A stretch of 64,000 bases of DNA from Nitrospira sp. Its GTDB lineage: Bacteria; Nitrospirota; Nitrospiria; Nitrospirales; Nitrospiraceae. The notes under the pieces are model-generated. The model did not search any database, was not told where the DNA came from, and saw nothing but the letters and a program-made list of their open reading frames with translations. A program made the translations under genes and the position numbers. Location: assembly GCA_035968315.1 (NCBI GenBank), contig JAVYIN010000007.1, positions 466,996 through 530,995 on the forward strand, given 5' to 3'. This document shows positions 1-64,000 of this stretch, piece after piece (position 1 is the first letter of the stretch; every line of letters begins with the position of its first letter).

Positions 1-1
1 G

Positions 2-253
2 GGTCGGACCAGGCTGCGCATCGCGGTGGGCGATCAGGATGCGATGCAAGGGCCGAATCAGGATTTCGCGGCGCACGTGTTGCGTTTGCGCATCCCCCAT
101 ACGTTTCATCTCGTCCCCAACGTGGCGCATCAGCCGCTGAGACTGTTGCAGGCGCTGGGCGATGCCAACTGGGACTTCTATCGCGCCGTCTTGAGCGGCA
201 CGCTGTCCGGCAACCTCACGGGTGATGCCACAAGCCAGCAGCCAGGGCGATAG
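2..253 (+). CDS. alpha/beta-hydrolase-like protein, C-terminal end (5' truncated by window)
   Basis: The frame is open from the window edge to the TAG at 251-253, so only about 83 C-terminal residues are visible. The segment RIAVGDQDAM followed some 30 residues later by VPNVAHQP looks like the acid strand and catalytic-histidine loop of an alpha/beta hydrolase (esterase-type), with Asp in GDQD and His in AHQP as the candidate residues. The nucleophile elbow would lie outside the window. A GTG at 26 also opens this frame, but the reading frame continues upstream without a stop, so I treat it as the tail of a longer gene. The assignment rests on the fold pattern only. Confidence 0.5.
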   Translation, partial: GRTRLRIAVGDQDAMQGPNQDFAAHVLRLRIPHTFHLVPNVAHQPLRLLQALGDANWDFYRAVLSGTLSGNLTGDATSQQPGR

Positions 254-396
254 TCCGGTGGGGAGGGTATTGGAATTCTCCCTGGCAATCCCGGGCAGGA
301 CTATCATGTTGTCTTCCCACTCCACGGCTTTTCGTTGACACCTCGGCATGACGGCGGTAGCCTGCCGTCTTCTCCCTCTCATTCTAGGAGGCTGCT

Positions 397-774
397 ATGG
401 CTCAGTCTGCCGGTGTGCGCTGGTTGAAAATCGCGGTGGTGTATCTCGTCATCGGGGTTGGATTGGGGATCGTGATGGGGGTCTCCCAAAACCATACGCT
501 CTTTCCCGCCCATGCGCACATCAACCTGCTCGGCTGGGTGTCGCTGGCGGTGATCGGCCTGGTGTACCGCCAGTTTCCGGAGATTGCCGGGAACCGGCTG
601 GCCACGATTCAGTTTTGGCTCCATAACGTGGCGCTGCCGATTACGATGCTGTCCCTGAGCGGCATTCTGCTCGGGTACCGCCATCTTGAGCCGTTTGTCG
701 GCATCGGTTCGCTGCTGCTGGGCGCCTCGGTCGTGCTGTTTGCGGTCAATGTGTGGAAGCTGGCCTCGAAATAG
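397..774 (+). CDS. small heme-copper-oxidase-subunit-I-like membrane protein
   Basis: A 125-residue protein with four predicted membrane helices (about 8-28, 43-62, 73-93, 98-118). The motif HAHINLLGW at about 38-46 resembles the small stand-alone relatives of cbb3-type oxidase subunit I (CcoN-like), where such histidines lie at the membrane surface. It is far shorter than a catalytic subunit (about 450-550 residues) and lacks the full set of heme ligands, so it is not itself an oxidase. The start is fixed by AGGAGG at 386-391, six bases before the ATG. It stands alone, between a hydrolase and a lipoprotein gene. Function is unknown; sensing or oxidase-assembly roles would be guesses. Confidence 0.75.
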   Translation: MAQSAGVRWLKIAVVYLVIGVGLGIVMGVSQNHTLFPAHAHINLLGWVSLAVIGLVYRQFPEIAGNRLATIQFWLHNVALPITMLSLSGILLGYRHLEPFVGIGSLLLGASVVLFAVNVWKLASK

Positions 775-1030
775 CCGCGGTCGCCAGATCACGTCCCCAT
801 CCGGCTTGCGTCGATCCGGCGCGGCGGCCGGTCTGAGACCTTCCCTTCATGCCCCCGCGTGTCATCGGCAGGGCTGTACCTGCATACCGGTCTTGCGCTC
901 ATGGTTGTTCTCGGGTAGGTTGGCTACGGAATTTTCCAGTAAGAGAACAGGGTGTGGAATCAGCCGGCTCGCGGATCTGACGGGGCGGTCAATGCCGGTT
1001 GCCCAACGCCCCATTGCCAGGAGGCAGTCT

Positions 1031-1900
1031 ATGTGGATGAGAGGATTGTGCGTGATGGCGGCTCTGGCCCTGTCGGGCTGCGGGCTGACACAGGTGCAGA
1101 AGGACACGATTGGAGAGTTTGGCCGGTCCTCGGCGTCATTTAGTGAGACCGTCGGCGCGGAGCTGGCCGATGCCCGCCGTGCCGTGATGGAGGCCAATGC
1201 GTCGGTGTTGATCCTCACGCCGCAGCGCATCAAGGATCGTGAGAGGATCGATGGGGCGCTCACGCCGGATCGGGTCGGCGCGCGGGTGCGTGCCGCGGAG
1301 ACGCTTCGGACCTATGCGGAATTGCTGGTAGCGCTGGTGGAGGAGACGGGGCAGGCGGAGCTGGCACAGGCCTCCGCCACATTCACGGACAGCATCCGGG
1401 GGCTCGATCCTGAGAGCCGGCGGCTGAATGAGGAGCAACTGACGGCGGTCGGGGAGCTGGTGCAGGACATCGGCGGCCTGGTGGTGGACTACAAGAAGCG
1501 CAAGGCCTTGGAGAAGATTGTGCCGCAGGCCGATGAGCAGGTGCAGCGGATTGCGGGTCTCTTCGCGGCGGAGTTTGGGCAGGATGGGCCGTTGACCCAA
1601 TACGTCAATGGCGTGGGCTTGCTGGCAGTGACGGCGGCGGACTCCGTGCTGGATCAGCCGAACGCGAGTGTGCAGGACCGGATTCCCGCCGTCGAGGCCA
1701 ATCGCCGGGGTGTGGAGTTGAGGCGGACGACGGAGACGGTGTATCTGGAGATTGCCCGCGCGGCGGCGCAGCTCAAGGCGGGGCATGCGGATTTGGTGCA
1801 GGCGGTGCAGGGCCACACGGTCACGCGGGCGGATCTCACGGCGCTGACGAAGACGGTCAAGACGCTGGTCTCGCATGCCAAGACGGTGCTCATCAAGTAA
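1031..1900 (+). CDS. predicted lipoprotein, helical, unknown function
   Basis: Codes for 289 residues. The start at 1031 is chosen because an AGGAGG-like site lies at 1019-1024 and translation then opens directly with a lipoprotein signal: short basic n-region, hydrophobic stretch, lipobox LSGC with the acylated Cys at about residue 16. The mature part is mostly alpha-helical and rich in Ala, Glu and Arg, without Cys or recognisable catalytic motifs, as in proteins that form periplasmic helical bundles. The frame is open further upstream but that part has no signal-peptide character. It is followed 15 bases later by a small helical protein, and the two probably form one transcript. I do not recognise the family. 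Confidence 0.7.
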   Translation: MWMRGLCVMAALALSGCGLTQVQKDTIGEFGRSSASFSETVGAELADARRAVMEANASVLILTPQRIKDRERIDGALTPDRVGARVRAAETLRTYAELLVALVEETGQAELAQASATFTDSIRGLDPESRRLNEEQLTAVGELVQDIGGLVVDYKKRKALEKIVPQADEQVQRIAGLFAAEFGQDGPLTQYVNGVGLLAVTAADSVLDQPNASVQDRIPAVEANRRGVELRRTTETVYLEIARAAAQLKAGHADLVQAVQGHTVTRADLTALTKTVKTLVSHAKTVLIK

Positions 1901-1915
1901 CGAGAAAGGGACGAC

Positions 1916-2221
1916 ATGGCGGCCATCAATGATGCACTCTGGGAACTGCGCGAAACGTATCGGGCCGAGCCGAATCCGGAACGGCGGCAGCAGCTTCAGG
2001 ATGCCTACGACCGGGCGCTGCAGGCGGTCTTGGATCTGGCGGACAAGGTGCTGGGGGAGAACACGGCGGCCTATGACAAGGCCGTTGAGGGATTGAATGA
2101 TGCCGTGACCCAGCTTCGCCAGGCCAAGCGCGATGTCGGCGATGTGGCCAAGGCGATCAAGACGGTGGCTAAAGCGGTTGACGCGGTGGTGAAGGTCGCG
2201 GCCAAAGTGTCCGGCATCTAA
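1916..2221 (+). CDS. small helical protein of unknown function
   Basis: A 101-residue, mostly helical protein with an Ala/Val/Lys-rich amphipathic C-terminal half (heptad-like AKAIKTVAKAVDAVVKVAAK region at about 77-96). There is no signal peptide. It begins 15 bases after the lipoprotein stop with a GAGAAAGGG ribosome site, so it is probably co-transcribed with it and could interact with the lipoprotein or a membrane surface. The TAA stop at 2219-2221 overlaps the stop codon of the convergent GIY-YIG gene by three bases. No family recognised. Confidence 0.6.
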   Translation: MAAINDALWELRETYRAEPNPERRQQLQDAYDRALQAVLDLADKVLGENTAAYDKAVEGLNDAVTQLRQAKRDVGDVAKAIKTVAKAVDAVVKVAAKVSGI

Positions 2222-2523
2222 CCGCGTGCTGCGATCAGCGCCAGTTTGTTCGTGCGCGTCAGGGATTTGATTGCCGCTTCCCGCTTCAGCGCGGCGCTCT
2301 TGGTCTCGTGGACTTCGGTATAGCGCAGCCGCACCGGCCGGCGGGTCTTCGTGTACTTGGCGCCGGTGCCCTTGCCGTGCTCGCCCAGCCTCCGCTCCAG
2401 ATCATTCGTGATGCCGGTATAGAGGCTCCGGTCTTTGCACTCCAGGATATAGACGATCCAGTCCCTGCAGGCGGGGTCATCCGTCGGGGTGTGCGGCCGC
2501 GCGGGCTTATCGGCGGAAGCCAT
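2218..2523 (-). CDS. GIY-YIG domain protein (UPF0213/YhbQ-like)
   Basis: A 101-residue protein with the single-domain GIY-YIG fold: WIVYILECKDRSLYTGIT at about 22-39 holds the variant VYI...YTG signature, followed by the conserved Arg/Glu-containing helix (ERRLGEH) and an AAIKSLTR tail, as in the UPF0213 family. Relatives are small putative nucleases whose cellular substrate is not established. The N-terminal 18 residues are Pro/Asp-rich and not part of the domain. Its 5' end overlaps a 50-codon membrane ORF (2507-2659) by 17 bases, which suggests coupled translation. Confidence 0.85.
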   Translation of the reverse strand: MASADKPARPHTPTDDPACRDWIVYILECKDRSLYTGITNDLERRLGEHGKGTGAKYTKTRRPVRLRYTEVHETKSAALKREAAIKSLTRTNKLALIAARG

Positions 2524-2659
2524 CTTTGCTCTTGAGCACGTCGGCCAATAACCGGTCGGCCGCTTTCGCGGCGCGGCGGCGCCGGTACCATCGCCATCCG
2601 AAGGGGAACAGCGCGCCGCCGATCACCAGGGCCACTCCCAGCCAGTCCAGGTCACTCAT
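2507..2659 (-). CDS. 50-residue single-span membrane protein (small ORF)
   Basis: Found by reading the minus strand upstream of the GIY-YIG gene. The 50-residue product starts MSDLDWLGVALVIGGALF, giving one membrane helix (about 6-21), then WRWYRRRRAAK, a strongly basic segment that would face the cytoplasm, and a short helical tail. The layout (short acidic N-terminus, one helix, positive-inside cluster) is that of a genuine small inner-membrane protein. Its TAA lies 17 bases inside the GIY-YIG coding region, in another frame. I see no strong ribosome site upstream, which limits confidence. Confidence 0.5.
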   Translation of the reverse strand: MSDLDWLGVALVIGGALFPFGWRWYRRRRAAKAADRLLADVLKSKDGFRR

Positions 2660-2802
2660 GGCGTCACTCTAGCAGGCTCGCGCGGACGTCCGCCAGCGTC
2701 GTGCGGCGGCGTTCAGGGACGCACCGGGGTGGCTGATTTCAAAGGGCTGATTGACAAGGGGCGGGTCCTCTTCGTAGCCTACATGGCGAGGGAGGGATCA
2801 TC

Positions 2803-3123
2803 ATGCCAATTCTTCTCGCGCTCATTCTGGTCTGTGCGTTCGCCACCCATGCAGAAGCCCTGGACGGTTCTCCTGCCGCCGAATCCGCCGCGGTGAAGGG
2901 CGATGTGTTGTATTGGGACGGTGACGAGCTGGTGGTGAAGGAGATCTCCGGCCGGGAAGCCCGTCTGCATGTCACCGCCGAGACGAAAATCGAAGGGGTG
3001 GTGAGCCGGTTGAAAACCGGCGATAAGATCGTGGCGCAGGTCCGCTCCGACGGCCATGCGCTGTCCATCACCTTGCAGATTCCAGACGGCGGGGCGGGCC
3101 TCACCACGCCGGGCTCCCGCTAG
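2803..3123 (+). CDS. secreted small beta-rich protein (DUF5666/OB-like)
   Basis: 106 residues with a cleavable signal peptide (hydrophobic 2-14, likely cleavage after THAEA at about 19). The mature part reads as alternating short strands (DVLYWDGDELVVKE, ARLHVTAETKIEG, KIVAQVRSDGHALSITL), the pattern of small periplasmic OB-like domains annotated as DUF5666 and similar. GGAGGGA at 2790-2796 places the ATG. It is monocistronic, with about 240 bases of apparently gene-free sequence after it. Function unknown. Confidence 0.65.
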   Translation: MPILLALILVCAFATHAEALDGSPAAESAAVKGDVLYWDGDELVVKEISGREARLHVTAETKIEGVVSRLKTGDKIVAQVRSDGHALSITLQIPDGGAGLTTPGSR

Positions 3124-3365
3124 CCGGCGCTCCGCTCGGAGCCGCGCCCTGGTCTTGCCGGTGTCCTCGCAGGCCGCGGGCGCCGTTCGGCCTGCTCTGC
3201 TCCCGCCATCGGCACCACGCTGTTCATCACGCTCCTGCTTCTGTGCCATGCCCGACCGCCCGGCCTGTTCCCCTCCTTGACGCTTCCTCCATCTGGGCGT
3301 AGGGTCTTTTCAGGTTTGGAATTGTTCCGGACAGCCTAACCGGCGGCCGAGGGAAGGAGCCTCTG

Positions 3366-3959
3366 ATGAATGCAACGATCTCCGAGATTGCGGCCCGGAT
3401 GGCCGAGCTGGAAGGGCAATTGGAGCGGGCGCTGGCCGAGGAGGTGGAGGGGAAGCGGCGCCAGTTTCTCTACGTGATTGAGAAGGGGAAGGTGGCCTTC
3501 GAGTCCGATGTGCGCGCGGCGCACCGGAGGGTCCGCCAGAGCGTGCCGGCGTTTCTGCGGGAGGCGCCGGTGGCGAGCCTGCTGGTGGCGCCGGTGATTT
3601 ACTCTCTGATCGTGCCGTTCGTGCTGCTCGATCTCTGGCTCTGGCTCTATCAAGCCATTTGTTTCCCGGTCTATGGAATCGCAAAAGTCGACCGGTCGCG
3701 CTACATCCTGCTGGATCGGGGCCAGCTGCGGTATCTGAATGCGATCGAGCGGTTCAATTGTGACTATTGCGGCTATGCGAACGGATTGATCGCCTATGCG
3801 CGCGAGATCGCGTCGCGGACCGAGCAGTACTTTTGCCCGATCAAGCATGCCCACCGCTGCGCCGGCGCGCATAAGCGGTATCACGAGTTTCTCGATTTCG
3901 GCGATGCGGGTGCGTACCGGAAGGAGCTGGCCCGGCTTCGGGAGGAGCTGCGGCCGTGA
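3366..3959 (+). CDS. conserved membrane-associated protein with two Cys pairs
   Basis: 197 residues: an N-terminal coiled-coil-like helix (about 5-40), two closely spaced hydrophobic segments (about 68-90 and 91-104), then a soluble domain with CDYC (Cys132, Cys135) and later Cys157 and Cys165 in a His-rich stretch (FCPIKHAHRC). The four Cys could bind Zn or an Fe-S cluster. I recognise it as a conserved hypothetical protein but know no function. A ribosome site (AAGGAG) lies at 3354-3359. It ends 85 bases before the SulP gene and may share its transcript, which would fit a transporter-associated role, but that is inference. Confidence 0.65.
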   Translation: MNATISEIAARMAELEGQLERALAEEVEGKRRQFLYVIEKGKVAFESDVRAAHRRVRQSVPAFLREAPVASLLVAPVIYSLIVPFVLLDLWLWLYQAICFPVYGIAKVDRSRYILLDRGQLRYLNAIERFNCDYCGYANGLIAYAREIASRTEQYFCPIKHAHRCAGAHKRYHEFLDFGDAGAYRKELARLREELRP

Positions 3960-4044
3960 GCGCCGGAAGGCGCTGCGTCATTTTCATGGACTCGCGCCGC
4001 CGAGTTTGTTACGACCTTCTTGCCACTCCATTGAGCGTGAGTAC

Positions 4045-5709
4045 ATGGTGCCTCTGATCCACGGTCTCTCCTTCAACAATCTGCGCGGTGATTTCTCCGG
4101 CGGTCTTGTCGCGGCGGTCGTGGCGCTGCCGCTGGCGCTCGCGTTCGGCGTGGCGTCCGGCGCCGGGGCGATGGCCGGCCTCTACGGGGCCATCTTCGTC
4201 GGATTCTTTGCCGCCTTGTTCGGCGGGACTCCCGCGCAGGTGTCGGGTCCCACCGGCCCGATGACGGTCGTCATGGCCGGCCTCATTCTCCAATTCGGCC
4301 AGGAGCCGGCGCTGGCGTTCACGGCAGTCATCTTGGGCGGCGGATTGCAGATCCTGCTCGGGCTGACGGGTGTCGGGCGCTACATTACCCTGATGCCCTA
4401 TCCCGTGATCTCCGGGTTTATGAGCGGGATTGGCGCGATCATCATTATTCTCCAGGCCGCTCCGCTGGTCGGCCACGCCGCCCATCCGGGGGGTGTGCTC
4501 GCGACGCTGGCCATGCTGCCGTCCTTCGCGGCCGATCCGGTCGTCGATGCGCTGGTGCTCGGGGTGCTGTCGCTGGCGATCGTCTCCGGCACGCCGGAGC
4601 GGGTGGGACAGATCGTCCCGCCGCCGCTGCTCGCGCTGCTGGCCGGCACGGCGCTCGGAGTGCTGGTGTTTCCCGGCGCGCCGGTGATCGGGGCGATTCC
4701 GGCCAGCTTTCCCATGCCGGGGCTCCCCAGCCTCCATCTTGATGCCGTGAAAATTGTCATCGGGCAAGCCATCGTGCTGGCGGTGCTTGGCAGCATCGAC
4801 AGTCTGCTGACCTCGCTGGTCTGCGACAACATGACCCGCACGCGCCACGACTCCAACCGCGAATTGATCGGACAGGGAATCGGCAATGCCGTGGCAGGCC
4901 TGTTTGGAGGACTGCCGGGCGCCGGGGCCACGATGCGATCCGTCACGAACATCCGCAGCGGCGGCCGGACGCCTCTCTCGGGATCGCTCCATGCCGTGGT
5001 GCTGCTGGCGGTGCTGCTGGGGATGGGGCCGCTGGCCGGGCGTATTCCGCTGGCGGTGCTGGCGGGGATTCTGGTCAAGGTGGGTGTCGATATCATCGAC
5101 TGGCGTTTGCTGAAACATGTGCTCCAAGCCCCGCGAGCGGATGTGATGATCATGGCGGTGGTGTGCGCCATGACCGTGCTCGCGGACCTGATAATGGCTG
5201 TGGCGGTCGGGCTGGTGCTGGCGAGTCTGTTGTTCGTCAAGCGGATGGCGGATCTTGAATTGATGAATCTGCGGGTCATCACGGACTCGGCCGCCGAATC
5301 TCCGCTCAGCGAGGAAGAGGCCCTGGTGCTCGGGCGCCACGAGGGCCGGATTATCCTCATTCACATCGACGGCCCGATGAGCTTTGGGTCGGCGAAAGAC
5401 ATGGTTCGGCGGCTTGAAGGCGTGGCGCGCTGGAGCAGTTTTAGAGCGGTGGTGTTGGATCTGTCGGCCGTGCCGGCCATCGACGGGACGGCTGCTCTGG
5501 CGGTTGAGGATATGATCCACTTGGCCCGGGCGCATGGCCAGCACCTTGTCCTGGTCGGGATGCAGCCGTCCGTGACCAAGGTGCTGGAGGGCTTGGGGGT
5601 TCTGCGCCTCGTCCCGCCGGATCACCACCATGCCCGCCGGATTGAGGCGCTTCATCATGCGGCCAGGCTGGCGGACTCGACCGTCTCCGCTGATCGGGCT
5701 GTCGAATAA
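4045..5709 (+). CDS. SulP-family anion transporter with STAS domain
   Basis: 554 residues, the usual size for bacterial SulP (SLC26-like) carriers. The N-terminal half opens with the family motif around PLALAFGVASGAG (about 26-38), and the conserved QVSGPTGPMT and GLFGGLPGAGATMRS segments are present within about 10-12 membrane spans. The C-terminal soluble STAS domain runs from about 430 to 545. The substrate could be sulfate, bicarbonate or another anion; sequence alone does not decide, although bicarbonate would suit an autotroph. The start is placed at the ATG at 4045, just before the first amphipathic segment; the frame extends upstream but only through sequence overlapping the previous gene. 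Confidence 0.9.
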   Translation: MVPLIHGLSFNNLRGDFSGGLVAAVVALPLALAFGVASGAGAMAGLYGAIFVGFFAALFGGTPAQVSGPTGPMTVVMAGLILQFGQEPALAFTAVILGGGLQILLGLTGVGRYITLMPYPVISGFMSGIGAIIIILQAAPLVGHAAHPGGVLATLAMLPSFAADPVVDALVLGVLSLAIVSGTPERVGQIVPPPLLALLAGTALGVLVFPGAPVIGAIPASFPMPGLPSLHLDAVKIVIGQAIVLAVLGSIDSLLTSLVCDNMTRTRHDSNRELIGQGIGNAVAGLFGGLPGAGATMRSVTNIRSGGRTPLSGSLHAVVLLAVLLGMGPLAGRIPLAVLAGILVKVGVDIIDWRLLKHVLQAPRADVMIMAVVCAMTVLADLIMAVAVGLVLASLLFVKRMADLELMNLRVITDSAAESPLSEEEALVLGRHEGRIILIHIDGPMSFGSAKDMVRRLEGVARWSSFRAVVLDLSAVPAIDGTAALAVEDMIHLARAHGQHLVLVGMQPSVTKVLEGLGVLRLVPPDHHHARRIEALHHAARLADSTVSADRAVE

Positions 5710-5798
5710 TTAAGCCGCCGCCCGCCTCCCCCGACGCCGGGGACGTGCGTCGTTACGCAGGGGGCGGTAGCGAGGTTTGTCCGCTAATGAGGCAGATC

Positions 5799-6374
5799 AT
5801 GATGCAGCCGTCTGTTCGATCGACCGCCCACAGTAAACTCTGGTGGAGCCTTGCCCTGGCTTGTGCTGTGCTCGGCGGTTGCGCGGGGATCGAATCGCGC
5901 CGGGAGGTGCAGACGGTCGCGGCCGTCGATCTGAGCCGGTATGCCGGGACCTGGTATGAGATTGCACGGCTGCCGATGTGGTTTCAACGGCACTGCATCG
6001 ATTCCAAGGCGATCTACACGCTTCGTTCCGATGGCACCGTCGGCGTGCACAATGAATGTGTGACCGATGCGGGTGAGCGGGATCAGATCGAGGGCGTGGC
6101 GGCGGTCGTGGATGCGAGGACGAACGCCAAGCTGAACGTCCAGTTCGACAATTGGTTCGCGCGGCTCTTTGGCTCATCCCGCGAGGGGAACTATTGGATT
6201 CTCGATCTCGATGCCGAGTACCGCACGGCGCTGGTGGGGACGCCGGATCGCCGGTATCTCTGGATCCTTTCGCGGACGCCGCAGCTGGAGGAGCCGGTCT
6301 ACAGACGGCTGGTCGAGCTGAGCCGCGGCTTCGGCTATCGCACAGACGGCCTCGTCCGCGACCGGCGGCCCTGA
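5799..6374 (+). CDS. blc: bacterial lipocalin (Blc-type lipoprotein)
   Basis: 191 residues. The signal peptide ends in lipobox LGGC (Cys28), so it is predicted to be an outer-membrane lipoprotein. The lipocalin signature GTWYEIARLP follows at about 47-56, and the closing-strand YLWILSRTP motif lies near 145-160. Blc proteins bind fatty acids or lysophospholipids and are linked to envelope stress. Candidate starts are 5787, 5799 and 5802; I prefer 5799 because GAGG lies at a suitable distance. The stop codon is immediately adjacent to the convergent GNAT gene. Confidence 0.9.
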   Translation: MMQPSVRSTAHSKLWWSLALACAVLGGCAGIESRREVQTVAAVDLSRYAGTWYEIARLPMWFQRHCIDSKAIYTLRSDGTVGVHNECVTDAGERDQIEGVAAVVDARTNAKLNVQFDNWFARLFGSSREGNYWILDLDAEYRTALVGTPDRRYLWILSRTPQLEEPVYRRLVELSRGFGYRTDGLVRDRRP

Positions 6375-6923
6375 TCAGCGGCGGTCGAATTCCTGCTCCA
6401 AAAGGCCGTAGAGCTCGACGTCGACGGACTGGCCGAAGCGCACATAGTGCTCGCGCAGCCGGCCCTCATACCGCATCCCGGCTTTCTGCAGCACTCGCCC
6501 TGATGCCGGATTGTTCAGGAAATGCGGAGCGTAGATCCTGTGCAGGTGCAACTGTTGGAATCCGTAGGCCAGCAGGGCTTGTACCGCTTCGGTGCCGTAG
6601 CCGCGATTCCAATAGGGCTGGCCGAGCCAATAGCTCATCCGGGCATGCCGGTGCGCGGCGGCGATGTCCAGCCCGATGGACCCGATTACACGATCTTCCG
6701 CCTGCAAGACGATGGCAAAGTTGACGAGCGTGCCGGCTTCCTCGTCGCGCCGCAGGCTGGCGATCCATCGTTCGGCTTCGCCCTCGGGATACGGGTGGGG
6801 GATGACGAGCGTCCCCTTGGCGACGTCGTAGCTGCCGGCCAGGCGCTGCACGTCCGGGGCGTCGCCCATCCCAAAGGGCCGGAGCAGGAGCCGATCTGTG
6901 CGAACCATGGGGGCTGGCGCCAT
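6375..6923 (-). CDS. GNAT acetyltransferase (RimJ/RimL-like)
   Basis: 182 residues from the ATG at 6923. It opens with the family's typical TDRLLLRPF strand and contains the acetyl-CoA-binding region around YWNRGYGTEAVQALLAYGF, then NPASGRVLQKAGM, the hallmark of the RimJ/YjcK-type N-acetyltransferase subgroup. Such proteins acetylate protein N-termini (including ribosomal proteins) or small amines; the substrate here is unknown. Neither possible start (6923, or 6908 directly before VRTDRL) has a clear ribosome site. It is convergent with the lipocalin gene and divergent from galE. Confidence 0.88.
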   Translation of the reverse strand: MAPAPMVRTDRLLLRPFGMGDAPDVQRLAGSYDVAKGTLVIPHPYPEGEAERWIASLRRDEEAGTLVNFAIVLQAEDRVIGSIGLDIAAAHRHARMSYWLGQPYWNRGYGTEAVQALLAYGFQQLHLHRIYAPHFLNNPASGRVLQKAGMRYEGRLREHYVRFGQSVDVELYGLLEQEFDRR

Positions 6924-6995
6924 AGGGGCGATGAAACCACAGCAGAGGCCGGTTTGACAAACATGGCCTGTGGGCGGAAGAAGTTGCGAGATTGA

Positions 6996-7024
6996 TTGAC
7001 CCGGTCTTTCCATCTCGATAGGCT
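6996..7024 (+). promoter_or_regulatory. candidate sigma-70-like promoter upstream of galE
   Basis: TTGACC (6996-7001) and TAGGCT (7019-7024) are separated by 17 bases and lie about 55 bases before the galE ATG, in the divergent gap with the GNAT gene. This is a pattern match only. Confidence 0.35.
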
Positions 7025-7076
7025 TTGATCGATGGACGAGGCGTTGGCCGTTGACCCTCTTATCAAGCAGGAACGC

Positions 7077-8093
7077 ATGATTCTTGTCACTGGCGGTGCG
7101 GGCTATATCGGGTCACATACCTGTGTGGAGCTCTTGAACGCGGGCCATGCGGTCACCGTGTTCGACAATTTCTGCAACAGCCATCCCGAAGCGCTGGCGC
7201 GAGTCGAGCGCATCACCGGGACATCACTGCGGCTGGTCCGGGGCGACATTCGCGATCGTGCGGCATTGGTGGCGGCCTTGCGCGAGAGCGGGGCCCAGGC
7301 GGTGATCCACTTTGCCGGTCTCAAGGCGGTGGGAGAATCCGTCGAACAGCCGCTGGCCTACTACGACAACAATGTGGTCGGTACCCTGCGGTTGCTGGAA
7401 GCGATGGGTGAGTGCGGGGTGAAGACGCTGGTGTTCAGTTCGTCCGCTACGGTGTATGGCGATCCGCAGCGGCTGCCGCTGACGGAGGACCATCCGCTCT
7501 CCGCGACCAATCCCTACGGGCGCTCGAAGCTGATGATCGAGGAGATGCTGCGCGATCTGCACCGGAGCGATCCGTCATGGCGGCTCGGCATTCTCCGCTA
7601 TTTCAATCCGGTGGGGGCTCATGCCAGCGGATTGATCGGGGAAGATCCGCAGGGCATCCCGAACAATCTGCTGCCGTTTGTGGCGCAGGTGGCGGTGGGG
7701 CGGCGCGAGTGTCTCAATGTGTGGGGCAACGATTACCCGACGCAAGACGGGACCGGGGTGCGGGACTATATCCATGTGGTGGACCTGGCGCTCGGCCACA
7801 TCAAGGCGCTTGACGCGCTGGCTCGTGGCAAGGGAGCCGACACGTTGCTGACGGTGAACCTCGGCACGGGCACGGGTTACAGCGTGCTGGACATTGTGAA
7901 GGCCTTTGAAACGGCCAGCGGGCGACCGGTGCCGTACAAGATCGCCGCCCGGCGCCCCGGAGACATCGCCGCCTGCTACGCGGATCCTAAGAAGGCCTTC
8001 GACATCCTGGGATGGCGCGCAGAACGCGGGCTGGCCGCCATGTGCGCCGACGCCTGGCGCTGGCAGAGCATGAATCCCGGCGGGTACAAGTAG
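7077..8093 (+). CDS. galE: UDP-glucose 4-epimerase
   Basis: 338 residues from the ATG at 7077, exactly the classic GalE length. The N-terminal NAD-binding motif GGAGYIGSH (about 6-14), the SSSATVYG strand and the catalytic YGRSK (Tyr-x-x-x-Lys) are all present, as is the C-terminal [12 protein letters not shown] substrate-binding region. The enzyme interconverts UDP-glucose and UDP-galactose for surface polysaccharide synthesis. The frame opens upstream at 7032, but an AGGA site lies directly before 7077 and family alignment favours MILVTGG as the N-terminus. It is a single gene here, not in a Leloir cluster. Confidence 0.95.
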
Positions 8094-8258
8094 ACGCGTG
8101 AATTCTCACGTGCGCTTCTTCTCGTGCCTATCTCCGGCTTTCCCCGACCGGATTGTTTTCTCTCCTGGGCGAAGACCAGTTTCAAGACGTTTTCGTGGTG
8201 GGCGGGGGCTGGCTATCGGCTGTGGCGACTCTGTAAAATGGTGACGCGTGAGGGATGC

Positions 8259-8990
8259 ATGATTCAGACGGCCATGAATATTGCGGACCATCGGCAGTGC
8301 CAAGCCCTGTCGATGTGCTTTCGCGGCAAGCTCTGCGACCAGCTCATGAGCCGGCCTGGACGGCCGGTGTCCAAGGGCGAACTTGTCTATGGGCTCGGCG
8401 ATGCGGCGCAAAGTGTCTTCTTCCTCCGGCAGGGTCTGGTGAAACTCACCTCCTTGAACGAAGATGGGCGCGAGCTCATTTTGCGCCTGCACCAGGCGGG
8501 GGATGTGTTTGGCGAGTTGTGTCATTGCACCGGCGAGCGTCGCGAACAGGCGGTGGCGATGGAAGACGGTGAAGTCGTTGAGTTGAGCTTCGACGAATTT
8601 GTGTCCCATCTGCAAGGCAATCGTCCGGCGTTTCTGCTCTTCCTCTCCAATGTGGCACAGCAACTGTCGTCGGCGTATGAACAGATTCAGACCTTGTCGT
8701 TCAGCAGCACGATGGAGCGGTTGGTGCGCACGTTGAACCGGCTGGCCGATGAATTTGGTGAGCCGGAGGGCGAGTGGACCAGACTCACCCACTATTTCCG
8801 CCAGGATGATCTGGCGCAGATGATTGGCGCGCGCCGTGAGGTTGTCTCGACGCTTTTGAATCAGCTGCGCGAGCAGGGCCTCGTCACCTATGCGCGCAAG
8901 GATGGGCTGCTCTTGCATCGCCCTGCCATCGAACGGTACCTGCTGTCTTCGGAAAAAGCCTCTGTCAGTTTGAAAGATTCCAGCTTTTAG
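8259..8990 (+). CDS. CRP/FNR-family transcriptional regulator with clustered cysteines
   Basis: 243 residues: a cyclic-nucleotide-binding-type beta-roll (about 30-145, with GDVFGEL near 81-87), a dimerisation helix and a C-terminal helix-turn-helix (YFRQDDLAQMIGARREVVS, about 187-205). Five cysteines (14, 20, 26, 88, 90) lie in the sensor half, three of them evenly spaced at the N-terminus. FNR proteins hold a 4Fe-4S cluster with three N-terminal Cys and one distal Cys, though with different spacing. The start at 8259 is preceded by GTGAGGG; the ATG at 8238 is possible. The target genes are unknown. Confidence 0.88.
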   Translation: MIQTAMNIADHRQCQALSMCFRGKLCDQLMSRPGRPVSKGELVYGLGDAAQSVFFLRQGLVKLTSLNEDGRELILRLHQAGDVFGELCHCTGERREQAVAMEDGEVVELSFDEFVSHLQGNRPAFLLFLSNVAQQLSSAYEQIQTLSFSSTMERLVRTLNRLADEFGEPEGEWTRLTHYFRQDDLAQMIGARREVVSTLLNQLREQGLVTYARKDGLLLHRPAIERYLLSSEKASVSLKDSSF

Positions 8991-9148
8991 ATCGTTCCTG
9001 TCGTCAGTGTTATCCCGCTAACTTACAGCGCCGCTTCCATTCGCTATGCTTGCCCATCGCTGCTCCGCCTGGCTATGACCGGTGTCGGTTGGTTCGGCCA
9101 GGTGTGGAGGTTGTCACATGGTCCATCTTGAACAAAGGAGTGTGTCTC

Positions 9149-9793
9149 ATGCGTCATTCATTGTATGCCTTGTCTCTCGCCGTGCTGCTGTTGTCCCCGG
9201 TGGCGTGTGCGCATAGTGCGTCCTCGCCTGCTGCTGCAGGGGCTCAGGCCAACCCGGTCAAGGTAGCGGAAACCAAAGCGGCGCTTCGGGATCTCTGGCT
9301 AGGCCATGTCTTGTCTATTCGCAATGTGGCGGTCGCGACGATGGATAAGAATGCGTCCGCGCGCGAGGCGGCTGAAAAAGGCGTGGTCGCGAATGCTCAA
9401 CAGATCGCGGGGTCTATCGAGCCGTTCTACGGCAAGTCAGCGTCCGACAAGCTGTTCACCCTGCTGGCCGGACACTATGGCGCGATTCGCGATCACTTGG
9501 ATGCGACGGTTGCGGGCAATTCGGCGCAGCAGGAGGCCGCTGTTAAGCAGCTCACTGCGAACGCCATGGAAATCTCAACCTTCCTGAGCGGCGCGAATCC
9601 GAACTGGCCCAAGGATGCCGTCATGGGATTGCTCACGGCTCATGCGGCTCATCACCTTCAACAGTTTCAACAGCTGAAAGATGGAGATTATGTGCACGAG
9701 GGTGAAACCTGGACAGGCATGAAGTCGCATATCTATGTGGTGGCGGATACCCTGGCCATGGGATTGGCCGCGCAGTTTCCAAACAAGTTCTAG
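9149..9793 (+). CDS. exported (possible lipoprotein) four-helix protein
   Basis: 214 residues. AAAGGAG at 9134-9140 precedes the ATG. The signal region LYALSLAVLLLSPVAC could end in a lipobox-like VAC or be cleaved later near AHSA. The mature domain is helical with conserved-looking segments LWLGHVLSIRNV, IEPFYGK, LLAGHYGAI, LTAHAAHHLQQF and a C-terminal QFPNKF. I recall a widespread family of secreted helical proteins with the same EPFYGK and QFPxKF landmarks, often left as hypothetical. Repeated His residues (GH, GH, HAAHH) on successive helices could bind a metal, as in DinB-like bundles. Function unknown. Confidence 0.65.
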   Translation: MRHSLYALSLAVLLLSPVACAHSASSPAAAGAQANPVKVAETKAALRDLWLGHVLSIRNVAVATMDKNASAREAAEKGVVANAQQIAGSIEPFYGKSASDKLFTLLAGHYGAIRDHLDATVAGNSAQQEAAVKQLTANAMEISTFLSGANPNWPKDAVMGLLTAHAAHHLQQFQQLKDGDYVHEGETWTGMKSHIYVVADTLAMGLAAQFPNKF

Positions 9794-9825
9794 CGACGTC
9801 ACGAAGCAAGAGGCCGGTCTCTTGC

Positions 9826-9854
9826 CGCCAGGGGCGAATGAACCGCCCCTGGCG
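9826..9854. terminator. hairpin between convergent genes
   Basis: CGCCAGGGGCG (9826-9836) and its exact complement CGCCCCTGGCG (9844-9854) form an 11-bp stem with a 7-base loop between two convergent stops. There is no strong T-run on either side, so it may be a weak bidirectional terminator or an mRNA 3'-end stabiliser. Confidence 0.55.
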
Positions 9855-9875
9855 TCTCAGGTGAGAGGCTGGAGC

Positions 9876-10661
9876 TCACAACTCAATGCGTTCGTATGTA
9901 GGGGCGGCCAGGTCCTGTAGGCGCAGATCCCACTCAATGAGGAAGATCGTGGAGCGGACCGCGCTCATGGAGAGCAGCCGCCGGCCGTTTTTCGCCACGA
10001 CGCTTTCCGCTTTGGTGAAATCCAGCGTGATATCCGGTCCGGTCCGGTTGCACACGAGCAAGGGAAGGCCGGTGTCTTTGGTGCGGTGTTCCCATTCGCC
10101 GTTGGGGCCGTGGAGTCCCGGCGCCCAGGCGGCGGCGGAGACCAGGAGGCCGGCCCCCTGCCGTCGGAGGTTCTCGGCGATCCCCGGCGAATAGGCATCG
10201 GCGCAAATGAGGAGGCCTACACGCTCCAGCGGCGGTGCCATGACGGGGATCGCTTCAAGGCCTGGCGTTGACCAGGCTTCCGACCCCACCCGCAGGGCGT
10301 TGATCTTCCGATGGGCCCCGGTAATGGCTCCGTCAGGCGTGATGACGAACAGGGAGTTGTGCAGTTGGTTCGTTTGCCGGTCGCGCTCCGGATGGGACAG
10401 GAAGAGTGTGAGCCGCCAGTGCGCCGCCAGCCGGCAGATGTGCGTCATCCAGGGATCCGGCTGGGGTTCGATCCACTCGACTCCGATCTGATCGGCGAAC
10501 GTGTAGCCGCAGACCGCGAGTTCCGGCGTGAGGATCCAGGTGGCACCGGCTTGCGCGGCGGCCGTGATGGCGGCTTCGATGAGCCGGCGGTTATGGGCAA
10601 TCTGGCCGGGGAGCGGGGCCAGGTGCAGAAAGGCGATGCGGAGAGCCGTTCGGGACATCAT
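9876..10661 (-). CDS. nitrilase-superfamily carbon-nitrogen hydrolase
   Basis: 261 residues, the standard size for a single-domain C-N hydrolase. The catalytic triad is visible: Glu in LTPELAVCGY, Lys in AHRKINAL and Cys in GLLICADAYSP. Members hydrolyse amides, nitriles or carbamoyl groups; omega-amidase, N-carbamoylputrescine amidase-type and amide-repair enzymes all share this core, so the substrate is open. The start is put at 10661, where MMSRTALRIAFLH gives the usual first strand; the frame extends 14 codons further. It is divergent from prfC. Confidence 0.88.
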   Translation of the reverse strand: MMSRTALRIAFLHLAPLPGQIAHNRRLIEAAITAAAQAGATWILTPELAVCGYTFADQIGVEWIEPQPDPWMTHICRLAAHWRLTLFLSHPERDRQTNQLHNSLFVITPDGAITGAHRKINALRVGSEAWSTPGLEAIPVMAPPLERVGLLICADAYSPGIAENLRRQGAGLLVSAAAWAPGLHGPNGEWEHRTKDTGLPLLVCNRTGPDITLDFTKAESVVAKNGRRLLSMSAVRSTIFLIEWDLRLQDLAAPTYERIEL

Positions 10662-10815
10662 GGTCTCGCGGGCGTCAAGGGGAACCCTGCCGGGCGGCAT
10701 CATACAAGGTCTTTCCCGGCAGTGCGAGCGATCGGACGCATAAGCCTTCTCCTGTGGACGATGCCGCCTCGCCTGGCGCAGTCACCCTCTTGGTGTGGTA
10801 TATTGCCCACCCACT

Positions 10816-12420
10816 ATGACTACCGACGCGACACTTCACGGTGAACTGGCTGCTGCGACCGCGCAACGGCGGACCTTTGCCATTATCAGCCATCCGGATG
10901 CGGGAAAAACCACGCTGACGGAAAAACTGCTGCTCTATTCCGGCATGATTCGCACGGCGGGCATGGTCCGCGGGCGCAAGGGCGGCAAGGTGGCCGCCTC
11001 GGATTGGATGGGCATGGAACAGGAGCGCGGAATTTCGATCACCGCCTCGGCCATGCAATTCAACTATAAGAACGCCGTCATCAACCTGCTCGATACGCCC
11101 GGACACCAGGATTTCTCCGAAGACACCTATCGCACACTGACGGCGGCGGACAGCGCCATCATGGTGATCGACGCGGCCAAAGGCGTGGAAACGCAGACCC
11201 GCAAGCTGTTTGCGGTCTGCCGCCTGCGCCGCATTCCCGTGCTGACGCTGATCAATAAAATGGACTTGCCGGGGCGGCCGCCGCTCGATCTGATGACCGA
11301 AGTCGAGCAGGCCTTGAGCATTCATGCCAGCGCAATCAACTGGCCGATCGGATCGGGCAGCGAGTTTGCCGGGATTGTGAACCGCAGCGACAACCGGGTG
11401 CAGCTGTTCAGCCGCACGGCGCCTGGCGGGGCGACGAAGGTGACGGTGGACACCCTGATGCTGGACGAACTGGCACGGAGCGGGCGCGTGTCCGATGACG
11501 TGATGGCGCAGGTGCAGCACGACTTGGAATTGATCGAGATCGCCGGCAATCCCTTCTCGCGCGAGCAGTTCCTGCAAGGCGACGTCACGCCGGTGTTTTT
11601 TGCGTCCGCCCTCACGAATTTCGGCATCGAGAGTTTCCTGGACGCCTTTGTGGACCTGGCGCCCTCGCCAAGCGCCCGCCTGGCTGACCGGGATGACGGC
11701 ACGGAAGTGTTGGTGGATCCGATCGACACCCCGTTCAGCGCCTATGTCTTCAAATTGCAGGCGAACATGAATCCCAAACACCGGGACAGCACGGCGTTTC
11801 TGCGGGTCTGTTCCGGACGGTTCGAGCGCGACATGGTGGTGAAGCACCACCGCTTGAACCGCGAGGTGCGCCTCTCGCGCCCCCATAGCATGGTGGCGCA
11901 AACCAGGAGCACGGTGGAAGAAGCCTACCCCGGCGATATCATCGGCATCATCAATCCCGGTCTCTTTGCGATCGGCGATACGATTTCCGTGGGAGGCGGG
12001 TTCAACTTCAAGCCTCTGCCGCAATTTCAGCCGGAGATTTTCGCCCGCATCCGCCCCAGCGATGTGGGGAAGCGGAAGTCGTTCGACAAGGGGATGGAGC
12101 AGATGGCGCAGGAGGGGACGGTGCAGATTCTCCGGAGCCTCAACGACCTGGAGTCCTTGGTGGCGGCGGTCGGGCGGCTGCAGTTCGAGGTCTTGCAATA
12201 CCGGCTGCGTGAAGAATACCGGGTTGAGACGGTGCTCGATGTCCTGTCGTATTCCTGCAGCGCCTGGCTCGAAGGCGATGCGAACACCTTCAAGCTCCCA
12301 TCCAATTCCATGATCGTGAAGGATCACCGCGGCCGTATCGTGGTCCTGTTCGCCGATCAGGTCATGAAGAACATCGCCCGAGACCGCAACCCCGGTCATG
12401 TTTTAAAAGATATGGGCTAG
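10816..12420 (+). CDS. prfC: peptide chain release factor 3
   Basis: 534 residues, close to the 529 of E. coli RF3. The G-domain opens with SHPDAGKTTLTEKLL (P-loop, about 23-37), followed by DTPGHQDFSEDT (switch II) and NKMD (guanine specificity). The segment RGRKGGKVAASDWM and the C-terminal RF3-specific domain are present. RF3 is the GTPase that recycles RF1/RF2 after translation termination. A GTG at 10795 lies upstream, but the ATG at 10816 gives the family N-terminus. A small secreted protein follows 18 bases downstream. Confidence 0.96.
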   Translation: MTTDATLHGELAAATAQRRTFAIISHPDAGKTTLTEKLLLYSGMIRTAGMVRGRKGGKVAASDWMGMEQERGISITASAMQFNYKNAVINLLDTPGHQDFSEDTYRTLTAADSAIMVIDAAKGVETQTRKLFAVCRLRRIPVLTLINKMDLPGRPPLDLMTEVEQALSIHASAINWPIGSGSEFAGIVNRSDNRVQLFSRTAPGGATKVTVDTLMLDELARSGRVSDDVMAQVQHDLELIEIAGNPFSREQFLQGDVTPVFFASALTNFGIESFLDAFVDLAPSPSARLADRDDGTEVLVDPIDTPFSAYVFKLQANMNPKHRDSTAFLRVCSGRFERDMVVKHHRLNREVRLSRPHSMVAQTRSTVEEAYPGDIIGIINPGLFAIGDTISVGGGFNFKPLPQFQPEIFARIRPSDVGKRKSFDKGMEQMAQEGTVQILRSLNDLESLVAAVGRLQFEVLQYRLREEYRVETVLDVLSYSCSAWLEGDANTFKLPSNSMIVKDHRGRIVVLFADQVMKNIARDRNPGHVLKDMG

Positions 12421-12438
12421 GAGCCGGAGGGGGAGCGT

Positions 12439-12789
12439 ATGGCGTATCGCCGATGGCTGGTGCTGGCTGCGGGGGGACTTCTCTGCCTGGTGCCGCCGCA
12501 TGCCTGGGCGAATCCGGCGCAGGAGCGGCTGGCGGCCATGTCGGAGGTGGACCGGAGCGAGGCGCTCGCGATCTTCGTGGAGAGCAGCGGTCAGGTCTGC
12601 CGAGCGGTGGCCCGGACGTTCTTTCAGGGCGAGGATGAGAAGGGGAACGTGTTCTGGAATGTGGAATGCTCGGGCGGCCAATCGTATGTGGTGCAGATCA
12701 AGAACGATCTGAACGGCTCCACACGCGTGCTGACCTGCCGCCGGCTGGAAGCGGCTTCCGGAGGGCGTTGTTTTACGAAGTTGGAATAG
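12439..12789 (+). CDS. small secreted protein with four cysteines
   Basis: 116 residues with a clear signal peptide (hydrophobic about 6-22, cleavage likely after AWA). The mature part carries four Cys (VCRAV, VECSG, LTCRR, GRCFT), which would suit two disulfides in the periplasm. A strong GGAGGGGGAG site lies just before the ATG, 18 bases after prfC, so it is co-transcribed. I do not recognise the family. Confidence 0.7.
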   Translation: MAYRRWLVLAAGGLLCLVPPHAWANPAQERLAAMSEVDRSEALAIFVESSGQVCRAVARTFFQGEDEKGNVFWNVECSGGQSYVVQIKNDLNGSTRVLTCRRLEAASGGRCFTKLE

Positions 12790-12865
12790 TCTGATGACAG
12801 GCTGCATAGTCGATGGCGTCTCGTTGCGGCACGGATTGAGTGTATCCACATCATAGGGTGTCGGG

Positions 12866-13666
12866 ATGAGCCAGCCGGAATATGTCTTCACCTCGGCCGG
12901 GGATCAGCGTGAAATTGAGCGGCTCCAGGCGATCGAACGGGAGTGCGATCCCGCGAGCCGCAGACGGTTGGGCACAGCCGGCCTGACGACCGGGTGGCGC
13001 TGTCTTGAAGTGGGGCCTGGTGCCGGCTCGGTGATGCGCTGGATGGCCGACAAGGTCGGCCCATCCGGACGGGTCTGCGCGGTCGATCTCTCGACGAAAT
13101 TTCTTCCCGCTCAGCTTCCGGCGCATGTCGAAATCCGCCAGGCGGATATACGAACGGTGCCGTTACCCGCGGCCTCGTTTGATCTTGTTCACGCGCGCTA
13201 TGTGCTGATCCATTTGCCGGATTTCGAGGTGGCGCTCTCGGCGATGCTGGCGGCGCTCAAGCCGGGCGGCTGGTTGGTGCTGGAGGAGCCGGATTTCTCC
13301 TCCTCCCGCGGCATCGCCGGCGAGGCCGCGCAATTGGCGTCGGTCCGGCGGATCAATCAGGCGATCCAATCTATGTACGAGACTCGAGGCATGGATGCCG
13401 CCTTGGGGCTGAAGCTCCTGTCTCTGCTCCAAGTGCGGGGGCTGCATGATCTTGCGATGGAGTTCGATGCGCCATGGTCTCCCGGCGGGTCCGAGATGGC
13501 GAGGCTGATGGCGATGTCCGCCGCGCAGCTTCGCGACAAGTATCTGGCGACCGGGTTGGTGACGGAGTCGGATGTGGAGGACTACGGCCGTTTCACCGAA
13601 GACCCGCGCAGCCGCGCGATCTATTATGCGACGGTGGCGGTGATGGGCCGCAAGAGATCCGAGTGA
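12866..13666 (+). CDS. class I SAM-dependent methyltransferase
   Basis: 266 residues. The Rossmann core shows motif I as CLEVGPGAGSVMRWMA (about 47-62), the acidic strand CAVDLS (about 72-77), and motif III/IV around SFDLVHARYVLIHLPDFEVALSAM, as in UbiE/Methyltransf_25-type small-molecule methylases. The C-terminal 100 residues are helical and may form the substrate lid. The downstream RBBP9-like hydrolase gene starts 10 bases later, so the two are likely an operon with tag. The substrate is unknown. Confidence 0.88.
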   Translation: MSQPEYVFTSAGDQREIERLQAIERECDPASRRRLGTAGLTTGWRCLEVGPGAGSVMRWMADKVGPSGRVCAVDLSTKFLPAQLPAHVEIRQADIRTVPLPAASFDLVHARYVLIHLPDFEVALSAMLAALKPGGWLVLEEPDFSSSRGIAGEAAQLASVRRINQAIQSMYETRGMDAALGLKLLSLLQVRGLHDLAMEFDAPWSPGGSEMARLMAMSAAQLRDKYLATGLVTESDVEDYGRFTEDPRSRAIYYATVAVMGRKRSE

Positions 13667-13676
13667 GTAGGTGGTG

Positions 13677-14213
13677 ATGGAGACCCCTGTTCTGGTGCTC
13701 CCCGGCTTCGGCAATTCCGGGTCCGGACATTGGCAAACCCTCTGGGAGGCCCGCCATCCTGCGTGGCGGCGGGTCGAGCTCGGCCGGTGGGATGCGCCGG
13801 TGTGCGGCGAATGGGTTCGTGTGTTGGACGAAGCCGTCCGGGATTGTGCGGCTCCGCCGCTCCTCGTGGCGCACAGCCTGGCCTGTTTGCTCGTGGCCCA
13901 TTGGGCGACACAGTCCACTGCCGAGGTTCGCGGCGCGTTCCTGGTGGCGATTCCCGAACCGGGCAACCCCAGTTTCCCGCCCACGGCCGTGGGATTCACG
14001 CCGGTGCCGATGCAGCAACTCCGGTTTCCCTCTCTCGTGGTGACGAGCGCGAACGATCCGTTTGGATCGTCGGCGTTCGCCCGGCGCTGTGCGACGGCCT
14101 GGGGCAGCCGGTTTGTGGACATCGGCGAGGCCGGGCACATCAACGTCGACAGTCATCTCGGCGAGTGGGACGAGGGTTACGCGCTGTTCCAACATTTTGC
14201 ACAGGCGGTGTAG
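13677..14213 (+). CDS. RBBP9/YdeN-type serine hydrolase
   Basis: 178 residues from the ATG at 13677 (in-frame GTGs at 13671 and 13674 are alternatives). It opens with LVLPGFGNSGSGHWQTLWE, the diagnostic start of the RBBP9/YdeN family of small alpha/beta hydrolases. The nucleophile elbow is AHSLACLL (Ser), the acid is in TSANDPFGS (Asp) and the base in EAGHINVDSHLGEW (first His). Physiological substrates of the family are unknown. It lies between the methyltransferase and tag genes with gaps of 10 and 37 bases. Confidence 0.9.
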   Translation: METPVLVLPGFGNSGSGHWQTLWEARHPAWRRVELGRWDAPVCGEWVRVLDEAVRDCAAPPLLVAHSLACLLVAHWATQSTAEVRGAFLVAIPEPGNPSFPPTAVGFTPVPMQQLRFPSLVVTSANDPFGSSAFARRCATAWGSRFVDIGEAGHINVDSHLGEWDEGYALFQHFAQAV

Positions 14214-14221
14214 ACGAGCCG

Positions 14222-14248
14222 TGGTGAGGCGAGAGGCTGGAGGGGTTG
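14222..14248 (+). repeat. single arm of 7-base degenerate repeat
   Basis: The gap before tag reads as G-rich units with a 7-base period (GTGAGGC, GAGAGGC, TGGAGGG). It resembles one arm of the inverted-pair repeats at 39997-40101, 54005-54084, 57191-57296 and 57710-57776, but I see no opposing arm here. It also supplies the ribosome site of tag. Confidence 0.4.
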
Positions 14249-14250
14249 GC

Positions 14251-14829
14251 ATGGATCGAAAGACTCGATGCCGGTGGGTCGGGGACAAGCCGCACATGAT
14301 CCGCTATCACGACAGGGAATGGGGCCAGCCGGTCCATCGTGACCGGACGCATTTCGAGATGCTGGTGCTCGAAGGCGCGCAGGCGGGGCTGATGTGGGAC
14401 ACCGTGTTGCGGAAGCGGGCCGGTTATCGCAAGGCGTTCGCGGGGTTCGATCCGAACAAGGTGGCGAGGTTCACGGCCAGGACGAAAGCGGCGTTGCTGG
14501 AGAATCCCGATATCATCCGCAACCGGCTCAAGATCGACTCGGCGGTCGGCAATGCGCAGGCCTTCCTGGCCATCCAGCAAGAATTCGGCTCGTTCGATGC
14601 CTATGTCTGGTCGTTTGTCGGCGGGGAGCCGATCGTCAATCGCTGGAAGCGGATGAGCGAGATTCCTGCCACGAGCCCGGTGAGCGAGACTCTGTCCAAA
14701 GACCTCAAGAAGCGTGGGTTCCGGTTTGTCGGGAGCACGATCATCTACGCCTACTTGCAGGCGTGCGGGCTCGTGAACGATCACACGACGGATTGTTTCG
14801 TGACGCAACCGCCAGCCCGCGGCCGGTGA
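14251..14829 (+). CDS. tag: DNA-3-methyladenine glycosylase I
   Basis: 192 residues versus 187 for E. coli Tag. The zinc-snap ligands are all present: Cys7 (TRCRW), His20 (RYHDREWG), His178 and Cys182 (NDHTTDC). The base-recognition region LEGAQAGLMWDTVLRKR aligns with the E. coli active site, including its Glu. The enzyme excises N3-methyladenine in base-excision repair. The frame is open upstream, but the ATG at 14251 gives the conserved N-terminus. Confidence 0.95.
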   Translation: MDRKTRCRWVGDKPHMIRYHDREWGQPVHRDRTHFEMLVLEGAQAGLMWDTVLRKRAGYRKAFAGFDPNKVARFTARTKAALLENPDIIRNRLKIDSAVGNAQAFLAIQQEFGSFDAYVWSFVGGEPIVNRWKRMSEIPATSPVSETLSKDLKKRGFRFVGSTIIYAYLQACGLVNDHTTDCFVTQPPARGR

Positions 14830-14840
14830 AGGTCATTGGC

Positions 14841-15440
14841 TTAGCGGGGTGCCGTGGATTTCATCAAGCTGTCGGCTTGCGGCGGGGAGAATCCTTGATA
14901 ACCGCGGTGCCGTTCCGCGAGTTCCAGCACCGAGAAGGGCTGGCCGTCGACCATTTCAGGTGATGAAAAAATCTGCCGGAGCTGGCCGCCCCTGGCCCCC
15001 ACGATGCTTCCGGCGAACACCACGCCTTCCTTCTTGAGCCGGTCGATCGCCTGCTCAATGTCTTCGACACGCACAGCCACGTGGTGAAACACCTGATCGC
15101 CGAACTTCTTCACCCAGCCGGGGATGATGCTGGTCTTGCCGCGCTCGTCCGGGTAGGCCTGATCGACGAAGAGGGCGGGGTAGCCTGGTTTCCGATAGAC
15201 CTTGGCATACCAATCGTCGTATTGCAGCGTTTCGTCGTAGGCATAGCCGAGTGCGGCAAATGGGGCCGCCCCCCGGTCGATGTCGAGAGTTCTGATCGTC
15301 ACGTGGTCGACGACCGGTGCGAGTCCGACGCCGGCTTCGTCCAGCAGTGCTTTCAGCACGGTTGCGGCCTTGTTGTGTGCGACGTACTCCGACACCATCT
15401 TGTCCATGAGCTGATCGAGTTCACGGTTGTGATCTGTCAT
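14841..15440 (-). CDS. VOC-fold metal-dependent enzyme, DUF1338-like, in lysine operon
   Basis: 199 residues, started at 15440 by a strong AGGAGG. After a helical N-terminus, two beta-alpha-beta modules carry possible metal ligands: His in VVDHVTIRT, His in [10 protein letters not shown] and Glu in [10 protein letters not shown], the His-His-Glu set of VOC dioxygenase-like proteins. The stretch DHVTIRT...ALGY...Y also recalls DUF1338 (2-oxoadipate dioxygenase/decarboxylase, HglS). It overlaps the 3' end of an ALDH7 gene by 20 bases and follows saccharopine dehydrogenase, so a step in lysine or 2-aminoadipate breakdown is plausible. The family link to DUF1338 is tentative. Confidence 0.75.
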
Positions 15441-16989
15441 GGCCGTTCCTCCTGTCGAGCGATGATCCGAACGTGATGCCTTGTGCCAGAGGGAGATCCG
15501 TGCCCCAATTGACGGTATTGGTTTGACGGCGCATGTAGGCCTTCCAGGCATCAGAGCCGGCCTCCCGTCCGCCGCCGGTGTCTTTTTCTCCGCCGAAGGC
15601 TCCGCCGATCTCCGCGCCGGACGTCCCGATGTTGATATTGGCAATGCCGCAATCGCTGCCCGAGGCGGAGAGGAACCGTTCGCTGTGCCGCAGGTCGTTG
15701 GTGAAGAGGGCGGAGGAGAGGCCTTGCGGGACGCCGTTCTGGAGGCGGATCGCCTCGTCAAGCGATTGAAACGGCATCACATAGAGAATCGGCGCAAAGG
15801 TTTCTTGCTGGACGACCGGCCAGTGATTCTCCGCCCTGACGATTGTCGGTTCGACGAAGCAGCCGGGACGATTCAGCACATGCCCGCCGGAGAGGATCTG
15901 CCCGCCCTCTTTCTTGACCTCCTCGATCGCGGCACAATAGGCCTCCACTGCGGCCTGATCGATGAGCGGTCCCATGAGCACATCCGGCTCTAACGGGTTG
16001 CCGATGCGGACCTGGCTGTAAGCCTTGACCAGTTTGCCGAGGAATTCGTCGTACCGCGCGGCGTGGACCAAGAGGCGCCGCGTGGTGGTGCAGCGCTGGC
16101 CGGCGGTGCCCACGGCGCCGAAGAGGAGCGCGCGCAGCGCCAGGTCGAGGTCGGCGGTCTCATCGACGATGACCGCGTTATTGCCGCCCAGTTCGAGGAG
16201 GGTGCGTCCCAGGCGCCGGGCGACGGTCGAGGCGACGCGGCGGCCGACCGGAACCGAGCCGGTAAAGGATATGAGCGGCAGCCGCTTGTCCTGCACCATC
16301 GTCTCGGCGAGCGTCGTCTGGTCGGTGACGCAGAGCGAGAAAATCCCCGGGCAGCCCTGCTGCTCCATCACGCGGTTGCAGATGCGCTGCACGGCGATGG
16401 CGCAGAGCGGGGCCTTGGAGGACGGTTTCCAGATGACCGTGTCGCCGGTGATCGCGGCCAGGAACGCATTCCAGGCCCAGACGGCCACGGGGAAATTAAA
16501 CGCGGTGATTACGCCGACCGGCCCCAAGGGGTGCCATTGTTCGCTCATGCGGTGGGCTGGCCGCTCGGAGGGCATCGTCGCGCCATAGAGCATCCGCGCC
16601 TGCCCGACGGCGAAGTCGGCCATGTCGATCATCTCCTGAACTTCGCCATCCCCCTCGGCTTTGATCTTGCCGACTTCGAGGGAGACCAGCGTGCCCAGGT
16701 GGTCCTTGTGCTCTCGCAGCGCCAGGCCGATCAGCCGGACCAGTTCTCCGCGTTTCGGTGCCGGAACCAGGCGCCAGCTCGCAAAGGCCTCGAGCGAGGC
16801 TTTGACGATGCGGTCGTACTCGTCGGCGGAGCAGGGCTGGACCCCGGCGATGGTCTCGCCGGTCGCCGGATTCAGTGACGGCAAGACGGGGGCCTTGCTG
16901 TCGGCGGACCACGGTGCCGTTCCGGCGTGGCCGCCAGGATTGACGGCCTGGATGCCGAGATCCTGAAGTGCCGCGTGGATCGTGCTCAT
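15421..16989 (-). CDS. ALDH7 (antiquitin-type) aldehyde dehydrogenase, likely alpha-aminoadipic semialdehyde dehydrogenase
   Basis: 522 residues. The catalytic Cys300 lies in [12 protein letters not shown] and the general-base Glu in LLELGGNN. The C-terminal segments [16 protein letters not shown] and [15 protein letters not shown] are strongly reminiscent of antiquitin (ALDH7A1), which oxidises alpha-aminoadipic semialdehyde to 2-aminoadipate. The start at 16989 is chosen because GGAGG lies nine bases upstream; an ATG at 16995 is possible. It is the middle gene of a minus-strand operon, 43 bases after saccharopine dehydrogenase, whose product is the aldehyde this enzyme would use. Confidence 0.92.
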
Positions 16990-17032
16990 AGGCATCAGCC
17001 TCCATAGTCGTTGAACGAGGGCCGATTCGTAT

Positions 17033-18121
17033 TCACCGGAAACAGGCCCCAAAGTCGTTGGCCAAAAAATCTTTCAACGGCACCGATTCCTGCGTGACGA
17101 ACCCGTGGTGCCGCGCCGGGTTCTTCAGGACGAGGTCCATGACGCAGCAGAGGCTGGAGGCGGTGGTGACCTGGATCGCCGACCAGAGTTTGCCCTTGAT
17201 GCATTGGGGGTAGATTTTCTTGACGTAATTTTCTTCGAAGAATCCGCCATTTTTGGTGCCGGTCACGGAGGCGTAAATCAGCACCACATCCTGCAGTGTT
17301 TGCGGAATGGCGTGCTCGAGCACGCGTTTGAGGGTCTCTCGATCCTCGTTCAGTTTCAGATCTTTCATCAGAAGGTGGATTTTTTCGCAGTGGCCGGGAT
17401 AGCGGAGGGTTTTGTAGTTCATCGTCTGGACGTTGCCCGCGTAGCTGTCCGCTAACGTGCCCAGTCCTCCCGAGGTGTTGAAGGCTTCGTACAGCAGCCC
17501 GTCCAGCTCGATCGTTTCATAGCCTTCCAGCGGCTGCAGCGGCACTTTTTCGCCCGCTTCAATGCCGTAACAGAGGTTGCCGTATTCGTTGATGAGCCCG
17601 TCGGTGGACCAGGTGAGGGAATATTTCAGTGCGTTGCTGGGATGGACCGGCAGCGCGCCCACGCGCATTTTTACCGTGTCCAGGGTCTCGAAATGGGTCA
17701 TCAGGTCGTGCGTGACGACGCTGATAAAGCCCGGCGCCAATCCGCATTGCGGCATGAAGGCCTGTGTGGCGCCGGCGCTCAGGATGCGGATCTGGCTGGT
17801 GACTTCGATGTCCTCGGTGAGGTCGAAGTAGTGGGCACCATGTGTCAGCGCGAGTCCCGCGACGATCGGGTTGCAGAAATAGGGCAGGCAGGACACGATG
17901 GCATCGGCCGGATTGGCCGACAGGTAGGTGCTGACCGCATCGGGGTGCCGCACATCGAGGAGGCTGGGCGTAACGCGCTGGAGTTTTAACTCATCGACGA
18001 GACGTGTGGACGCATCGAGGTGTATGTCCCCCCAATGGACCTCGTACTCTCCCTGCTGGGACAGGAGGCAGGCCACCAGCGAACCGATTTTTCCCGCTCC
18101 AAGAACAAGGACTCGGTACAT
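17033..18121 (-). CDS. saccharopine dehydrogenase-family protein
   Basis: 362 residues. The N-terminal Rossmann fold begins [17 protein letters not shown] (GxGxxG at about 8-13). The catalytic-domain landmarks [10 protein letters not shown] and [12 protein letters not shown] match saccharopine dehydrogenase/saccharopine reductase-type enzymes, which interconvert saccharopine with glutamate and aminoadipic semialdehyde. GAGGT six bases before the ATG supports the start. It heads an operon with ALDH7 and a VOC protein. No lysine-ketoglutarate reductase is visible nearby, so how saccharopine would be made is open; other saccharopine-dehydrogenase-fold enzymes such as carboxynorspermidine synthase are alternatives. 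Confidence 0.87.
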
Positions 18122-18203
18122 GGGAGACCTCGCGTATTCTCAGTATACTCCTCTCGCCAGGTTCGGGCACGTGGGCCGGCCACAAGCTGGCAGCCCGGCT
18201 GGC

Positions 18204-19310
18204 TTATTCTTCAGTATGGGTTCCGTCGAATCCATCGAGCGCGATGCCCAGTGTCGCGAGCAGTTCTTTGAGTTCCGGCGCGCTGTCGGATCGCGCCTGT
18301 TTGAGCACGGCACGATGCAGCGCGCGGAGCGGTTCGAGAATGCGGCGGTCGGTGGTTTTCCCCAAGGCGCGGACCACGAGGGTTTGGGTCTGGACCGGTT
18401 CGGCGGGGAGGGCGGCGAGCAGCGTCGGGACGATCTCGCTATTGGGGTGGAGCGGGGCGAGCCGGCCCAATCCTGAGGCGGCCGCGCGATGTTGTTCCGC
18501 GGTGCCTGATCGGAAGAGGCTCAGCAGCGCAGGAATGCAGTCTTCATGGCCGATGGTGCCGAGCGCGGCCGCGGCGGCCTGGGCGACGGCCTGATCCGGG
18601 TCTTTCAGCGACGTTGTCAATCGCGGGATCGCGTCGGTCGCGAGCATGGTGCCGAGTAAACCGATCACCAGCTGCTTCTGTGGCGGCGTGGTGCCGGCGG
18701 TGTCCAGCACGGCGGCCAGGCGCGCCGCTTGCCCCCACTCGGCGGCGAGCAGAAATGGGAACGAGTCGGTCTGGACGCGCTCGATCAGTTTCGCAATGGC
18801 AAAGGCGCCGCTATCCGTGGGCCCTGCGTGCCGTGCGGCCTCTTGCGGATTGGCGAACTCCGTGCGGACTTCGTGCCGCCAGTCGGCCCATCGGGCGCCG
18901 AAGCGATAGGAGATTTGGCAGGCCGGCCCTTTCCATAAACGCACGGCGGCATCCACCATGTCGGCATCGCCGCCGGAGCGCCCCGTGCCTTCCCAGGTTT
19001 TGAGCTCTTCGCATTTGATCTTCAGGGTCACGTCGTGCGGCTGCGCCGGATCGGTGACCGTGCGGTAGCCGAGTTGTGCCAGCCGTTCGGCTGCCGCCTT
19101 CACGAGACTGGCCGTATCGATCGGTCCGTGGCCGGTGAGGGCGAGGGCTTCAAGAAAAATGCGTTCGGCCTTGGCTTGCTGGTCTTTTTCTTCCTGGGTG
19201 AGGAGTTCCTTGCGCGCGTGACCGATGTCGGGCGTGAGCCAGATGACCAGGGTGCCGATGAGGATGAGGGCCTCTATCCAAGGACGGCTGGTGCCGGTGA
19301 TGCGTGTCAT
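18204..19310 (-). CDS. membrane-anchored HEAT-repeat protein
   Basis: 368 residues from the ATG at 19310. The N-terminal segment IEALILIGTLVIWL (about 12-25) is a signal anchor or signal peptide. The middle part (about 40-170) has no motif I recognise. The C-terminal half contains HEAT/PBS-lyase-like helical pairs (DAIPRLTTSLKDPDQAVAQ, AAALGTIGHEDCIPALLSLF, AAASGLGRLAPLHPNS). Such repeats act as protein-interaction scaffolds. The frame extends 122 codons further upstream but into sequence without coding character. It is divergent from the PilZ-like gene. Confidence 0.7.
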   Translation of the reverse strand: MTRITGTSRPWIEALILIGTLVIWLTPDIGHARKELLTQEEKDQQAKAERIFLEALALTGHGPIDTASLVKAAAERLAQLGYRTVTDPAQPHDVTLKIKCEELKTWEGTGRSGGDADMVDAAVRLWKGPACQISYRFGARWADWRHEVRTEFANPQEAARHAGPTDSGAFAIAKLIERVQTDSFPFLLAAEWGQAARLAAVLDTAGTTPPQKQLVIGLLGTMLATDAIPRLTTSLKDPDQAVAQAAAAALGTIGHEDCIPALLSLFRSGTAEQHRAAASGLGRLAPLHPNSEIVPTLLAALPAEPVQTQTLVVRALGKTTDRRILEPLRALHRAVLKQARSDSAPELKELLATLGIALDGFDGTHTEE

Positions 19311-19611
19311 GCTCACGGTCTGCCTCTCGATCGGAATGAAGAAGACGGAATGGGGCAGATTGTGGCACAGGCGATGGGAGCGGGGGAAGGCCTCCGGTCC
19401 TGGGTAGGAGATTGTAGATTCTTGGCTTCTCAGGTGCAGCTCTTTCCCTTCAGTTCGCCCAGTTAAATACAGGCCTACAGAGGTGGAGGTGACGATAATT
19501 CCCCATAAAATTGGGGGATAGGGAACGGATCGGTGTGAGGTATAGCCTTTGCTCTCAGGTGGTTGTAGGCGGATGTGTTCGGTTTGAACTGGTTGCGATA
19601 GGGGGCAGGCT
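19311..19611. other. divergent intergenic region, no gene seen
   Basis: About 300 bases between the HEAT-repeat and PilZ-like genes. It must hold two outward promoters, but I cannot place them with confidence. A short hairpin, CCCCA-TAAAAT-TGGGG, lies near 19501-19516. No credible small ORF is visible. Confidence 0.5.
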
Positions 19612-20016
19612 ATGACAACTCGTCCCTTTGCGATGGATGTGGGTGCAGAGCGTGACGATTCGACCGGGGGCCACAATCGCCGGCAGGAAGCCAGGGTTGC
19701 GGATTGCCATTGTTGCGCCTACGAGATCTGCGAATCGGCTCAGGATGGCGCGGTCGCGATTTGCGAGGGGCAGTTATTCACGGTCAACCGCAGTGCCCAT
19801 GGCATTTTGCTCATGATGCGAGCGGCTCCGGCGGTCAATCAGTTGATCGAAGTGCACAGTACGAAGCTCGGCTGGCTGCGGTCCATGATGGTCTATCACG
19901 TGCGGTGGACCCGTCCGATTCAGATCGAGACCGGAGAGCCGATGTTCCTCGTGGGATGCCGGTTGACCGTCGGGTTCTCCGCGGCCGGGCGCTCTCGTCC
20001 CGCAGGCTCCATCTAA
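19612..20016 (+). CDS. PilZ-like domain protein
   Basis: 134 residues. RRQEAR at about 24-29 followed by NRSAHG at about 59-64 match the RxxxR and (D/N)xSxxG motifs with which PilZ domains bind cyclic di-GMP, and the rest alternates short strands as expected. Three Cys (CHCCAYEIC) sit between the two motifs, which is unusual. A GGGGGCAGG site precedes the ATG. As a stand-alone receiver it would couple c-di-GMP levels to motility, secretion or polysaccharide; the partner is not evident from the context. Confidence 0.65.
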   Translation: MTTRPFAMDVGAERDDSTGGHNRRQEARVADCHCCAYEICESAQDGAVAICEGQLFTVNRSAHGILLMMRAAPAVNQLIEVHSTKLGWLRSMMVYHVRWTRPIQIETGEPMFLVGCRLTVGFSAAGRSRPAGSI

Positions 20017-20141
20017 CAGGCATCGCCCCGTTCTCTCTTCCAAAGCCCTTGCGCATTGTGGCGGGGTGACGGTGTATTCCCGTTGCGCCCTCGCGATGGC
20101 CTGGTTAGAATCCCGCCATCTATTCATCCTGGATCGGCGGC

Positions 20142-21569
20142 ATGCTGCTCGGGTTCGTCATTCTCTATCTGTGTCTATCTGTCGGGATCGGGCTCTACGC
20201 CGCCACGCGTGTGCACAACACGAAGGATTTTGCGGTCGCCGGGAGAAGTTTGCCGCTGCCGGTGGTGACGGCGACGGTCTTTGCCACCTGGTTCGGCGCC
20301 GAAGCCGTGCTTGGCATCTCGGCGACGTTCGTAAAAGAGGGGTTGCGCGGGGTCGTCGCCGATCCCTTCGGGTCCAGTCTCTGTCTCATTCTTGCCGGAT
20401 TATTTTTCGCCCCCCGGTTTTATCGGATGAATCTGCTGACCGTCGGAGATTTCTACCGGATCCGGTACAGCCGGACGGTCGAAGTGCTCTGTACGCTGGC
20501 CGTGGTGGCCTCGTATCTGGGCTGGGTGGCGGCGCAATTCAAGGTGCTGGGGCTGGTGTTGAACGTGGTCAGCGACGGAGGCATCAGCCAGCCGGCCGGG
20601 ATGATCGCCGGCGCGGTGATCGTGCTGACGTACACGACGTTCGGCGGGATGTTCTCGGTGGCCGTGCTGGATTTCGTGCAGATTACGGTCATCATGGGCG
20701 GGCTGCTCTATATCGCGTCGCTGATCAGCGGCCTGGCCGGTGGCGTCGAGACGGTCGTTGCCCATGCGGCGCAGGCCGGCAAGCTGGATTTTTTCCCGCC
20801 CGCGAGTCTGAACGCGTGGATTCCCTTCATCGGCGCCTGGGTGACCATGATGTTCGGATCCATCCCGCAGCAGGATGTGTTTCAGCGCATCACCTCGGCC
20901 AAAAACGAGGCGACGGCGGTACGCGGGTCGTTGCTGGGCGGCAGTCTCTACTTCGCCTTTTGCTTCGTGCCGATGTTCCTGGCCTATGCCGCGACGCTGG
21001 TCGATCCGGCGCGCTTTCTCGCGATCCTGGAGACGGACTCGCAGCTGATCCTGCCGACCCTGATTCTGGAGCATACGCCGGTCGCCGCACAGATTATCTT
21101 TTTCGGCGCGGTGCTGTCGGCGGTGATGAGCTGTTCCAGCGCGACCCTCCTGGCGCCCTCCGTCGCGCTCAGTGAGAATGTGTTGAAACAAGCCATCCCC
21201 CGGCTGAACGATTCGGAGTTCCTCCGGTTGATGCGCGTGGTTTTGGTGACGTTTGCCGCTGCCGTGCTGGCGATTGCCCTCTGGTCGGATGCCAGTATCT
21301 ACAAGCTGGTTGTGAACACCTACAAAGTGACGCTGGTGGTGGCGTTTATTCCGCTGCTCGCCGGGTTGTATTGGCCCAGGGCGACGACCCAAGGCGCCGT
21401 CACGGCCATTGCCGCCGGAATAGTGACGTGGCTAGCTCTCGAACTAGTCAGTTCCCCCGAGGCCGTCTGGCCGCCGCAACTGGTGGGGTTGCTTGCGGCG
21501 GCGGCCGGGATGGTCATCGGATCGTGGGCGACACAGGGGAGTCCGTCGCCGCTTAGCCGGAATCCCTAA
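20142..21569 (+). CDS. sodium:solute symporter family (SSS) transporter
   Basis: 475 residues with about 13 membrane helices, the usual size. Family landmarks include DFAVAGRSLP (about 27-36), FATWFGAEAVLGISATF and a glutamine-rich IPQQDVFQRITSAKNE segment in the middle, as in SSS carriers related to the proline/pantothenate group. The substrate cannot be named from sequence. The ATG at 20142 follows GGATCGGCGG. It ends 27 bases before the convergent mscS gene. Confidence 0.88.
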   Translation: MLLGFVILYLCLSVGIGLYAATRVHNTKDFAVAGRSLPLPVVTATVFATWFGAEAVLGISATFVKEGLRGVVADPFGSSLCLILAGLFFAPRFYRMNLLTVGDFYRIRYSRTVEVLCTLAVVASYLGWVAAQFKVLGLVLNVVSDGGISQPAGMIAGAVIVLTYTTFGGMFSVAVLDFVQITVIMGGLLYIASLISGLAGGVETVVAHAAQAGKLDFFPPASLNAWIPFIGAWVTMMFGSIPQQDVFQRITSAKNEATAVRGSLLGGSLYFAFCFVPMFLAYAATLVDPARFLAILETDSQLILPTLILEHTPVAAQIIFFGAVLSAVMSCSSATLLAPSVALSENVLKQAIPRLNDSEFLRLMRVVLVTFAAAVLAIALWSDASIYKLVVNTYKVTLVVAFIPLLAGLYWPRATTQGAVTAIAAGIVTWLALELVSSPEAVWPPQLVGLLAAAAGMVIGSWATQGSPSPLSRNP

Positions 21570-21596
21570 GCGGTTCGCTGTGCCGGATTCTGTGCG

Positions 21597-22409
21597 CTAC
21601 AAGCTGCGGATGGCTTGACGGGCTTCGGGAATGGGATAGCCGGATTCTTTACAGACAGTTTGAATCGCCCGGTTGGTGTCGAAGTAGACCTGCCAGTAAT
21701 GGCGGTTGTGGCAGAACGGGCGGACGACGAGCAAGGTGCCGTAGGCGTTGAATTCCAAAATTTCGACCAGCGGCGCCGGCTCCGGCACCAGGTTGGGAAT
21801 CTGGCTGACGGCCTGCTTGATCCGGGCCATCGCCTCTTTCGTATCGACGCCATGCGCGAGTTGCGCGCGCAAGTCCACCCCGCGGAAGGCGTTGCTGGAA
21901 TAGTTCACGATATTGTCGGAGAAGATCTTGTTGTTGCCCACCACGGCGCGCAGGTTGTCGCCGGTATGCAGGGTGGTGGCAAACACGCCGATTTCTTTCA
22001 CTTCGCCGGTGATTCCGCCGGCGCTGATCATATCGCCGACGCGGAAGGGGCGGAGCACGATCAGAAAAATACCCGCGGCAAAGTTGGCCAGCAGGCCCGA
22101 CCAGGCCATGCCGATGGCGACACCCGCCGCCGCGATGATGGCCGCGAACGACGTCGTGGCGACCCCCAAGGTGCCGAGCACGGCGACCAGCAACAGGATC
22201 TTCAGCAGCACACCGGTGGCCGTATCCAGATAGCCGACCAGCGTGTGGTCCATGCCGCGCGCGGCCATGGCGCGTCCCAACGCGGCGCGGAGGAGCCGTA
22301 TCGTCCAGCTGCCGAGGATCCAGATGGCCAGCGCGCCGAGCACGGTCCAGCCGAAGGGGATGACGTGGGTTGTGATGAAGTTATGGATGTAGGAGAGATT
22401 CATGTCCAT
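21597..22409 (-). CDS. mscS: small-conductance mechanosensitive channel (MscS family)
   Basis: 270 residues versus 286 for E. coli MscS. Three membrane helices are followed by the pore-lining TM3 (AAIIAAAGVAIGMAWSGLLANFAAG), then the beta domain beginning RPFRVGDMI and the alpha/beta C-terminal vestibule. It protects cells against hypo-osmotic shock by opening under membrane tension. AGGAG six bases before the ATG at 22409 supports the start. It follows the ABC-F gene in the same orientation with a 130-base gap. Confidence 0.92.
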   Translation of the reverse strand: MDMNLSYIHNFITTHVIPFGWTVLGALAIWILGSWTIRLLRAALGRAMAARGMDHTLVGYLDTATGVLLKILLLVAVLGTLGVATTSFAAIIAAAGVAIGMAWSGLLANFAAGIFLIVLRPFRVGDMISAGGITGEVKEIGVFATTLHTGDNLRAVVGNNKIFSDNIVNYSSNAFRGVDLRAQLAHGVDTKEAMARIKQAVSQIPNLVPEPAPLVEILEFNAYGTLLVVRPFCHNRHYWQVYFDTNRAIQTVCKESGYPIPEARQAIRSL

Positions 22410-22542
22410 GGGAGGCTCCTATCACAGTGGTCGTCGAGGACGAGGCCCATGGCCCGCGAGATGGCGCGAGCCGGCCGTGTCTTAGCAAGAATTTCCGTCG
22501 GGCGCAAGGCGCTCGCGGCAGGACCGGCACGCAGGTGTCTTG

Positions 22543-24366
22543 TCAGCCCTGCGTGCGTTTTTCTTCCAGCTCCGCCCAGCGGGCGTAGAGCCGTTCGACG
22601 GCGGTTTGTGCGGCCTCCAGCGCGGCATAGCGTGTCCGCAGCTCGCCGGCGTTGGACATGACCGCCGGATCCTCCGTAGCTTTCTGGGTTGCGACGACGG
22701 CGGCCTCGGCCTTTTCGATCATGGCCTCCATTTTGTCCCACTCCTTTTGCTCGGCGTACGACAAGCCTTTCTTGGACGGTTTCACGCGGGGGCCGGCGTT
22801 GCCGCTGTTGCGTGCGGGGGCTTGGCCGGAGTCTGCCGAGGCGCTGCGCCCCTGGGCGGCTTCCCACTGGGCGAAGTCGGCAAACCATTCGGCTTTCCCT
22901 TCGCCGTCCAGCGCCAGCAGCATGGTGGAGACGCGGTCGAGCAGCCAGCGGTCGTGCGTGACGAGCACGAGGGCGCCGGGAAATTCCAGCAGGCTTTCTT
23001 CCAGCACATCGAGGGTGGGGATGTCCAAATCATTCGTCGGTTCGTCCAGCATCAGGACATCGGCCGGTTGGAGCATCAGCCGGGCGATCAAGAGCCGGGC
23101 CTGCTCCCCGCCGGACAGACGGGATACCGGGAGATCCAGCTGCTCGGGGCGGAAGAGAAAACGTTTGGCCCAGGAGACGAGGTGGACGGAGCGATCCTGA
23201 TAGACGACCGCGTCCCCCCCGGAGGGGGCCAGCGAGCGGCGGAGGGTCGCCTGCTGGTCCAAGGAATCCCGGTGTTGTTCGAAGCTGACGATGCGGAGCT
23301 TGTCGGCGCGCGTGACGGTGCCGGCATCGGGGGCCAGGGTGCCGGAGAGCAATTTCATGAGGGTGGATTTCCCGCTGCCGTTGGGGCCCAGCAGGCCCAA
23401 CCGTTGTCCGGGGCCCAGGATGAGGTCCAGATCGGTCACGATCTTCTTGGGGCCGAGCGCTTTGCTCAGATGCTGGGCGACGATCAATTGTTTCGATCGG
23501 CGGCCGGAGGCCGTGAAGTCGATGCCGGCTGGGGCCGATTCCCGGCGGGATTCACTTTCGGCGAGGGCGTCGATCAGCTGGCCGGCTGAGTCGATGCGGG
23601 CTTTGGCTTTCGTCGTGCGGGCTTTCGGCCCGCGGCGGAGCCATTCGACTTCGCGGCGGACCTTGTTGGCGAGCGTGGCCTGTTCGTTGGCCTGCGCGTG
23701 CAGCGCGGCATCGCGCTGCTCCAGGAAGTCGCTGTAGCGGCCTTTGGCTTCAAAGACCCCGTTGGGGTAGATGCGGCTGATTTCGATCATGCGGCCCGCG
23801 ACCGATTCGAGGAAGCGCCGGTCGTGACTGACGACGAGGAAGGCGCGGGATTCGGCTCGCAGCACGCGCTCCAGCCAGAGGATGCCTTCGACATCCAGAT
23901 GGTTGGTGGGCTCGTCCATCATCAGCACATCCGGTTCCAGCAGCAGGGATTGGGCGATGGCCAGGCGTTTTTTCCAGCCGCCGGAGAGGGTGCGGATGGT
24001 CTGCTCGGCATTCGGAAACTCGCCGAGGCTCAACGCACGGGTGATCCGGCCGCTTTCTTCATGCGGGTCGAGCCCGTCGTCGCGCAACACTTGCGCCAGC
24101 ACCTCTTCGATGGTCAGGTCCTGGGGAAACGAGGGCTCTTGGGGGACGTAGCCGATGCGGACATGGCGGCGAACCGAGCGGGTGCCGTCGTCGGGATCTT
24201 CGAGTCCGGCCAGAATTTTCAGGAGCGTGGATTTCCCGGATCCGTTCGGGCCGATCAGGCCCACATGGTCGCCTTCGGCCAATCCGATGGACAAGCCGGA
24301 AAAGAGCGGCTTCACGCCGTAGCTTTTGCTGATGGATTCGCAACTCAAGAGCATGGTGGGTGGCAT
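22543..24366 (-). CDS. uup: ABC-F ATPase (Uup-like)
   Basis: 607 residues with no membrane segment. There are two ABC domains: Walker A GPNGSGKST occurs twice, with signature motifs LSGGWKKRLAIAQ and LSGGEQARLLIAR and Walker B segments ending in DEPTNHLD and DEPTNDLD. A C-terminal coiled coil (about 530-600, Lys/Glu-rich) identifies the Uup/TupA branch, which acts on DNA branch stability and ribosomes, instead of transport. The ATG at 24366 is preferred to an in-frame TTG two codons upstream. Confidence 0.92.
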   Translation of the reverse strand: MPPTMLLSCESISKSYGVKPLFSGLSIGLAEGDHVGLIGPNGSGKSTLLKILAGLEDPDDGTRSVRRHVRIGYVPQEPSFPQDLTIEEVLAQVLRDDGLDPHEESGRITRALSLGEFPNAEQTIRTLSGGWKKRLAIAQSLLLEPDVLMMDEPTNHLDVEGILWLERVLRAESRAFLVVSHDRRFLESVAGRMIEISRIYPNGVFEAKGRYSDFLEQRDAALHAQANEQATLANKVRREVEWLRRGPKARTTKAKARIDSAGQLIDALAESESRRESAPAGIDFTASGRRSKQLIVAQHLSKALGPKKIVTDLDLILGPGQRLGLLGPNGSGKSTLMKLLSGTLAPDAGTVTRADKLRIVSFEQHRDSLDQQATLRRSLAPSGGDAVVYQDRSVHLVSWAKRFLFRPEQLDLPVSRLSGGEQARLLIARLMLQPADVLMLDEPTNDLDIPTLDVLEESLLEFPGALVLVTHDRWLLDRVSTMLLALDGEGKAEWFADFAQWEAAQGRSASADSGQAPARNSGNAGPRVKPSKKGLSYAEQKEWDKMEAMIEKAEAAVVATQKATEDPAVMSNAGELRTRYAALEAAQTAVERLYARWAELEEKRTQG

Positions 24367-24501
24367 AGACAATCCCGTGGAGTGTTATTCGGTGACGAGG
24401 CAACAGATGTTGTCGTGGAGAGCAGTCCCGAGTTGGGAGAGGGTTTCTCTAATCGGTAGTGTAGCAAGGATACGGCATGCCTGGCTAGGGCGTGTTTGGG
24501 A

Positions 24502-24864
24502 CTAATGCGTTAGGGTGTACTGGACTGCGTGGCGGACCTCCTGGAGGCCGAATGGTTTTTGGAGCAGCTGGCGGGCGCCGAAGAGCTTGGCGACGTTGAG
24601 GAAGTTTTGCCCTCCCGTGGCGCCGGTCATGGCGATGACTTTGGCGTCGAGGAATTCGCGCGTGAGTTCGAGGGTTACTTCCATGCCGTCCCGTTCGGGC
24701 ATCAAGATGTCGGTGATCACGAGGTCGGTTGGCGCTTGCCGGTAGAGGGTCAGGCACTCCCGTCCGTCGGCGGCTTCGATGACCTGATGGCCGTCCCCTT
24801 CCAGGATGGAGCGGAGAAGCTGCCGAATGGGTTCTTCGTCGTCTACGATGAGGATCGAGGCCAT
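24502..24864 (-). CDS. single-domain response regulator (CheY-like receiver)
   Basis: 120 residues, receiver domain only. Acidic pocket VDDEE near the N-terminus, phospho-acceptor Asp52 in LVITDILMP, conserved Thr in MTGATGG and Lys in LLQKPFG. With no output domain it would act by protein contact, as CheY or Spo0F do. AGGGAG precedes the start. No cognate kinase gene adjoins it; several large kinases lie elsewhere in the window. Confidence 0.93.
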   Translation of the reverse strand: MASILIVDDEEPIRQLLRSILEGDGHQVIEAADGRECLTLYRQAPTDLVITDILMPERDGMEVTLELTREFLDAKVIAMTGATGGQNFLNVAKLFGARQLLQKPFGLQEVRHAVQYTLTH

Positions 24865-24905
24865 GCCAGATGCTCCCTGGATAATCCGTTACGAAGAGGT
24901 TGTGC

Positions 24906-25157
24906 TCAGGCTGCCTGGGCGACCATCGTTTCCGCTCCCAAGTGGACGTCTTCCCCGGCGTAATCGGCTTCGCTGGTCACAACGGCCAATACCGGCCGCT
25001 GGGCCTGCAGGGGCTGGCGGTTCCGCTCGATGGTCGTGTCGTGGACATGGCCGCAATTCATGCAGCGCCAGGCACTCATCCAGGTGTATCCGGAGGTGCC
25101 TTCATGGTCCATATAATGATCCTTGATCATCAGGCCGCAGCAGCGTGAACAGCTCAT
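24906..25157 (-). CDS. small double zinc-ribbon-like protein
   Basis: 83 residues. Two Cys pairs, CSRCC near the N-terminus and CMNCG at about 32-36, form a putative zinc ribbon, with a further His-rich HVHD. The C-terminal 40 residues are polar without motifs. A good AAAGGAG site sits at the expected distance before the ATG. Similar short Cys4 proteins are common next to signalling genes, but no function is known to me. Confidence 0.65.
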   Translation of the reverse strand: MSCSRCCGLMIKDHYMDHEGTSGYTWMSAWRCMNCGHVHDTTIERNRQPLQAQRPVLAVVTSEADYAGEDVHLGAETMVAQAA

Positions 25158-25466
25158 GTCGTTCTCCTTTTGATGACAGGACCAGGCGCCTATCCGTTGT
25201 CCACATGAGCATAGCGGATCTGCGGAGAATTGTTAGACCCGGAGGAGTTACCTCGGAAGAGGGGGGTGCAGAGATGAGCCAATGGGCCGGAGGGAGGCGA
25301 TGGCGCAAGTCATTGAACGAGCAGAGCGAAGTCAAGCCGCCGGTAACAGGCCGAAGCGCATCGACGAACGCATCGGACTGGTGAATTCTTCCGTGACCGC
25401 GCCGGCGCGATCATGGTCGCGTCTCGCCCGTCCCTCGTGTAGGCTGTGGTCACGAAGGAGAGTGGC
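25158..25466. other. gene-free divergent region
   Basis: About 310 bases separate the zinc-ribbon gene from the PBP1B gene. Short open frames on both strands lack ribosome sites and sensible composition. I see nothing beyond the presumed promoters of the two divergent genes and the AAGGAGA ribosome site of the PBP gene at about 25454-25460. Confidence 0.5.
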
Positions 25467-27758
25467 ATGCGCGCACGTGGCCGCTGGGTAAAATGGACGG
25501 TGGGTGGGATTGGCGCCCTTCTTGGGCTGGCCTGTCTGACGCTCGCGGGCTATGGCGCGATGCTGGCGGCATCCCTTGCGCTGCCCAAGAGCGATGAGCA
25601 TCCGCCGCTGCTGATTTATGGCGCGCCCTTTCTCCTCAAGCCCGGTGTGCATGTGGTTGAATCGGGGCTGCTCGACCGGCTGCATCGGCTGGGCTATCAG
25701 GCCGTGCCCACCGTTCGGGCTCCCGGTGACTATGCGGCGGATTCGAGCGGATTCGAGCTGTTCCTCCGTGCGCAGGACGATACGCACATTCCGGCCCGGC
25801 ATGTGCGGCTGGACATTATTGACGGGGTGATCGCCAATGTCCTGTCTGTCCAGGAGCAGGAATCGCTCCCGTTTGTGTTGCTCGAACCGCCCTTGTTGAG
25901 CGGGATGCGCGGCAGTTCCCGCCAACTCCGCGAGTGGATTCCGTACAGCCAGATCCCGCCCGATGTCATCAAGACGGTCTTGGCGGTCGAAGACCGGCGG
26001 TTTTTTTCTCACTATGGAATCGATCCTGTGGCCGTTGGCCGGGCGTTCTGGGCCAACGTGACGCGCGGCGGGGTGGTGCAGGGCGGCAGCACAATTACGC
26101 AGCAATTGGCGAAGAATCTCTTCTACTCGCCGCAGCGGACGTTGACGCGCAAGGTGCGTGAGGTCGTCGCGGCGCTGGTGATGGAGTGCAAGTACCGGAA
26201 AGAGGAGATTCTTGAAAGCTATCTCAACGAAATTTATCTGGGGCAGGCCGGGTCGGTCTCGATCTATGGGGTCGGCGAAGCGGCGCATCGGTATTTTGGG
26301 AAGCCCCTCGGAGCGCTGTCCATCGAAGAAGTTGCACTGATTGCGGGGTTGATCAAAGGGCCCAATGCCTACTCTCCCGTGAAGAATCTGGAGCTTGCGA
26401 CGCAGCGGCGCAATGTGGTGCTGCGCCGGCTGCGTGAGGAAGGGCTGCTCTCGGATGAAGCCTGGATGCGGTCGGTGAATCGTCCGGTGCAGGTGGCGCT
26501 GCCGGAAGACGTGCTGCCGGACGCGCCGTACTTTGTCGATTATCTGTTGCGGCAAGTGGAAGAGGGGACGGGGCTTGGCATTCCTGAAGGGGCGCGCCTG
26601 TATTCCACGCTCGATGCCTATGTCCAGCAACTGGCGACGGAAGCGTTGCGGAATGGATTGGCCAAGCTGGAGCGGACCTATCCGGCGCTGAAGGAGGCGG
26701 AGCCGCCGTTGCAGGGGGCGGTGGTGGTGCTGGAGGCGCGCACGGGGCATGTGCTGGCCATGGTGGGCGGCCGCGAGTATCGGACCAGCCAATTCAATCG
26801 CGCCGTGCAGGCGCGGCGTCAGGCGGGCTCGCTCTTCAAGCCCTTTGTGTATCTGGCGGGGTTTGAAGCCAGCCGTGAAGCGGGGGCGGCGGGGCTGACG
26901 CCGGCCACGTTGCTGGCCGACGAACCGATGACGTTCGACTCGGGGGCCGGGCCCTGGTCCCCGCAGAATTATGACCGGCAGTTTCACGGCCAGGTGACGG
27001 TGCGGGCGGCGCTGGAGCAGTCGTTGAATATTCCGGCGGTGCGGGCCGCGCAGCTGGTCGGGATGGCCACCGTCAATGCCACGTTGCGCCGGTTTGGCCT
27101 GCAAGGGGCGTTGCCGGAGAATTTGTCCGTCGCCTTGGGGAGCGCATCGGTGTCCTTGCTGGAGATCACGTCCGCCTACGGCGGGTTGGCGCATGAGGGG
27201 GTGGTGGCGCGGCCGGTGGCGGTCACGCACCTGGCGCGCGAGACCGGCGAGACGGTGTGGAGCCCGGTGCTGGATCGGCAGCAGGCCGCTTCCGCGCAGG
27301 CCGCGTATCTCATCACCTCGCTGCTCCAAGGCGTCATCGACCGAGGCACCGGTGTCAAGGCCAGAGGGCTGGGGTTGCGCGGTCCGGTGGCCGGGAAAAC
27401 CGGGACGACGGACGGCTATCACGATGCCTGGTTTGTCGGCTATACGCCTGAATTGGTCATCGGAGTGTGGGTGGGATTCGACGATGAACGGCCGATCCGG
27501 CTGACGGGTTCACAAGCGGCGCTGCCGATTTGGGTGGATCTGGCGCGCCGTCTGATTCCGGAGGATGCGCCGGATTTTGAGGTGGCCACCGGGATTGTTT
27601 CGCGGCCGATCGATCCCCGGACAGGGCAGTTGGCGACGTCGCAATGTCCCGAACGGGTGACGGAAGTGTTTCGCGAGGGCACGGAGCCGACGGTGTTGTG
27701 CGAGGTCCATGGCAGCGGATTGTGGGACCGCCTCAAGCAGACCTTTGGATTCTTGTAA
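25467..27758 (+). CDS. mrcB: bifunctional penicillin-binding protein 1B
   Basis: 763 residues. One N-terminal membrane anchor (about 8-30), then a UB2H-type region (about 70-150), the GT51 glycosyltransferase domain (EDRRFFSHYGID, GGSTITQQLAKN) and a transpeptidase domain with SxxK as SLFK, SxN as SLN and KTGT. It polymerises and cross-links peptidoglycan in the periplasm. The UB2H segment is diagnostic of PBP1B and in E. coli docks LpoB and UvrA; no LpoB is visible nearby. The ATG at 25467 follows AAGGAGA. Confidence 0.93.
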   Translation: MRARGRWVKWTVGGIGALLGLACLTLAGYGAMLAASLALPKSDEHPPLLIYGAPFLLKPGVHVVESGLLDRLHRLGYQAVPTVRAPGDYAADSSGFELFLRAQDDTHIPARHVRLDIIDGVIANVLSVQEQESLPFVLLEPPLLSGMRGSSRQLREWIPYSQIPPDVIKTVLAVEDRRFFSHYGIDPVAVGRAFWANVTRGGVVQGGSTITQQLAKNLFYSPQRTLTRKVREVVAALVMECKYRKEEILESYLNEIYLGQAGSVSIYGVGEAAHRYFGKPLGALSIEEVALIAGLIKGPNAYSPVKNLELATQRRNVVLRRLREEGLLSDEAWMRSVNRPVQVALPEDVLPDAPYFVDYLLRQVEEGTGLGIPEGARLYSTLDAYVQQLATEALRNGLAKLERTYPALKEAEPPLQGAVVVLEARTGHVLAMVGGREYRTSQFNRAVQARRQAGSLFKPFVYLAGFEASREAGAAGLTPATLLADEPMTFDSGAGPWSPQNYDRQFHGQVTVRAALEQSLNIPAVRAAQLVGMATVNATLRRFGLQGALPENLSVALGSASVSLLEITSAYGGLAHEGVVARPVAVTHLARETGETVWSPVLDRQQAASAQAAYLITSLLQGVIDRGTGVKARGLGLRGPVAGKTGTTDGYHDAWFVGYTPELVIGVWVGFDDERPIRLTGSQAALPIWVDLARRLIPEDAPDFEVATGIVSRPIDPRTGQLATSQCPERVTEVFREGTEPTVLCEVHGSGLWDRLKQTFGFL

Positions 27759-27867
27759 GCGGGGCGGGCCCTTCGGTTCAGGGGGCGTGTTGTTTCCACA
27801 AACTGCTAGGTATCCCTGCCGTCCTGGGGTATTCTGTGATGCGAATCTTGGTGAGAGGGGATCGGCT

Positions 27868-28308
27868 ATGAAAAAAAACGGGTTTGATGACGGCAACATT
27901 ACGCTGTTGGCCAAAGGGGTTGAGCTGAAGGGCGAAATTCGCGTCGATGGCACCGTGCGCATCGATGGCCGTCTTGAAGGCGACATCTATACCAAGGGCC
28001 AGGTCATTGTCGGGGAAGATGGGGTCGTGAAGGGCACGATTACGGCTGGTGTTTTGATCAGCAGCGGGCGCATCAAAGCGACGGTGACGGCGAGTGAGCG
28101 GGTGCAATTGCTCAAGACCGGCCTGCTGATGGGCGATGTGCATACGCCGATGTTTGGGATGGAGGAAGGCGCCAAATTTCAGGGGACGAGCGATATGGGC
28201 GTCACGACATGGCCCGAGGAAGCGCCGCGCCAGCCGGCTCATCCGCGCGAGCAGGCCAGCCACCGAAACCGTCCGGTGGCCCTCATCGGGAAAGAGTCTG
28301 ATTTGTAG
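27868..28308 (+). CDS. bactofilin
   Basis: 146 residues. The bactofilin (DUF583) core spans about 12-110 with right-handed beta-helix turns such as GEIRVDGTVRIDGRLEG and GVVKGTITAGVLISSGRIKA. Bactofilins form polymers on the inner membrane and help place cell-wall enzymes, so its position directly behind a PBP1B gene (about 110 bases) is suggestive. The disordered C-terminal tail is rich in Pro, His and Arg. The ATG at 27868 follows GAGAGGGG. Confidence 0.93.
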   Translation: MKKNGFDDGNITLLAKGVELKGEIRVDGTVRIDGRLEGDIYTKGQVIVGEDGVVKGTITAGVLISSGRIKATVTASERVQLLKTGLLMGDVHTPMFGMEEGAKFQGTSDMGVTTWPEEAPRQPAHPREQASHRNRPVALIGKESDL

Positions 28309-28326
28309 GACGTGTGACTCCATGCC

Positions 28327-28365
28327 GGGGCGTGCCTCTGTTGTGCGGCACCGCCCCTTATTCTC
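28327..28365 (+). terminator. probable intrinsic terminator of the bactofilin gene
   Basis: GGGGCGTGCC (28327-28336) pairs with GGCACCGCCCC (28347-28357) with one bulged base, followed by TTATTCTC. It begins 18 bases after the bactofilin stop. Confidence 0.5.
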
Positions 28366-28454
28366 TCATTCCGCGCGTACGGCCTTCCTGCGGTGACAAG
28401 CGGCCCTGGATCTGCTATCAACGACGCGTGCGTTCACCTGAGCCGGCGGCCTCT

Positions 28455-29552
28455 ATGATTCGTCCGCAACTGTTCACCATCGTGTTCTTCGCCCTCCTGG
28501 CGTTGTTGCTGTATCAAATTGGACTGATTCTTCAGCCATTCCTCTTCCCGGCCTTGTGGGCCGGCCTGCTGGCTCATTGGGTGTTCCCTCTCCACCGCCG
28601 GTTGACGCTGGTCGTGGGGGGGCGTGATGCGCTGGCTGCCGGGTGCCTGACCTTCGGGGTGCTGACGGTGGTCGTGGTGCCCTTGGTGTGGATGAGTGCG
28701 CTGCTGGTGGGCGAAGCGGGGGCGGTGGATCAGGCGGTGAGGGAGTGGATCGCGGCCGGGGGATTGCAGCAGCTGCCGGAGCGTGTGGCCGCGGTGCCGC
28801 TGATCGGCAAGGGGTTGCGCTCGCTGGTGACGGCCGACAGGATGCAGGCGCTGTCGATGGAGGATTCGGTGATGGCCGGGGCCAAGTGGCTGAGCCAGTT
28901 TTTGGTGAGTCAGGTGGGGGATGTGCTCAAGAATGCCGTGGTGCTCGTGAGCAATTTTTTCATCATGCTGTTGGTGCTGTTCTTTTTGCTCAAAGACGGC
29001 GAGCGCTGGCTGGCCGGGCTGTATGCATTGATTCCCATGGACGAGTCGCATAAGCGGAAGATCGTGACCCGGCTGGACCAGACGGTGCGGGCGGTGGTGA
29101 AGGGGATGTTGGTGACGGCGATGGTGCAGGGCGTGCTGGCGGGGCTGGCCTATCTGGTGCTGGCGGTTCCGTTTCCGGTGGTGCTCACGGCGCTGACCAT
29201 CGTGCTGGCGCCGATTCCCTTCGGCGGCACGGCGCTGGTATGGGGGCCGGTGGTCCTGTATCTGTTGTGGATCGGTGCGGTCGGGAAGGCGCTGGGGATG
29301 CTGGTTTGGGGCGTCGGCGTGGTCTCGATGGTCGATCAGTTTCTCCGTCCCTGGCTGATCGGACAGGAGGTGCAGATTCCCGTCCTGCTGCTGGTGCTGT
29401 CCGTGCTCGGCGGGCTGGCGTTGTATGGGCTGATCGGGCTCTTTGTTGGCCCGATCATCATCAGTCTCTTCATGACGGCCGTCCAAATTTACCGGGAAGA
29501 ATATTACGCGCCGGCCCCCGTGGCGTCGACGAATCCTCCCTCTCCGGTGTAA
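28455..29552 (+). CDS. AI-2E family (PerM/YdiK-like) membrane protein
   Basis: 365 residues with about eight membrane helices. The family-specific central region LFFLLKDGERW, the loop VKGMLVTAMVQGVLAGLAYLV and the C-terminal GLFVGPIIISL are visible. Members were named for autoinducer-2 export by TqsA but also include Na+/H+ antiporters and peptidase-associated permeases, so the function should not be taken from the name. The start at 28455 lies directly before the first helix. Confidence 0.88.
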   Translation: MIRPQLFTIVFFALLALLLYQIGLILQPFLFPALWAGLLAHWVFPLHRRLTLVVGGRDALAAGCLTFGVLTVVVVPLVWMSALLVGEAGAVDQAVREWIAAGGLQQLPERVAAVPLIGKGLRSLVTADRMQALSMEDSVMAGAKWLSQFLVSQVGDVLKNAVVLVSNFFIMLLVLFFLLKDGERWLAGLYALIPMDESHKRKIVTRLDQTVRAVVKGMLVTAMVQGVLAGLAYLVLAVPFPVVLTALTIVLAPIPFGGTALVWGPVVLYLLWIGAVGKALGMLVWGVGVVSMVDQFLRPWLIGQEVQIPVLLLVLSVLGGLALYGLIGLFVGPIIISLFMTAVQIYREEYYAPAPVASTNPPSPV

Positions 29553-29613
29553 GGCTCGGAGCATCCGGCATTCGCACGCGCCGCGCCATGTCTGCGTGGC
29601 CGAACGTCTTTCC

Positions 29614-30207
29614 CTACTCCAGCGGAATCGTGATCGCAATGCCTCCCATGACATCGTTCACTTTGAAGTCCCGCTTGGGACTCAGCGGATGGCTGTTATG
29701 GCAGATGATGCAGGTCGGAGAGACCGCGCGATCGGCGTAGATGGCTTGGAAGAACTGCTTTTTCCCGCTGGCGACCATGCCCATGACGGGCTGGTTCGGT
29801 TGGCGTGCAAGGGTTTCCAGGGCGTTCCGCTCAAAGTCGGTGGCGGGGGCGTTGCGCTGATAGATTGGGGAGAGGCCGATCAGCCGGTACCGGATACCGC
29901 GGCCGCTTTCGGCGACGATCCGTCCCGAATGCTGCAGAAACTGGGCGGGCAGCGGCAGCGCATTGTCCTGTTCCCAATGCTCGCTGGCCTTCACAATGCC
30001 TTTCTCCTGCATGCGCGTCACCACTTGGGTCGTGTAGATCGTCCGATCGGCTTGGACGATCGCATGCACATAGTCGGCGACCTTTTCGGGCGAGATGCCT
30101 TGAGCTGCGGGCGGCTCTTTTGCCGACGGAGAGAAGGGAATCGCCAGCAGGCTTCCGATCATGATCGTGACGGCTGCGGCTCCGAGCGCGGTGCGGAAGC
30201 GGTCCAT
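29614..30207 (-). CDS. Tll0287-like (DUF3365) periplasmic c-heme protein
   Basis: 197 residues. After an N-terminal signal or anchor (about 8-24) comes a Tll0287-like (DUF3365) domain. A CxxCH heme-attachment site is present at Cys166-Cys169-His170 (CIICH), close to the end, followed by the family-typical DFKVNDVMGGIAI. Proteins of this type are thought to be redox or gas sensors, often fused to histidine kinases. Here it is a separate protein whose start overlaps the 3' end of a membrane kinase gene by 49 bases, which makes a sensory partnership likely. A GAGGAGGAG site precedes the ATG. Confidence 0.88.
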   Translation of the reverse strand: MDRFRTALGAAAVTIMIGSLLAIPFSPSAKEPPAAQGISPEKVADYVHAIVQADRTIYTTQVVTRMQEKGIVKASEHWEQDNALPLPAQFLQHSGRIVAESGRGIRYRLIGLSPIYQRNAPATDFERNALETLARQPNQPVMGMVASGKKQFFQAIYADRAVSPTCIICHNSHPLSPKRDFKVNDVMGGIAITIPLE

Positions 30208-32654
30208 GGCTCCTCCTCGGGTGATGGCGGGGGGGGGATCGCCGGAAGGGTCATGATGCAGGTCGTGCCCTGTCCTTCACGACTGTCGATTCGAAGGTCT
30301 CCCCCGAATTTTCTGATGATGCGGCGGGCGACGGTCAGGCCCAACCCCGATCCCTCCCCTTGTTCTTTGGTAGTGAAAAACGGATCGAAAACTTTTGCCA
30401 GATGGTGCGGGGCAATCCCGGGACCGGTGTCGGTAATTTCGGCTATGGCAAACCGGTCGGCGACGGCGGTGCTGATGCGCACCGTGCCGACGCCTTTCAT
30501 GGCCTGCACCGCGTTCATGAGCAAATTCATCACAGCCTGCCGGAGCTGATCCGGGAGCGCCAGGACCATGGTCTTGCCGGAAAAGAGTTTTTCGATCGTG
30601 ATCTGCCGCATGTCGGCGGCGGTATGCATGGCGGCCAGTGCTTGATCGATCGTCTCCTCTATGCACACAGGGATGCGCTGATCCGAGCTTTCCCGCGTGG
30701 TCACTCCGGTGAAGTCGCGGATGATGGCGGCCATGCGCTGTCCCTGCGCGACGATATCGCGGGCATGGGACTGGGCGCGGGAGAGGTCGGTTTCGTCCAG
30801 AATGGCTTCTCCGAGGCCGACGATGCCGAACAGCGGATTGTTCAGTTCGTGCCCGATGCCGGCGGTCAGGACTCCGAGGCTGCCGGACTTCTCCGCCTGA
30901 ATCAGCTGATCCTGCAGCCGGCTTTCGTCGGTGATGTCCCGCAGCACCAATCCAATTCGGGGCTCGATTCCCGGGCGGCCCGGGAGGCGGAACCACTGAT
31001 AGTGATACGTGCGCGGCCCGATCTGCAGTTCCGAGCGGGATCGGGTGTGACCGGCGTCGTGACTCGCGGCCGGAGCGAGCGGGTCGCGCGGGTGCCCGCT
31101 CTGGGGTGGCGAGCCGGCTTCTTCTCCGGCAGCGTCCTGCCGCAGCTGCGAGTGCACGACGGTACCAAGCGGTTGCAGTGTGGCCAGAGAGAACGGCAGG
31201 GTGGCCTCCGGCGACAGGTGAAAGGCCGCGCGCGCGGCGCGATTCATGTATTGGACCGACTCCCGCGTATTGAGCAAGATGATGGGGGTCGGGACGGCGT
31301 CCAGGATTTGATCGGTGGATCGCTGGAGGTACGTGACCTCTTGGGTTTTGAGGGTCACTTGGTCGGTCAGCCCGGCAAAGGCGGCTTCCAACTGGGCGTT
31401 CATGCGGTTGAATTCATCGGCGAGGTCTTGCAGCTCGTCTCCCGTGCGGATGTCGATGGCGGTGCGGAGCTCCCCTCGTCCGATGGCCTGGGCCGCCTGT
31501 TGCAGCGTGCGCACAGGTGTGACAATGCGGCTGGCGGCGACATAGCCGAGCACGGCGAGGAGCGCAATGGCCACGCTGCCGAAGACCGTCATCCACATAA
31601 ACAGATGCTGGATGGGGGCGAAGAGCTCGTCGGAGGATTGCCAGACGAATGTATGCCAGGAGCCGCCGCTGAGGGAGCCGTTGGTGGCCCGGCTGGTTTC
31701 CGGCAGCGGCGCAAAGCCGATAATGGAGGCGGTATGGCCTCCGTGCCCGTCACTGGGGGCTTCGACCCAGCCGGGCTGTAACAGGGTGATGAGCGGAGTC
31801 AGGCTTCTGTCGGAGAGCGCGACCCCGGTGGGGAGGATGGGGCAGCTCATGACGATTCCCCGGCTGTCGATCAACATGACGTGGCCGGTTTTCCCAAACC
31901 GGATCACATGGGTGGAGGGGGAAAAGAACTCTTTGGCGTCGATCACGCGGTGCAGCACGCCGACCACTTCGTAGCGCAGGCTGTCCATGACAGGCACCGA
32001 AATCGTAAAGACGTAGGCGTCCGCCTGCTTGTTGAAATGGACGTCTTCGATGTACAGCTTGCCGACGCCCTTGTTGTAGGCGCCTTGCCACCAGGGCGTC
32101 TGGCTGTGCCGGTAGCTCGGATTGGCCGTCATGGCGGCCACCAGCGTGCCCTGGAGATCGGTGAGAAAGAGCATCTTCGTGGCCGAGCGCACCACCTGGG
32201 GGAGCAGTTGATCGGGGGCGCTGCGCGTGCCGGTGTAGTACTCCTGTAAGAGCGCGGCGAGGGGGCTGCCGTTGATCTGCTTGACGAGGCCGGGGTCGCG
32301 GGCTGCCCATCGGGATTCTTCATCGGTTGGGCCCTGGGCTTGGCGGTTCGCGAGCGCATCCCGCCGACGCTCGAGTTCCTGGACGACCAGAGGGTCGTTC
32401 GCAATGCGCGCGGTGCGCGCCACTTCGTCGGCGACCAGCAGATCGAGCTTTCTGGCCGCCTCGGTGGCGAGCGCTTTGAAGCTTTCTCCGTTGACGTCGC
32501 GAATTTCTTGCGATCCTTGCCAGAAGGCCATGCTCAACCCGACGACGAGCGGGACGACCCCGACGAAGAGCATCGAAAGGATCAGCTTGGCCTTGAGGCC
32601 CCACCGGGTGCCTTGTCGCGTGTAGAGGGACTGTGCCGGCCTGGGTGTCGCCAT
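30159..32654 (-). CDS. membrane sensor histidine kinase (Cache-HAMP-PAS-HisKA-HATPase)
   Basis: 831 residues. Membrane helix 1 at about 22-44, a long periplasmic Cache-type domain to about 350 (GKTGHVMLIDSRGIV), helix 2 at about 352-375, HAMP to about 430, a PAS domain from about 443, the phospho-acceptor His602 in GIGHELNNPL, and an ATPase domain with DTGPGI and GSGLGL boxes. The Pro-rich tail past about 800 overlaps the heme-protein gene. It starts four bases after the upstream kinase stop, so it is translationally coupled. The signal is unknown; the following c-heme protein suggests a redox or gas cue. Confidence 0.92.
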   Translation of the reverse strand: MATPRPAQSLYTRQGTRWGLKAKLILSMLFVGVVPLVVGLSMAFWQGSQEIRDVNGESFKALATEAARKLDLLVADEVARTARIANDPLVVQELERRRDALANRQAQGPTDEESRWAARDPGLVKQINGSPLAALLQEYYTGTRSAPDQLLPQVVRSATKMLFLTDLQGTLVAAMTANPSYRHSQTPWWQGAYNKGVGKLYIEDVHFNKQADAYVFTISVPVMDSLRYEVVGVLHRVIDAKEFFSPSTHVIRFGKTGHVMLIDSRGIVMSCPILPTGVALSDRSLTPLITLLQPGWVEAPSDGHGGHTASIIGFAPLPETSRATNGSLSGGSWHTFVWQSSDELFAPIQHLFMWMTVFGSVAIALLAVLGYVAASRIVTPVRTLQQAAQAIGRGELRTAIDIRTGDELQDLADEFNRMNAQLEAAFAGLTDQVTLKTQEVTYLQRSTDQILDAVPTPIILLNTRESVQYMNRAARAAFHLSPEATLPFSLATLQPLGTVVHSQLRQDAAGEEAGSPPQSGHPRDPLAPAASHDAGHTRSRSELQIGPRTYHYQWFRLPGRPGIEPRIGLVLRDITDESRLQDQLIQAEKSGSLGVLTAGIGHELNNPLFGIVGLGEAILDETDLSRAQSHARDIVAQGQRMAAIIRDFTGVTTRESSDQRIPVCIEETIDQALAAMHTAADMRQITIEKLFSGKTMVLALPDQLRQAVMNLLMNAVQAMKGVGTVRISTAVADRFAIAEITDTGPGIAPHHLAKVFDPFFTTKEQGEGSGLGLTVARRIIRKFGGDLRIDSREGQGTTCIMTLPAIPPPPSPEEEPWTASAPRSEPQPSRS

Positions 32655-32658
32655 GGGG

Positions 32659-33705
32659 TCACGCTGAAGTGGTGCGGGGCAAGGTGATGGTGAAGGTGCT
32701 GCCGCGGCCGATGTCGCTGGTTACCGCGATCGTGCCGTGCATCTGATGGATCACGTGCTTGATATTATACAGCCCTAACCCGGTGCCCTTTCCGGGAGGC
32801 TTGGTCGTAAAAAACGGCTCGAAGATTTCGTGGAACAGCTCGGGCGGAATGCCGCAGCCCGTATCCGACACCTGAATGGACACACCCGTGTCCTCGGCTA
32901 CGGTGCGCAGCGTCAGGGTGCCGCCGTGCTCCATCGCCTGGACGGCGTTCGTGATGAGATTGACGAAGACGTGCAGGAGCTCGTCGGCATTCCCCGGCAC
33001 GGCGGCGTCCGGCGCATAGGCCTTGACCACCGCGATGTCTTGAAAGGCGACGGCGTAGCGGGCGATTTTGAGGGCATCGTCGAGCTTTGTGTTCACGTCT
33101 ACCAGGCTCTGTTGGTGGGCGGCGGACCGCCGGGCGTAGGAGGTGAGATCGCGGCAGATCGCCGTCGTCCGCTTGACGGCTTCGATAATCTCGCGCGCGT
33201 GCTCGTGGACGGTGGAAAGATCCGTTTCGTCCGCCAGATTTTCAGCCAGCCCGAGGATGAGCTGCAGCGGGTTATTGATGTCGTGGGCGATTCCGGCCGC
33301 GAAGGACCCGATTCCCGCGAGTTTTTCAGCGTGGAGGAGTTCGGCCTGCAGCGCGGACTCGTGCTGCACCAGTTCCCAGACGACGCGGGAGGCCGATCCG
33401 CTGAGGATGTCGAGGCCGGGCCGGGCGTCACGGCGCAGGCGTTGATCCATCGCGGGGTCTCCGGTCACATCCAGGATCAGTTGGGTGTGGTGGTTGTGGA
33501 GAAGATCGTCGATGTGTTCGACCACGGGGATGTGCAGATCGCGCGCCCGTTGCAGGCCGGGGGCTTGCGGATTGCGGTCGCTGATGCCGACGATGTCAAT
33601 CGCGGGAATTTGATGCAGCAGGTCCAGCAGGGCGGTCCCGCCCCGCCCCGCCCCGATGATGGCGACTTTGGCGGGAGCGGCGGGCAGTGGGTGTGAGGTG
33701 CTCAT
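32659..33705 (-). CDS. soluble histidine kinase with N-terminal Rossmann (NAD-binding-like) domain
   Basis: 348 residues and no membrane segment. Residues about 10-125 form a dinucleotide-binding-like fold: [17 protein letters not shown] (GxGxxG), [14 protein letters not shown] after the second strand, and LILDVTGDP. It joins a HisKA domain with His141 in [11 protein letters not shown] and an ATPase domain (about 235-345; [15 protein letters not shown]). The Rossmann part is like that of homoserine dehydrogenase/DapB-type proteins, here without a catalytic domain, so NAD(P)H or redox sensing is an attractive inference. It lies between a response regulator and a membrane kinase on the same strand. 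No ribosome site is obvious at 33705. Confidence 0.85.
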
Positions 33706-33800
33706 AGGACGAGTCGAACCCTGGTGTGCCGAGAGGGGAGAGGATGGAGATGCGGTCCTCTCCCCCCGGTCGAGCTTAGTGTGATGGGGCCCCACTGGTT

Positions 33801-34235
33801 TCATAGCGGGGCCAATTCCCTCTGTTCCATGGCGCGTGCGACAGACGCTTTGAGCTTCTCGCCCTCGACCGGTTTCACGAGATAATCGACCACGCCTTGC
33901 CGCAGCAGGGAGGTGGCCATGTCGGTATCGGGGAAACCGGTCAGCACGATCAACGGCACGCGCGGGTAGTTCTGGCGAAAATAGGCGATGGCCTCGATGC
34001 CGTTGACCTTCGGCATGCGGATATCGCAAATCATCACATCCAGCAGCAGACGGTTTTCGCCGCTGTTAATCGTCTCGATGGCTTTTTCTCCGTTTTCCGC
34101 TTCCAAAACTTCATAGCCGGCTTTCTGCAAGGTCATACGGACGACCTTGCGGATATCCGCCTCGTCGTCCACGACGAGGACGCGTCCGTTGCAATTTTCT
34201 TCGCCGACGAAGAACCCCGATTTAAATTCCGTCAT
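33801..34235 (-). CDS. single-domain response regulator heading the kinase operon
   Basis: 144 residues: a receiver domain with DDEAD near residue 24, phospho-acceptor Asp71 in VMICDIRMP, Thr in VLTGFPD and Lys in LVKPVEG. There is a 15-residue N-terminal extension before the domain and no output domain. AGGAGG precedes the ATG at 34235. It is the first gene of a minus-strand set with two histidine kinases and a c-heme protein, so it is the natural phosphate acceptor of one or both kinases. Confidence 0.93.
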   Translation of the reverse strand: MTEFKSGFFVGEENCNGRVLVVDDEADIRKVVRMTLQKAGYEVLEAENGEKAIETINSGENRLLLDVMICDIRMPKVNGIEAIAYFRQNYPRVPLIVLTGFPDTDMATSLLRQGVVDYLVKPVEGEKLKASVARAMEQRELAPL

Positions 34236-34483
34236 GGCAGCCTCCTGGGTGATGGATGATGGCACAGAGTTGGTTGGATCGATTCATGGTGGCCTCTCTT
34301 GCATTTCTGTATGAGCAATCTCGATGCCTCGTGCCGCGTAAAGAAAAAGCCGTGATATTGAATGATTTGGTGATGTGAGGGGAAAACGAACGGATGGAGT
34401 TGGTTGAAAGCCACCACCACCGCTGGCTGAGATGCACCATGCGGGGATGGGGGATGAAGGAGGCCAGCAATGCCGAGGCGCGG

Positions 34484-34561
34484 TCACCACATGCGGCGAA
34501 GGAAGGCGACGCCGACGATCAGCAGCACGGCTGCCCACAGGAGCATCGCGAGATACATCAT
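34484..34561 (-). CDS. 25-residue single-span membrane peptide (small ORF)
   Basis: Read directly from the minus strand: MMYLAMLLWAAVLLIVG followed by a short positively charged end (FLRRMW). That is one membrane helix with Arg-Arg on the cytoplasmic side. A strong ribosome site (AAGGAG) stands three bases before the first ATG and six before the second. The size and layout are those of small subunits such as KdpF or CydX, but the neighbours give no hint of a partner. The remaining sequence around it, 34236-34483 and 34562-34846, shows no convincing gene. Confidence 0.5.
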   Translation of the reverse strand: MMYLAMLLWAAVLLIVGVAFLRRMW

Positions 34562-34846
34562 GCTCTCCTTCCTACGTAATTGTGTTGATACGCGGGAGGG
34601 GCGCAAAGACTATGCCGATGGCGATGAAGTCGTGCAGAGTGTTGAACCCCATGAGATTGCGGCGGTAATCGGCCGGTGTGTGTCGCGAGCTGAGAGGATT
34701 CCGCAGGCGCCCGTATCCAAACTCATTCAGGGTGGATAAAAAAGGATTCGGCATCTTGTGCTTGCGCCACCGATCGTCCGACGTCCCCGTCGAATTGCGT
34801 TTCCCGTTTAGGCTAAGGTATTCTCCGAAGGGAAACGGAGGCCTGG

Positions 34847-35086
34847 ATGATTACACCAGCAGTGTTGACGGATTACATTCATAAGTGCATGCCGGATGCG
34901 GTTGTGACGGTCACGGATCGGACCGGGACTATGGATCACCTCAAAGTGGTGGTGGTCTCGGATGTGTTTCGTGGGAAGAATTTGCTGGACCGGCACCGGC
35001 TGATCTATGAGGCCTTGGACGTTCCCATGAAAGACGGACGGATCCATGCGTTGGAGTTGACGGCGCGGACCAATGACGAAAAATAG
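34847..35086 (+). CDS. BolA/IbaG-family protein
   Basis: 79 residues, the typical length. The class II KH-like fold is visible, with the conserved KVVVVSDVFRGKNLLDRHRLIYEAL stretch (given here as its core, about 32-56), ending in HALELTARTN. BolA proteins bind 2Fe-2S clusters together with CGFS-type monothiol glutaredoxins and take part in cluster trafficking and iron sensing. The grx gene follows 35 bases later, so the two are one functional unit. GGAGG lies five bases before the ATG. Confidence 0.93.
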   Translation: MITPAVLTDYIHKCMPDAVVTVTDRTGTMDHLKVVVVSDVFRGKNLLDRHRLIYEALDVPMKDGRIHALELTARTNDEK

Positions 35087-35121
35087 TTACAGATAGGCGA
35101 TCGATACAAAGGAGGCCGACG

Positions 35122-35445
35122 ATGGCAGACCCAATTGAAGACGAAATTCAGCAGGAAGTGAAAACCCATAAGATCCTCATCTACGGCAAGGGGACCAAGC
35201 AGATGCCGATGTGCGGGTTTACCCGCGAGACGATGCAGTTTTTCGATAAGTACGGGTACCCCTACGAAGTGATCGACGTGCTGTCCCAGCCCACCAAGCG
35301 GGAAACCCTCACGAAGATCACCAAGTGGCCGACGCTGCCCAAAGTCTTCATCGACGGCACTTTCTACGGCGACACCGACATCCTCGATCCGATGGCGGCA
35401 AAGGGTGAGATCGAGCCGTTGCTGAAGAAGGCGTTCGGGAAATAA
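35122..35445 (+). CDS. grxD: monothiol glutaredoxin (Grx4/GrxD type, CGFT variant)
   Basis: 107 residues. The active site reads MCGFT with Cys31; the usual motif is CGFS. Other hallmarks are KGTKQMPMCGF, WPTLPKVFIDG (cis-Pro loop) and the C-terminal GDTDILD glutathione-binding region. Monothiol Grx dimers hold a bridging 2Fe-2S cluster with glutathione and hand it to targets such as ErpA (present at 61356). It is paired with bolA and followed by a strong terminator. Confidence 0.94.
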   Translation: MADPIEDEIQQEVKTHKILIYGKGTKQMPMCGFTRETMQFFDKYGYPYEVIDVLSQPTKRETLTKITKWPTLPKVFIDGTFYGDTDILDPMAAKGEIEPLLKKAFGK

Positions 35446-35473
35446 ATCGCGATCGTATCCTGTGCAGGGATCA

Positions 35474-35515
35474 GCCGGCGGGTGCTCGTGGCGAGCATCC
35501 GCCGGTGTTGTTTCG
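35474..35515 (+). terminator. intrinsic terminator of the bolA-grxD unit
   Basis: CCGGCGGGTGCTCG (35475-35488) pairs with CGAGCATCCGCCGG (35492-35505): 14 base pairs with one G-U and a 3-base loop, then TGTTGTTTC. It starts about 30 bases after the grxD stop. Confidence 0.75.
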
Positions 35516-35694
35516 GGTGGCCGCGGTCACCTTTTGGCTTCGTGGGGGCAGTGTAAGGTGCCCTTGCTTCGTTGCTGGAGAGTTTCTAATTCCCCCTCAA
35601 ATTTTCGCCGGCATCAGCATCCTTGAGTCTAGCAGGCGAATCTCAGCTGCTAGCGAAACAACGATTCCAATCCACAACCAATTTAGACTTACGA

Positions 35695-36063
35695 TTAATA
35701 GTTTTGATTCTCCACTGGCGTTGGCGCAACAAAGTAGGATAGCCCTCCGCCCAAGATTGCCATGTATGCAACCGAAACGCTACTGGCCAGCCATGTGCTA
35801 AGAGGCTGCCCAATAATTACATTGATAACGCCAGTAAACCATGTCCCTAGAAACACCATGCCGAGATACTTAAACCGGTCAACCTTTGTTAAGCAACCGG
35901 CAATACAAAATCCCATAGCGCCAAAGAGAATGATGACTGTTGCCCCAACATATGGATTCTGTTTAATAGCAGTTGGTGCAAAGGGCATGAGAAGCCCTCC
36001 AATAAAGGTAAGGACAAAAATAATGCCAATATCCCTCAGTAGCGCTCGCCAAGGCAGTGTCAC
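35695..36063 (-). CDS. four-helix membrane protein in AT-richer islet
   Basis: 122 residues beginning with GTG, four membrane helices (about 10-28, 40-60, 66-86, 92-112). No motif is recognised. It lies 18 bases behind the zinc-ribbon/ClpP-fold gene and uses noticeably more AT-ending codons than the flanking genes, as do the two genes upstream of it. GGAG lies 12 bases before the GTG, a rather long spacing. Probably a membrane partner of the upstream gene. Confidence 0.6.
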   Translation of the reverse strand: MTLPWRALLRDIGIIFVLTFIGGLLMPFAPTAIKQNPYVGATVIILFGAMGFCIAGCLTKVDRFKYLGMVFLGTWFTGVINVIIGQPLSTWLASSVSVAYMAILGGGLSYFVAPTPVENQNY

Positions 36064-36081
36064 TGCTAGGTTTCTCCAGTT

Positions 36082-37182
36082 CTACCTGCGGTCTACAAAT
36101 TTTGAGCCATCATATGTGTGCGTAACGACTCCTGCATCAATCAGTTCTTCGACGGAAGGGTGCCACATGTCTGTACCCGGAACGCTAAACGCCTTTTCTA
36201 TGAATTTCGGCCTGACCCCACGTTTCCTGAAATAAGCGGTGCCGCCCTCGTTTGCTTGCGAGTTGTTCATATTGAACCAGTCAGGTCCGATCCACTGAAA
36301 CGCATGAAACCCAAGTCTTCCGTCAGAATGGAGAATGCGAGATGATCCTGCCATAAACGCATAGGTGCAGGCACTGTCACATTGTGTTCCTGTGTATGTT
36401 GCCAATTGGCGTTTTTCGATCAACTCTCCAATTTTCTCAGCTTGTTGCAGAAGACCCCCAACAAGTTCCAGCGTCACAATAAAAGCCTTTGGCGTATTCG
36501 CCAATTCGTCTTTTACTTTGTCGGCAATCCCAGGTCCCATGAATCCGCTGACTACAATCTCATCAAAGTCATCTTGAGGATGATGGATGACAGTTACCGT
36601 ATATTTGTAACCACTGTCACGAAAAACCATGCCAGTCCATTCGAAAATAGATAAGGACGACCAAAACACAGATGCTCCAATAAAAATACAACTCGCTTGA
36701 GCGCACCTGGCCCAGAAGGCAGGCCTTTTCATCAGAAGATGATTCTGGGCGGATCGCCAGAGGCCAATAATCTGCCAAGGAGATAATAGAAATGATGAAA
36801 AGTACAAAACGACCAATCGCAGCTGAGCATGAAGAAGTGAGTTTTCGGCAAGAACGGAGTCGATACATTTGACGAAGATAAAATACGCTAGGACGTTTAT
36901 TCCCAAATAATTGACCCAGAAACTCAATCCAAGAGGTAGGTCTCCACGCCAATGCGCGACGACGTAGCTTTTGAGCGCCACCCAATCCTGGGTTTCATAT
37001 TCTATGATTCGTTGAAACAGGGAAGATCTTGGTGCGGTATAGTTTTTTTGTTCTGTGGCTATGGCAGCAGGAGGAACTGAGGGCAGTTTCTGAACTTTGT
37101 CCAATTCATGGCCACATTCACACCATCGATTTTCTGGTGAATTATGGATGCCACATTCTGAACATATGATGGGCAAAGCCAT
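36082..37182 (-). CDS. zinc-ribbon, membrane and ClpP-fold (COG3904-like) fusion protein
   Basis: 366 residues. The N-terminus has a Cys4 zinc ribbon (CSEC...CECG, about 7-22). A Pro-rich linker leads to about four membrane helices (between about 85 and 190), then a domain reminiscent of COG3904 predicted periplasmic proteins with a ClpP/crotonase fold: a Gly-Gly turn in LVGGLLQQAEKIG followed by CDSACTYAF, in which Ser between the two Cys would be the nucleophile, and later GFHAF. AAGAGGA lies before the ATG at 37182. Base composition is AT-richer than its neighbours, suggesting transfer. Protease activity is inferred only. Confidence 0.7.
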   Translation of the reverse strand: MALPIICSECGIHNSPENRWCECGHELDKVQKLPSVPPAAIATEQKNYTAPRSSLFQRIIEYETQDWVALKSYVVAHWRGDLPLGLSFWVNYLGINVLAYFIFVKCIDSVLAENSLLHAQLRLVVLYFSSFLLSPWQIIGLWRSAQNHLLMKRPAFWARCAQASCIFIGASVFWSSLSIFEWTGMVFRDSGYKYTVTVIHHPQDDFDEIVVSGFMGPGIADKVKDELANTPKAFIVTLELVGGLLQQAEKIGELIEKRQLATYTGTQCDSACTYAFMAGSSRILHSDGRLGFHAFQWIGPDWFNMNNSQANEGGTAYFRKRGVRPKFIEKAFSVPGTDMWHPSVEELIDAGVVTHTYDGSKFVDRR

Positions 37183-37309
37183 ATTCGTATCCTCTTCAAG
37201 TACAAATTGAATGCGTTTAGCTGGCGGCAAAGTGGTTCAACTGTGAGCCTCGTAAGCAGAAAATTCGAAGTCTAGCCGCCATTGTTAAACGATTGGTTTG
37301 AGGCGCAGT

Positions 37310-37921
37310 TTAGGCGCTTTGCAATTTATCCTTGACCGCTCTAATGCATCCTCGGACAACGATGTCACGAATTTGAACGAGTGAGATCTCAGCAGTCACG
37401 GCTGGGTCGGTATTTACCAACGACATGCGACCATCATGAAACGCAAAATCCGTATAGTTTCCTTCATGAACCACTTCGCAACGGATGTCGTATAACAGGT
37501 CTACAGCTTTGCTGAATCCAATAGGAGGCAGCAGGTCTGTATTAACCGTGAAGCCATGAGACAGGGTGTCCTTGTCTGACTGCGGAAGAAATTTGTTAAA
37601 GAATTGTTGAACATAATGCCGTGATTTTCCTTCACCGCTGAATCCGTCGTGAATTTTGGCAATGTTTTCTGAGCACATTATCAGAAACAACACCTGCAGC
37701 GGTTCCTTATGCGGCCTAATTTGTGGCAGATCGTCCGCGATGGATATCAACCGTTGAGTCTGATGCATCATTATTTTGGCATCATGATTTGGTGCCAACG
37801 GATGGAGGTTCTCACATGCTTGAACGAAATGCTCTGCTTCCTCTAGCAGTGCAAAATGTGGCAAATAAAAACTTAGCCAGGGTTCCACTGCAGCATCTCC
37901 TTCAATCGCTATTAGCTGCAA
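37310..37921 (-). CDS. HEPN-like protein of unknown function, TTG start
   Basis: 203 residues, mostly helical. Near residue 150, LLYDIRCEVVHEGNY contains an R-x4-H arrangement followed by a small residue, as in HEPN-domain RNases and their relatives. No ATG exists at the 5' end; the first start codon is a TTG at 37921 with a GGATCG ahead of it. The frame is continuous with the upstream zinc-ribbon gene apart from that gene's TAG at 37961-37963. AT-richer codon use groups it with the two genes downstream. It could be an antiviral or toxin-like RNase, but the evidence is one motif. Confidence 0.6.
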   Translation of the reverse strand: MQLIAIEGDAAVEPWLSFYLPHFALLEEAEHFVQACENLHPLAPNHDAKIMMHQTQRLISIADDLPQIRPHKEPLQVLFLIMCSENIAKIHDGFSGEGKSRHYVQQFFNKFLPQSDKDTLSHGFTVNTDLLPPIGFSKAVDLLYDIRCEVVHEGNYTDFAFHDGRMSLVNTDPAVTAEISLVQIRDIVVRGCIRAVKDKLQSA

Positions 37922-37960
37922 CGATCCGATGTTTGGCTGCCCATCACGCTTTCGGGCTCT

Positions 37961-38365
37961 CTACCGTTTCGCTTCCGGTGGCGGCCAGTTCATTTCGGTG
38001 TGGCGGCCGCAGTAGAAGCAGCAGAGGCGGTAGCGGGCTTTGCGGCGGGGATTAGGCATCGAGATGAACGTGATCGGCGTATCGTCGAACGGACAGGTCG
38101 GCTGGTCGTGGAGCAGATGCACTTCGGCCATCATGGTGATCGAGGCGACATCCCAGGACGGTGAGTGTTCTTCCTTGCCGGTAATCTTCTCAACCACGTG
38201 ACAGCGTTCGCAGGTCGCTTCGTAGGTCTTGATCCGGGCGTTGTGCGGCGTGAGATCGACGACATCCATCGCTCCGCCGCATCCTGGCTTGGCGCAGGTC
38301 AAGTGCTCATGCTGTAGGGCCTGCACGAACCGATGGTGCTGTTCGCGTTCTTGATCGGTTTTCAT
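37961..38365 (-). CDS. multi-zinc-ribbon protein of unknown function
   Basis: 134 residues with four Cys-rich spots: CAKPGC, CERC, CPFDD and CCFYC, enough for two zinc ribbons. A helical N-terminus (KTDQEREQHHRFVQALQ) precedes them. GAGGG lies nine bases before the ATG at 38365. It immediately precedes the AT-richer islet, but its own base composition is like the GC-rich side. Function unknown. Confidence 0.65.
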   Translation of the reverse strand: MKTDQEREQHHRFVQALQHEHLTCAKPGCGGAMDVVDLTPHNARIKTYEATCERCHVVEKITGKEEHSPSWDVASITMMAEVHLLHDQPTCPFDDTPITFISMPNPRRKARYRLCCFYCGRHTEMNWPPPEAKR

Positions 38366-38385
38366 GGATCTTCGCCCTCCCCTCC

Positions 38386-38507
38386 ATGGGGCTGTGCTCG
38401 TGGTGGTTCCCCTGCGCACGTTGAGCGAGCACCGCCGCTAGTTTGCAAGTTCGATCATCCTTGGTGCGCGCTCAGTGAGCAAGGAAGCATCACGAGCATA
38501 GCCCCAT
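38386..38507 (-). repeat. structured post-stop element, copy A
   Basis: Starts four bases after the stop of the SDR gene, in that gene's orientation. The outer 17-base arms (38386-38402 and 38491-38507) match at 16 positions when inverted. Inside, read on the minus strand, come TGCTCAC, TGAG, CGCGC, ACC, a loop, GGTG, CTCG, CTCA and ACGTGCGCAG. TGAG pairs with CTCA and ACC with GGT. The fixed blocks agree with copies B (51935-52027) and C (52581-52661) while the pairing blocks differ. Confidence 0.65.
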
Positions 38508-38511
38508 CCCC

Positions 38512-39246
38512 TTATATCCCCCATGCCCCACTGATCTGAATATTCGCCCCGTTCACATAGCGGGCGTCCTCGCTCAACAAGTATCGCACCGCTGCGACGG
38601 TGTCGTCGACCGTTCCAATATAGCCTGCGGGAATGCGTTTGGTCATCCCGGCCAGTTCTTCCGGCGGGGCGCTGCCGGAGTCGATGAAGCCGGGTGATAC
38701 CGCGTTCACGGTGATGCCGTGCGGGGCGAGCAGTTTGGCCAGCGTGCGGGTGAGAATCAGCACGCCGGCTTTCGCGATGTAGTGGGCGGTCACCTCAGGC
38801 TGGGCAATCATCTGGTCGGCGTTGGCCATGCTGAAATTGATGATGCGGCCGCTCTTGCGCACTTTCATGCCGGGGGTCACCGCTTTGGCTAGGTAGAAAA
38901 TCGGGTGGAGATTGCCGTCGAACATCTCGCTCCAGCCATCGACCGTTTCTTCGAACAGGTTCACACGGTGATAGGGACCGGCGCCGTTGATGAGGACATC
39001 GATGCGTCCCCACTGCTGCTCCACCTGCTGTACCAGACTCTGTGCCGCTACCGAGTCCGACACATCGCAGCGGATGGCCAGGGCTTCCCCCCCTCGCTCC
39101 GTGATGGCCAGTGCGGTCTGTTGCGCCTCGGCTTCGCTGGTCCGATAGCAGAAGGCCACCTTCCACTGCTGCGACGCCAGGTCGAGGGCGATGCCCCGCC
39201 CGATGCCTTTGGCCCCGCCGGTGATGAGTGCCACTCGTTCGTTCAT
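38512..39246 (-). CDS. short-chain dehydrogenase/reductase (FabG-like)
   Basis: 244 residues, classical SDR size. Cofactor motif TGGAKGIGRGIA (about 9-20), the NGAG strand end, Ser in INFSMANAD, and the catalytic YxxxK as YIAK. The C-terminal NAVSPGFIDSG is typical. NADPH preference is likely from the basic residues after the second strand (CYRTSE). It may be a 3-oxoacyl-ACP reductase or a dihydropteridine/folate reductase-type SDR; I cannot decide. It is the last gene of a minus-strand run starting with lysine aminomutase. Confidence 0.88.
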   Translation of the reverse strand: MNERVALITGGAKGIGRGIALDLASQQWKVAFCYRTSEAEAQQTALAITERGGEALAIRCDVSDSVAAQSLVQQVEQQWGRIDVLINGAGPYHRVNLFEETVDGWSEMFDGNLHPIFYLAKAVTPGMKVRKSGRIINFSMANADQMIAQPEVTAHYIAKAGVLILTRTLAKLLAPHGITVNAVSPGFIDSGSAPPEELAGMTKRIPAGYIGTVDDTVAAVRYLLSEDARYVNGANIQISGAWGI

Positions 39247-39266
39247 GCTGATCGTGCTCTCTCTTG

Positions 39267-40064
39267 CTATGAGGGCCGTGAGCGCAGCTTCTTCCCGATG
39301 AATTGGAGGGCTCCGGCGGTCCGTTGTGAAAATACCTGTTCGTGTTTGGGCTTCTTGACGTCTACTGCGGCCGCGTCGATGAGCGCGTTGAGATCGTCGA
39401 TCGTATCGACGTCGCGCCAGGGCGGCAGCAGCGTGGTGCTCAATCCAAGCTGGGCGGCTTTCTCCTGTGTGGCGGCAAGCACCCGGTCGGTGGACCAGGC
39501 CATGCCGGCAAACAGCTCGGGCGCTGGGCGGGTGAGGCCGATCAGATAATAGCCTCCGTCCAGGGCTGGGCCGAGCACGAGGTTGTTTGTCTCCAGGAGG
39601 GTGAGGGCCTGTTTATAGTGCTCCAGCGGCAGCGAGGGCACATCGGTCCCGACGATGAGCACGCGCCGATAGCCCTTGGCAAACAGGGCGTCGAAGGCCT
39701 GCTGCATGCGCGCGCCCAGATCGTCGCCGACTTGGTCGAGGAGTTTCACCCCCTGCCGCTCCTCCATAATTTTGAAAAAGACATGTGTGGAGGACGGGGC
39801 GCAGGCCAGATAGCGATCGATCGGGAGCTTCAGTTTCGTGGCCGCAAGCTTGGAGCGTTCGAGCGTATCGAGGACAAAGCTGCCGTGCAGGGTCGCCGCT
39901 TCGTCCGGCGTCAATGGTGGGCACAGGCGTGTCTTCACCTGGCCGGGAACTGGGGCTTTGGCAAAGATCACCAGGGCGCTTCCTGCGCCCTGCTGGCGAG
40001 AGGCTTGAGGCAAGGGGTGAGAGGTAGGACGCGGTGATTTTTTCGGAGTCGATGGGTGGTTCAT
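39267..40064 (-). CDS. DUF2064/TIGR04282 nucleotidyl/glycosyltransferase-fold protein
   Basis: Up to 265 residues. The core opens with ALVIFAKAPVPGQVKTRL (about 30-47), the signature of the DUF2064/TIGR04282 family, with VLIVGTDVPSLPLEHY and GPALDGGYYLIGLT later. Family members carry an MobA-like fold and usually pair with a TIGR04283 glycosyltransferase, as here. The N-terminal 29 residues are Pro/Ser-rich and partly encoded by a 7-base repeat arm; an internal GTG at 39971 with AGGA ahead of it may be the true start. The database name 'arsenosugar biosynthesis' is not supported by anything seen here. Confidence 0.85.
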   Translation of the reverse strand: MNHPSTPKKSPRPTSHPLPQASRQQGAGSALVIFAKAPVPGQVKTRLCPPLTPDEAATLHGSFVLDTLERSKLAATKLKLPIDRYLACAPSSTHVFFKIMEERQGVKLLDQVGDDLGARMQQAFDALFAKGYRRVLIVGTDVPSLPLEHYKQALTLLETNNLVLGPALDGGYYLIGLTRPAPELFAGMAWSTDRVLAATQEKAAQLGLSTTLLPPWRDVDTIDDLNALIDAAAVDVKKPKHEQVFSQRTAGALQFIGKKLRSRPS

Positions 40065-40101
40065 CTCGTTCTCTAGCCCCTAGCCTCGTGCCCCGCGCCT
40101 G
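39997..40101. repeat. inverted pair of 7-base repeats, site 1
   Basis: The left arm (39997-40030) reads as G-rich heptamers (GCGAGAG, GCTTGAG, GCAAGGG, GTGAGAG); the right arm (40071-40101) is the C-rich mirror, giving GCGCGGG, GCACGAG, GCTAGGG, GCTAGAG on the minus strand. The right arm matches the right arm at 54054-54084 at 26 of 31 positions. The left arm overlaps the 5' end of the DUF2064 reading frame. Confidence 0.65.
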
Positions 40102-40794
40102 TTAGCGCACGGCCCTATAGAAATGGTTGAGTCGATGCGGATTCACGCCGAGCCAATACAGGAAGCGGAGGGTCCACATCAAGAGAATTGTGCGGAGGGG
40201 GCCGTTCCGCTCCCAGCGGCGAAAGGATGTCGTGACGGTCTCGGTGAGCGGTGCCGTGGATCCCAGGCGTTTTAACCGGCAGCTGAATTCGATGTCTTCC
40301 ATCAAGGGGATGTCCGGGAAACCGCCGATCTGCTCAAAGACCTGGCGCCGGACGAAGATGGCCTGGTCGCCAGTGGCGATGCCGGTCATGCGCGAGCGCC
40401 GGTTCATGAACCAGCTGATCGTGTTGCCCCAGCGGGAGGGGCGGTCGAAGCGGACGTCGAAACGGCCTCCGACGATGGTCTGGTCTGCCAGCGTCGCCTC
40501 AATCACTGTCTTGGCAGTGGGGGGCAGCTCTGTGTCGGCATGCAGGAATAACAGGATCTCGCCGCCGCTCGCCCGAGCGCCGGTGTTCAGTTGGCGTGCG
40601 CGGCCTGTCGGACCTGTCACGAGGCGGGTGGAGGGGACGCGGTCGCAGCAGACTTGGACCATGGGGACGGTGGGGTCGGTGCTGCCTCCGTCACTGACGA
40701 TAATCTCGTCGAATCCCAAGGCCACCGTGCGCGTCAACGTGCGCGCGATGGTCGAGGATTCGTTCAGCGTCGGGATAATGACGGAAATCGTCAT
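40102..40794 (-). CDS. TIGR04283-family glycosyltransferase (GT2)
   Basis: 230 residues. It opens with ISVIIPTLNESSTIARTL and the nucleotide-binding IIVSDGGSTD, then FLHADTELP carrying the DxD, as in GT-A family 2 enzymes of the TIGR04283 group. A C-terminal hydrophobic stretch (TILLMWTLRFLYWLGV) suggests membrane association. It lies upstream of its usual partner family, DUF2064. The product sugar and acceptor are unknown. Confidence 0.9.
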   Translation of the reverse strand: MTISVIIPTLNESSTIARTLTRTVALGFDEIIVSDGGSTDPTVPMVQVCCDRVPSTRLVTGPTGRARQLNTGARASGGEILLFLHADTELPPTAKTVIEATLADQTIVGGRFDVRFDRPSRWGNTISWFMNRRSRMTGIATGDQAIFVRRQVFEQIGGFPDIPLMEDIEFSCRLKRLGSTAPLTETVTTSFRRWERNGPLRTILLMWTLRFLYWLGVNPHRLNHFYRAVR

Positions 40795-40836
40795 CTGCGC
40801 AGGATGGTGAGCTAAGGGGGCCGCGGTATTCAGTCC

Positions 40837-41241
40837 TTATCGGTCCGGCTGTTTCGGCTCGCGGAACATGAAGTACATCACGAGCACGACGGTCGACCAG
40901 AAGACGACTTGCTTGTGCCAGAAGAGCACTTCGCCGTAGTGAAAGAATCCCAGCCCGATCACGATGGCGCCGATCATGACGCTGTAGCGCCAGGTCGGGT
41001 GCTCGATCACCGCGTTGGCCCAGACGGCCACGCCGCCGAAGTAGATGAGCAGCGGCACGGCGTTGATTTCAAATCCGCCGCTGATCGACAAGAACACGTT
41101 CAAAAAGCCGATGAACATCAGCGCGGTGCCGGTCATCATGCCGGCCACGCTCAACTGCTTGTCGTTTCCCGACTCGTCATCGGCGGACGGCGGCGGGGGG
41201 CTGTGCGACGGATCTTTTGAGGGCAAATCTGTGGGGGCCAT
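40837..41241 (-). CDS. small four-helix membrane protein
   Basis: 134 residues. A 30-residue polar, Pro/Ser/Asp-rich N-terminus is followed by four membrane helices (about 33-53, 60-76, 84-103, 107-126) and a short basic tail. It starts two bases after the dCTP deaminase stop, so translation is coupled. No family recognised. Confidence 0.65.
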   Translation of the reverse strand: MAPTDLPSKDPSHSPPPPSADDESGNDKQLSVAGMMTGTALMFIGFLNVFLSISGGFEINAVPLLIYFGGVAVWANAVIEHPTWRYSVMIGAIVIGLGFFHYGEVLFWHKQVVFWSTVVLVMYFMFREPKQPDR

Positions 41242-41243
41242 AG

Positions 41244-42398
41244 TTACACTTTAAAATGTTTGCTGAGCGTGAGGGCCTGCCGCTGATAGGACGACCCTAA
41301 CGTGGTGCCGTAGAGCTGTGAGGGTACGTCGAGCATGCGGTCATATACAACCTTAAAAAATGTCTGGCCGTCGTGGATCAGGAAGGGGACGTCATGCGGG
41401 CGGACTTCCAGGACGACCTGGGTGCCTTTGATTTCCCCGTCGGCGCCGTAGCCGAATCCGGGGTCGAAGAATCCCGCATAGTGGGTGCGCAGTTCTCCGC
41501 AGGCCGCTTCGTAGGCGACCATCTCGGCGGCATAGCCCGCCGGAACGCGGATCCGCTCTTTCGAGGCCAGAATGTAAAACTCTTCCGGTTCCAGGAGTAA
41601 ACTGTTGTGCCGGTGCCGGTGGAGCGGCTCCCAGAAGTCGGCGGCGGCGTAATGGCCGACTTTGGCCAGGTCGATCACGTGGCTGTTTTTCTTGGCGCGA
41701 TAGCCGATGATAGTGGAATCGGCGCGGTCTTCCCCTTTGAGATCGATCCTCAGGAACAGCCCGCGCTCGGCGCGGAATTCACGGGCCCCCAATGGTTTTC
41801 TGGGGGCGCTGTTGTGGTAGAGCAGCGGGGATTTGCCGTGCAGCGTTTTCAGCGACGCATCGGAGACCGTGGCCTCGCCCCGGACAAAGCGGATCTGATT
41901 CAGCGATTGGCCGGTGCGCACCTTGATCGCGAACGAGCGCGGGACGATTTCGAGAAAGAGCGGACCCTGGTAGCCGGCGCGGATTTCGTCGAAGCCGGTG
42001 TTCAAGTCGGTGACGATGCGGGTGAAGACGTCCAGCCGGCCGGTGGTGCTTTTCGGATTGGCCCTGGCCCGCAAGGTCTTGGGGAGCGCAAGGGTTTCGA
42101 GCAGCGGCACCAGATACACGTGGCCCTTCTCCAGAATTGCGCCCTCGGTCAGATCCATCTCGTACATCACGAGATCGGATTGATAGAAGTCGAGCACATT
42201 GAGCCGTGAGGAGATGGTAGAGAGTTCCGGGAGAAAGCTGCTGATGAGCCGGTAGGCTTTGCGCCCCAGGCGCAAGTCGAGGCTGGCCGGCTGGATTTGC
42301 CGCTCCTCGACGGCCGGAGAGGCGGTGATGGCCCGGTTGGCGATCAGTTGCTTGATGTCTTGGTAGGGGAGAATGCCCTGGGTTGCGCGTCTGCTCAC
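41244..42398 (-). CDS. dcd: two-domain 2'-deoxycytidine 5'-triphosphate deaminase
   Basis: 384 residues from the GTG at 42398, about twice the size of E. coli Dcd. The first half has TQGILPYQDIKQLI and QPASLDLRLG; ARANPKSTTGRLDVFTRI and FLEIVPRSFAIKVRTGQSLNQIRF follow, and the second half ends with GFGYGADGEIKG. This is the long PF06559-type enzyme. It turns dCTP into dUTP on the route to dTMP. GTG gives the family N-terminus; an ATG at 42419 overlapping the upstream gene is the alternative. Confidence 0.92.
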   Translation of the reverse strand: MSRRATQGILPYQDIKQLIANRAITASPAVEERQIQPASLDLRLGRKAYRLISSFLPELSTISSRLNVLDFYQSDLVMYEMDLTEGAILEKGHVYLVPLLETLALPKTLRARANPKSTTGRLDVFTRIVTDLNTGFDEIRAGYQGPLFLEIVPRSFAIKVRTGQSLNQIRFVRGEATVSDASLKTLHGKSPLLYHNSAPRKPLGAREFRAERGLFLRIDLKGEDRADSTIIGYRAKKNSHVIDLAKVGHYAAADFWEPLHRHRHNSLLLEPEEFYILASKERIRVPAGYAAEMVAYEAACGELRTHYAGFFDPGFGYGADGEIKGTQVVLEVRPHDVPFLIHDGQTFFKVVYDRMLDVPSQLYGTTLGSSYQRQALTLSKHFKV

Positions 42399-42405
42399 CG
42401 GATGC

Positions 42406-43527
42406 TCACGCCTCCTCATGACCGTTCGCGCACGATCCCCATCCCGGGTGCGCGCCCACCATCGGCAGCTCGCGGCCCTGGCCCTGTTTGGGTTGGGGGT
42501 AGTGGAACGTTTTGTGTTCGTAATTTCTGAGCATGGCCCCGTCTTCGTCGAGGTGGACCAGGTAGTCGTCGGGGAGGAGGGGAATTTTTCCGCCTCCGCC
42601 GGGGGCATCGATCACAAAATGCGGGACTGCCATGCCGCTGGTATGGCCTTGAAGGGCCTTGATAATATTCAGCCCGGTCTCGACCGTGGTGCGGAAATGG
42701 TTGGTGCCCTTGGTCAGATCCGCCTGATAGAGGTAGTAGGGTTTCACTCGGGCGAGCAGCAGCTGGTGAACGAGGCGTTTCATGATCTCGGGATCGTCGT
42801 TCACGCCCTTTAAGAGCACGGTTTGCGCGCCGAGCGGCACGCCCGCGTCGGCCAGCATGCCGCAGGCGGCTTTGACCTCGGGCGTCAGTTCGTCCGGGTG
42901 GTTGAAGTGCAGATTCATATAAATGGGATGGTATTTCTTGACCATCTCGCAGAGCTTCGGCGTGATTCGTTGCGGCAACGTGCCGGGCACCCGCGAGCCG
43001 ATCCGAATCAGTTCCAAGTGGGGAATCGTCCGGAGCGCTTTGAGCACCCGTTCGAGCAAGTAGTCGGGGAGCAATAACGGGTCGCCGCCCGACAGGATCA
43101 CATCCCGCACTTCCCGGTGCTCGCGTAAATAGGTAATGGCCCGGTCCAGTTCGCCCTTCTTGAGAAACCCCGGTTTCCCGACGAGCCGTTTGCGGGTGCA
43201 GAAGCGGCAGTAGATGGGGCATTGGTTGGTGACCATTAAGAGCGCGCGATCGGGATAGCGATGCACTAGATGGGGCACCGGGCTCATGAGATCTTCTTCG
43301 AGGGGGTCGTCCTCCGCATCGATATCGGCCAGCTCCGCCATTTCCGGGACGACTTGTTTCCAGATCGCGTCGCCTTTTTCTTTGATCGTGCCGAGCACGG
43401 TCGGGGTGATCCGCATCGGATAGGGACCGACGATCGCTTCGATGTCTTTCTCGTCCAGGCCAAACCGTTCGGCCAGGTCTTTCGGCTTGACGATGCTCTC
43501 GGCGAGGATGCGTCTCCATTCTTCCAC
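42406..43527 (-). CDS. kamA: lysine 2,3-aminomutase (KamA/EpmB family radical SAM enzyme)
   Basis: 373 residues. The radical-SAM triad is Cys103, Cys107, Cys110 (CPIYCRFC), and the PLP lysine is Lys314 in APGGGGKIPLL. The enzyme family moves the alpha-amino group of lysine to the beta position, giving beta-lysine for osmoprotection or, in EpmB, for EF-P modification; no EF-P or EpmA gene adjoins. The start is uncertain: AAAAGGAGG stands 11 bases before the GTG at 43527, while an ATG at 43563 lacks a ribosome site. It is the first gene of a run continuing with dcd (7-base gap). Confidence 0.92.
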   Translation of the reverse strand: MEEWRRILAESIVKPKDLAERFGLDEKDIEAIVGPYPMRITPTVLGTIKEKGDAIWKQVVPEMAELADIDAEDDPLEEDLMSPVPHLVHRYPDRALLMVTNQCPIYCRFCTRKRLVGKPGFLKKGELDRAITYLREHREVRDVILSGGDPLLLPDYLLERVLKALRTIPHLELIRIGSRVPGTLPQRITPKLCEMVKKYHPIYMNLHFNHPDELTPEVKAACGMLADAGVPLGAQTVLLKGVNDDPEIMKRLVHQLLLARVKPYYLYQADLTKGTNHFRTTVETGLNIIKALQGHTSGMAVPHFVIDAPGGGGKIPLLPDDYLVHLDEDGAMLRNYEHKTFHYPQPKQGQGRELPMVGAHPGWGSCANGHEEA

Positions 43528-43617
43528 GGGTCTCACGGCCTCCTTTTCAAGAGATGAACCCATCCGCGGCAGGGCTGAGTTGACCCTGGCGTCGATTGTT
43601 CGGGAGCGTGGGCGCTC

Positions 43618-43863
43618 CTATGGAGAGGTCTTGGCATAGTGTGTATCGAGGTGGGACAGAATATCGTGTGTTTCGGTCAGGACCGTCTCGCCGTCTGTCA
43701 GGACCGGCACGAAGTATTGTCCGGACACGGCATAGACCTGCTTCCGCATCGGCCTGGCATCCGGCACGATCACCTCGTCATAGGCAACACCCAGTTCCGC
43801 GAGTTTATCGCGGACGACTTCGCAGTCCGGACACCAATCGACGTGATACAGCGTCAGAGCCAT
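43618..43863 (-). CDS. glutaredoxin-like protein (CPDC)
   Basis: 81 residues, thioredoxin fold: LTLYHVDWCPDCEVVRDKL with a CPDC active site at Cys11/Cys14, cis-Pro in YFVPVLTDG and a TETHDIL end. It resembles NrdH/GST-N-type small glutaredoxins. It would act as a general dithiol reductase. AAGGCC lies before the ATG. It sits alone between kamA and the ATP-grasp-like gene. Confidence 0.88.
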   Translation of the reverse strand: MALTLYHVDWCPDCEVVRDKLAELGVAYDEVIVPDARPMRKQVYAVSGQYFVPVLTDGETVLTETHDILSHLDTHYAKTSP

Positions 43864-43973
43864 AATGGCCTTAGGCTACCATGGACATCCCTGAAAGTGG
43901 AATGAGGGAGTTGGGGGATCGTGCACATATTCCTGATCGCCTCAGGCGGGCTCCGGCCGGCGCTCTTTCCGGT

Positions 43974-45461
43974 TTATTGCGGCGGCACGGCGCAGGGGAC
44001 CATGATGGCGTCTTTCATGCCGTGGATGATTTTCTTTTCAGCCGAACAGATCGTCGCGAGGATGCCTGCGAGTTCCGCCTTGCCGCCGGCGACGAAATAG
44101 TAAGGCGAGAGGCGGGCGCGTCCATTCATGCGCTGCATCGTCTGGGATGCCGCGTCCCAGTAGTCCAGTTCGAACAGGCGTCCTTTGTGGAATTCTTGCA
44201 GGATATAGGGCGTGGTTGGGAATGACGACAGCGCCTGGTCGATGGCGGCGGCCCATTCAGCCTGCGGGAGATCGTGCCCCACGGAGACTCCCCGGCTGCC
44301 CCAGGCGAGTTCCGAAAAACCGGAGGGCTTGATGACGTAATGCCGTTCCTTCTGCGTGGCGGCCGCGAGATCACGCCAATTGGTGACGGCTCGGCCTCCC
44401 ATCTGAAGGCCGGGAATCGTCGCGGCCGGAGGGATAGGCGCCGGGTCGAGCAGCCAGGTGCGCGGCATGATCGCCGTCAGGTCGAGGAACGTGGCGGCGC
44501 CTAATTCTTTTTCCCAGAACGGCCGCAAGACCGGATGGTGCAGCAAGGCAAAGGCGGACTTCTCCTCCAGTGCCGGTTTATAGGGGGGGGTGACGGACAC
44601 CCAATCCTTTTTGGCGGCATACTGAATCAATTCGGCTTTGGGAATGTTCAACAGGTCGAAGAGTTCATAGAAGCGATAGAGCAGGGCAATCGGCTGTTCG
44701 CGGGTGTCGAGCCGGAGCCGCAGCCCTTCTTCGGTGAAACGGACGTCGCGCGGTTCCACGCAGTAGGCTTCCACCTGCCGTTCGCGGAGCCGTGCGGCCA
44801 GCCAGGCCATTTCCGGCCGGTAGTCTTTGGCTTCGTCCGACACGACGATGGCGATACAGCCGGCTCGTGCGCCCTGCACCGCCTGTAACATAGCCGCAAA
44901 CCCGCGCACCATGCCGTCTGGCCCTCCGGCGATCGAGAGGGGGGGCGCGTCGAGCCCGCTATAAATGGAAGAGAGGCAGGCGGTCAGTCCGATCCCGCCG
45001 GGGACCGAGTCCAGTTCGGTGATGACCATGCCATCCTGGGTGGGAATCACATCCGGCCTGATCACGGCGGGCAGATCGTCGCGGAACCGTTTCATCCGGC
45101 TGTAGGCGATCAAGGATTCGGGTTTGCCCTGGTCGAGATAGCGCGCCACCCAGGCTGGTTGCTGGCCCTTCACGCTGTCCTGATAGAGCCGGTTGAGGGC
45201 GCGATAGAACGTCAACAACTGGGGCCCCAAGTTGGTAAAAAAGGCGAGTTGTTCGTGCGAGAGGAAGAGCGGACAGGGACTGACGCGCCAGGTGGTGGTG
45301 GCGTGCAGGCCGGCGGGATGAGTCTCCGGCGCGGCGTCGGCGATTGGCGCATAGAGCCCGGCGGAGATGACCTGTGCGCGAATCTCGGCACAGCGGCGGA
45401 GGGCATGATCAGAAGCAAGGGACGAACAAGGGGATGCGGGATGGGGCTCAGTTTGTGCCAA
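43974..45461 (-). CDS. ATP-grasp-like protein of unknown function
   Basis: 495 residues, cytoplasmic. The C-terminal part has features of an ATP-grasp ligase: HYVIKPSGFSELAWGSRGVSVG (nucleotide-binding strands and Gly-rich loop), ILQEFHKGR and a later RARLSPYYFV. The middle contains VITELDSVPGGIGLT, as seen in circularly arranged ATP-grasp proteins. ATP-grasp enzymes join a carboxylate to an amine or thiol. The start is a TTG at 45461 with AAGGA nine bases upstream; no nearby ATG exists. It is divergent from a YkgJ-DUF2156 fusion, 165 bases away. Substrate unknown. Confidence 0.7.
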   Translation of the reverse strand: MAQTEPHPASPCSSLASDHALRRCAEIRAQVISAGLYAPIADAAPETHPAGLHATTTWRVSPCPLFLSHEQLAFFTNLGPQLLTFYRALNRLYQDSVKGQQPAWVARYLDQGKPESLIAYSRMKRFRDDLPAVIRPDVIPTQDGMVITELDSVPGGIGLTACLSSIYSGLDAPPLSIAGGPDGMVRGFAAMLQAVQGARAGCIAIVVSDEAKDYRPEMAWLAARLRERQVEAYCVEPRDVRFTEEGLRLRLDTREQPIALLYRFYELFDLLNIPKAELIQYAAKKDWVSVTPPYKPALEEKSAFALLHHPVLRPFWEKELGAATFLDLTAIMPRTWLLDPAPIPPAATIPGLQMGGRAVTNWRDLAAATQKERHYVIKPSGFSELAWGSRGVSVGHDLPQAEWAAAIDQALSSFPTTPYILQEFHKGRLFELDYWDAASQTMQRMNGRARLSPYYFVAGGKAELAGILATICSAEKKIIHGMKDAIMVPCAVPPQ

Positions 45462-45481
45462 TGGGAGAATCCTTAGTGGGG

Positions 45482-45513
45482 CAATCGTCCAAACGATTGA
45501 GCGTCAGTTGACG
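45482..45513. promoter_or_regulatory. two adjacent perfect inverted repeats in a divergent promoter region
   Basis: CAATCGT-CCAA-ACGATTG (45482-45499) and CGTCA-GT-TGACG (45502-45513) lie two bases apart, just upstream of the ATP-grasp-like gene and inside the gap it shares with the YkgJ-DUF2156 gene. Either could be an operator. Confidence 0.4.
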
Positions 45514-45626
45514 GATGCTACCACGGGGGCGAGGGCCGGACAAGTAGTGGATCTGGCTCTTCAGGCCTGGCGGCGAAGCAAAGGATGCTTGCTCGATCAG
45601 GCGGCCCATCGTATGATGGGAACCTA

Positions 45627-47123
45627 ATGACGCCTGTCCAGATGGAGTGCCACTCCCAGGTGACGCTGTTGCCGCTTCTGCCGCAGATGGTTCCCGGTGC
45701 GGTCTGTGCGCAATGTGATGTCTGTTGCCGTTTTCCTGAGTCCGACAGCTTTCTCCGCCCCTATTTTACCCGTGACGAAATACGCGCGGCGGTTTCCCTC
45801 GGCCTATCCCCCGCCTTGTTCGACGATCCTGCCGGATCGCAGATTGCGCTGGTAAAGGATCCCGCCGGAGAGGGCTATCACTGCCCGGCCTTCGATGCCG
45901 GCCGCGCTCAATGCGGGATCTATCAACAGCGGCCGTTGGATTGCCAGCTGTATCCGCTGGCGCTCATGTGGAGCGAGGCCGGGGATCAGATTCTTTTAGG
46001 CTGGGATACGAAATGCCCGTTTATGCGGGAGGCTGTTCCGAACGAGATTCGTCTGCACGGGGAACGGGTTCAGCAACTTCTTGGGCAGGAACCTGCGCTT
46101 CGGGTTCTCGAGGCCCATCCCCGCCTGATCGGCCGGTATCAGGATGATGTGGTGGTTCTGGCCCCGTTGCCGGATGTCACTCGGCGGGTACGGGCGCAGC
46201 AACCGGACCGGCGGCTGCAGCCTCTGCGTCTTGCCGATGCCTCAACGCTGGCAGCTGCGCTGCACGAGTCCGAAATGCTTGGCCAAGCGGCTCTAGCGGC
46301 CCGGGCCTTTCCCTATCACTATGTCTGGACCACGACGCTGCCCTATTGGTGGATGGAGCAGAAGGGGGTATTCTGGCTGTTTGCCCAGTCTCCGGATGGG
46401 TGGTTTATGCCGCTGCCTCCCTTCGGGCCAGGCTCATTCGAGGGGGCCGTTCGCGAGGGGTTGGCGTTGCTGCGGGAGTGGAATGGCGCATCCCCCGTCA
46501 GCCGGATCGAGAATTTGACGGACGGCCAAAAGAACGGACTCGATGCGCGCGCCTACCGCTTTTCGAGCAAGAGCCCCGATTATCTGTATCGCGCGGAGGC
46601 CTTGGCGAACTTGGCCGGAGACCGGTACAAATCCCAGCGCGCCCTCTGTAATCGCGTGGAGCGTGAGCAGCCGGTGACGTTCGAATCCTATCGCCCCGGC
46701 GACCATCAGGAGGGCTGCCGGTCGTTGTACCGGCAGTGGGTGGCGCAAAAACAAGCGGGCCGGCTCGACCAGATGGGGCAGTGGCTCCTGGAGGATGCCG
46801 AAGCGGCGCATGAGATCGCCTGGGCGCTGGGCGAACGGATCGGCTTGGCGGGAACCGTCGCGCGGGTCGGCGATCAGATTGCGGGGTACACGTTCGGGTA
46901 TTGGCTGACGCCCGCGACGTTTGCCGTGCTGTTCGAGGTGGCGGATCGTTCGGTGCCGGGGCTCGCGCAGGCGCTGTTTCGGCAGACCTGCCGGACCGCG
47001 TTGCGCAACGGCGCCACATGGATCAATGCGATGGACGATGCCGGCTTGCCCGGCTTGCAGGCGGCCAAGATGGCCTACCATCCGGCCGCGATGGTGAATA
47101 GTTGGATTGCGATGGCACGCTGA
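45627..47123 (+). CDS. YkgJ-type Cys cluster fused to DUF2156 (GNAT-fold) domain
   Basis: 498 residues. The first 130 carry the zinc/iron-binding YkgJ-like pattern: CAQCDVCC, then CPAF, CGIY, RPLDCQLYP and KCPF. From about 180 on, the sequence looks like DUF2156, the acyltransferase fold of lysyl-phosphatidylglycerol synthases (ALANLAGDRYKSQRALCNR, AGYTFGYW, NAMDDAGLPGLQAAK). No flippase helices are present. DUF2156 proteins transfer aminoacyl groups from tRNA or act on related substrates. The ATG at 45627 is preferred. The hybrid kinase gene follows after one base. Confidence 0.78.
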   Translation: MTPVQMECHSQVTLLPLLPQMVPGAVCAQCDVCCRFPESDSFLRPYFTRDEIRAAVSLGLSPALFDDPAGSQIALVKDPAGEGYHCPAFDAGRAQCGIYQQRPLDCQLYPLALMWSEAGDQILLGWDTKCPFMREAVPNEIRLHGERVQQLLGQEPALRVLEAHPRLIGRYQDDVVVLAPLPDVTRRVRAQQPDRRLQPLRLADASTLAAALHESEMLGQAALAARAFPYHYVWTTTLPYWWMEQKGVFWLFAQSPDGWFMPLPPFGPGSFEGAVREGLALLREWNGASPVSRIENLTDGQKNGLDARAYRFSSKSPDYLYRAEALANLAGDRYKSQRALCNRVEREQPVTFESYRPGDHQEGCRSLYRQWVAQKQAGRLDQMGQWLLEDAEAAHEIAWALGERIGLAGTVARVGDQIAGYTFGYWLTPATFAVLFEVADRSVPGLAQALFRQTCRTALRNGATWINAMDDAGLPGLQAAKMAYHPAAMVNSWIAMAR

Positions 47124-47124
47124 T

Positions 47125-50100
47125 ATGACCTTCCCCGTGACGACGCCAGATCTCAATCGTTCCCGCCGGTACGGCTGGCTGCCGTTTCTGATCATCTTCA
47201 TGACGCTGTTTGCCGTGGGGATTGGTGCGATCCTGCTGCAATACGTGGAGCACCGGTTTCTGGGGGCGTCGGGCCATCAACTGACCTTGGCCGCCGCCGA
47301 AGTGACGGACAAGCTTGACCGGCTGCTGTTCGAGCGCTACGGCGATGCGCGCATGATGGCGCGGGCCTTTGCGCTCCGGTCGTCCGATCGGGCCTATCTG
47401 ACCAGCTATCTGAACTGGATGAAGACGGCCTATGCCCCGATGTATGCGTCGCTCGCGGTGACGAATCAACAGGGGGTCGTAATTGCCGCCACGGATTCGG
47501 CGATGGTCGGTCAAGACTATAGTCAGAGCCAATGGTTCCAGGCAGCGCACGGACAGCGGGATGTGGTGGTGGGAGAGGTTGCGAGCCACGAGGGTGAACA
47601 AGGGGGCGCCACGGTGGCGTTTACCGCAGCGATTCTCGATGCCCAAGAGACCTTTCTCGGGGTGGTCACCACGCGGGTGTCCGTGTCGGTTCTGGAGGCC
47701 GTGACCACCAGAACCATTCGGTCGCTTCAGTTGCATGAAGGGTTCGTGGGGTCGATCGAATATCAGATGCTGGATAAAAAGGGCAGTATCTTTATCGATT
47801 CCACCCAGCATTTCGCCACGCCGGTGAATCTGCAGGAGATGGGGCTCCCCTCGGCGGTGCTCAGCCAGCAGGGGGAGCCGGGGTTTGTGGAGGAAGAGCA
47901 TCGGCGGCGGCATGTGCCGGTTGTGACAGGATATGCCGCAACGAAAGGGTATGGGGATTTCCCGGGATTGGGCTGGACGGTCTTGGTTCGCATGGACCGC
48001 GATGCCGTGCTCTCGCCGATCCAGTCGGAGGTCTTCTGGAAAGTGGGCGGCGGGGCGCTAGCGGTCTGGGTTCCGCTGCTGGTGCTGCTCTTATGGTCTA
48101 CCGGGCGGTTGCGGGCGGAATATCGCCAGGCTCAGCAGGAAAGCGCCTGGGCGCGCGCCGCGGAAGCGGCGCTGCTGCAAAGCCAGGAACGGAACCGCGC
48201 CATCGTGGATACGGCGCTGGACGGTGTGATTACCATCGATGCGGCCGGGGTGATCACGGACTGGAATGCCCAGGCGACCGCCATCTTCGGGTGGTCCCGT
48301 GAAGAAGTGCTGGGCCAGTTGCTGGCGGAGACTGTGATTCCGGAGCGGGACCGGGAGGCCCATAACCAGGGTCTGCGTGAATTTCTCAAGAGCGGGACCG
48401 GGCCTATTCTCAACCGGCGGATTGAAGTCACGGCGCGGCATCGCGAGGGGCGGGAGTTCCCGGTCGAATTGTCGGTCTCCCCCGCCCGCATCGGCGAGGC
48501 CTATATTTTCAGCGCCTTCATCCGCGATATCACCGATCGGCGGAAAGCCGAGCGGCGGCTGGCGTCGCAATACGCCGTCACCCGCGTGCTGTCCGAATCG
48601 TTGACGTTGGAAGAGGCGGTGCCGAGAATCATCCAGGCGGTCGGCGAGAGTCTGGAATGGGACTACGGGGTGTTTTGGCGGTTCGATAAACAAGCGGGGG
48701 TGTTGCGGTGTTTGAATCAATGGCACACCCCGACCTTCAAGGGCGACGAGTTTGAGGCGGCCGGGTGGCAGCAGTCGTTTCATTCCGGCGAGGGGCTGCC
48801 GGGGCGGGTATGGGCCAGCGGGGAGCCCTATTGGGTGGCAGATGTGACGGTCGATCCCCGCTTTGTGCGGTCGAGCATCGCGGCGCAAGTGGGGTTGCAC
48901 GGCGGGTTCGGGTTGCCGATTAGGATCGGTGAGGAGGTTGAAGGCGTGATCGAATTCTTCAGCCGGTATGTGCGCGAGCCGGATGAAGAATTGCTCAAGA
49001 TGGTCACGGACATCGGCTTGAAGATCGGACAGTTCGGCGAGCGGACCAAAGCCGTGAAGGCGCTGCATCAGACGGAGGCGCAGCTCCGGCAATCTCAGAA
49101 GATGGAGGCGGTTGGGCGGCTGGCCGGCGGGGTCGCGCATGACTTCAACAATCTGCTGACGGTGATTCGGGGGTACAGTGAATTGGTTCTTGGCCGGTTG
49201 CTGCCCGGGGACCCGTCCAAGCGGGAACTGGAAGAAGTGAAGAAGGCGGCGGACCGCGCGGCCGGTTTGACGGGGCAGCTTTTGGCGTTCAGCCGCCGCC
49301 AGTTCGTGGCGACCAAAATCGTAGATGTGAATACGCTGGTGGCGAATATGGACGGCATGCTCCGGCGCCTCCTGGGCGAGGACATCATCGAGCTCTGTTC
49401 CGACCTCGATCCGGATCTGGGGGCGATCAAGGCCGATCCCGGGCAGATTGAGCAGATCATTATGAATCTGGCGGTTAATGCCCGAGATGCGATGCCGACC
49501 GGGGGGCGCTTGACGGTGGAGACGCGCAACGTCTCGATCCGGAAGAAGACCTTGCGCGACATGCTGGTTCTGGAGAAGGGGGACTATGTGCTGCTGGCCG
49601 TGAAAGATACGGGCCATGGCATGGATGAGGAGACGCAGTCGCACATTTTCGAGCCCTTCTTTACGACCAAGGACAAGGGCAAGGGCACCGGGTTGGGGCT
49701 GTCCACGGTCTATGGCATTGTGAAGCAGAGTGGCGGCGTGATCGGCGTGGAAACCAAGGTGGGGAGCGGCACCACCTTTAAAATTTATTTTCCGCGTGTG
49801 GACGGGGTGGCGGAAAGCGGAGTCGTGGACGCTCCCAGCGGAGAGAACGTGCAGGGGCGTGAAACGATTCTGCTGGTGGAGGATGAGCCGGCGGTCAGAG
49901 GGCTGGTCCATGAAACGTTGCGCTTGCAGGGATATACGGTGCTGGAGGCGCGCCACGGCATTGAGGCCTTGTTGGCCGGCACGAAGCATCTCGGGACGAT
50001 TCACTTGCTGCTCACGGACGTGGTGATGCCGCAGATGAGCGGCCCCGAAGTGGCGGAGAAACTGTTGATGGTGCGCCCCGACATGAAGGTGCTTTATATG

Positions 50101-50244
50101 TCCGGTTATCCCGACCATCCGGTGTTCTCGCAGGGCGGGATCAAGCGGGACACGGCCTTTTTGCAGAAGCCCTTCACGCCCACCGCGCTGGCCGAGAAGG
50201 TCCGCGAAGTGCTGGACGGATCAAAAGTGGTGAAGCCTGTCTGA
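47125..50244 (+). CDS. hybrid sensor histidine kinase (Cache-PAS-GAF-HisKA-HATPase-receiver)
   Basis: 1039 residues. Helix 1 at about 19-40, a periplasmic Cache-type sensor to about 305, helix 2 at about 312-330, a PAS domain (about 355-475), a GAF domain (about 495-645), HisKA with His672 in GGVAHDFNNLL, the ATPase domain (DTGHGMD, GTGLGLST) and a receiver with Asp965 in LLTDVVMPQMSG. The internal receiver suggests phosphorelay. It starts one base after the YkgJ-DUF2156 stop (TGA-T-ATG), so translation is coupled; the link between them is unknown. Confidence 0.93.
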   Translation: MTFPVTTPDLNRSRRYGWLPFLIIFMTLFAVGIGAILLQYVEHRFLGASGHQLTLAAAEVTDKLDRLLFERYGDARMMARAFALRSSDRAYLTSYLNWMKTAYAPMYASLAVTNQQGVVIAATDSAMVGQDYSQSQWFQAAHGQRDVVVGEVASHEGEQGGATVAFTAAILDAQETFLGVVTTRVSVSVLEAVTTRTIRSLQLHEGFVGSIEYQMLDKKGSIFIDSTQHFATPVNLQEMGLPSAVLSQQGEPGFVEEEHRRRHVPVVTGYAATKGYGDFPGLGWTVLVRMDRDAVLSPIQSEVFWKVGGGALAVWVPLLVLLLWSTGRLRAEYRQAQQESAWARAAEAALLQSQERNRAIVDTALDGVITIDAAGVITDWNAQATAIFGWSREEVLGQLLAETVIPERDREAHNQGLREFLKSGTGPILNRRIEVTARHREGREFPVELSVSPARIGEAYIFSAFIRDITDRRKAERRLASQYAVTRVLSESLTLEEAVPRIIQAVGESLEWDYGVFWRFDKQAGVLRCLNQWHTPTFKGDEFEAAGWQQSFHSGEGLPGRVWASGEPYWVADVTVDPRFVRSSIAAQVGLHGGFGLPIRIGEEVEGVIEFFSRYVREPDEELLKMVTDIGLKIGQFGERTKAVKALHQTEAQLRQSQKMEAVGRLAGGVAHDFNNLLTVIRGYSELVLGRLLPGDPSKRELEEVKKAADRAAGLTGQLLAFSRRQFVATKIVDVNTLVANMDGMLRRLLGEDIIELCSDLDPDLGAIKADPGQIEQIIMNLAVNARDAMPTGGRLTVETRNVSIRKKTLRDMLVLEKGDYVLLAVKDTGHGMDEETQSHIFEPFFTTKDKGKGTGLGLSTVYGIVKQSGGVIGVETKVGSGTTFKIYFPRVDGVAESGVVDAPSGENVQGRETILLVEDEPAVRGLVHETLRLQGYTVLEARHGIEALLAGTKHLGTIHLLLTDVVMPQMSGPEVAEKLLMVRPDMKVLYMSGYPDHPVFSQGGIKRDTAFLQKPFTPTALAEKVREVLDGSKVVKPV

Positions 50245-50329
50245 CCCAATCCCTGTCGAATCGCTTGATCTTCCCCCGTTGTTCCGTTTATCGTTTCCGC
50301 CATTCCTCCACGTCTAAGAGAAGGACCAC

Positions 50330-51148
50330 ATGAGCCAGGCAGGACGAGAACTCGATATCCAGTCGTTCCGCATCGAACGGGAACCGTTTTATGCCGAGGT
50401 GCGCGGCGAAGTCGGCCTCTTTACGATTGCCGCCAAGAGCAAGATGCCGGTGATGCTGAAGGGCCCGACCGGCTGCGGCAAGACCCGGTTCGTCCAGCAT
50501 ATGGCCTATACGCTGGGCCGGCCGCTCATTACGGTCGCCTGCCATGAAGACCTGACGGCGTCCGATCTGGTCGGGCGGTATTTGCTCAAGGGACAGGAGA
50601 CCGTCTGGGTGGATGGCCCGCTGACGCTCGGTGTGAAACATGGCGCCATCGTCTATCTGGACGAAGTGGTTGAGGCGCGGAAAGACACCACGGTGATCAT
50701 CCATCCGCTTAGCGACGATCGCCGGGTGCTGCCGATCGAAAAGAAGGGGCAGATCCTCGAGGCCGCCGACGAGTTCATGCTCGTCATTTCCTATAATCCC
50801 GGCTATCAAAGCGTGCTCAAAGACTTGAAGCAAAGCACCAAGCAGCGGTTCATGGCGATCGAGTTCGACTATCCCTCCCCGGCGGTGGAAACCACCGTGG
50901 TGGAACGGGAAGCCGGCGTGAGCCGGGACATCGCCGAGAAGCTCGTCAAGCTGGGCGGCAAAGTCCGCAACCTCAAAAATCACGGGCTGGAAGAAGGCGT
51001 GAGCACCCGGCTGCTGATTTATGCGGGGACTTTGATCAAGCAGGGGGTCGCGCCCGATCAGGCCTGCGATGTGGCGATCGCCCGTCCGATCACCGACGAT
51101 GCGGATATGCAGCGCAGCATGCACGAACTCGTCAAAGCGATATTCTAG
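50330..51148 (+). CDS. cbbQ: CbbQ/NirQ/NorQ-family MoxR-type AAA+ ATPase
   Basis: 272 residues. Walker [10 protein letters not shown] (about 45-53), Walker [11 protein letters not shown], and sensor-1 region [11 protein letters not shown] followed by STKQRF arginine finger. The C-terminal CbbQ_C domain is present. These ATPases work with a VWA partner (CbbO, NorD) to remodel or activate metalloenzymes such as Rubisco or NO reductase. A candidate VWA partner lies 3 kb downstream at 54159. No Rubisco or nor gene is in the window, so the client is unknown. Confidence 0.93.
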
Positions 51149-51175
51149 TCCAATCCAACTCGACGCCGTACACGC

Positions 51176-51493
51176 ATGACTCATCCGATCGTGCAGGATA
51201 CTAAGGACGGCGCGATCCTCACGATTCAGGTCCAGCCCAAAGCCTCCAAGTCCGAGTGCGTCGGTCTGCATGGAGACGCGATCAAGATTCGGGTCGCGGC
51301 GCCACCGGTGGACGGGCGGGCGAATGAGGCCCTGCTCGCATTTCTGGCGCAGCGCCTCGACGTGCCGCTCTCAACACTTGCGATTCAGTCAGGGGCCGGG
51401 GGGCGGCACAAGCGGGTGCGGTGCGCAACACTCGCCGCCGCGGACATACTGGCGCGATTAGGGTTGGCCGCAGGGAAAGGACCGGTGGCGTGA
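51176..51493 (+). CDS. DUF167/UPF0235 (YggU) family protein
   Basis: 105 residues. The YggU fold is marked by VQPKASKSECVGLHGDAIKIRVAAPPVDGRAN (core about 18-48) and SGAGGRHKRV. Function of the family is not established. The stop TGA overlaps the ATG of the next gene by one base (TGATG), so the following lipoprotein is translationally coupled. It lies 28 bases behind cbbQ. Confidence 0.9.
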   Translation: MTHPIVQDTKDGAILTIQVQPKASKSECVGLHGDAIKIRVAAPPVDGRANEALLAFLAQRLDVPLSTLAIQSGAGGRHKRVRCATLAAADILARLGLAAGKGPVA

Positions 51494-51927
51494 TGCACGC
51501 ATGGCGGCTGAGTGGTCTTGCGGCAATCCTGTTCGTGATGTCCGCTTGTTCGAGTCCCAGGCCCATCTTGTATCCCAATTCCCATTGGCAATCGGTGGGG
51601 AAAGAGGTGGCCGCGCAGGATATCGACGCCTGCAAACAATTGGCCGAGTCGGCCGGCGCGGAAGAGGGCAGTGGCAAAGCCGGCCGCGTGGCCGGCAGTA
51701 CGGCGGCTGGCGCGGGGATAGGCGCGGCAGCCGGGGCGGTTGGCGGGGCGATCTCAGGCGCCGCCGGGCATGGCTCCGCAATCGGGGCTGCGAGTGGTGC
51801 GGTCTGGGGCTTGTTTACAGGACTTTTCCACGCCGCCTTTGGTCCGTCTCATCCGCCGGAGGCCTATACCAATTTCGTCAATCGCTGTTTGCGTGAGAAG
51901 GGGTATGAGGTGACGGGGTGGCAGTGA
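51493..51927 (+). CDS. glycine-zipper lipoprotein, paralogue 1
   Basis: 144 residues. Lipoprotein signal with lipobox MSAC (Cys19), then a domain starting with PNSHWQSVG and QDIDACKQLAE, a long Gly/Ala glycine-zipper (about 70-112, AGAGIGAAAGAVGGA), and a closing RCLREKGYEVTGWQ. The glycine zipper probably inserts in or spans the outer membrane. A second copy of the same architecture lies at 52135, and the last 38 bases around both stops are identical. Function unknown. Confidence 0.8.
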   Translation: MHAWRLSGLAAILFVMSACSSPRPILYPNSHWQSVGKEVAAQDIDACKQLAESAGAEEGSGKAGRVAGSTAAGAGIGAAAGAVGGAISGAAGHGSAIGAASGAVWGLFTGLFHAAFGPSHPPEAYTNFVNRCLREKGYEVTGWQ

Positions 51928-51932
51928 GGGGG
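51895..51932 (+). repeat. 38-base exact direct repeat, first copy
   Basis: The 38 bases covering the last ten codons, the stop and five bases beyond are identical to 52537-52574 at the end of the second glycine-zipper gene. The remaining coding sequences are only loosely similar. Confidence 0.9.
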
Positions 51933-51934
51933 GG

Positions 51935-52027
51935 CCTGGCTCTGGGGGCTGTTTCGTGCTCGCCCAACGCGCGGCCTCAGAAGGCCCTCGTTGGATGCGC
52001 GCAGTAGAAACAACCCCCATAGCCAGG
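51935..52027 (+). repeat. structured post-stop element, copy B
   Basis: Begins eight bases after the paralogue-1 stop. Outer arms 51935-51955 and 52007-52027 match at 19 of 21 positions when inverted. The core reads TGCTCGC-CCAA-CGCGC-GGCC-TCAGAA-GGCC-CTCG-TTGG-ATGCGCGCAGT, in which CCAA pairs with TTGG and GGCC with GGCC. A further 3' half-copy (CTCG-GACA-CTGCGCGCAGT) lies at about 52050-52068. Confidence 0.75.
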
Positions 52028-52134
52028 CTGAAAATGGGTGATGGTGGAGCTCGGACACTGCGCGCAGTCGGAGACCCACCGATTTATCCGGCGAAGGGGA
52101 AAGAGAAGAAGAGAAGAAACGGAGGGAGAGAGTT

Positions 52135-52569
52135 GTGGTACATCGCAGAGTCCATTGTGTTATCGCGTTTGTATTACTGGTGAGTCTTGGGGCCTGTGCG
52201 GCGCCGGAGCCGCTGCTGCGGTCGAATAAGCATTTGCAGCTGACCGGCAAGGTGGGGGCGCAGCAGGATATTGAGGCCTGTGAGGCCAAGGCCGAGGGGG
52301 CGGGGTTGCGTTCGGGCGTGAACCGTACCGGCAGCGCCGCCAAGGGCGGGGTGTTGGGGGCGATTATCGGAGCGGGCAGCGGGGCCTCAGCCGGATTGAT
52401 CGGCGGAGGCGGGGGTGTCGTCATCGGGGCGGTCGTCGGCGGCGGGCTTGGCCTGATCATGGGCGTGGCTGGTGGCGCCTATGGCCAGACTGAGCCGGAT
52501 CCCGCCTATGCCGATGCCGTGGTGCGTTGTCTGATCGAGAAGGGGTATGAGGTGACGGGGTGGCAGTGA
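52135..52569 (+). CDS. glycine-zipper lipoprotein, paralogue 2
   Basis: 144 residues from a GTG at 52135 with GGAGGGAGAG ahead of it. Lipobox LGAC (Cys21), then EPLLRSNKHLQLTG and QDIEACEAKAEG, a very Gly-rich zipper (about 68-120) and the closing RCLIEKGYEVTGWQ shared with paralogue 1. Likely an outer-membrane lipoprotein. The tandem arrangement and the identical 3' end indicate duplication with either recent 3' gene conversion or strong constraint there. Function unknown. Confidence 0.8.
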   Translation: MVHRRVHCVIAFVLLVSLGACAAPEPLLRSNKHLQLTGKVGAQQDIEACEAKAEGAGLRSGVNRTGSAAKGGVLGAIIGAGSGASAGLIGGGGGVVIGAVVGGGLGLIMGVAGGAYGQTEPDPAYADAVVRCLIEKGYEVTGWQ

Positions 52570-52574
52570 GGGGG
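52537..52574 (+). repeat. 38-base exact direct repeat, second copy
   Basis: Identical to 51895-51932, again covering the last ten codons, the stop and five downstream bases. Confidence 0.9.
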
Positions 52575-52580
52575 CAGAGC

Positions 52581-52661
52581 GAAGCGGTGAGCCCTTTGCT
52601 CGCTGCCCGCGCACAATCAGAATGTGCTCGGTCAATGCACGCAGTCAGGGTTCACCGCTTC
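52581..52661 (+). repeat. structured post-stop element, copy C
   Basis: Begins 12 bases after the paralogue-2 stop. Outer arms 52581-52595 and 52647-52661 match at 14 of 15 positions when inverted. The core TGCTCGC-TGCC-CGCGC-ACAA-TCAGAA-TGTG-CTCG-GTCA-ATGCACGCAGT keeps the fixed blocks of copy B while the stem blocks differ; CACA and TGTG now pair. Confidence 0.75.
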
Positions 52662-52709
52662 ACGCTGCAGAGGACGAGGAAGAAATAGGAGGAAGTCTGG
52701 GCCTGGGGG

Positions 52710-52886
52710 TTATTCCCTGAACGCGTTAGCGACGATTGTTATCAAGAGGAGAAAGGCTAGGAAGAGCCCAGTTCCGACCCACCTTGACCATTTCTCAATT
52801 TGATCCTCATCGTGTTCGCCAAAGGCCCGAAGGACCATTTCTCCAAGGATACGCCAGAATCCAGATTGTCCGGTCAAAGGAACCAT
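52710..52886 (-). CDS. small tail-anchored membrane protein
   Basis: 58 residues from the ATG at 52886, which follows AAGGGAG at good spacing. An acidic, amphipathic N-terminal part (GEHDEDQIEKWSRW) is followed by one C-terminal membrane helix (VGTGLFLAFLLLITIVANAF). The frame extends 15 codons upstream to another ATG without a ribosome site. No family recognised. It lies downstream of the FTR-containing operon on the same strand. Confidence 0.6.
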   Translation of the reverse strand: MVPLTGQSGFWRILGEMVLRAFGEHDEDQIEKWSRWVGTGLFLAFLLLITIVANAFRE

Positions 52887-52964
52887 AGGGAACTCCCTTC
52901 TCGCAATGATCCAGCCGATCAGCTGAGACAAACATGTGATCTTCTGGATTTTGGCCTAACTCAT

Positions 52965-53546
52965 CTAACAGAGCCCGCTTTTGCAGTCAGTGACGACGAG
53001 ATTGGTGGCTTTCTCTCCTGCTTCGAGATCCACGGTCAGCCAGGCGATGCCTGCCGCGCGCTCCTCTTGGTGTGATCCGGCCCCTCCCTCCATGATGCTG
53101 ACGATGTAATAGCGCCCGGCAGGAAGTTTCGTGAACCAGAAATGTCCGGTGGGGTTCGCCCTCGTCGTGCGAAGGTACGGCACGACCCGTTTTTCGGCCA
53201 GCAGTTGGGAGATGGCTTCGTGCGCGCAATCTGCCGCGGCCTCGCCTTTCGATGTGCAGGCGGAGGTACGTACGGAGCGGTCGAACCAGGATCGGGTGTA
53301 GGCGGTAATTGGAATGAGGTGCACCGGCACGCCTGCTTGGGTGATGGCTTTCCCTGATGGCGAACTGAGAAAGGCCTGGCCTGCCAGGCTGCCGTGCCCT
53401 TTGAGTTTGTAGGGCATCAGTTCTTTCTCGCTCAGCGGCGGCTGGTTCGACGGGGCTGGTTCAAGCGCCTGTCCCGGTAGCGTCCAGAGGCTACCGAGTA
53501 GAAGAGAGAAAACGATTCCAAACCGAAGTCGGTCAGGGTATCGCAT
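52965..53546 (-). CDS. secreted protein with carboxypeptidase-regulatory-like beta domain
   Basis: 193 residues with a signal peptide (hydrophobic about 9-20, cleavage after GQA). The mature part has a beta-sandwich look (GKAITQAGVPVHLIPITAYT, GHFWFTKLPAGRYYIVSIM), typical of carboxypeptidase-regulatory/CNA-B-like domains. Cys occurs in TSACTSKG, ADCAHE and a terminal CKSGLC, so disulfides are likely. It starts five bases after the ftrB stop, so the two are co-transcribed, an odd pairing of a cytoplasmic and an exported protein. Confidence 0.7.
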   Translation of the reverse strand: MRYPDRLRFGIVFSLLLGSLWTLPGQALEPAPSNQPPLSEKELMPYKLKGHGSLAGQAFLSSPSGKAITQAGVPVHLIPITAYTRSWFDRSVRTSACTSKGEAAADCAHEAISQLLAEKRVVPYLRTTRANPTGHFWFTKLPAGRYYIVSIMEGGAGSHQEERAAGIAWLTVDLEAGEKATNLVVTDCKSGLC

Positions 53547-53551
53547 GGTCG

Positions 53552-53986
53552 TTAGGGCGTCGGGGTTGATGAATCCTTATCCGATATCGCGGTGTCCGTC
53601 GCGGCTTTGTGTTTGAGGGCCCGGCCTTTGCCTGGTGTGGGGTCTGTGATGACGCCGTACACCTCTCGGCCCTCGTGTCCTTCGGGGAGGTATTCGGTAA
53701 TCGGCATGCCGTCTTCTCGGACGAACAAGAGGCAGTGGCAGTATTTGTAAATCTGCATCTCGTCGCAGGCGCACATCCAGCGGCGCAGCTTGGCCTCGGC
53801 CTGTTTGTCTTTGTAGAAGTTGCAGGGGCAGAGCGGTTTCCCGAGTTCCTCCACATGCATCGCCAGGCCCTTCACCACGGCTTCCGTCACGGCGGGGTTG
53901 GGGTGCATGGCGGTGCCGCTCTTTTCGGCAAACCCCTTCACGTATTTCCACATTTTATCGAGGCTGTCTTGTTTGGGCTCGGCCAT
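53552..53986 (-). CDS. ftrB: ferredoxin-thioredoxin reductase catalytic subunit, CAC variant
   Basis: 144 residues. The catalytic pattern is complete in spacing: CPC (Cys53, Cys55), 16 residues, CAC (Cys72, Cys74), eight residues, CHC (Cys83, Cys85). In plant and cyanobacterial FTR the middle pair is CPC. The 4Fe-4S cluster and redox disulfide built from these Cys pass electrons from ferredoxin to thioredoxin. No FtrA-type variable subunit or thioredoxin is visible nearby, as is usual outside phototrophs. A 30-residue polar tail follows the domain. AAAGGA precedes the ATG. Confidence 0.92.
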   Translation of the reverse strand: MAEPKQDSLDKMWKYVKGFAEKSGTAMHPNPAVTEAVVKGLAMHVEELGKPLCPCNFYKDKQAEAKLRRWMCACDEMQIYKYCHCLLFVREDGMPITEYLPEGHEGREVYGVITDPTPGKGRALKHKAATDTAISDKDSSTPTP

Positions 53987-54004
53987 TCCGAAATCCTTTC
54001 GATC

Positions 54005-54084
54005 GGCGAGGGGCCAGGGGCTCGCGGCGAGAGGAAAAGCGAGGATTTCTTTCCTCTAGCCCCGTACCTCTTGCCTCGCGCCTG
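54005..54084. repeat. inverted pair of 7-base repeats, site 2
   Basis: Left arm 54005-54034 in G-rich heptamers (GCGAGGG, GCCAGGG, GCTCGCG, GCGAGAG); right arm 54053-54084 in mirrored form (minus strand GCGCGAG, GCAAGAG, GTACGGG, GCTAGAG). It lies between the divergent ftrB and VWA genes. The right arm matches that of site 1 at 26 of 31 positions. Confidence 0.7.
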
Positions 54085-54158
54085 GGTCTGAGTGCACAGT
54101 TTACAAGCGCCAGGGCGTTCTTTACAATCCACAGCTTCCCGGATTTTACGCGAGGATT

Positions 54159-57100
54159 ATGGCAGCATCGCAGGCCGAAACAGTATTGGCGGCACGTCTG
54201 GCGGAAGAGCTTGGCTCCGCGCCGGCGGCACAGCTCGTGGCTCGTCTGGCCCTGATGGGGGGCAAGCCCGATCCTGTCGCTGCAACGCTGGCGATGCTCG
54301 ACGAATTGGGCGGCGTGTCGGAGAAGGTGGCGCGCGCGGCGATCGAGGCCCTCCCTGAACTGGACCGGCGAGCCGGATTGGCCTCCATCGTGGCCTGGTT
54401 CGACCTTGGGATTGCCTTGGCGGAATCCTCCGGGGCGACGGCGCTCAAGTATTTCAAAGACAGCCCGCGGATTCTTGGCATCGTGGAGGCGGAGGCCGCA
54501 CGGCAGGCCATCTTGGCCACGGGCCTTGAATTCGCCGAACAAGACGCCAACGTGACGTTGGAATATCTGCGCACGGCCCCCCAGATTCTCGCGGTGCTCC
54601 CGTCGGATCAGCTCCAGCCCTGGCTCGATGTCGGCGTCGAGCTGACGCAGATCGATGTCGTGGTGGGGCTCGAATATATCCGGCAGATTGCGGCCGTGGC
54701 GCCTGTGCTGGGCTTGGGCGAGATCCGGAACTGGGTGGCGTTCGGGATGAAGCTGATTCAGCCGAACACGATCGGCAAGCCGGACTATCTGGGCACGATG
54801 GAGTTCTTGCGGACCAGCCCGGCGATTTTGGGCGATATCGAGCAGCCGCCGGTCCGGTCGAAAGTGGTCTCGTTAGGGGCGGCGCTGGCCGAACAGTCGC
54901 CGGCATCGGCCATTGCCTGGCTGGCCGAGTCTCCAAAACTGCTTCGGCCGCTGCCGTCCGTCGAGTGGCAGGTGAAGGTCGTGCAGTACGGCGGGTTGCT
55001 GGCGGAAAAGGATGCGGAAACCGCGCTGTCGTATCTCCGGCGGGCGCCGGAGATCATCGGCATGATCGGCGTCTCCGCCGATGCGGTGACGCGATTTGAA
55101 AATTGGTTCAAGGCCGGGATGGAAGTGCTGGCCTATAGTGTCGAGGGCGCCCGCGCCTATTTCGGGTTGGAGTCGCAGCAGTCGCTGGCCTCGGTGGAAC
55201 AGGCCTTGAGCGGCGTGCCGCTCAGGCAGGTCGCACGGACCGTCAAACTGTTCGTGCAAGGCCTGTGCGGCACTGATGTGATGATTCAGGCCTTGCCGGA
55301 TTCCGCCGCCACCGGCAGTGCCCGGGCGACGGTTAGTGCCGACGGGCGGACGATCTCGCTGCCGGCGCTGCTTCGACGGTATCCCACCTACGACGAGAAC
55401 GTGCGGCTGTATCTGGTGATGGCCGCCCATGAGGCGGGGCATCTGGAATTCGGCACGTACCGGTTGACGCTCGCCCCGTTGCACGATGTGGTCAGGGCGG
55501 TGTGCCAGCGGTATGGGCGTGGTGACAGGCAGCCAGCCTCGCTGGCGGCGCTGTTTCGGCTCTATCCCCATCCGCGGCTCATGCAGGACCTTTGGATGGT
55601 CCTCGAAGATGCGCGGGTCGAAGCCCATTTGCAGCGCGAGTATCCCGGTCTTCAGCGGGACTTGCAGCGCCTGGCGGGCGAGGCGGTGACGCCGCGAGAT
55701 CCGGCGCATGGGCTGACCGTGAAAGAATTGATCGTCGATTGTCTCTTGCGCCTTTCGACCGGGGAATCGGCCGCTTCGGCGGTGCCGCGCGCGGTGCAGG
55801 CAGAAGTGGCGCTGCTGTGGGAGCTGAGCCAGCCGGCATTCGCGCCTGCCGCGACGGCGGAGGATGTCGTGCGTCTGGCGGATGCCGTGTACCTCCGCAT
55901 GGAAGAGCTGCTGGCGCCCAAGGCCGAGATGATTCAAGCGGATCAGGTGGTGGAAGAGACGAATGAGGCGGGAGTGGGCCCGACCGGTTCGGAGCAGAGC
56001 GGCGACGACTATCGTCCGATCACGAATTGGGTCTATCGCGGAGAGATGAATCCCGAGTTCATCACGCGTGACCCGGAGCAGGCGCGCGAGGAAGCGGAGC
56101 CGCAGTCTGAGGTGGAACAGCTCGCCAGCGGCGGCGGGGGATCCAAAGAACAGGGCGGCGGCGCGCAGGGTTCCGGCGGGCAGCGGCACGATACGATGGG
56201 CGATGTGTTGGGCGGCGGGCGGGCGCTGCCGGCGGTGGTGGAGGAGATGCTGGCGCTGCCGGTGGAGGAGCGGCTGACGGACGAGCCAGCCGGCGACGGA
56301 GTGCGGCAGATCCGGTATCCGGAATGGGATGTGGCGATTCAGGATTACCGCCCCCATTGGTGCCGGGTGGTCGAACGGGTGGCCGAGCCGGGGTCCGATG
56401 AGTCGGTGGCGGCCACGTTGACGGCGCATCGCAGCGCGATCAAGACGCTCCGCCGGTTTTTTGAAAGCCTGCGTCCCCCGGCGTTTCGGCGGACGGCGGC
56501 CCAGGCGGACGGCGAAGATCTGGACATCGATGCGGTCGTTCGGCGGGTCGCCGAGCAGCAGGCGGGGATGGAAGGCAGCGACCGGATCTATGTGCGCCAT
56601 GAAAAGAAGGAGCGGGACGTCGCGGTGGCGTTTCTGGTCGATGTGAGCGGCTCGACGAGCCGGCAGCTTGAAAATGGCCGGCGGGTCATCGACATTGAGA
56701 AGGAAAGTCTGGTACTTCTGTGCGAAGCCTTGGAGGCGGTCGGCGACCAGTACGCGCTCTTTGCCTATTCCGGGCAGGGGCGGGGGCAGGTCGAGTGCGC
56801 GGTCGTGAAGGATTTCGATGAGCGCGTGGGGCCGGCCACGGCGCAGCGGCTGGGCGGGCTGCTCCCCCGGCAGCAGAACCGTGACGGGGCGGTGATCCGT
56901 CATGCGACGGCGCGGCTGCGGGCGCGCGAAGCCCGGACGAAGCTCCTGGTGCTGATCAGTGACGGCCGTCCCCTGGACGGAGACTATAAAGACGACTATT
57001 CGCTGGAAGATACCAAGGCCGCGCTCCGCGAAGCCCGGCAGGCGGGGATCGGGCCTTTTTGCGTCACGATCGACCGGGATGCCGATGCGTATCTCCGCCG

Positions 57101-57191
57101 CATGTACGGGGATGTGCAGTTTGCGGTGATTGATCGCGTCGAGGCCTTGCCCGCGAAGTTGCCGAGAATTTATCAACGATTGACGGCGTAA
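54159..57191 (+). CDS. cbbO: CbbO/NorD-like VWA-domain protein with N-terminal helical repeats and HExxH
   Basis: 1010 residues, cytoplasmic. The N-terminus holds seven copies of a roughly 38-residue helical repeat whose core is [A/T]LxYLRxxPxIL (starting near 95, 133, 170, 213, 251, 289 and 330). A HEAGH metal-binding motif follows at 424. After a charged, Gly-rich linker (about 600-700) comes the VWA domain with the MIDAS motif DVSGS (Asp828) and LVLISDGRPLDG. VWA proteins of this type partner CbbQ-like ATPases to remodel metalloenzymes; cbbQ lies 3 kb upstream. No Rubisco is present, so the symbol marks family only. Confidence 0.85.
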   Translation: MAASQAETVLAARLAEELGSAPAAQLVARLALMGGKPDPVAATLAMLDELGGVSEKVARAAIEALPELDRRAGLASIVAWFDLGIALAESSGATALKYFKDSPRILGIVEAEAARQAILATGLEFAEQDANVTLEYLRTAPQILAVLPSDQLQPWLDVGVELTQIDVVVGLEYIRQIAAVAPVLGLGEIRNWVAFGMKLIQPNTIGKPDYLGTMEFLRTSPAILGDIEQPPVRSKVVSLGAALAEQSPASAIAWLAESPKLLRPLPSVEWQVKVVQYGGLLAEKDAETALSYLRRAPEIIGMIGVSADAVTRFENWFKAGMEVLAYSVEGARAYFGLESQQSLASVEQALSGVPLRQVARTVKLFVQGLCGTDVMIQALPDSAATGSARATVSADGRTISLPALLRRYPTYDENVRLYLVMAAHEAGHLEFGTYRLTLAPLHDVVRAVCQRYGRGDRQPASLAALFRLYPHPRLMQDLWMVLEDARVEAHLQREYPGLQRDLQRLAGEAVTPRDPAHGLTVKELIVDCLLRLSTGESAASAVPRAVQAEVALLWELSQPAFAPAATAEDVVRLADAVYLRMEELLAPKAEMIQADQVVEETNEAGVGPTGSEQSGDDYRPITNWVYRGEMNPEFITRDPEQAREEAEPQSEVEQLASGGGGSKEQGGGAQGSGGQRHDTMGDVLGGGRALPAVVEEMLALPVEERLTDEPAGDGVRQIRYPEWDVAIQDYRPHWCRVVERVAEPGSDESVAATLTAHRSAIKTLRRFFESLRPPAFRRTAAQADGEDLDIDAVVRRVAEQQAGMEGSDRIYVRHEKKERDVAVAFLVDVSGSTSRQLENGRRVIDIEKESLVLLCEALEAVGDQYALFAYSGQGRGQVECAVVKDFDERVGPATAQRLGGLLPRQQNRDGAVIRHATARLRAREARTKLLVLISDGRPLDGDYKDDYSLEDTKAALREARQAGIGPFCVTIDRDADAYLRRMYGDVQFAVIDRVEALPAKLPRIYQRLTA

Positions 57192-57296
57192 GCGTGAAAC
57201 GTGAAAGGTGAGGCGTGAGAAGTGAATGGAATTGGAATGCGGAAGGTGTGATCCACGGATCAATCCTTTCACGTTTGACGTTTCACTTTTCACGAG
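57191..57296. repeat. inverted pair of 7-base repeats, site 3
   Basis: Left arm 57191-57225 reads GTGAAAC, GTGAAAG, GTGAGGC, GTGAGAA, GTGA; right arm 57267-57296 gives GTGAAAA, GTGAAAC, GTCAAAC, GTGAAAG on the minus strand. It directly follows the VWA stop and fills most of the gap to the next gene. Confidence 0.75.
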
Positions 57297-57305
57297 AAGC
57301 AACAT

Positions 57306-57713
57306 ATGGCGAATGAAACTGAACGACCGACGGTGCCGCCGTGGCTCTATAAATTGTTCACCGGGCATCAGTATCCCTATGTACGGCGGCTGGCGAAGTT
57401 TGCGCAGCCGGTCAAGCCAGGGGAGGATCGGCCTGAGCCGACCAAGGATTTGATCGAGGCCAAGTTCTGGGAGGTCTATCCGCGCTGCTCGGCCAAGCTG
57501 TTGCAAGAAGTGAAGGTGGGGATGATCGTGGTGTTCCACGATCTGGCGGAATACCCGGCCGGCGGGTATCAAGCGCTGGTCGATAATCCGGAGGAGTTTC
57601 TGGCCACGACGTTCGGGAAGAAGAAAATCAAAGTGAATTTTTACGATGGTGAAAATTTTGTTTGCACCATCAATTTCAAAGTCGCGGGCTGGACGGAACA
57701 TGAACATGCGTGA
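57306..57713 (+). CDS. conserved protein of unknown function between VWA and mdh genes
   Basis: 135 residues, soluble, no Cys pairs or known motif. Notable segments are PWLYKLFTGHQYPYVRRLAKFAQ near the N-terminus (shown as about 12-34) and AKLLQEVKVGMIVVFHD. The C-terminus ends in WTEHEHA. The context (CbbQ/VWA-type protein, malate dehydrogenase, electron-transfer proteins) hints at central metabolism, nothing more. GAGAAG lies before the ATG. Repeats of the 7-base family flank it on both sides. Confidence 0.7.
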   Translation: MANETERPTVPPWLYKLFTGHQYPYVRRLAKFAQPVKPGEDRPEPTKDLIEAKFWEVYPRCSAKLLQEVKVGMIVVFHDLAEYPAGGYQALVDNPEEFLATTFGKKKIKVNFYDGENFVCTINFKVAGWTEHEHA

Positions 57714-57776
57714 GGGGTTAGGGGTGAGGCGTCAGGGGATGGGCGCGTCACGTTTTACGTTTTACGCCTAACGAGG
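57710..57776. repeat. inverted pair of 7-base repeats, site 4
   Basis: Left arm from 57710 reads GTGAGGG, GTTAGGG, GTGAGGC, GTCAGGG and overlaps the stop of the preceding gene; right arm 57745-57776 gives GTTAGGC, GTAAAAC, GTAAAAC, GTGACGC on the minus strand. Its last bases provide the ribosome site of mdh. Confidence 0.7.
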
Positions 57777-57781
57777 AGTCG

Positions 57782-58726
57782 ATGATGGGGCGACCGAAAA
57801 TTACGGTGGTGGGCGCAGGTAACGTCGGCGGCACGGCGGCACAGCGGCTGGCCGAGCGAGATCGCTACGATGTGGTGCTGGTGGACATTGTGGAGGGGGT
57901 GCCGCAGGGCAAGGCGCTGGATATTGCCCAGGCTGGTCCGGTGTGCGGCTACAGCACGAAGGTGGTCGGGACGAACGGCTATGAAGAAACGGCGGGCTCG
58001 TCGGTGGCGGTCATCACCTCCGGCATCGCGCGCAAGCCGGGCATGAGCCGCGATGAACTGCTCGCCACGAATTGCAAGATTGTCCAGTCCGTGGTCAAGG
58101 AACTGGTGGCGCGATCGCCCGAGGTCATCCTGTTGCTGGTGACCAATCCGCTGGATGCGATGGTCCATGTCGCGCTGAAGGTCAGCCAGTTTCCCAAGTC
58201 CCGTGTCATCGGCATGGCCGGGGTGCTCGACTCGGCCCGCATGCGTACGTTCATTGCCACGGAGCTGAATGTGCCGGGGCCGGACGTGCAGGCGATGGTG
58301 CTCGGTGGCCACGGTGATACGATGGTGCCGCTGCCCCGCTATACGACGGTCAAGGGAAAGCCGGCCTCGGAGTTGATTCCCAAGGACCGGTTGGACGCGA
58401 TCGTGAAGCGCACGCGCGAGGGCGGAGCGGAGATCGTCGGGTTGCTGAAAACGGGCAGCGCCTTCTATGCGCCGTCGGCCTCGGCGGTGGATATGGTCGA
58501 TGCGATCATGCTGGATCAAAAGCGGGTCTTGCCGTCGGCGGTGTTGTGCGAAGGGGAGTATGGATTGAAAGATGTCATTGTGGGCGTCCCAGTCAAGCTG
58601 GGCCGTGGCGGCGCGGAAGAGATTCTGGAGTACGAGCTGACGGCGGATGAGCGGGCGGCGTTGATGACGTCGGCCGATGCCGTGCGCGAGCTCTGCGCCA
58701 ATGTCGATCGTGTGATGGGGTACTGA
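57782..58726 (+). CDS. mdh: malate dehydrogenase (LDH-like type)
   Basis: 314 residues. NAD motif [13 protein letters not shown] (about 8-20), [10 protein letters not shown], the catalytic His in [12 protein letters not shown] and substrate-binding Arg residues ([10 protein letters not shown]) identify the LDH-like MDH group. It interconverts malate and oxaloacetate in the oxidative or reductive TCA cycle. GAGGAG lies before the double ATG. A perfect TTGACA lies after its stop, at 58750, with a poor -10 (AACACT), possibly for the next gene. Confidence 0.95.
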
Positions 58727-58816
58727 GCGGAGCGGGCAGACCGGCTTGCTTGACATGCTTGGAGGGGCGCAGGAACACTGCGCCGGGGAACATAAACCGG
58801 AGGAGGAGAGGGGACT

Positions 58817-59404
58817 ATGAAATTTCTTGAAGATCCGATGCAGACGATTGGCGCGGGATTCGCGCTGGCCGTTATCCTGATAGTGGTATTTCTCGGGATA
58901 TCCGGTGTGGGCGCGGGGGAGGCCGATTGGGTGGGGATGATCGTCCGCTGGGTTCATTTCCTCGCAGGGATCACCTGGATCGGACTGCTTTATTTCTTCA
59001 ACTTGATCAATGCGGCGTTCCTCAAGAGTCTTGATGGGCCGACGAAGAACATTGTGATCCCCAAGCTGATGCCCTCGGCGCTGAACTGGTTTCGGCACGG
59101 AGCTACGGTGACGGTGCTGGCCGGGATCGTGCTGTACGCCAAGCTCTATAGCCAGGGTGGAACCGGCGCCTATGCGCTCGCCATCGGCGGCTTGCTGGGC
59201 ATCATCATGATGGGGAACGTGCACGGGATTATCTGGCCGAACCAGAAGAAGATCATTGCGGCCGTGACGGCCGCGGCGCAGGGCACGCCGGCTCCGCCGG
59301 AAATGGCCCAATGGGGCCGGACCGCGTTGCTCGCCTCGCGCGTAAACTTCCTGCTCTCCATTCCCATGTTGTTTTTCATGGGTGCCGGAAGCCACTTCAA
59401 GTAA
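58817..59404 (+). CDS. PuuD-like (urate-oxidase-N-type) membrane protein
   Basis: 195 residues with about five membrane helices. It resembles the membrane domain of PuuD (PF06181): WVHFLAGITWIGLLYFFNL, NWFRHGATVTVLAG and MGNVHGIIWPNQKKII, each with a conserved His. In PuuD this part is fused to a cytochrome c; here no CxxCH is present, so the stand-alone form is probably a heme- or quinone-linked membrane protein of unknown function. Its position between mdh and nuoF suggests a role in respiration. GGAGGAGAGG precedes the ATG. Confidence 0.82.
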   Translation: MKFLEDPMQTIGAGFALAVILIVVFLGISGVGAGEADWVGMIVRWVHFLAGITWIGLLYFFNLINAAFLKSLDGPTKNIVIPKLMPSALNWFRHGATVTVLAGIVLYAKLYSQGGTGAYALAIGGLLGIIMMGNVHGIIWPNQKKIIAAVTAAAQGTPAPPEMAQWGRTALLASRVNFLLSIPMLFFMGAGSHFK

Positions 59405-59420
59405 GTCTCAACGTGTCTCT

Positions 59421-59448
59421 CGCCGGCGGGGTTTCTATCCCGCCGGCG
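59421..59448 (+). terminator. perfect 10-bp hairpin downstream of the PuuD-like gene
   Basis: CGCCGGCGGG and CCCGCCGGCG enclose an 8-base loop 17 bases after the stop. There is no T-run, so termination would not be of the simple intrinsic type. Confidence 0.5.
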
Positions 59449-59564
59449 GGCAGATCGCGTTCCCCTTCCGGGACACTCCCGGTCAGGAGGCCCTGTATGC
59501 CTATCCTCCCATAGGGCCCTTGCCCTAACTGCTTGAGATTCAGGCCTATTCTCACCCCGTTACC

Positions 59565-59594
59565 TTGACGAAGGCGTAGGGGCAGCCTTATAGT
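59565..59594 (+). promoter_or_regulatory. candidate sigma-70-like promoter of nuoF
   Basis: TTGACG (59565-59570), an 18-base spacer and TATAGT (59589-59594), 42 bases before the nuoF ATG. It is the best promoter match I see in the window. Confidence 0.5.
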
Positions 59595-59635
59595 ACACCC
59601 TCTAAACTCGCGGAATTTCTTCTGAAGGAAGATGT

Positions 59636-60934
59636 ATGTCGATTGCGACGGAACCTCGTTTAGTGCAACAGCTTGAGGGGCAGCCTTGGGAGATTGAAGG
59701 CTACCTCAAAGTCGGGGGCTATGAAGCCTGGAAGCGCTGCCTGTCCGGCATGACGCCTGACGACATCGTGGCAGAGCTCAAGAAAGCCGGCCTTCGCGGG
59801 CGCGGGGGCGCGGGATTTCCGACCGGTGTGAAGTGGGATAAGGTGCTCAACCATCGTGTCAAAGAGCACTATTTCGTGTGCAACGCGGGCGAGCATGAGC
59901 CGGGGACATTCAAAGACCGGCATTTGCTGCGCTCGATTCCTCACCAGCTGATCGAAGGCTGCCTGATCGCCGCGCATACGGTCCAGGCCAAAGCGGCCTT
60001 CATCTATGTGAATCACGAGTACGAAGACGAGCGGAATAATCTGAAAAAATCCCTGGAGCAAGCCAAGGCCAAGGGGTTTCTGGGCAAGAATATTTTGGGC
60101 AGCGGCTACGATCTCGAACTCCAAGTCTTTGATGGCTACGGCAGCTATGTGGCCGGTGAAGAGACGGCCATGCTGGAGTCGATGCAGGGGCGCCCGGCCA
60201 TGCCCCGGCAGAAGCCGCCCTTCTATCCGACGGATTTCGGCCTGTATGGAAAGCCGACCCTGGTCAACAACGTCGAAACGCTCTGCAATATCCCGCGGAT
60301 TCTCTATAAGGGCGCGTCCTGGTTTACCCAAGTCGGAACGGAAAAGTGCCCCGGCACGATGATGTTTTCGCTCAGCGGCGCGGTGAATCGGCCCGGTGTC
60401 TACGAAATGCCGATGGGCGTGACGATTCGCGAGCTGATCGAGAAGTGCGGCGGCGGCGTGCCGGGCGGGCGAAATATCAAGGCCGTGTTCCCCGGCGGCC
60501 CGGCCTTTTCCATGGTCACGGCCGATCAGCTGGATTTACAGATGGATTTCGACTCGCTCAAGAAAGCCGGCACAGGCCTGGGTTCGGCTGGCACCATTGT
60601 GATAGACGATGCCACCTGCATGGTGGCCGCGACGCTGAAATATTCCAATTTCTTCAAGGGCGAGAGTTGCGGGCAATGTCCCCCCTGCCGGATGGGAACG
60701 AACAACATTGCCACGCTCATGGCCAAGATCGAAGAGGGGCAGGGGACGCAAAAGGATTTGGACAGCCTGTTGCAGCTCTGCGGATTTGTGAAAGGCACCG
60801 GGTACTGCACGCTAGTGACCGGAGCCGCCGTACTGGTGCAGAGCAGCGTGAAGCTGTTCCAAAAAGAATACGAAGAGCATCTCCGGCTGCAACGCTGTCC
60901 GTTCAAGCCTGCGGCGGTCGGGGCTCATTCATAG
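59636..60934 (+). CDS. nuoF: NuoF-like NADH-binding flavoprotein subunit
   Basis: 432 residues. FMN/NADH-binding region GLRGRGGAGFPTGVKW (about 52-67), GEHEPGTFKD, and GEETAMLESMQGRPAMPR. The N3 4Fe-4S ligands are CGQCPPC plus a later Cys in the LQLCGF segment. It is of complex I subunit size (E. coli NuoF 445). NuoE and NuoG are absent on both sides; instead a 2Fe-2S ferredoxin gene follows at 10 bases. It could oxidise or reduce NAD(H) against that ferredoxin or serve a hydrogenase- or formate dehydrogenase-like complex. Confidence 0.93.
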   Translation: MSIATEPRLVQQLEGQPWEIEGYLKVGGYEAWKRCLSGMTPDDIVAELKKAGLRGRGGAGFPTGVKWDKVLNHRVKEHYFVCNAGEHEPGTFKDRHLLRSIPHQLIEGCLIAAHTVQAKAAFIYVNHEYEDERNNLKKSLEQAKAKGFLGKNILGSGYDLELQVFDGYGSYVAGEETAMLESMQGRPAMPRQKPPFYPTDFGLYGKPTLVNNVETLCNIPRILYKGASWFTQVGTEKCPGTMMFSLSGAVNRPGVYEMPMGVTIRELIEKCGGGVPGGRNIKAVFPGGPAFSMVTADQLDLQMDFDSLKKAGTGLGSAGTIVIDDATCMVAATLKYSNFFKGESCGQCPPCRMGTNNIATLMAKIEEGQGTQKDLDSLLQLCGFVKGTGYCTLVTGAAVLVQSSVKLFQKEYEEHLRLQRCPFKPAAVGAHS

Positions 60935-60943
60935 AGGGACGAG

Positions 60944-61291
60944 ATGCCGCGTGTGACGTTTCTGCATCCGCAAGGGAAGAGCGGGAGTGTGACGAGAAAC
61001 CTGACTCTGTTGGATGCGGCCAAGGAACTGGGGTTTCCCTTGAACCACGATTGTGGGGGGAATGCCTCCTGTACGACCTGCCGGGTCGAAGTGCAGTCCG
61101 GAGCGGAAAACCTTTCGGAAATCGACTTCGACGAGCAGGATTTGCTGGATCGGGAAGCTCTTCGTGAGCCCTGGCACCGGCTTGGCTGCCAGGCAAGGGT
61201 GTTGGGCGATGTCGTGGTCCGGGTGCCCGAATCCAAGTTTGCCGAGCCGACGACGAAGCAGTCTGAAGCGCGGGGTGTTGATATTCGGTAG
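60944..61291 (+). CDS. 2Fe-2S ferredoxin
   Basis: 115 residues. The cluster ligands are CGGNASCTTC (C-x5-C-x2-C) and a later Cys in RLGCQARV, the adrenodoxin/Isc-type and plant-type-like pattern. The C-terminus is extended by about 15 polar residues. It starts 10 bases after nuoF and is therefore its likely electron partner. ErpA, the A-type Fe-S carrier, is encoded next. Confidence 0.93.
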   Translation: MPRVTFLHPQGKSGSVTRNLTLLDAAKELGFPLNHDCGGNASCTTCRVEVQSGAENLSEIDFDEQDLLDREALREPWHRLGCQARVLGDVVVRVPESKFAEPTTKQSEARGVDIR

Positions 61292-61305
61292 AGAGGTGTT
61301 ACACT
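61278..61305 (+). promoter_or_regulatory. candidate promoter of erpA
   Basis: TTGATA (61278-61283) and TACACT (61300-61305), 16 bases apart, overlap the ferredoxin stop and lie about 50 bases before the erpA ATG. Pattern match only. Confidence 0.35.
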
Positions 61306-61355
61306 AAGCTAACCCAGGACGCAGGTTGCGGATCTGGAGATAGAGGAGGAACTCA

Positions 61356-61676
61356 ATGGTTACGATTACACCGGTGGCAGAACAGAAGATCCGCGAGTTG
61401 ATGGCCGAAGAGAAGGATGTGGTCGGTCTGCGCGTCTATGTCCGTGGCGGCGGGTGCCATGGCTATCAATATGGGATGGCCTTCGAGTCCAAGATGGCCG
61501 AAGACGACACCGTCATTGAAAAGGGCGATGTGAAGGTCATCATGGATTCCCAGAGCGCTCCCCTCTTGCAGGGCGCGGAAGTCGATTATGTCGACAGCGT
61601 GCAGGGCTCCGGGTTCTCCATCAAGAATCCGCAAGCCAAAACCACCTGTGGTTGCGGCAGTTCGTTCAGCGCATAA
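61356..61676 (+). CDS. erpA: A-type iron-sulfur carrier protein
   Basis: 106 residues. The three cluster-binding Cys are present: GGGCHGYQYGM (where ErpA usually has GGGCSG) and the C-terminal TTCGCG pair. The central DVKVIMDSQSAPLLQGAEVDYV (core about 58-79) is typical. It accepts clusters from Isc/Suf or Grx4 and delivers them to apoproteins, and its neighbours here are an Fe-S flavoprotein and a ferredoxin. GAGGAGG precedes the ATG. A strong terminator follows. Confidence 0.93.
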   Translation: MVTITPVAEQKIRELMAEEKDVVGLRVYVRGGGCHGYQYGMAFESKMAEDDTVIEKGDVKVIMDSQSAPLLQGAEVDYVDSVQGSGFSIKNPQAKTTCGCGSSFSA

Positions 61677-61724
61677 ACGGCTGTTCTGAGTAGAGGACCT
61701 CTGCCCAGACTGGTGAGATAGCGT

Positions 61725-61771
61725 GAAGCCAGGGTCATCCGGTTGCGGGTGATCCTGGCTTCGTATTTTTC
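61725..61771 (+). terminator. intrinsic terminator of the nuoF-fdx-erpA block
   Basis: GAAGCCAGG...CCTGGCTTC (61725-61762) forms a stem of about 15 pairs including TCA/TGA and TCC/GGG, followed by GTATTTTTC. Confidence 0.75.
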
Positions 61772-61793
61772 AACGTAAGAGCGGCGAGCGAGC

Positions 61794-62225
61794 ATGGGAC
61801 AGGCGAGCATCATCCGGCGGTATCGGTTCTGTGCCGCCCATCGGCTGCACACCGAGCACTTGTCACCTGAGGACAACCGGACCGTCTTCGGGAAGTGCAA
61901 TAATCCCAACGGGCACGGGCATAACTATGTGGTGCTCGTGACGATCTCCGGCGCCGATGGGACGGGGAGCGGCCGGCGGGTGTCGATCAGCGAACTCGAC
62001 CGGATCGTCGCCGACCGCATCATCGCCCGGTTCGATCACCACGACCTGAACCTCGATCCCGAATTTGCGTCACGGACGACGACCGGAGAAAATCTGGTCC
62101 TGTTGATCTGGGACCTTCTTGTGACTGAGTTGCCGCCCGGGCAGCTGCAGAAAGTGGGCGTCATCGAAACTCGAGACAATTATTTCGAATATTCCGGGCC
62201 GGCGCCGGTGTCGGCGCATTCCTAG
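61794..62225 (+). CDS. 6-pyruvoyltetrahydropterin synthase-family enzyme (PTPS-like)
   Basis: 143 residues. The zinc and catalytic motif is CNNPNGHGHNYVVLV, the form found in animal PTPS, whereas E. coli QueD has CxxxHGH. The zinc His of RFCAAHRL, the FDHHDLNLD loop and the Glu in VIETRDNYFEY are also present. The substrate is dihydroneopterin triphosphate, the product of FolE, which is encoded 10 bases downstream. Both biopterin-type and queuosine-type products are possible; the motif favours the former. Confidence 0.88.
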   Translation: MGQASIIRRYRFCAAHRLHTEHLSPEDNRTVFGKCNNPNGHGHNYVVLVTISGADGTGSGRRVSISELDRIVADRIIARFDHHDLNLDPEFASRTTTGENLVLLIWDLLVTELPPGQLQKVGVIETRDNYFEYSGPAPVSAHS

Positions 62226-62234
62226 GGAGAGACT

Positions 62235-62879
62235 ATGGCAAAACGAGCATCGGTTCGTCGGCGGGCGGAGAGTGATGACGCGAGCGGGACGGGCCGTCCG
62301 GCGGATGTCGAGGTCCTGCAATCACTGGTGACCGAGATGCTGCTGGCCCTCGGCGAGAAGCCGGGCCGCAACGGGTTGCTCAAGACGCCCGAGCGGGTCG
62401 CCAAGGCGCTCGCCTTCATGACGCAGGGCTACCAGCGCGACATCGACCATCTCCTCAACGGCGCGCTGTTCCCGATCGAGTACGACGAAATGGTCATCGT
62501 GAAAGACATCGATTTCTTCAGCATGTGCGAGCACCACATGCTGCCGTTTTTCGGCAAAGTGCATGTGGGTTATCTGCCGAACAAGAAAGTGGTCGGGCTC
62601 AGCAAGATTCCCCGGATCGTAGATACCTTCGCCCGCCGGCTTCAAGTCCAGGAACGGCTCACCGTGCAAATCGCCGAAACCCTGAAGACGAAACTCAATG
62701 CGCATGGCGTCGGTGTGGTTGTGGAAGCGCGGCATCTTTGCATGATGATGCGCGGGGTAGAGAAGCAGAACACGGTGGCCGTGAGCAGCTCCATGCTCGG
62801 CGCGTTCCGCACCCAGCAGCAGACCAGGCTGGAATTTTTGAAGCTCATCCGGCGCGGCAGCGTCGGCGAGTCAGACTAA
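62235..62879 (+). CDS. folE: GTP cyclohydrolase I
   Basis: 214 residues. Zinc ligands lie in [10 protein letters not shown] (Cys and His) and [10 protein letters not shown] (Cys). [24 protein letters not shown] (core of the active site, about 114-137) and the closing SSMLGAF are typical. It makes dihydroneopterin triphosphate from GTP. About 25 N-terminal residues are basic and disordered. It follows the PTPS gene at 10 bases, giving a two-step pterin unit. Its stop overlaps the convergent hydrolase gene. Confidence 0.96.
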
Positions 62880-63667
62880 GCGAGTTCGCCGGCAAAGGCC
62901 GCCACGATCTTCGTAAATGCGTCAGGTTGTTCGAGGTTCGCTAAGTGTGCGGCCTGGGGGATGATGGCTAGTCTCGCGTGGGGAATTTGCTCGGCCATGA
63001 GTTTGGCATCCGCCGGAGGGGTAGCTTGGTCCAGATCGCCGACGATGATCTGGGTGGGGCAGGCGACCCGTTGCAAGAGCGGCACTGAGTCCTGGCGATC
63101 GGCCATCGCCATCAAGTCTCCGGCAATCCCACTGATCTGATTTCCTTCGATCATCGTTCTGACTCGCTGAACAAGTTCCGGCCTGCTCTGGATCGTCGCG
63201 GGACTCAAGAGCTTCGGGAGCATGAGATCGGCGATGGCGGATGGCCCCTGTTTGTAGGCGATCTGGGCTATCTGAAACCGCCCCTCTTTTCCCTCCGGCG
63301 TATCCGCCTGTGCTCTCGTATCGGCCAGCACCAGTCCCTTTACCCGATTCGCATATTTCCTATAGAACGCAAAGAGGATATAGCCGCCCATCGACAGGCC
63401 GACAAAGAGGGCCTGTTGGATTGCGAGATGGTCTAAGAGCGCTCGTACATCGTCGGCCGCCTGGTCGAGGGTGTAGCGCCAGAGCGGGGCGTCGGATTCG
63501 CCATGTCCGCGCAGATCGATGGTGATGATACGAAATTGTGACGATAGGGCCGTCTCCTGCTGCGCCCACATCGTTCGATTCAGCGGGAAGGCATGCAGAA
63601 AGACGATGGGGAGGCCCTTCCCCTGATCGTGATAGGCGAGCGATATCCCGTTGATCGTGGCGTGCAT
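62876..63667 (-). CDS. alpha/beta-fold hydrolase
   Basis: 263 residues from the ATG at 63667, eight bases after GGAG (an ATG at 63673 is closer). Oxyanion-strand motif [22 protein letters not shown], nucleophile elbow GLSMGGY, acid Asp in [10 protein letters not shown] and base His in [10 protein letters not shown], the full classical triad of the 3-oxoadipate enol-lactonase/esterase group. Substrate unknown. It is convergent with folE and divergent from rarA. Confidence 0.92.
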
Positions 63668-63780
63668 CGGCATCTCTCCAGGCCGGTGCTGTTCGTAGCA
63701 TTGGTGGCGCACATGGTCAAGGGGCCGTTTGCGATCAGGAGAGTCGGCGTATACAATCCGTTCATTTGTAGGAGCGTCTG

Positions 63781-64000
63781 ATGCCGACTCCGCGCGAACC
63801 AGAGCCTGATTTATTTGCCACCGCGATTGCCGGAAAGAAGGCCGATGCGCCTTTGGCGGAGCGGATGCGTCCGAAGGAGTTTGCCGACTTTGTCGGGCAG
63901 GATGAGATTGTCGGTCCGGAACGGCCTCTGCGAAAGGCCATCGAGTCCGATCGCCTGTCCTCCGTGATCTTCTGGGGCCCGCCTGGTTCGGGAAAGACCA
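63781..64000 (+). CDS. rarA: RarA/MgsA-type AAA+ ATPase (3' truncated by window)
   Basis: The first 73 codons are visible. LAERMRPKEFADFVGQDEIVGPERPLRKAI (core about 24-53) and the Walker A GPPGSGKT at the window edge match replication-associated recombination protein A, a clamp-loader-like ATPase acting at stalled forks. TAGGAG lies before the ATG. The rest of the gene is outside the window. Confidence 0.9.
   Translation, partial: MPTPREPEPDLFATAIAGKKADAPLAERMRPKEFADFVGQDEIVGPERPLRKAIESDRLSSVIFWGPPGSGKT

Follow-up and report, generated by a model that had tools for sequence, protein, structure and literature searches.

A two-kinase signalling cluster of Nitrospira with a candidate NAD(H)-type Rossmann input and a periplasmic c-heme protein

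The window, a 64,000-nucleotide stretch of Nitrospira DNA, carries on its minus strand (29614-34235) a cluster of four genes that encode, in order, a single-domain receiver (REC), a soluble histidine kinase with an N-terminal Rossmann domain (RossHK), a membrane histidine kinase with a periplasmic dCache domain (CacheHK) and a Tll0287-like periplasmic c-heme protein. We consider it somewhat probable that these genes form one signalling unit, in which REC would act as the shared phosphate acceptor, RossHK as a cytoplasmic NAD(H) input, and CacheHK together with the heme protein as a periplasmic input. RossHK belongs to a large, apparently unnamed class of Nitrospirota signalling proteins, and the most surprising result is that in Nitrospirales relatives the Rossmann domain is nested within the receiver itself. 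The features of the cluster are as follows.

33801-34235, minus strand: REC, single-domain receiver, 144 aa (Pfam Response_reg, 2.2e-28)
34023-34025, minus strand: phospho-acceptor Asp71 of REC
32659-33705, minus strand: RossHK, soluble histidine kinase, 348 aa (Rossmann, HisKA and HATPase_c; ATG at 33705)
33370-33678, minus strand: Rossmann domain of RossHK, about residues 10-112 (structure model, Foldseek, conservation in 65 relatives)
33283-33285, minus strand: predicted phospho-His141 of RossHK
30159-32654, minus strand: CacheHK, membrane kinase, 831 aa (periplasmic dCache, HAMP, PAS, HisKA and HATPase_c)
29614-30207, minus strand: Tll0287-like periplasmic c-heme protein (PF11845, sCache_heme), 197 aa (Pfam 2.9e-18)
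29698-29712, minus strand: CIICH heme-attachment motif, residues 166-170 of the Tll0287-like protein

The genes of REC and RossHK are 95 bp apart, those of RossHK and CacheHK 4 bp, and the CacheHK and heme protein genes overlap by 49 bp, in agreement with the same-strand overlaps and short gaps described in the initial annotation. Reading frames and Pfam bear out its four genes, domain calls and coordinates, including Asp71 of the receiver and the CIICH heme site. A longer frame for RossHK, open to 34029, was rejected as it would overlap REC, and the conserved homology starts after ATG 33705. The Response_reg match spans residues 19-132 of the 144 residues of REC, which displays the features of a CheY-like receiver (DDE, D71, LTG and KP) and has no output domain. 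Both kinases are of the HisKA type, with Pfam matches over cut-off. Specifically, RossHK matches HisKA (1e-10, residues 134-194) and HATPase_c (5e-28, residues 239-345) and contains a GTGLGL motif, and CacheHK matches dCache_1 (2e-13), HAMP (1e-11), PAS_4 (8e-5) and HATPase_c (1e-25).

The AlphaFold model of the RossHK N-terminus (mf77ab11c9777) adopts a Rossmann fold with a mean pLDDT of 88, and a long exit helix comprising residues 103-131 runs from this domain into HisKA. The domain displays GAGRGG (G18, G20 and G23), Asp43 at the end of beta2 and a DVTGDP motif, and thus combines the beta-alpha-beta fold, GxGxxG and beta2 acid of an NAD(H)-type Rossmann domain. The window domain passes no Pfam cut-off, scoring 21.3 bits against 25.6 for DapB_N, 21.7 against 24 for GFO_IDH_MocA and 17 against 24 for NAD_binding_3; CoA_binding and other nucleotide-fold models are also weak matches, and a few relatives do pass Rossmann-family cut-offs. 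A profile built from 65 relatives finds acetaldehyde dehydrogenase (5e-7) and, more weakly, the Rex redox repressor (2e-4). The best Foldseek match of the model is 1nvm (8e-6); structurally the model comes closest to the NAD-binding halves of acetaldehyde dehydrogenase and of Gfo/Idh enzymes, and Rex ranks lower. Among 65 divergent copies, which share 25-45% identity and carry quite different outputs, beta2 ends in an acid (Asp or Glu) without exception (65/65), 60 copies retain GxGxxG, and G103 and W110 show almost no variation. NAD(H)-type binding by the Rossmann domain is therefore credible from its sequence. In particular, NAD(H) is the leading candidate ligand because the domain matches NAD enzymes in fold and profile and retains the site residues. 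The NAD(P)H state suggested in the initial annotation is thus a plausible signal, and the invariant beta2 acid favours NAD(H) over NADP(H).

The initial annotation regarded the fusion of a Rossmann domain to a kinase as rare, a view that the wider sampling contradicts: the module is present in 169 of 295 sampled Nitrospirota genomes (57%) at E<=1e-10, where it lies N-terminal to HisKA, HisKA_3, sigma-54 AAA+ with HTH_8, GAF-GGDEF and GGDEF-EAL, as well as to hybrid kinase-REC-REC-GGDEF outputs. Such a variety of outputs is expected of an input domain. A second Rossmann-kinase of the same genome, the B paralogue, carries a NarX-type HisKA_3 domain and is followed by a NarL-type regulator; it adjoins nrdR and glyA in 17/17 loci. 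Outside Nitrospirota, a plasmid collection contains a Clostridia (Acetoanaerobium) relative that joins the Rossmann domain to an MCP (30% identity, 3e-10). The same collection yields a partial match in Enterococcus (2e-4), which may be an ordinary dehydrogenase. The literature covered, which mostly excludes subscription journals, describes no Rossmann-histidine kinase, NAD sensor kinase or Rossmann-inserted receiver.

Outside the window, 16 of the 146 Nitrospirales genomes sampled, from seven genera and two families and some of them single-contig, encode a REC-like receiver with the Rossmann domain inserted between beta4 and alpha4. In these frames, the first two thirds of the receiver (to ..VPLIALTG) are followed by the Rossmann domain with its exit helix (..LLRSEKLAG) and then by the rest of the receiver (..MIRDGVKDFLVKPL..VEQRELNRL). 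The exit helix enters receiver alpha4 in the nested proteins, and the corresponding helix of RossHK enters HisKA. Nearly all nested receivers retain the phospho-Asp, Thr and Lys; the one at L289 has Asn in place of the phospho-Asp, and all of them lack two residues after the phospho-Asp position. An assembly artefact was rejected as their origin, since the 15 distinct sequences come from many genomes, including the single-contig G150 and G238, and share the same breakpoints. Their Rossmann parts group with the A-type Rossmann domains of the operon (tree support 96/96), and judging from the sequences, the insertion into the receiver may have occurred either once or repeatedly. In genus g13, REC has no close relative other than the nested form, and CacheHK and the heme protein are represented by distant paralogues only; G368 carries both a full set of the four genes and, about 4 kb away, the nested gene. 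Because the Rossmann module and the receiver are fused in these relatives, the two are functionally linked by a Rosetta-stone argument that is independent of gene order. We tentatively propose, as a possibility that falls somewhat short of probable, that an undescribed NAD(H)-type Rossmann sensor is a general input of Nitrospirota signalling and that, nested in a receiver in some Nitrospirales, it would integrate dinucleotide state and phosphorylation without a dedicated kinase.

The four genes are linked in relatives, a point on which the initial annotation had made its reading depend. The order REC-RossHK-CacheHK-heme gene is kept in 20/20 Nitrospira loci around an A-type RossHK (L032-L051), flanked by grxD on the opposite strand and by AI-2E/bactofilin/PBP genes. 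Additionally, REC, RossHK and CacheHK occur in 61/61 further Nitrospira records, and the heme gene is also present in 54/54 of those with a contig that reaches far enough to cover the whole cluster. The recurrence of the same order in these 20/20 and 54/54 loci indicates that the cluster is more than a chance neighbourhood. REC is its most constrained member, with 91-98% identity across the 20 loci versus 53-80% for the Rossmann domain, and is found in 101 of 146 genomes of the class at E<=1e-35. The same four genes occur in a second Nitrospirales family (L133, L135, L136, L139, L140, L143, L250 and L253), and within Nitrospirales the heme gene is very strongly conserved and always lies behind CacheHK. 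Other lineages have fewer of the genes. L243 and L258 hold REC with RossHK only, the Rossmann kinase being followed by a REC 52-57% identical to that of the window; L252 (G183) holds REC, RossHK and CacheHK without the heme gene, and L263 (G129) holds REC and CacheHK with no Rossmann match nearby. The simplest reading of this distribution is a REC-RossHK pair to which CacheHK, and later the heme protein, would have been added. Genome searches of G059 and G030, both 99% complete, found no REC, A-type RossHK or close CacheHK; in these two genomes the unit is lost as a block. G019 retains REC at 93% next to a disrupted Rossmann fragment that contains a stop; since the adjacent kinases have been lost there, REC may also work with other partners.

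Because REC pairs with RossHK alone, with both kinases or with CacheHK alone depending on lineage, the cluster is best read from its sequence as two kinases around one receiver. The RossHK and CacheHK cores are 39% identical in a gap-free alignment and are each other's closest pair among the 38 HisKA-type matches of the genome; the RossHK core matches CacheHK best (5e-47), and a PAS kinase elsewhere in the genome is a close second (4e-45). The suggestion of the initial annotation that two inputs converge on one receiver thus gains indirect support, from a fixed REC that is re-paired with either kinase and from the closeness of the kinase cores.

The heme protein matches PF11845 with 67.1 bits against a cut-off of 24.1 and probably carries a cleavable signal peptide. 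Apart from those of CIICH, the mature protein has no cysteine; CxxCH is kept in 35/35 orthologues, and these 35 have no cysteine outside CxxCH and the N-terminal signal region. The best structural match of its model (m723860be14c4) is the heme sensor domain of the GSU0935 chemoreceptor, 3b42 (E 3.6e-3, prob 0.98), a modest fold match with an rmsd of 14 over 162 columns (Foldseek). The Tll0287 structure 5b82 is not among the matches listed in this fold comparison, and searching solved structures by sequence gave no match for the heme protein. The sCache_heme family comprises Cache domains with a c-heme (2026 preprint, PMC12889525). Tight NO binding and the lack of an axial Cys go together in a member that has a signalling module; a stand-alone member with an axial Cys looks redox-like, and stand-alone members have been assigned redox roles (PMC12889525). 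The redox or gas signal suggested in the initial annotation is sharpened by the finding that members tied to signalling modules bind NO. The protein described here shares the absent axial Cys of the NO-sensing subgroup and lacks its fusion to a membrane signalling module, being a stand-alone protein that is tied to CacheHK by operon. The absent axial Cys fits a ligand-accessible heme. The genome encodes six PF11845 proteins, and because its other stand-alone paralogues also lack the axial Cys, this feature is weak evidence for a sensor and was dropped as proof of NO sensing.

Several other explanations bear on these assignments. The Rossmann domain might be an interaction or dimerisation module that no longer binds nucleotide, which would accord with the absence of the catalytic half present in the enzymes most closely related to it and with the missed Pfam dehydrogenase cut-offs. 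A pure scaffold would have no need for the beta2 acid and GxGxxG, yet both persist at 25-45% identity, and we regard loss of binding as improbable. Sensing of another small molecule, such as NADP(H), CoA or another nucleotide, seems equally improbable to us: the weak CoA_binding and other nucleotide-fold matches, and the position of the B paralogue beside nrdR, a dNTP-linked regulator, point that way, but in sequence and structure the domain most resembles NAD-dependent acetaldehyde dehydrogenase and Gfo/Idh enzymes, followed by Rex, and an acid at the end of beta2 speaks against NADP.

As for the wiring, the two kinases could serve different regulators within a neighbourhood that is merely co-inherited. 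The retention of REC alone in G019 and the several REC paralogues of other Nitrospirota are compatible with separate regulators, but the recurrent pairing of one REC with either kinase, the block loss, the similar kinase cores and the nested Rossmann-receiver fusion together make this arrangement very doubtful. The c-heme protein, in turn, might be a co-transcribed periplasmic redox carrier that gives no input to CacheHK. The redox-like character of stand-alone members (PMC12889525) and the G183 set that lacks the Tll gene are in keeping with such a carrier; the overlap with the CacheHK gene, the very strong Nitrospirales conservation behind that gene and the lack of the axial Cys of the redox type speak against it, and we judge it unlikely, though less so than the preceding alternatives.

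For the preferred reading, that of one signalling unit, we propose the following mechanism. NAD(H) would most likely be bound by the Rossmann domain of the cytoplasmic RossHK, and the ligand state would be transmitted through the continuous helix of residues 103-131 to the HisKA dimerisation helix, thereby setting the phosphorylation of REC, the putative phosphate acceptor of both kinases. CacheHK would be the membrane partner, whose dCache domain may report a periplasmic signal to the same REC. The c-heme protein, translationally coupled to CacheHK, probably acts with this dCache domain, and the periplasmic signal may be NO or redox, with NO slightly preferred. As REC has no output domain, it would act by protein contact.

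Nitrospira are dominant nitrite oxidisers. If the proposed unit is correct, they combine the NAD(H) state of the cytoplasm with a heme signal from the periplasm in a single switch, a wiring that would offer a way to bring reverse electron flow and NO exposure into line with physiology. A widespread module that has no Pfam model of its own would also explain the input of many Nitrospirota kinases, sigma-54 activators and diguanylate cyclases. The nested receivers, exemplified by the soluble protein of 264 residues encoded at L134 (5671-6465), would be an unusual case of a ligand-binding domain built into a response regulator switch.

The heme protein resembles the sCache_heme NO and redox proteins (PMC12889525) in its family match, its CxxCH, its periplasmic location and its enrichment in Nitrospirota, and shares the absence of the axial Cys with the NO-binding protein of P. 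azotoformans. Unlike signalling-fused sCache_heme, it is a separate protein encoded beside a dCache kinase, and its ligand is putative. The NAD-binding half of acylating acetaldehyde dehydrogenase (DmpF) is the best match of the Rossmann domain in both sequence and fold; here the catalytic half is absent and the Rossmann domain would be used as a signalling input. Rex repressors likewise use a Rossmann domain as a sensor and are matched by the profile, but Rex joins it to a winged helix, whereas the present domain sits in front of a histidine kinase and, in relatives, of many other outputs. Two-component signalling includes networks in which several kinases surround one single-domain receiver. 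The cluster resembles these two-kinase, one-receiver networks, and differs in that one of its kinases has a Rossmann input and that relatives carry this input inside the receiver.

In 16 Nitrospirales genomes, a receiver resembling REC, the single-domain receiver of the operon, carries a Rossmann domain inserted between β4 and α4. Four of these nested receivers are given as examples, and further such loci exist:

L134:5671-6465, plus strand, nested receiver
L138:5641-6465, plus strand, nested receiver
L254:4938-5810, minus strand, nested receiver
L289:68-928, plus strand, nested receiver

Two residues after the phospho-Asp position are absent from all nested receivers, and in one of them (L289) the phospho-Asp itself is replaced by Asn. 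In genome G019, the operon has decayed to a remnant (L068:9096-9826) in which a stop interrupts the Rossmann fragment and both kinases and the heme gene are gone, yet REC is still present with 93% identity.

Around the operon, the window holds the following features:

24502-24864, minus strand, second lone receiver, near a PBP gene
34484-34561, minus strand, open reading frame coding for a hydrophobic peptide of 25 residues (MMYLAMLLWAAVLLIVGVAFLRRMW), AGGAG upstream
about 34848-35090, plus strand, bolA-like frame
35122-35445, plus strand, monothiol glutaredoxin

The second lone receiver shares about 30% identity with REC where compared. The glutaredoxin, which is kept as a neighbour in nearly all Nitrospira loci, and the bolA-like frame are oriented divergently from the operon; the peptide frame sits between REC and the bolA-like frame. 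From 35500 to 38000, GC falls to 46-53%, against 60-65% in the flanks, and the reading frames are unrelated; this stretch is possibly acquired DNA.

Elsewhere in the genome of the window, the 209103-212935 region of contig C5 carries another Tll0287-like heme gene, approximately 2.6 kb from a copper nitrite reductase-like gene whose TIGR02376 score of 191 bits falls short of the cut-off, 296. Contig C8 encodes a second Rossmann kinase:

114806-115150 (L052:6813-7115 plus downstream), HisKA_3-type Rossmann kinase

A NarL-type regulator lies downstream of it. In Nitrospira, 17 of 17 loci place this kinase beside nrdR and glyA, and it may be linked to nucleotide metabolism. The Rossmann domain of the operon's soluble kinase also has a counterpart in Clostridia:

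L182:4004-4786, plus strand, Rossmann-MCP protein of Acetoanaerobium

Here, a Rossmann domain of the same type is followed by an MCP signalling domain, making this protein a candidate soluble chemoreceptor.
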